This document shows positions 1 through 11,737 of a stretch of DNA of 11,737 nt, one piece after another. The translations under genes and the position numbers were made by a program. The DNA comes from an uncultured Kouleothrix sp. (lineage in GTDB: Bacteria; Chloroflexota; Chloroflexia; Chloroflexales; Roseiflexaceae), in NCBI GenBank assembly GCA_937858455.1, contig CALLYN010000975.1:1-11737 (forward strand). The letters are read 5' to 3'. Within the stretch, counting starts at the first letter, position 1, and each line of letters starts with the position of its first letter. The notes under the pieces are model-generated. The model was not told where the DNA came from. It made no database searches and was given only the letters and a program-made list of their open reading frames with translations.

Positions 1-234
1 ATCGCCGCGACCCGGGTCACCGGCAGTTTCGAGGGGGCGGCTGCCGGGCGGGTGCTGGCCGCGCTGCCCAACTGCGGCGCGCCGCAGCCGCTGAGCGTAA
101 CGCTCGACCTGCCGGCGGGCTGGACATGGCTCGAGCTGGCCAGCGTTGAGCCTGCCAGCAACCCCGCCGACTTTGGCTACCCCGCCGGCGACCCGATCGC
201 CGTAGGCGTGTCAAGCGTTATGTTTAGCCCATAG
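1..234 (+). CDS. 3' end of an unidentified protein (partial)
   Basis: An open frame enters at base 1 and ends at TAG 232-234, giving the last 77 residues of a larger protein. The fragment alternates hydrophobic and polar residues like a beta-sandwich tail (LPAGWTWLELAS, then GYPAGDPIAVGVSSVMF) and has no membrane segment or recognisable catalytic motif. From memory, similar tails of the pattern 'LEL.S....P.D.G...D.R.LGV.V..V' close the extracellular part of large glycosyltransferase-like membrane proteins in Chloroflexota. That comparison is weak, and the family is left open. Codon use matches the neighbours. The next gene begins 94 bases downstream with its own ribosome binding site. Confidence 0.6.
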   Translation: MAATRVTGSFEGAAAGRVLAALPNCGAPQPLSVTLDLPAGWTWLELASVEPASNPADFGYPAGDPIAVGVSSVMFSP

Positions 235-327
235 CACGCAACAGGCAGTAGCATGCGGCTTGCAGAACCGCGCATATGCTACACTCTACGCTACTTGTTC
301 GCCTGACATAGCACCGAGGAGCCACGC

Positions 328-1359
328 ATGACAACCGCAACCCTTCCATCTCAACCCATGGCCAGCACCCAGATCGGCACCCAGATCGCGCTGCAGCTGC
401 CAGCCGAACCAAGCGAGGCCGATCTCCAGTTCGCGCAGCAGCTTGGCGTAAAGTACGCGGTGCTGTGGACCGACGGCGCCCACGCCGGGTACGAATACTA
501 CGCCAGCCGCCGCGAGCTGTTCGAGCGCGCCGGACTGACGATCTACGGCTTTGGCAACTGGGATGTGCACAACCAGGACGCAATCGTGCTGAATCTGCCC
601 GGCCGCGACGAGAAGATCGAGCAGTACAAGCAGCACCTGCGGGCCCTCGGCAAAGCCGGCATCCCCTACACCACCTACGCGCACATGGCCAATGGGATCT
701 GGAGCACCGCGCCCCAGACGACGCGCGGCGGCGCGCCTGCGCGCGCGTTCGATCTGGCGCAGGCCGAGAGCGGGCACTGGTTTGGCCGGCGCTACTTCAT
801 GCCGCTCTCGCACGGCCGCGCCTACAGCGAAGACGAGATCTGGGAGAACTTCGCCTACTTCATCCACGAGGTTACGCCAGTGGCCGAGGAAGCCGGCGTG
901 AAGATCGGCATCCACCCCGACGATCCGCCCGGCGTCGACCTGGCCGGCGTGCCGCGCTGCATCTTCGGCAACTTCGCCGGCTACAAGCGCGCGCTCGAGA
1001 TCGCCGATAGCCCGAACGTGGGCGTGTGCTTCTGCGTTGGCTGCTGGCTCGAGGGCGGCGAGCTGATGGGCAACGGCGTGCTCGAGTCGATCCGCTTCTT
1101 TGCCGAGCAGGGCAAGCTGTTCAAGGTTCACTTCCGCAATGTCGACGCGCCGCTGCCGCACTTTGTCGAAACGTTTGTCGACGACGGCTACTACGACATG
1201 TACAAGGTGATGCGCGAGCTTGTGGCCGCAGGCTTCAACGGCGTGACAATCGCCGACCATATTCCGCTGATGGCCGGCGACCCGCGCGTCGGCACAGCCT
1301 ATACCGTCGCCTACATGAAGGCGCTGCTGCGCCGCGCACACGACGAGGCTGGCGCATAA
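328..1359 (+). CDS. uxuA: mannonate dehydratase-like TIM-barrel enzyme (UxuA family)
   Basis: 343 residues, TIM-barrel mannonate dehydratase family. Family members convert D-mannonate to 2-keto-3-deoxy-D-gluconate in the cytoplasm, in hexuronate breakdown. Candidate metal ligands appear at family positions: His196 in IHPDDPP, Cys236 in CFCVGCW, His268 in VHFRN and Asp310 in ADH. Tyr325 in GTAY matches the proposed catalytic tyrosine; from memory the Streptococcus enzyme has nearly the same numbering. The protein is shorter than E. coli UxuA (394). The start at ATG 328 is set by GAGGAG at 316-321, six bases upstream; the ATG at 358 has no such site. No uxuB, kdgK or uronate isomerase gene is adjacent, so the true substrate may be another sugar acid. 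Family call is firm, substrate is inferred. Confidence 0.82.
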   Translation: MTTATLPSQPMASTQIGTQIALQLPAEPSEADLQFAQQLGVKYAVLWTDGAHAGYEYYASRRELFERAGLTIYGFGNWDVHNQDAIVLNLPGRDEKIEQYKQHLRALGKAGIPYTTYAHMANGIWSTAPQTTRGGAPARAFDLAQAESGHWFGRRYFMPLSHGRAYSEDEIWENFAYFIHEVTPVAEEAGVKIGIHPDDPPGVDLAGVPRCIFGNFAGYKRALEIADSPNVGVCFCVGCWLEGGELMGNGVLESIRFFAEQGKLFKVHFRNVDAPLPHFVETFVDDGYYDMYKVMRELVAAGFNGVTIADHIPLMAGDPRVGTAYTVAYMKALLRRAHDEAGA

Positions 1360-1397
1360 GCTTCGCGTCTACGCCCGCGAGCAGCATTGCCCTCGGC

Positions 1398-1430
1398 CGG
1401 GGCTGCCAGGCGCCATGCCCGGCAGCCCCG
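1398..1430 (+). terminator. stem-loop after the uxuA-like gene, no U-tract
   Basis: CGGGGCTGCC at 1398-1407 is perfectly complementary to GGCAGCCCCG at 1421-1430, a 10-bp GC-rich stem with a 13-base loop, 38 bases after the stop codon. There is no T run behind it, so it is a terminator-like or mRNA-end-protecting hairpin rather than a classical intrinsic terminator. Confidence 0.4.
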
Positions 1431-1555
1431 AAGCCACGCACAGGCATGCCGCAACATATCCTCGGCGGCGTGCGCCGCCCGGCACTCACCCCAGACATTG
1501 CCACGTATCCCTGGCTTCGGCGTGGCCATGTCGGCAGAACAGGCCTATATCATCT

Positions 1556-1575
1556 ATCGTGATTAAATTCACGAT
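1556..1575. promoter_or_regulatory. Crp/Fnr-like palindrome upstream of doxX
   Basis: ATCGTGA (1556-1562) and TCACGAT (1569-1575) form a perfect 7-bp inverted repeat with a 6-base AT-only centre. The core GTGA-N6-TCAC has the spacing and sequence of Crp/Fnr superfamily operators (TGTGA-N6-TCACA); the outer bases differ. It lies in the AT-rich part of the gap, about 127 bases before the doxX start. Binding by such a regulator is inferred. Confidence 0.4.
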
Positions 1576-1692
1576 GGTAGCCGCTTTTTAACCAACAATT
1601 GCGTTCTGATCCCTGAAGCGCAACCGTAGTGGGTATATCCTGTATCCATCGGCACAAACAAAAACACTCAATCAGCTTCAAGGAGGAACATA

Positions 1693-2256
1693 ATGAAAGC
1701 GCTCAATCAACCGAAGTTCACCGGCATCCTATGGCTGGTCGCCCGTCTGTGGCTTGGCTACGAGTGGTTTTCCGCAGGCTACGAGAAAGTCTTTGGCGAA
1801 GGCAACGTGGTGTGGGTCGGCTCCAAGGCCGGCGCGGTAGTCGGCGGCTTTCTGAAGGGCGCAATCGCCCAGTCGCCGCTGGCGCCGAACTTCGACCCGA
1901 TCAAGAACGCGCACCCCGCCGTGCAGGCATGGTACGCCTACCTGGCGCGCGACGTGTTTCTGCCCAATGCCGCGCTGTTTAGCCATCTGGTGGCCTATGG
2001 CGAGCTGCTGGTGGGCATCGCCCTGATCCTGGGCGTATTCACGCACTTTGCGGCGCTGATGGGCATCTTTATGAACCTGGCCTACCTGTTCGCCGGCACC
2101 ACCAGCACCAACCCGAATATGCTGGTCGTCGGGATGGTCATCCTGCTGGCCGGCGGCGTGGCAGTGGGCTACTACGGGGTCGACTTCTTCGCACGGCCGA
2201 TCGAGCTGAAGGTGCTGCGGCGGGCGCACCTGCTGCCCGAGCCAGCGGCCGGATAA
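1693..2256 (+). CDS. DoxX/DoxD-family integral membrane protein
   Basis: 187 residues with about four membrane helices (roughly residues 11-27, 93-113, 116-134 and 142-162) and a soluble loop (about 35-90) after the first. The sequence AGTTSTNP (Gly135-Pro141 region), at the end of the third helix, is a hallmark of DoxX/DoxD-type proteins; the family includes the large subunit of thiosulfate:quinone oxidoreductase and many members of unknown function. The start is well supported by AGGAGG at 1681-1686, six bases before ATG. No DoxA-like partner, sulfur or heme-copper oxidase gene is adjacent, so thiosulfate oxidation cannot be claimed. A Crp/Fnr-like palindrome upstream would suit redox or energy-state control, but that is inference. 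Monocistronic, ended by a strong hairpin. Confidence 0.85.
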   Translation: MKALNQPKFTGILWLVARLWLGYEWFSAGYEKVFGEGNVVWVGSKAGAVVGGFLKGAIAQSPLAPNFDPIKNAHPAVQAWYAYLARDVFLPNAALFSHLVAYGELLVGIALILGVFTHFAALMGIFMNLAYLFAGTTSTNPNMLVVGMVILLAGGVAVGYYGVDFFARPIELKVLRRAHLLPEPAAG

Positions 2257-2273
2257 CATTCGCGCCAAGCGCC

Positions 2274-2315
2274 CCAACGCGGCGGCCGGGCAATGCCCGG
2301 CCGCCGCTGCGTTGG
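2274..2315 (+). terminator. very strong hairpin between doxX and fbp
   Basis: GCGGCGGCCGGGC (2279-2291) pairs perfectly with 2295-2307 across a 3-base loop (AAT), a 13-bp all-GC stem. CCAAC (2274-2278) pairs with GTTGG (2311-2315) outside a 3-base bulge, giving 18 bp in all. It starts 18 bases after the doxX stop. No T-tract follows, so termination would be of the U-less type or factor-assisted. Confidence 0.6.
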
Positions 2316-2337
2316 CGTGGGCCTCACCGTAGCGCTG

Positions 2338-2366
2338 TTTACGAAACCCCCATCCTGAAGTAGACT
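2338..2366 (+). promoter_or_regulatory. candidate sigma-70 promoter of fbp
   Basis: TTTACG (2338-2343, 4 of 6 to TTGACA) and TAGACT (2361-2366, 4 of 6 to TATAAT) are separated by 17 bases. The predicted start near 2373 gives a 30-base leader before the fbp ATG. It lies just past the doxX hairpin. Confidence 0.4.
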
Positions 2367-2402
2367 GGTTCCAGACCAGCGCTACCCGCAAGGAGCCCGC
2401 CG

Positions 2403-4400
2403 ATGACCGCACCAACCAGGTACGACCCGCAGGAGCTGCGCCTGCTCCAGCTGCTCAGCAGCCGCTACCCCACGATCACCGCCGCGCATATCGAGATGAT
2501 CAACCTGCACGCCATCCTGGCGCTGCCCAAAGGCACCGACCACTATATCTCCGACATTCACGGCGCCTACGAGCAGTTCGACCACATCCTGCGCCACGCC
2601 TCGGGCGCGATCCGCCGCAAGATCGGCCAGACCTTTGGCGACGAGCTATCGGCGCGCGACCAGGTCGAGCTGGCGATGCTGATCTACTACCCCGAGCGCA
2701 AGCTGCGCGCCACGCTGGGCGACCAGCCAGCGCCAGCCGCGTGGATGGCCGCGACGATCGGCCGGCTGGTGCGGGTAGCGCGCGCCTCGGCCCAGAAGTA
2801 CACCCGCAGCAAGGTGCGCAAGCGGCTGGCGCCGCAGCTGGCCTACATCCTCGAAGAGCTGCTCAGCGAGAGCCAATCCGACAACCTTCAGCGCGAGCAC
2901 TACTACGGCAGCATTGTGCGCTCGATCGTCGATCTGGGCGAGGGCGAGAATGTCATCGTGACGCTGGCCTATCTTATTCAGCACCTGGTTGTCGACCGGC
3001 TTTACATTCTAGGCGATATCTACGACCGTGGCCCGGCCGCCGAGAAGGTGATCGACCGGCTGATGAACTACCACTATGTAGCGATCCAGTGGGGCAATCA
3101 CGACATCTCGTGGATGGGCGCGGCCGCCGGCTGCGACGCGCTGATCGCCAATGCGTTGCGGCTCTCGCTGCGCTACGGCAACCTCGAGACGCTCAGCGAC
3201 GGCTATGGCATTGGCCTGCGCCGGCTGGCGCGCTTCGCCGAGGCGGCCTACGCCGGCGACGCTTGCACCCAGTTCATGCCCAAGCCCGGCCTGCAGTTCG
3301 AAGGCTACAGCGCCGCGACCGTGGCGCGCATGCACAAGGCGCTCACGGTCATCCAGCTCAAGCTCGAGGCGCAGATCATCCGCCGCCACCCCGAGTACGC
3401 CATGGACGACCGGCTGGTGCTCGACACGCTCGACCTGGCCGCCGGCACCAGCACGCTCTACGGCGCGACATACCCGCTGCTCGACGCCAGCTGGCCCACG
3501 CTGCGCGCGCCCGACCGCGCCGCGCCGACCGAGGACGAAGCCGCTGTGCTCGACGACCTGCGCTACCAATTTCAGCACAGCGAGCGCCTGCAGAAGCACA
3601 TTCGCTTTCTGTACAGCTACGGCAATATGTTCCAAGTGCAAGACGGCAACCTGAAGTTCCACGGCTGCCTGCCGGTCGATGAGCGCGGCGAGTTTGTCGA
3701 GTTCCTGCTGGGCGGCGAGCGGCTGGCTGGCCCGGCGCTGCTCGAGCGCTACGAGCAGATGGCGCGCGAGGCATTCTTCAGCCACGATCCGCAGGCGCGC
3801 CAGGCCGGACAGGACGCGATGTGGTACCTGTGGTGCGGGCCGCTCTCGCCGCTCTTCGGCCGCGCGCGCATGACCACGTTCGAGCGCTACTTCATCGGCG
3901 ACACAGCCACGCACGCCGAACCCAAAGGCCCATACTACGAGCTGCGCGACAGCGAGGCATTTTGCCGCAAGGTGCTGGCAGCGTTCGGCGGCGATGTCGA
4001 GCGCGGGCATATCATCAATGGCCACACGCCAGTGCGGCTGAAGAAAGGCGAGCGCCCGCTGCTGGCGCACGGCAAGCTGATCGTAATCGACGGCGGCATG
4101 AGCGAGGCATACCAGCCCGTCACCGGCATCGCCGGCTACACGCTAATCGGCAACTCGCACGAGATGACACTGGCGGCACACGAGGCGTTCACCTCGGCCG
4201 ACGCGATGATCCGCCAGGGCGTCGACGTCACGCCGCACACCGAGCAGATCGAGGCCTTCCCCGAGCGCGTGCTGATCGCCGCCACCGACACTGGCCAGAT
4301 GCTGCGCGGCCAGCTTGAAGACCTGCAAAAGCTGATCGACGCCTACCGCAGCGGCGTGCTCGTCGAGCAGGCCCCCGGCGCGCGCCTGGCCCGCTCGTGA
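2403..4400 (+). CDS. fbp: fructose-1,6-bisphosphatase class III
   Basis: 665 residues, close to the Bacillus subtilis class III enzyme (about 671). It hydrolyses fructose 1,6-bisphosphate to fructose 6-phosphate, the committed step of gluconeogenesis. It has a metallophosphoesterase-type active site: SDIHG (Asp51, His53), GDIYDRGP (Asp205, Asp208, Arg209), GNHD (Asn232, His233, Asp234), GHTP (His541) and GNSHE (His586). The long segment between the GNHD and GHTP blocks is normal for this class, which is unrelated to the class I and II enzymes. The start is set by AAGGAG at 2390-2395, seven bases before ATG. Single gene with its own candidate promoter. No glycolytic gene adjoins it, and no allosteric property can be read from the sequence. 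Confidence 0.95.
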   Translation: MTAPTRYDPQELRLLQLLSSRYPTITAAHIEMINLHAILALPKGTDHYISDIHGAYEQFDHILRHASGAIRRKIGQTFGDELSARDQVELAMLIYYPERKLRATLGDQPAPAAWMAATIGRLVRVARASAQKYTRSKVRKRLAPQLAYILEELLSESQSDNLQREHYYGSIVRSIVDLGEGENVIVTLAYLIQHLVVDRLYILGDIYDRGPAAEKVIDRLMNYHYVAIQWGNHDISWMGAAAGCDALIANALRLSLRYGNLETLSDGYGIGLRRLARFAEAAYAGDACTQFMPKPGLQFEGYSAATVARMHKALTVIQLKLEAQIIRRHPEYAMDDRLVLDTLDLAAGTSTLYGATYPLLDASWPTLRAPDRAAPTEDEAAVLDDLRYQFQHSERLQKHIRFLYSYGNMFQVQDGNLKFHGCLPVDERGEFVEFLLGGERLAGPALLERYEQMAREAFFSHDPQARQAGQDAMWYLWCGPLSPLFGRARMTTFERYFIGDTATHAEPKGPYYELRDSEAFCRKVLAAFGGDVERGHIINGHTPVRLKKGERPLLAHGKLIVIDGGMSEAYQPVTGIAGYTLIGNSHEMTLAAHEAFTSADAMIRQGVDVTPHTEQIEAFPERVLIAATDTGQMLRGQLEDLQKLIDAYRSGVLVEQAPGARLARS

Positions 4401-4501
4401 GCCGCCGCGCGCCCGGCACCCGCAAGATTGTGACAAATTGCAGTTACGAGATCATTATTAATCGTGGAGACACCATTACGCGCGGAAGTAACGCAGTGCG
4501 C

Positions 4502-4507
4502 TATACT
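4502..4507 (+). promoter_or_regulatory. -10 box TATACT upstream of the structured segment
   Basis: TATACT matches TATAAT at 5 of 6 positions. The predicted start, about 4513-4514, falls at the base of the stem that begins at 4511. No good -35 box is found at 16-18 bases, so promoter activity is uncertain. Confidence 0.3.
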
Positions 4508-4512
4508 CTGGT

Positions 4513-4645
4513 TGCACAGATCACTGGCTACGCACTTGGAGCCGACGGGTACGTGGGGATGTGATCAGTGTAACGCGTTCAGGGTTCCTCCTTGGCGGGT
4601 CGCCATGCTGCTCGAGCTGAGAGCGGCATGGCGACCCGTCATTTT
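4513..4645 (+). ncRNA. possible small RNA or leader RNA of unknown family
   Basis: GTTGCACAGATCAC (4511-4524) pairs with GTGATCAGTGTAAC (4561-4574): 14 positions with one A-A mismatch and one G-T wobble, enclosing 36 bases with an inner GGCT/AGCC stem (4526-4529 / 4540-4543). Nineteen bases after this stem begins a 21-bp terminator hairpin ending in TTTT. GACGGGT (4544-4550), in the enclosed loop, is exactly complementary to ACCCGTC (4634-4640) in the terminator's 3' arm, so the two folds could exclude each other. The sequence does not match T-box, SRP, 6S or other families known to me. It could be an independent transcript of about 133 bases, or part of a long fbp 3' UTR. Confidence 0.3.
4593..4645 (+). 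terminator. intrinsic terminator upstream of aroG
   Basis: The core stem is GGGTCGCCATGC (4597-4608) with GCATGGCGACCC (4626-4637). It extends outward through 4593-4596 / 4638-4641 (one G-U) and inward through 4609-4613 / 4621-4625 (one U-G), about 21 bp with a 7-base loop. TTTT follows directly at 4642-4645. This is the only classical stem-plus-T-run terminator seen in the window. It would stop fbp read-through or a local small transcript. Confidence 0.65.
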
Positions 4646-4669
4646 ACGGGGCTTGTACCAGCCCCGTTT
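4646..4669 (+). other. second hairpin at the edge of repeat copy A
   Basis: ACGGGGCT (4646-4653) pairs with AGCCCCGT (4660-4667) over a 6-base loop, with three T residues at 4667-4669. It directly follows the terminator and overlaps the left end of repeat copy A. Copy B lacks the left arm, so the hairpin belongs to this locus rather than to the repeat. Confidence 0.45.
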
Positions 4670-4740
4670 GATCGCTTGCTTTTTGCGATGCCCTGCCCGG
4701 CTTCGCTGCCCCAAACCCGCACATACAGCAAGTGATCAGC
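4653..4740 (+). repeat. dispersed repeat, copy A (88 bp, internally deleted)
   Basis: By hand alignment this segment matches 10423-10549 at roughly four of five positions over both flanking parts, for example GATGCCCTGCCCG (4688-4700) and CATACAGCAAGTG (4722-4734). Near its ends are inverted repeats TGATCGCTTGCT (4669-4680) and AGCAAGTGATCA (4727-4738), complementary at 11 of 12 positions. Relative to copy B it lacks 38 bases after CTTC (4701-4704). It carries no coding sequence and looks like a miniature, non-autonomous element. Confidence 0.7.
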
Positions 4741-4766
4741 AGGCCACACCCAAACCCCGAAAAAAT

Positions 4767-4775
4767 TGCTATAAT
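4767..4775 (+). promoter_or_regulatory. extended -10 promoter of aroG
   Basis: TGCTATAAT gives a perfect TATAAT (4770-4775) preceded by the TGn extension (4767-4769). No good -35 box is present at the usual distance, as is typical for extended -10 promoters. The predicted start near 4782 leaves a leader of about 104 bases before the aroG ATG. Confidence 0.65.
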
Positions 4776-4885
4776 GGCGGCCGGTGCGCGGCGTGGCAGC
4801 CATGCTCGCCGGCCATGCGCCAGCCCTGGCTCGCCATTGCGCCTGCACCGTCGATTCGCCGTCAGAAAGCAGAGTGCAGGAACAC

Positions 4886-5950
4886 ATGGACACCACCACG
4901 CCGCTCGCGGATCAGCTTGGCAACCTCCACATCCGCGAGCTTACCCCGCTCCAATCGCCCCGCGATCTCAAGGCCCAGCTGCCGCTCTCGCAAGCCGCAG
5001 CCCACACCGTCGCCGCCGCCCGCGCCCAAATCCGGCGCATTCTACGCGGCGACGACGCGCGCCTGATGGTGGTGATTGGCCCCTGCTCCATCCACGATCC
5101 CGAGGCCGCGCTCGATTACGCCCGGCGCCTGTACCGGCTCCGCAACGAGCTAGACGACCGGCTGATGATCATCATGCGCGCGTACCTCGAAAAGCCGCGC
5201 ACCACGATCGGCTGGCGCGGCCTGATCAACGACCCGCACCTCGACGGCTCGTTTGACATGAGCGCCGGCCTGGCGATCGCGCGGCGCCTACTGATCGCGA
5301 TCAACGAGCTAGGGCTGCCAATCGCCACCGAGATGCTCGACCCAATCAGCCCACAGTACCTCGACGACCAGATCAGCCTGGCGACGATCGGCGCCCGCAC
5401 GGCCGAGGCCCAGACGCACCGGGCGCTCGCAAGCGGGGTGTCGATGCCTGTGGGCTTCAAGAACGGCACCGACGGCAGCGTGCAGGTGGCGATCAACGGC
5501 TGCATCACCGCTGCCGGCTCGCACAGCTTCCTGGGCATCGACGACGACGGCCGTAGCGCGGTGGTAAAGACCACCGGCAACCCCGACAGCTTTGTGATTC
5601 TGCGCGGCGGGCGCGGCGGCCCAAACTATGGTTCCGAGCACGTGGCCGAGGCGCTGCGGCAGATTGGCGCGGCCGGCCTGCACCAGGCCGTGATGGTCGA
5701 CTGCAGCCACGCCAATACTGGCGGCGATTTTCGCCTGCAAGAGGGTGTGTGGGGCAATGTGCTCGGCCAGGCGATCGACCGGCCCGGCGCGATCGTCGGC
5801 CTGATGGTCGAGAGCAACCTGCACGAAGGCAAGCAGCAGCTTAGCGCCGATCGCGGCGCGCTGCGCTATGGCGTGTCGCTCACCGATGGCTGCATTGGCT
5901 GGGAGCAGACCGAGCGGATGCTGCGCGCCGCCCACGCGCAGCTAGGGTAG
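4886..5950 (+). CDS. aroG: 3-deoxy-D-arabino-heptulosonate 7-phosphate (DAHP) synthase, AroG type
   Basis: 354 residues, like E. coli AroG/AroF/AroH (about 350). It condenses phosphoenolpyruvate with erythrose 4-phosphate, the first step of aromatic amino-acid synthesis. Type I-alpha motifs: IGPCSIHD (metal Cys67), KPRTTIGWRGLINDP, GARTAEAQTHRALASG, VGFKNGTDG (Lys192), DCSHAN (His275), MVESNLHEG (Glu309) and LTDGCIGWE (Asp334). The E. coli-like N-terminal extension is present (about residues 1-45), so feedback inhibition by an aromatic amino acid is likely, but which one cannot be read. I chose ATG 4886, behind AGGA at 4878-4881, over an in-frame GTG at 4784: the longer start adds 34 residues absent from the family and lies at the predicted transcription start. 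It ends 6 bases from the convergent aminotransferase. Confidence 0.94.
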   Translation: MDTTTPLADQLGNLHIRELTPLQSPRDLKAQLPLSQAAAHTVAAARAQIRRILRGDDARLMVVIGPCSIHDPEAALDYARRLYRLRNELDDRLMIIMRAYLEKPRTTIGWRGLINDPHLDGSFDMSAGLAIARRLLIAINELGLPIATEMLDPISPQYLDDQISLATIGARTAEAQTHRALASGVSMPVGFKNGTDGSVQVAINGCITAAGSHSFLGIDDDGRSAVVKTTGNPDSFVILRGGRGGPNYGSEHVAEALRQIGAAGLHQAVMVDCSHANTGGDFRLQEGVWGNVLGQAIDRPGAIVGLMVESNLHEGKQQLSADRGALRYGVSLTDGCIGWEQTERMLRAAHAQLG

Positions 5951-5956
5951 CGCCGC

Positions 5957-7201
5957 TCAGGCGCCAGCCGTGCGCAGCCGCGCGAGCCGCTCGCCGGCCG
6001 CATGCAGCGTTTCGAGCTTTTTGGCAAAGCAAAAGCGCGCCAGCGGCGTGGCCGTGGCCGGGTCGCTGTAGAATGCCGAAGTCGGGATCGCCGCCACGCC
6101 GATCTCGGTTGTCAGCCAGCGGCAGAACGCCCGGTCGTCGGTGTAGCCAAGCACGCCAATATCGGCGCTGATGAAATACGACCCCTCGGCCGGCAGCGTT
6201 GGCAGCCCGGCCGCCTCGAGGATGCTCCGCAGCAGCGCGCGCCGCTCGGCGTACTCGGCGCGCATCTGCCCGTAGTAGCCGTTCGCCGCAGACAGCTCGA
6301 TCGCCGCGCCGGCGGCCTCTTGAAACGGCGTGGCAGTGGCGAAAGTGACCCACTGGTGGGCCTGGCGCAGCGCGGTATTCAGCGCGGCCGGGCCTACCGC
6401 CCAGCCAATCTTCCACCCGGTGACACTAAAGGTCTTGCCGACGCTGTTGAGCGTCAGCGTGCGCTCCCACATGCCCGGCAGCGTCGCCAGCGGCACGTGC
6501 GCAGTGCCATCGTACACAAGCCGGTCGTACACCTCGTCGGTGATCGCCAGCACGTCGAACTCCTGGCACAGCCCGGCGATCAGCTCGAGCTCGGCGCGCG
6601 TGTATACCTTGCCCGTCGGGTTGTGCGGCGTGTTCAGCAGAATCAGCCGCGGGCGCTGCTCAAACGCCGCGCGCAGCTCGGCCGGGTCGAAGTGCCATGC
6701 CGACGAAGAGCGGATGACGGAAGCCGAAAGATTGCGTTGCTCGTTCGTCGTTAGCTCTTCGCCCTTCGTCGGCGGATAGAGCTGCACCACAATCGGCTGC
6801 GCGCCGGCCATGGTGATGTCGGGCACGTAGGCATCGTAGGCCGGCTCGAACACGATCGCCCGGTCCCCAGGATCGAGAAACGCCAGCGCCGCGTCGCACA
6901 GCGCCTCGGTGGCGCCACTGGTGACGCTCACCTCGCTCAGCCAGTCGATCTCGCGACCATGCTCGCGGCGCCACTGCTCGGCCACCGCCCGCCGCAGCCG
7001 TGGCGTGCCGGCCATGGGCGCGTACTGGTTCAGATCGGCGGCGATCGCGTCGGCGGCAGCCTGCTTCACGAACGCGGGGCCGGCGAAATCGGGAAAGCCC
7101 TGGCCAAGGTTCACCGCGCTGTGCTGCAGCGCCAGCGCGCTCATCTCGGTGAAGATCGTCGTGCCGAAGCCGGCGACGCGCCGGGCCGGGCGGTCAGTCA
7201 T
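5957..7201 (-). CDS. PLP-dependent aminotransferase, class I (KAT/YbdL-like), with in-frame insert
   Basis: 414 residues, fold-type I aminotransferase of the kynurenine/glutamine-transaminase K/YbdL group; family members act on aromatic, methionine or glutamine side chains with 2-oxo acids. Motifs: NLGQGFPDF near the N-terminus, Tyr122 in EPAYDAY, LNTPHNPTGK (Asn194), ITDEVYDRLVYDG (Asp222), GMWERTLTLNSVGKTFSVTGWKIGW (PLP lysine Lys256) and RFCFAKK (Arg389). ATG 7201 is fixed by GAGGAG (7214-7209), seven bases upstream; a TTG five codons earlier lies across that site. About 25 residues (143-168) between the LYPP strand and WHFDP have no counterpart in typical bacterial members and are encoded by a palindromic element (6699-6773). 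All catalytic residues remain, so activity is plausible. Substrate is not determinable. Confidence 0.9.
   Translation of the reverse strand: MTDRPARRVAGFGTTIFTEMSALALQHSAVNLGQGFPDFAGPAFVKQAAADAIAADLNQYAPMAGTPRLRRAVAEQWRREHGREIDWLSEVSVTSGATEALCDAALAFLDPGDRAIVFEPAYDAYVPDITMAGAQPIVVQLYPPTKGEELTTNEQRNLSASVIRSSSAWHFDPAELRAAFEQRPRLILLNTPHNPTGKVYTRAELELIAGLCQEFDVLAITDEVYDRLVYDGTAHVPLATLPGMWERTLTLNSVGKTFSVTGWKIGWAVGPAALNTALRQAHQWVTFATATPFQEAAGAAIELSAANGYYGQMRAEYAERRALLRSILEAAGLPTLPAEGSYFISADIGVLGYTDDRAFCRWLTTEIGVAAIPTSAFYSDPATATPLARFCFAKKLETLHAAGERLARLRTAGA
6699..6773. repeat. 75-bp palindromic insert inside the aminotransferase gene
   Basis: GCCGACGAAG (6699-6708) and CTTCGTCGGC (6764-6773) are perfect 10-bp terminal inverted repeats. 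CGAAGAGC (6704-6711) is also exactly complementary to GCTCTTCG (6754-6761), so the right arm looks like a 12-bp palindrome arm with a 7-base duplication. The length is 75 bases, 25 codons, preserving the frame. GC content is about 60 percent, below the flanking coding sequence, and the middle is rich in TCGT units. The encoded peptide (TKGEELTTNEQRNLSASVIR) is polar and unlike the enzyme family. It resembles, in behaviour rather than sequence, the palindromic elements known inside Rickettsia genes. Confidence 0.7.
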
Positions 7202-7232
7202 TGGTTGGCTCCTCAAAGGGTAAGCAGAACGT

Positions 7233-8159
7233 TCAATTCATCGACCGGAACTGCCGCCGATACGCGGCTGGCGCGATGCCCATCTGGTGTTTAAACGCGC
7301 GGCTGAAGGCGCCCTCGGACGCGTAGCCGCACGCCTCGGCCAGCGCCGCAACTGTCAGATCGCGACTCCGCAGCATATTGGCGGCCAGCGCGATCCTCCA
7401 CCGTGTCAGGTAGCGGAGCGGTGGCTCGCCCACGAGGGTCGTGAAGCGTGCACAGAATGCCGAGCGCGACATCCCGGCGACCGACGCCAACGCCGCGTTT
7501 GTCCAGGGGCGGCGGGGTTCGGCATGCAGCGCGCTCAGCGCGGCGCCAATCGATGCATCGTGCAAGGCGCCAAGCCAGCCACGGTGCTGAGGCGGCTCCT
7601 GCTCAAGCCAAGCCCTTACCACTTGAATAAAGAGAACATCGACCAGCCGCTGGACGACGATTTCGCCGCCGGGCCGCGGCAGCGCCGCCTCGCTGGCCAA
7701 CAGCGTCAGGGTGGCATGCAACTGGGTGGTGGCCAGCTCGCGCGCGCCGCGAATATGAATGAGGCGCGGCAATACGGTCATCAGCGGATGCGCCGCGCCG
7801 AACTCGATCGCAAACGTCCCACAGAGAATCACGGCGGCTGGGTCGCCGCCGTTCTGGCGTGCCCCGGCCGTCTGCGCCGCCGGATCGGAAACATCCAGCC
7901 ACGAGCGGACGGGAGCCACGGGCATATCGCTGAGCTGATGCCCGCAGCCATGTGGCACGACCACCAGATCACGCGGAGCCAGCGCTATTGGCGCGTGCTC
8001 GCCATCGAGACGCAGCCAGCACGCGCCGCGGTCGATCATATGAAACACCGCCACGCGGGACGGTGCAATCCCAACACTCCACGGCGCAGCGAGCTCCGAG
8101 CGGCAGGCAAGGTTGCTGCGGAGATGCAGCGTTGTCAAGATATCGGTTAAGACATCCAT
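7233..8159 (-). CDS. AraC-family transcriptional regulator
   Basis: 308 residues. The N-terminal part (about 1-190) is cupin-like (DRGACWLRLDG, then LAPRDLVVVPHGCGHQLSD), matching the AraC-binding-like cupin_6 type. The last 100 residues hold two helix-turn-helix units: WTNAALASVAGMSRSAFCARF and LTVAALAEACGYASEGAFSRAF, followed by the AraC signature ending GIAPAAYRR. Start at ATG 8159, with GGCAGG (8172-8167) seven bases upstream; the next in-frame start is a TTG two codons earlier, too close to that site. It ends 31 bases before the aminotransferase, same strand, suggesting an operon. It is divergent from the small membrane protein gene at 8317, so it may control that gene too. Inducer unknown. 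Confidence 0.9.
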   Translation of the reverse strand: MDVLTDILTTLHLRSNLACRSELAAPWSVGIAPSRVAVFHMIDRGACWLRLDGEHAPIALAPRDLVVVPHGCGHQLSDMPVAPVRSWLDVSDPAAQTAGARQNGGDPAAVILCGTFAIEFGAAHPLMTVLPRLIHIRGARELATTQLHATLTLLASEAALPRPGGEIVVQRLVDVLFIQVVRAWLEQEPPQHRGWLGALHDASIGAALSALHAEPRRPWTNAALASVAGMSRSAFCARFTTLVGEPPLRYLTRWRIALAANMLRSRDLTVAALAEACGYASEGAFSRAFKHQMGIAPAAYRRQFRSMN

Positions 8160-8231
8160 AGGCAAACCTGCCTTTGGAGACGTTCGAGCAGGAAGGCCGG
8201 ACGCGAAGAGTCATCGTGTGAGTGTCGCGGG

Positions 8232-8261
8232 ATTATACTCCAGATCGGAAATTACATCCAA
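8232..8261 (-). promoter_or_regulatory. candidate promoter of araC and the aminotransferase
   Basis: On the minus strand, a perfect TATAAT (8237-8232) lies 18 bases after TTGGAT (8261-8256, 3 of 6 to TTGACA). The predicted start near 8225 gives a leader of about 65 bases to the araC ATG. The weak -35 box would suit a promoter needing an activator. Confidence 0.5.
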
Positions 8262-8316
8262 AGATCTTTTGCGTAAGCCCTAGCTGTATAGATGCCGCGC
8301 AAACAAGGAGCAAGCA

Positions 8317-8730
8317 ATGTCGAGGATACGGACGTATCTGCCCTGGATCTGGGTTGGGATTGTCGCACTGCTGTTTATGATCAACGCCGCCACACTGCGT
8401 TTCGCCCTCGCCAGCTACCTCCAGGCAGATGTGGCGGCCTCCACACAGCTCTTCGCTAGCCAGGTTTCGGCGCGCGATCTCGCCTGGAGCGTGTTCGCCG
8501 TGCTGTTTTTGATACGCCGCGAAGCATATCTAGCTGCGGTTCTATTGCTTATGCGTATCACTATTGACGCCCAGGATGTCGCGTCGCTGCTGATAGGCCT
8601 GGCACAAGGCACACAGCCGCCACGCCTGATCGGCGCTGCAGTGTTCACACTGGCGCTGATCGCCCTGCACGCACTGGCCGCCTGGGGCCTTTTCCGCCGC
8701 GTGGCCGCACGCCAGCCACCCGTGGCATAG
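8317..8730 (+). CDS. small integral membrane protein, function unknown
   Basis: 137 residues with about four hydrophobic helices: residues 8-27 (LPWIWVGIVALLFMINAATL), about 54-67, about 69-85 and 103-126 (IGAAVFTLALIALHALAAWG), with a basic C-terminal tail (FRRVAARQ). The start is supported by AAGGAG at 8305-8310, six bases before ATG. I do not recognise a family and see no catalytic motif. It is divergent from the AraC-type gene with 157 bases between the two starts, an arrangement that often reflects shared control. It ends inside a small hairpin, 162 bases before guaB, which has its own promoter. Confidence 0.75.
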   Translation: MSRIRTYLPWIWVGIVALLFMINAATLRFALASYLQADVAASTQLFASQVSARDLAWSVFAVLFLIRREAYLAAVLLLMRITIDAQDVASLLIGLAQGTQPPRLIGAAVFTLALIALHALAAWGLFRRVAARQPPVA

Positions 8731-8737
8731 GCCACGG
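8720..8737 (+). terminator. hairpin spanning the stop codon of the small membrane protein gene
   Basis: CCGTGGC (8720-8726) and GCCACGG (8731-8737) form a perfect 7-bp stem whose 4-base loop contains the TAG stop. A second inverted repeat, CGGCAGG (8735-8741) with CCTGCCG (8766-8772), overlaps it and could form an alternative fold. No T-tract follows, so a terminator role is only possible. Confidence 0.35.
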
Positions 8738-8783
8738 CAGGGCTACCGGCTTGGGTTTCATCGCGCCTGCCGCAGTCTTCGCC

Positions 8784-8810
8784 CGATTTTGGGGTGAGGC
8801 TTCAAAATCG
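8784..8810. promoter_or_regulatory. inverted repeat abutting the guaB promoter
   Basis: CGATTTT (8784-8790) and AAAATCG (8804-8810) are perfect 7-bp arms spaced by 13 bases, ending directly against the proposed -35 box. The T-rich arm comes first and the A-rich arm last, the opposite of a terminator, so a protein-binding site controlling guaB is the better reading. The regulator is unknown. Confidence 0.4.
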
Positions 8811-8840
8811 AGCACAGCTACGAAAAAGTACCGCTATAAT
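8811..8840 (+). promoter_or_regulatory. promoter of guaB
   Basis: A perfect TATAAT (8835-8840) stands 18 bases after AGCACA (8811-8816), which keeps only the ACA half of TTGACA. Start of transcription is predicted near 8847, giving a leader of about 46 bases. Confidence 0.6.
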
Positions 8841-8892
8841 ACGCAGTTGCGCGCTGGCGCTCGAAAAATAACGCAGGTAAGGAAATCGAACC

Positions 8893-10347
8893 ATGGCAGC
8901 TATGAAACTACGGCCCGAAACCGCCCTCACCTTCGACGACGTTCTGCTGGTTCCCAAGCGCTCCTCGATCCGCTCGCGGCACGCTGTAAACACACGCACT
9001 CAGCTGAGCCGCGCGATCTCGCTCGCTATTCCGATCGTCTCGGCCAACATGGACACTGTCACCGAGTCGGCGCTGGCGCTGGCAATCGCGCGCATGGGCG
9101 GCATCGGCGTGCTGCACCGCTTCATGACGATCGAACGCCAGGCTGCCGAGGTCGAGCGTGTGAAGCGCGCCGAGGGCTTCATGGTCGAGCAGCCCCACAG
9201 CATCGCAGCCGACGCCACCGTGCAGCAGGCGCGCGTGCAGCTGGCCGAGCACGATATCGGCGGCCTGCTGGTGTGCGGCAGCGACGACGAAGTCGTGGGC
9301 TTGGTGACAACGCGCGACCTGCTGTTCGAGACCGATGCGCAGCGGCCGGTGCGCGAGGTCATGACGCCGCGCGAGAAGCTCGTCACCACCGAGCCGGGCG
9401 GCTCGATCGATGCCGCGCGCGCCAAGCTGCACAGCCACCGGCTCGAGAAGTTGCCGGTGTTCAGCAGCGATGGCGCGCTGCATGGCCTGATCACCGCGCA
9501 GGATATTATCAAGATCGAGCAGTGGCCCAACGCCACCAAAGACGCGCGCGGCCGGCTGCGGGTGGCCGCAGCCGTGGGCATTCGCCCCTCCGACATCGAC
9601 CGCGCGTCGGCCTGCGTGAATGCCGGCGTCGACGCATTGGTGGTCGACATCGCCCACGGCCACTCCGACGGCGCGCTCGAGATGGTGCGCGCGCTTAAGC
9701 AGCGCTTCCCCAAGATCGACATAATTGGCGGCAATGTCGCTAGCCCCGAGGGCGTGCGCGATATGGTGGCGGCCGGCGCCGATGCAGTGAAGGTGGGCGT
9801 TGGCGCCGGGTCGATCTGCATTACCCGGATCGTCACTGGCTTTGGCGTGCCCCAGCTTACGGCGGTGGCCGAGTGCGCCGAGGCCGGGCGCGCGCTGGGC
9901 GTGCCAATCATCGCCGACGGCGGCATCCGCACCTCCGGCGATATCACCAAGGCGCTGGCGGTAGGCGCCAGCACGGTGATGCTCGGCAGCCTGCTGGCCG
10001 GCACCGACGAAAGCCCCGGCGCCAGCGTGGTGCGCGGCGGCCGGCGCTACAAAGTGGTGCGCGGCATGGCCTCGCTCACAGCCAACATCGATCGCCAATC
10101 GGTCGAAGCCCATCGCGAGGTCGACCCCGAAGATTGGGAGCGCGTCGTGCCCGAGGGCGTCGAGGCGATGGTTCCAGCGCGCGGCCCCGTGAAAGACGTG
10201 GTATACCAGCTTGTCGGCGGCCTGCGCTCGGGGCTGAGCTACGCGGGCGCCGCCAGCATCCCCGAGCTGTGGGAACACGCCGAGTTTGTGCGCATCACCT
10301 CGGCTGGCAAACAGGAAAGCGGCGCGCACGACGTCGAAACCCGCTAG
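8893..10347 (+). CDS. guaB: inosine-5'-monophosphate dehydrogenase, atypical active-site loop and flap
   Basis: 484 residues (E. coli GuaB is 488). It oxidises IMP to XMP with NAD+, the first step of guanine nucleotide synthesis. Visible: N-terminal [10 protein letters not shown] and [10 protein letters not shown], two CBS domains (about 92-205), the catalytic loop with Cys309 in GAGSICITR, phosphate-binding ADGGIR (Asp342), [30 protein letters not shown] and a C-terminal GGLRSGLSY. Odd points: the usual GPGS-C-T-T reads GAGS-C-I-T, and the mobile flap normally carrying Asp-Arg-Tyr reads IDRQSVEAH (400-408). CBS domains and the VPEGVE segment favour IMPDH over GMP reductase. ATG 8893 follows AAGGAA (8879-8884) by eight bases; the ATG at 8902 is too far from it. 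guaA is not adjacent. Confidence 0.9.
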
Positions 10348-10378
10348 ACCGCCGGCAGACGCCGCTAGTCCATGGCCG

Positions 10379-10403
10379 ATGCTCGCCAGAGCCGGCCGAG
10401 CAT
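10379..10403 (+). terminator. hairpin after guaB, no U-tract
   Basis: ATGCTCG (10379-10385) pairs with CGAGCAT (10397-10403) across 11 bases, 32 bases past the guaB stop. No T run follows. It is the only stem close enough to serve as guaB 3' end. Confidence 0.3.
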
Positions 10404-10422
10404 AGGCGCGCAGCCACCAGCA

Positions 10423-10549
10423 TTATACCAACTCCGTTTGCTCACTTTCTTTTGTGATGCCCTGCCCGACTTCACCTGGCAGGGCATCACAAAAAGAAAT
10501 TCGGCAGCTTCGCCGCCCCCAAAGCCCCACCATACAGCAAGTGTTCAGC
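10423..10549 (+). repeat. dispersed repeat, copy B (127 bp, with long hairpin)
   Basis: This is the longer partner of 4653-4740. Its core is a hairpin: 10450-10466 pairs with 10478-10494 for 17 bp without a mismatch, then four more pairs (10446-10449 with 10496-10499) after a single bulged A, with an 11-base loop. The 38 bases missing from copy A (10474-10511) contain the whole right arm and are bounded by CTTC (10470-10473 and 10508-10511). Inverted repeats near the ends, TGCTCACTTTCT (10439-10450) and AGCAAGTGTTCA (10536-10547), match at about 9 of 12. The stem has T residues on its 5' side and A residues on its 3' side, so it is not a terminator. Confidence 0.7.
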
Positions 10550-10598
10550 CGAATGTAGTAGAACCCACCGGGCGTGCGGATTCTTCAAAGCCGCGTCC

Positions 10599-10616
10599 AT
10601 GGCATTGCTATGCCAT
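10599..10616. repeat. small perfect palindrome
   Basis: ATGGCAT (10599-10605) and ATGCCAT (10610-10616) are 7-bp arms around a 4-base loop, TGCT. It lies 164 bases upstream of the secreted-protein start. It could be an operator or hairpin; nothing else identifies it. Confidence 0.35.
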
Positions 10617-10779
10617 AAGATCGCTGCCTGGTACTTTAGGCATAGGCCGGCAATCCCCCATGGACTACCGTTAGGTAGGACTTATATGTAATTGCACTAC
10701 CAGGGTAAGTAGGTGTAAAGTAATATCAAGCAACCGGAACGACCGGATGCTCAACAAGAACCCAGATGGAGGTAGCCCA

Positions 10780-11175
10780 ATGTTTCACTCTCGCATCCCA
10801 ATCCTCCGCATCGCGATTGCACTTGGACTGCTCGTGCTGCTATCAGCCACTGCATACGGCTTCGCTGCGTCGAACACCGTGCCCGAGAACGGCGCTGGCG
10901 ACGGCCAGGCAACCATCAGCGGCTACGCGGTGACAAACGTCACCTACACCCTGAACGCCACCACCCCGACCAACCTCGACAAGGTCGAGTTCGATGTCGC
11001 GCCTAGCGCCGGCGCCGACCCGCCCACCACTGTCAGGGTCAAGCTGATATCGTCGGGCAGCACCTGGTACAGCTGCACCGCACCAACCACCGGCACCACT
11101 TGGTCGTGCGCCACCACCAGCCCCAGCGTGACGGCCAGCGCCGTCAACCAGCTGCAAGTTGTGGCGGCTCAGTAG
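10780..11175 (+). CDS. small secreted protein, probable substrate of the adjacent signal peptidase
   Basis: 131 residues. The N-terminus is a signal peptide: basic start (MFHSRIPILR), hydrophobic core (about 11-24, IAIALGLLVLLSAT), then AYGFAASNTV with small residues suitable for cleavage around 25-31. The mature part (about 100 residues) is rich in Thr, Ser, Ala and Val, predicts beta strands, and has two cysteines in WYSC and WSC that could form a disulfide. I do not recognise the family. The signal region and the neighbour recall TasA/camelysin-type proteins processed by SipW, but the mature sequence does not show it. ATG 10780 is favoured over an upstream in-frame ATG (10747) because GGAGG (10768-10772) sits seven bases before it. 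It ends three bases before the signal peptidase gene. Confidence 0.75.
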   Translation: MFHSRIPILRIAIALGLLVLLSATAYGFAASNTVPENGAGDGQATISGYAVTNVTYTLNATTPTNLDKVEFDVAPSAGADPPTTVRVKLISSGSTWYSCTAPTTGTTWSCATTSPSVTASAVNQLQVVAAQ

Positions 11176-11178
11176 GCA

Positions 11179-11737
11179 ATGCGTGCCCGGCGGCGCCAGC
11201 GCTCAACCCTTCTCGCGGCCAGCATGCTCGCACTGCTCGCCGTGGCCTGGGCCGCGCTGGCGCCGCCCAGTCTTGGCGGCCGCGCGACATTCGTGATCGT
11301 CAACGGCAACAGCATGGAGCCAACCCTCCACCGTGGCGACCTCGTCATCGTCCGCGCGGCCGCGAGCTACCAGGCCGGCGATATTGTCACCTACCGCCAT
11401 CCGCAGATTGGCCCGGTTATCCACCGGATCATCAGGCGCGATGGCGATCGCTATATTTTCAAAGGCGATCATAACCACTGGACTGACTCCTACGCGCCGG
11501 CGCAAGCCGAGCTGATCGGCCGTCTGTGGCTGTATCTTCCTAGCGCTGGCAAGCCGATCGGCTGGCTGCGCAAGCCGCTGGGAATGGCGCTGATGGCAGC
11601 CTTGTTGGGGAGCGTGCTTATGTTCAACCTGAACCGCGACCAGGCGCGCCGCCACCAGCGCCTGCTGCGCTACGCCGAGGAGCTGCGCGCTCAGCAGCCG
11701 CCCCAGCCATACCGCCGCCGCGCCGCCGCGCCACTGG
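11179..11737 (+). CDS. signal peptidase I, ER/SipW type (3' end outside the window)
   Basis: At least 186 residues, open to the window end. Membrane helix 1 is about residues 10-30, then the S26 fold: NGNSMEPTL (catalytic Ser45), GDLVIV, AGDIVTY, VIHRI (His82) and KGDHN (Asp97). His82 stands where E. coli-type leader peptidases have lysine, placing it with the ER/archaeal/SipW subtype that uses Ser-His. Helix 2 is about 133-151 (PLGMALMAALLGSVLMFNL), followed by a basic, Pro- and Gln-rich cytoplasmic tail (RRHQRLLRYAEELRAQQPP). It would remove signal peptides at the outer face of the membrane. It begins three bases after the secreted-protein stop and has no obvious ribosome binding site, so translational coupling is likely. 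The neighbour is the natural candidate substrate. Confidence 0.9.
   Translation, partial: MRARRRQRSTLLAASMLALLAVAWAALAPPSLGGRATFVIVNGNSMEPTLHRGDLVIVRAAASYQAGDIVTYRHPQIGPVIHRIIRRDGDRYIFKGDHNHWTDSYAPAQAELIGRLWLYLPSAGKPIGWLRKPLGMALMAALLGSVLMFNLNRDQARRHQRLLRYAEELRAQQPPQPYRRRAAAPL

Follow-up and report, generated by a model that had tools for sequence, protein, structure and literature searches.

A 75-bp segment within the PLP aminotransferase gene of the window (the whole stretch of 11,737 nucleotides analysed, which is part of contig C975 of a fragmented assembly, G000, of 5.14 Mb in 1,123 contigs and 71.5% complete) is a worn copy of a heptanucleotide-repeat hairpin, of a family that is common in the same genome. 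Very probably the insert consists of a decayed GACGAAN array, a spacer and a TTCGTCN array, at a site that has been repeatedly entered or rewritten with units of the same genome. The peptide that it adds to a loop of the enzyme is most likely tolerated baggage, with no enzyme function implied. Among the protein matches listed, named close relatives of the window proteins belong to the Roseiflexaceae. The features of the gene and its insert are as follows:

5957..7216, minus strand: ORF of a PLP aminotransferase of the kynurenine/methionine aminotransferase type (Pfam PF00155, 8e-55)
6699..6773, minus strand: decayed heptad-repeat palindrome of 75 bp, with 13 of 14 outer positions complementary as read from the sequence
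6736..6770, minus strand: first arm, GACGAAG GGCGAAG AGCTAAC GACGAAC GAGCAAC, five GACGAAN-like heptads
6729..6735, minus strand: spacer GCAATCT, between the arms
6701..6728, minus strand: second arm, TTCGGCT TCCGTCA TCCGCTC TTCGTCG, four TTCGTCN-like heptads

The Pfam match bears out the original prediction that the segment lies inside a PLP aminotransferase. The ORF comprises 419 codons from a TTG, or 414 from an internal ATG as in P0001, and its nearest solved structures are kynurenine-oxoglutarate transaminases and Escherichia coli YbdL. An exposed loop had been anticipated at the insert; in the AlphaFold model of P0001, residues 148-166 form a low-confidence stretch (pLDDT below 50), flanked by a strand at 135-140 and a helix at 173-181, which is consistent with a disordered loop. 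Elsewhere in the window, a strong terminator-like hairpin with 17-bp arms (10450-10495) stands approximately 100 bp after an ORF that we take to be IMP dehydrogenase-like.

The perfect 10-bp inverted arms on which the original prediction was built are present (6699-6708 and 6764-6773), but they do not constitute a signal by themselves: the window holds 27 exact 10-bp inverted pairs at nine places (gap 3-80, nested pairs included), dinucleotide-shuffled windows hold 3.47 on average, with one or more pairs present in 92 of the 100 shuffles, and the arms of the insert are not significant against shuffles. Because the arms alone are within chance, a heptad test was used instead. At an offset of seven, 33 of 68 positions of the insert match, a value equalled by none of 500 shuffles; offsets of 3, 11 and 14 are mildly raised (shuffle fractions 0.004, 0.004 and 0.022). 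Scored as a palindrome of GGACGAA units the insert reaches 32, against a shuffled mean of 10.3 and with none of 500 shuffles reaching 32; other seventh bases give 28-34, and the less related units GGATGAA and GGACCAA give 18 and 20, both above all shuffles. The decisive signal in the insert is a period of seven, and the 10-bp terminal repeats are its outermost, best-preserved heptads. RNA folds of the two strands have z scores of -2.75 and -2.78, with 2 of 200 shuffles as good on each strand. The reported drop in GC content is real, the insert having 60.0% GC against 68.7% for the whole gene and only 0.6% of 75-mers from the gene minus the insert being as low. "Exactly 25 codons" is right as a length and wrong as a unit, since the palindrome opens on the last base of a proline codon and includes host codons, most of it being held in the 24 codons from Pro-Pro to Trp. 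At the protein level the window loop scores 6.4 as a heptad palindrome, the same as the shuffled mean (6.4); it fails this shuffle test because it is decayed, and its heptad identity is drawn from the DNA test and from kin such as P0003, whose loop is a clear GGACGAA case with the same length as the window loop and a residue-by-residue resemblance to it.

The repeat extends far beyond this gene. Searched with up to two mismatches, TTCGTCCTTCGTCCTT has 147 overlapping matches in G000 and 134 in G007, a genome of the same genus, whereas the reversed control matches only 2 and 0 times; the unit is thus abundant in this genus, although these matches are unevenly spread and concentrated on few contigs. 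With at most one mismatch the matches number 40 in G000 and 62 in G007. A sample of G000 picked regardless of matches (105,893 bp) is free of heptad runs when the strict threshold is applied, and the heptad density of G000 is therefore modest. The period is clearest in a 395,516-bp contig of the related genome G059, in which 80 period-7 runs compare with 0-12 for periods of 4-6 and 8-13; the harmonic at period 14 gives 50 runs, and a Markov shuffle gives a single period-7 run. An exact inverted repeat of at least 10 bp lies within 60 bp at 40 of the 80 runs versus 23 of 240 control places, and among the other 40 runs some paired arms stand beyond 60 bp. Fifteen distinct sites from the 80 runs of this contig (C1) lie in long ORFs of high GC3. 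Different heptad units co-occur within single genomes. The sampled elements comprise 51 distinct arms in 56 rows, some of which overlap each other or are GC-rich chance repeats, and the two arms of each element mirror each other exactly. This mirroring extends to variable bases, as in a 30-bp arm with two kinds of heptad. A 9-mer is common to the spacers in 83 of 990 pairs, partly as residual heptads.

Statements about homologues of the aminotransferase cover the best 120 of 7,999 scored candidates, in 118 of which the loop between Pro-Pro and Trp was parsed automatically (P0051 and P0063 were read separately). The loop has at least 13 residues in 93 of these 120 and at most 10 in the other 27, and its length peaks at 24-28 residues (55 of the 118 parsed). 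Thus the claim that relatives have no insertion stands for the Roseiflexus orthologues, which have six residues between PP and W, and fails for the nearest relatives, most of which have these longer loops, of differing sequence. The nearest kin with short loops, P0022 and P0024 (six residues; 83% and 82% identical), differ from the window gene by a net 18 codons (54 bp), and no allele differing by a clean 75 bp was found among the examined homologues. At the DNA level, in an alignment from which a motif filter left out L129, L225 and L131, the flanks meet the insert directly at the Pro-Pro and Trp codons; no target duplication is readable at the site because the short loops differ in sequence.

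To judge the long loops as peptides, the second-arm peptide was tied to the reverse complement of the first arm, in 110 loops of at least 12 residues (90 proteins and 20 loci). A heptad palindrome fits 85 of the 110 better than all 20 of their own shuffles, approximately 5 being expected by chance; when five locus pairs with identical loops that are apparently the same gene (L043/L121, L049/L125, L050/L130, L051/L128 and L052/L228) are counted once, two of the five being positive, the result is 83 of 105. The DNA palindromes of most close homologues are inferred from their peptides because these homologues were seen only as proteins. DNA readings of the site in the family that includes Oscillochloris show hairpins of AAGGATG and its complement in L052/L228, L129 and L131, and GGATGAA-type palindromes occupy the same codon site in the DNA of three Chloroflexales genomes, including Oscillochloris sp. 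ZM17-4; L122, L125 and L226 carry other heptads, L125 and L226 mainly as a single array whose partner arm is unclear. A pure AAGGATG array would have an in-frame TGA every 21 bases, and at this position L052 reads AGA, L129 GGA and L131 AGA, keeping the gene open.

The distribution of units was compared with a quick tree built without the loop, in which 53 of 144 inner branches are open. Its 147 rows are the 120 proteins and 27 hand-chosen loci, of which 121 were labelled and 26 uncounted. Unit labels were given only to loops above all shuffles and with a score of at least 8.2 (the window row took its label from the DNA evidence, and P0074 was assigned by eye), and classes were formed by hand from similar units. 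The 121 labelled rows require 44 class changes, against 70 with shuffled labels (minimum 65 in 200 shuffles). For the 81 filled rows, with two GGAYGAA classes merged, 32 changes are required against a shuffled 35.1 (minimum 31), and for stricter calls (79, 70, 50 and 22 rows) the fractions of shuffles that need no more changes than observed are 0.145, 0.07, 0.545 and 0.375. The presence of an insert tracks the tree; the identity of its unit hardly does. Unrelated loops are found in hand-picked sister pairs whose enzymes are 95.6% (P0057/P0073), 93.9% (P0054/P0076), 93.6% (P0008/P0017 and likewise P0067/P0080) and 90.7% (P0026/P0046) identical outside the loop, the unit differences in these 90-96% identical enzymes being mostly at the peptide level. 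The aminotransferase site seems to have been rewritten repeatedly while the enzyme remained unbroken.

Counts of units in whole genomes connect the site with the rest of the genome. With at most one mismatch, TTCATCC matches 155 times in G060, 161 in G062 and 129 in G063, all of which carry TTCATCC at the site; it matches 0 times in G058 and G061, which belong to the same genus and have no such loop, and 6 times in G000. TTCGTCC, conversely, matches 40 times in G000 and 0 times in G060. The GATTGCA family has 2025 matches in G066, whose loop holds GATTGCA, and 5 in G000. The tie between site unit and genome pool is loose: G028, G059, G065 and G066 have 23-102 TTCATCC matches yet other loops, and GATTGCA with two mismatches has 1720 matches in G060 and 804 in G063, above the matches of the site unit there. 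Six genomes of family f3, genus g29 (G068-G073) contain 95 to 703 TTCATCC matches each (at most one mismatch) and gave no aminotransferase match at the set threshold.

Relatives of the repeat do occur elsewhere in the genome and within other genes. The original prediction named an absence of further arm copies as refuting; this holds for the literal arms, of which the genome contains no second exact copy at that spacing, but not for the 7-base unit, which is repeated. The uvrA gene of G000 (contig C864; L169 13925-13965), for which a named close relative among the matches listed is from Kouleothrix sp. (80% over the searched region), carries an in-frame heptad segment after the DNA-binding domain, and UvrA relatives hold other heptads at the equivalent place. 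From 120 UvrA matches listed, the 105 with fewer than 1,100 residues entered an alignment, in which 92 have a segment of at least 14 residues; 33 of these 92 segments beat all shuffles as heptad palindromes (approximately 4 expected by chance), with 21 best-fitting units. A search for heptads in ORFs reduced 124 runs to 18 rows (17 sites), from which 10 ORFs were taken to Pfam. In-frame heptads lie inside or are flanked by Pfam domains in 7 of these 10 further ORFs, UvrA included, among them a guanylate cyclase/AAA protein, an ABC transporter, a GH2 glycosidase, an AMP-binding enzyme, a 2-oxoacid dehydrogenase acyltransferase and a CO-dehydrogenase-like flavoprotein; four further ORFs of the heptad list gave no Pfam domain match.

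Heptameric simple sequence repeats of other bacteria go by the name STRRs. The insert and the G059 contig share with them a seven-base tandem unit that is enriched over other unit lengths, and published heptameric SSRs likewise have many copies per genome, as described for Xanthomonas (GGGAATC), Nostoc (GGGGA(T/C)T) and Calothrix (heptanucleotides). Convergent (inverted) heptamer pairs number 70 and 75 in two Xanthomonas genomes (PMC4692102). As described there, published heptameric SSRs are over-represented between genes, form few inverted pairs in Nostoc and have one unit type per genome, whereas the elements described here have many units per genome, insert into coding sequence and turn over at one orthologous codon site. 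The TAACTGA repeats of Beggiatoaceae and cyanobacteria also form heptamer arrays, of which 10 sets are inside ORFs, and the passages describing them consider the resulting seven-residue peptide (PMC4679880); in the same passages, unlike here, they lie for the most part between genes, as direct repeats close to start codons, with one inverted pair in 170 sets (PMC4679880).

The original prediction likened the segment to the palindromic elements of Rickettsia. The parallel holds in that a palindrome lies in frame in the gene of a conserved enzyme, at a predicted disordered loop; published sections on RPEs and WPEs describe palindromic repeats in frame in conserved genes and at exposed parts of proteins, with RPE-4-like elements and WPEs that share one region of the biotin ligase gene, a possible hot spot (PMC3767692, PMC10969869). 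It breaks down over a fixed sequence with conserved terminal repeats. RPEs are characterized in those sections as families of approximately 100-150 bp with a conserved peptide, and their insert is reported at one locus across orthologues (PMC3767692); what the heptad elements have in common is a mirrored 7-base build and not a sequence, the exact arms of the insert are unique, arms and spacers differ between elements, dispersed copies with one sequence and one peptide were not found, and orthologues hold unrelated units. The comparison is an analogy, not membership. A fixed-sequence element of the Rickettsia type, or a non-autonomous MITE with terminal inverted repeats, arriving in a single 75-bp insertion, is accordingly improbable, even though the segment is palindromic, in frame and in a loop predicted to be disordered, and other copies of the repeat are found within genes: the arms have no second copy at their spacing, terminal inverted repeats are not conserved among copies as in a MITE, sister loci hold different units at the same site, the sampled elements rarely have an arm in common, yet each mirrors its own arms, and the nearest short loops differ from the window gene by 54 bp instead of 75. 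Exact-arm and DNA searches made for such an element gave partial, diverged matches only, and transposition of whole elements is disfavoured by arms and spacers that are distinct between elements. Small dispersed hairpins are also a feature of REPs and REPINs (PMC3733652, PMC3116915), and REP elements mobilised by a REP-associated tyrosine (Y1) transposase could be imagined here, since 52 of the order's 82 genomes have a Y1 match, heptad-rich G059, G062, G063 and G066 among them. Mobilisation by Y1 is nevertheless extremely improbable, given that no PF01797 match (E 0.001) was found in heptad-rich G060 (98% complete), G070 and G072 (both 100%), or in G000 and G007, which are less complete; Y1 presence does not track heptad abundance, and the transposase was rejected as a general driver. 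To our knowledge, REPs do not contain heptad arrays.

A stronger competitor is an ordinary microsatellite, in which 7-base slippage, without any dedicated machinery, makes and erases arrays in permissive loops and palindromes arise by chance template switching. The over-representation of heptameric repeats in many bacteria, as the relevant sections report it (PMC4692102, PMC4679880), and the half of the G059 runs that have no exact 10-bp inverted repeat within 60 bp (some pairs being further apart) speak for this explanation, which has an appreciable chance of being correct although we do not favour it: slippage alone yields no mirrored arms, the excess of inverted repeats at the remaining runs over the control places calls for more, and the recurrence of the site units throughout each genome is hard to explain. 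That the loop is a conserved functional extension, with its peptide under selection, would agree with the clustering of loop lengths at 24-28 residues; we regard it as very improbable because sister enzymes have loop peptides of unrelated sequence, 27 of the best-listed 120 homologues have at most 10 residues there and the loop is predicted to be disordered. An artefact of assembling or binning metagenome repeats might be suspected in a genome as fragmented as G000, and with an orthologue from the same genus whose contig stops a few codons short of the site, but it is hardly credible, as the same structure is present in Oscillochloris sp. ZM17-4, whose record title has no MAG label, and UvrA heptad segments come from contigs of more than 100 kb (P0121, P0122). 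The contig in question, C1935 of G007, ends a few codons ahead of the insert site, and another heptad-like palindrome was seen by eye upstream of the orthologue (L032 1405-1475), with CTACGCA/TTACGCA units and TAGTGCG partners.

Under the preferred explanation, repeated entry or rewriting of the site with units of the same genome, heptad hairpins of several units per genome are scattered through genomes of the Chloroflexales and would enter the PP-W loop repeatedly or be rewritten in place, the units at the site coming from the stock of that genome, so that the genome pool seeds the site. Arrays may lengthen by 7-base slippage, and one arm may be copied from the other by hairpin-templated (template-switch) synthesis, which we propose because the arms mirror each other even at variable bases. 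Copies in genes would persist only in flexible loops that can accommodate them and at net lengths that preserve the frame, and a Y1 transposase would not be needed. Read in any of the three frames, a tandem heptad yields a single seven-residue cycle (GRRTKDE for GGACGAA, FVLRPSS for its complement); because 7 = 1 mod 3, a stop-free heptad array is open with the same peptide in every frame, and this frame-independent peptide makes heptad elements unusually compatible with coding DNA. A further suggestion, that an active process writes mirrored heptad arrays and overwrites old ones from a genome-wide pool, with coding loops as landing pads where one in-frame hairpin is exchanged for an unrelated one between close relatives, so that housekeeping enzymes acquire frame-independent seven-residue repeats, is tentative, and we lean against it.

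Coding palindromes, as in Rickettsia and Wolbachia, and heptamer repeats, which are known mainly as intergenic, are here combined in hairpins of 7-base units that lie in frame in an aminotransferase, UvrA and other enzymes. The arithmetic of 7 = 1 mod 3 with stop-free units is a simple reason why heptads can enter genes, and the unit differences at one codon site offer a natural test system for the spread of small repeats. Loops in such metagenome proteins may, as a warning, be recent repeat DNA and not conserved sequence. We found no literature report of in-frame unit turnover of this sort; among the matches listed, titles and the beginnings of abstracts, a scope mostly outside subscription papers, include none on heptad palindromes in Chloroflexota genes, and the Herpetosiphon genome paper (PMC3368417) reports no such repeat in its passages containing "repeat", "palindrom" or "tandem".

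Other repeats of similar build were encountered. The reversed control patterns match often in G008, G015, G019, G023 and G066 (51 + 46 matches in G008 and 47 + 146 in G066), and these five genomes probably contain further heptad families. Period-8 runs number 16 in 110 kb of G007 contigs (L204-L223) that had been chosen for heptads, and the UvrA homologues P0131 and P0235 contain an eight-residue peptide period, ETRRQGDK, which suggests that octanucleotide relatives of the heptad elements exist.
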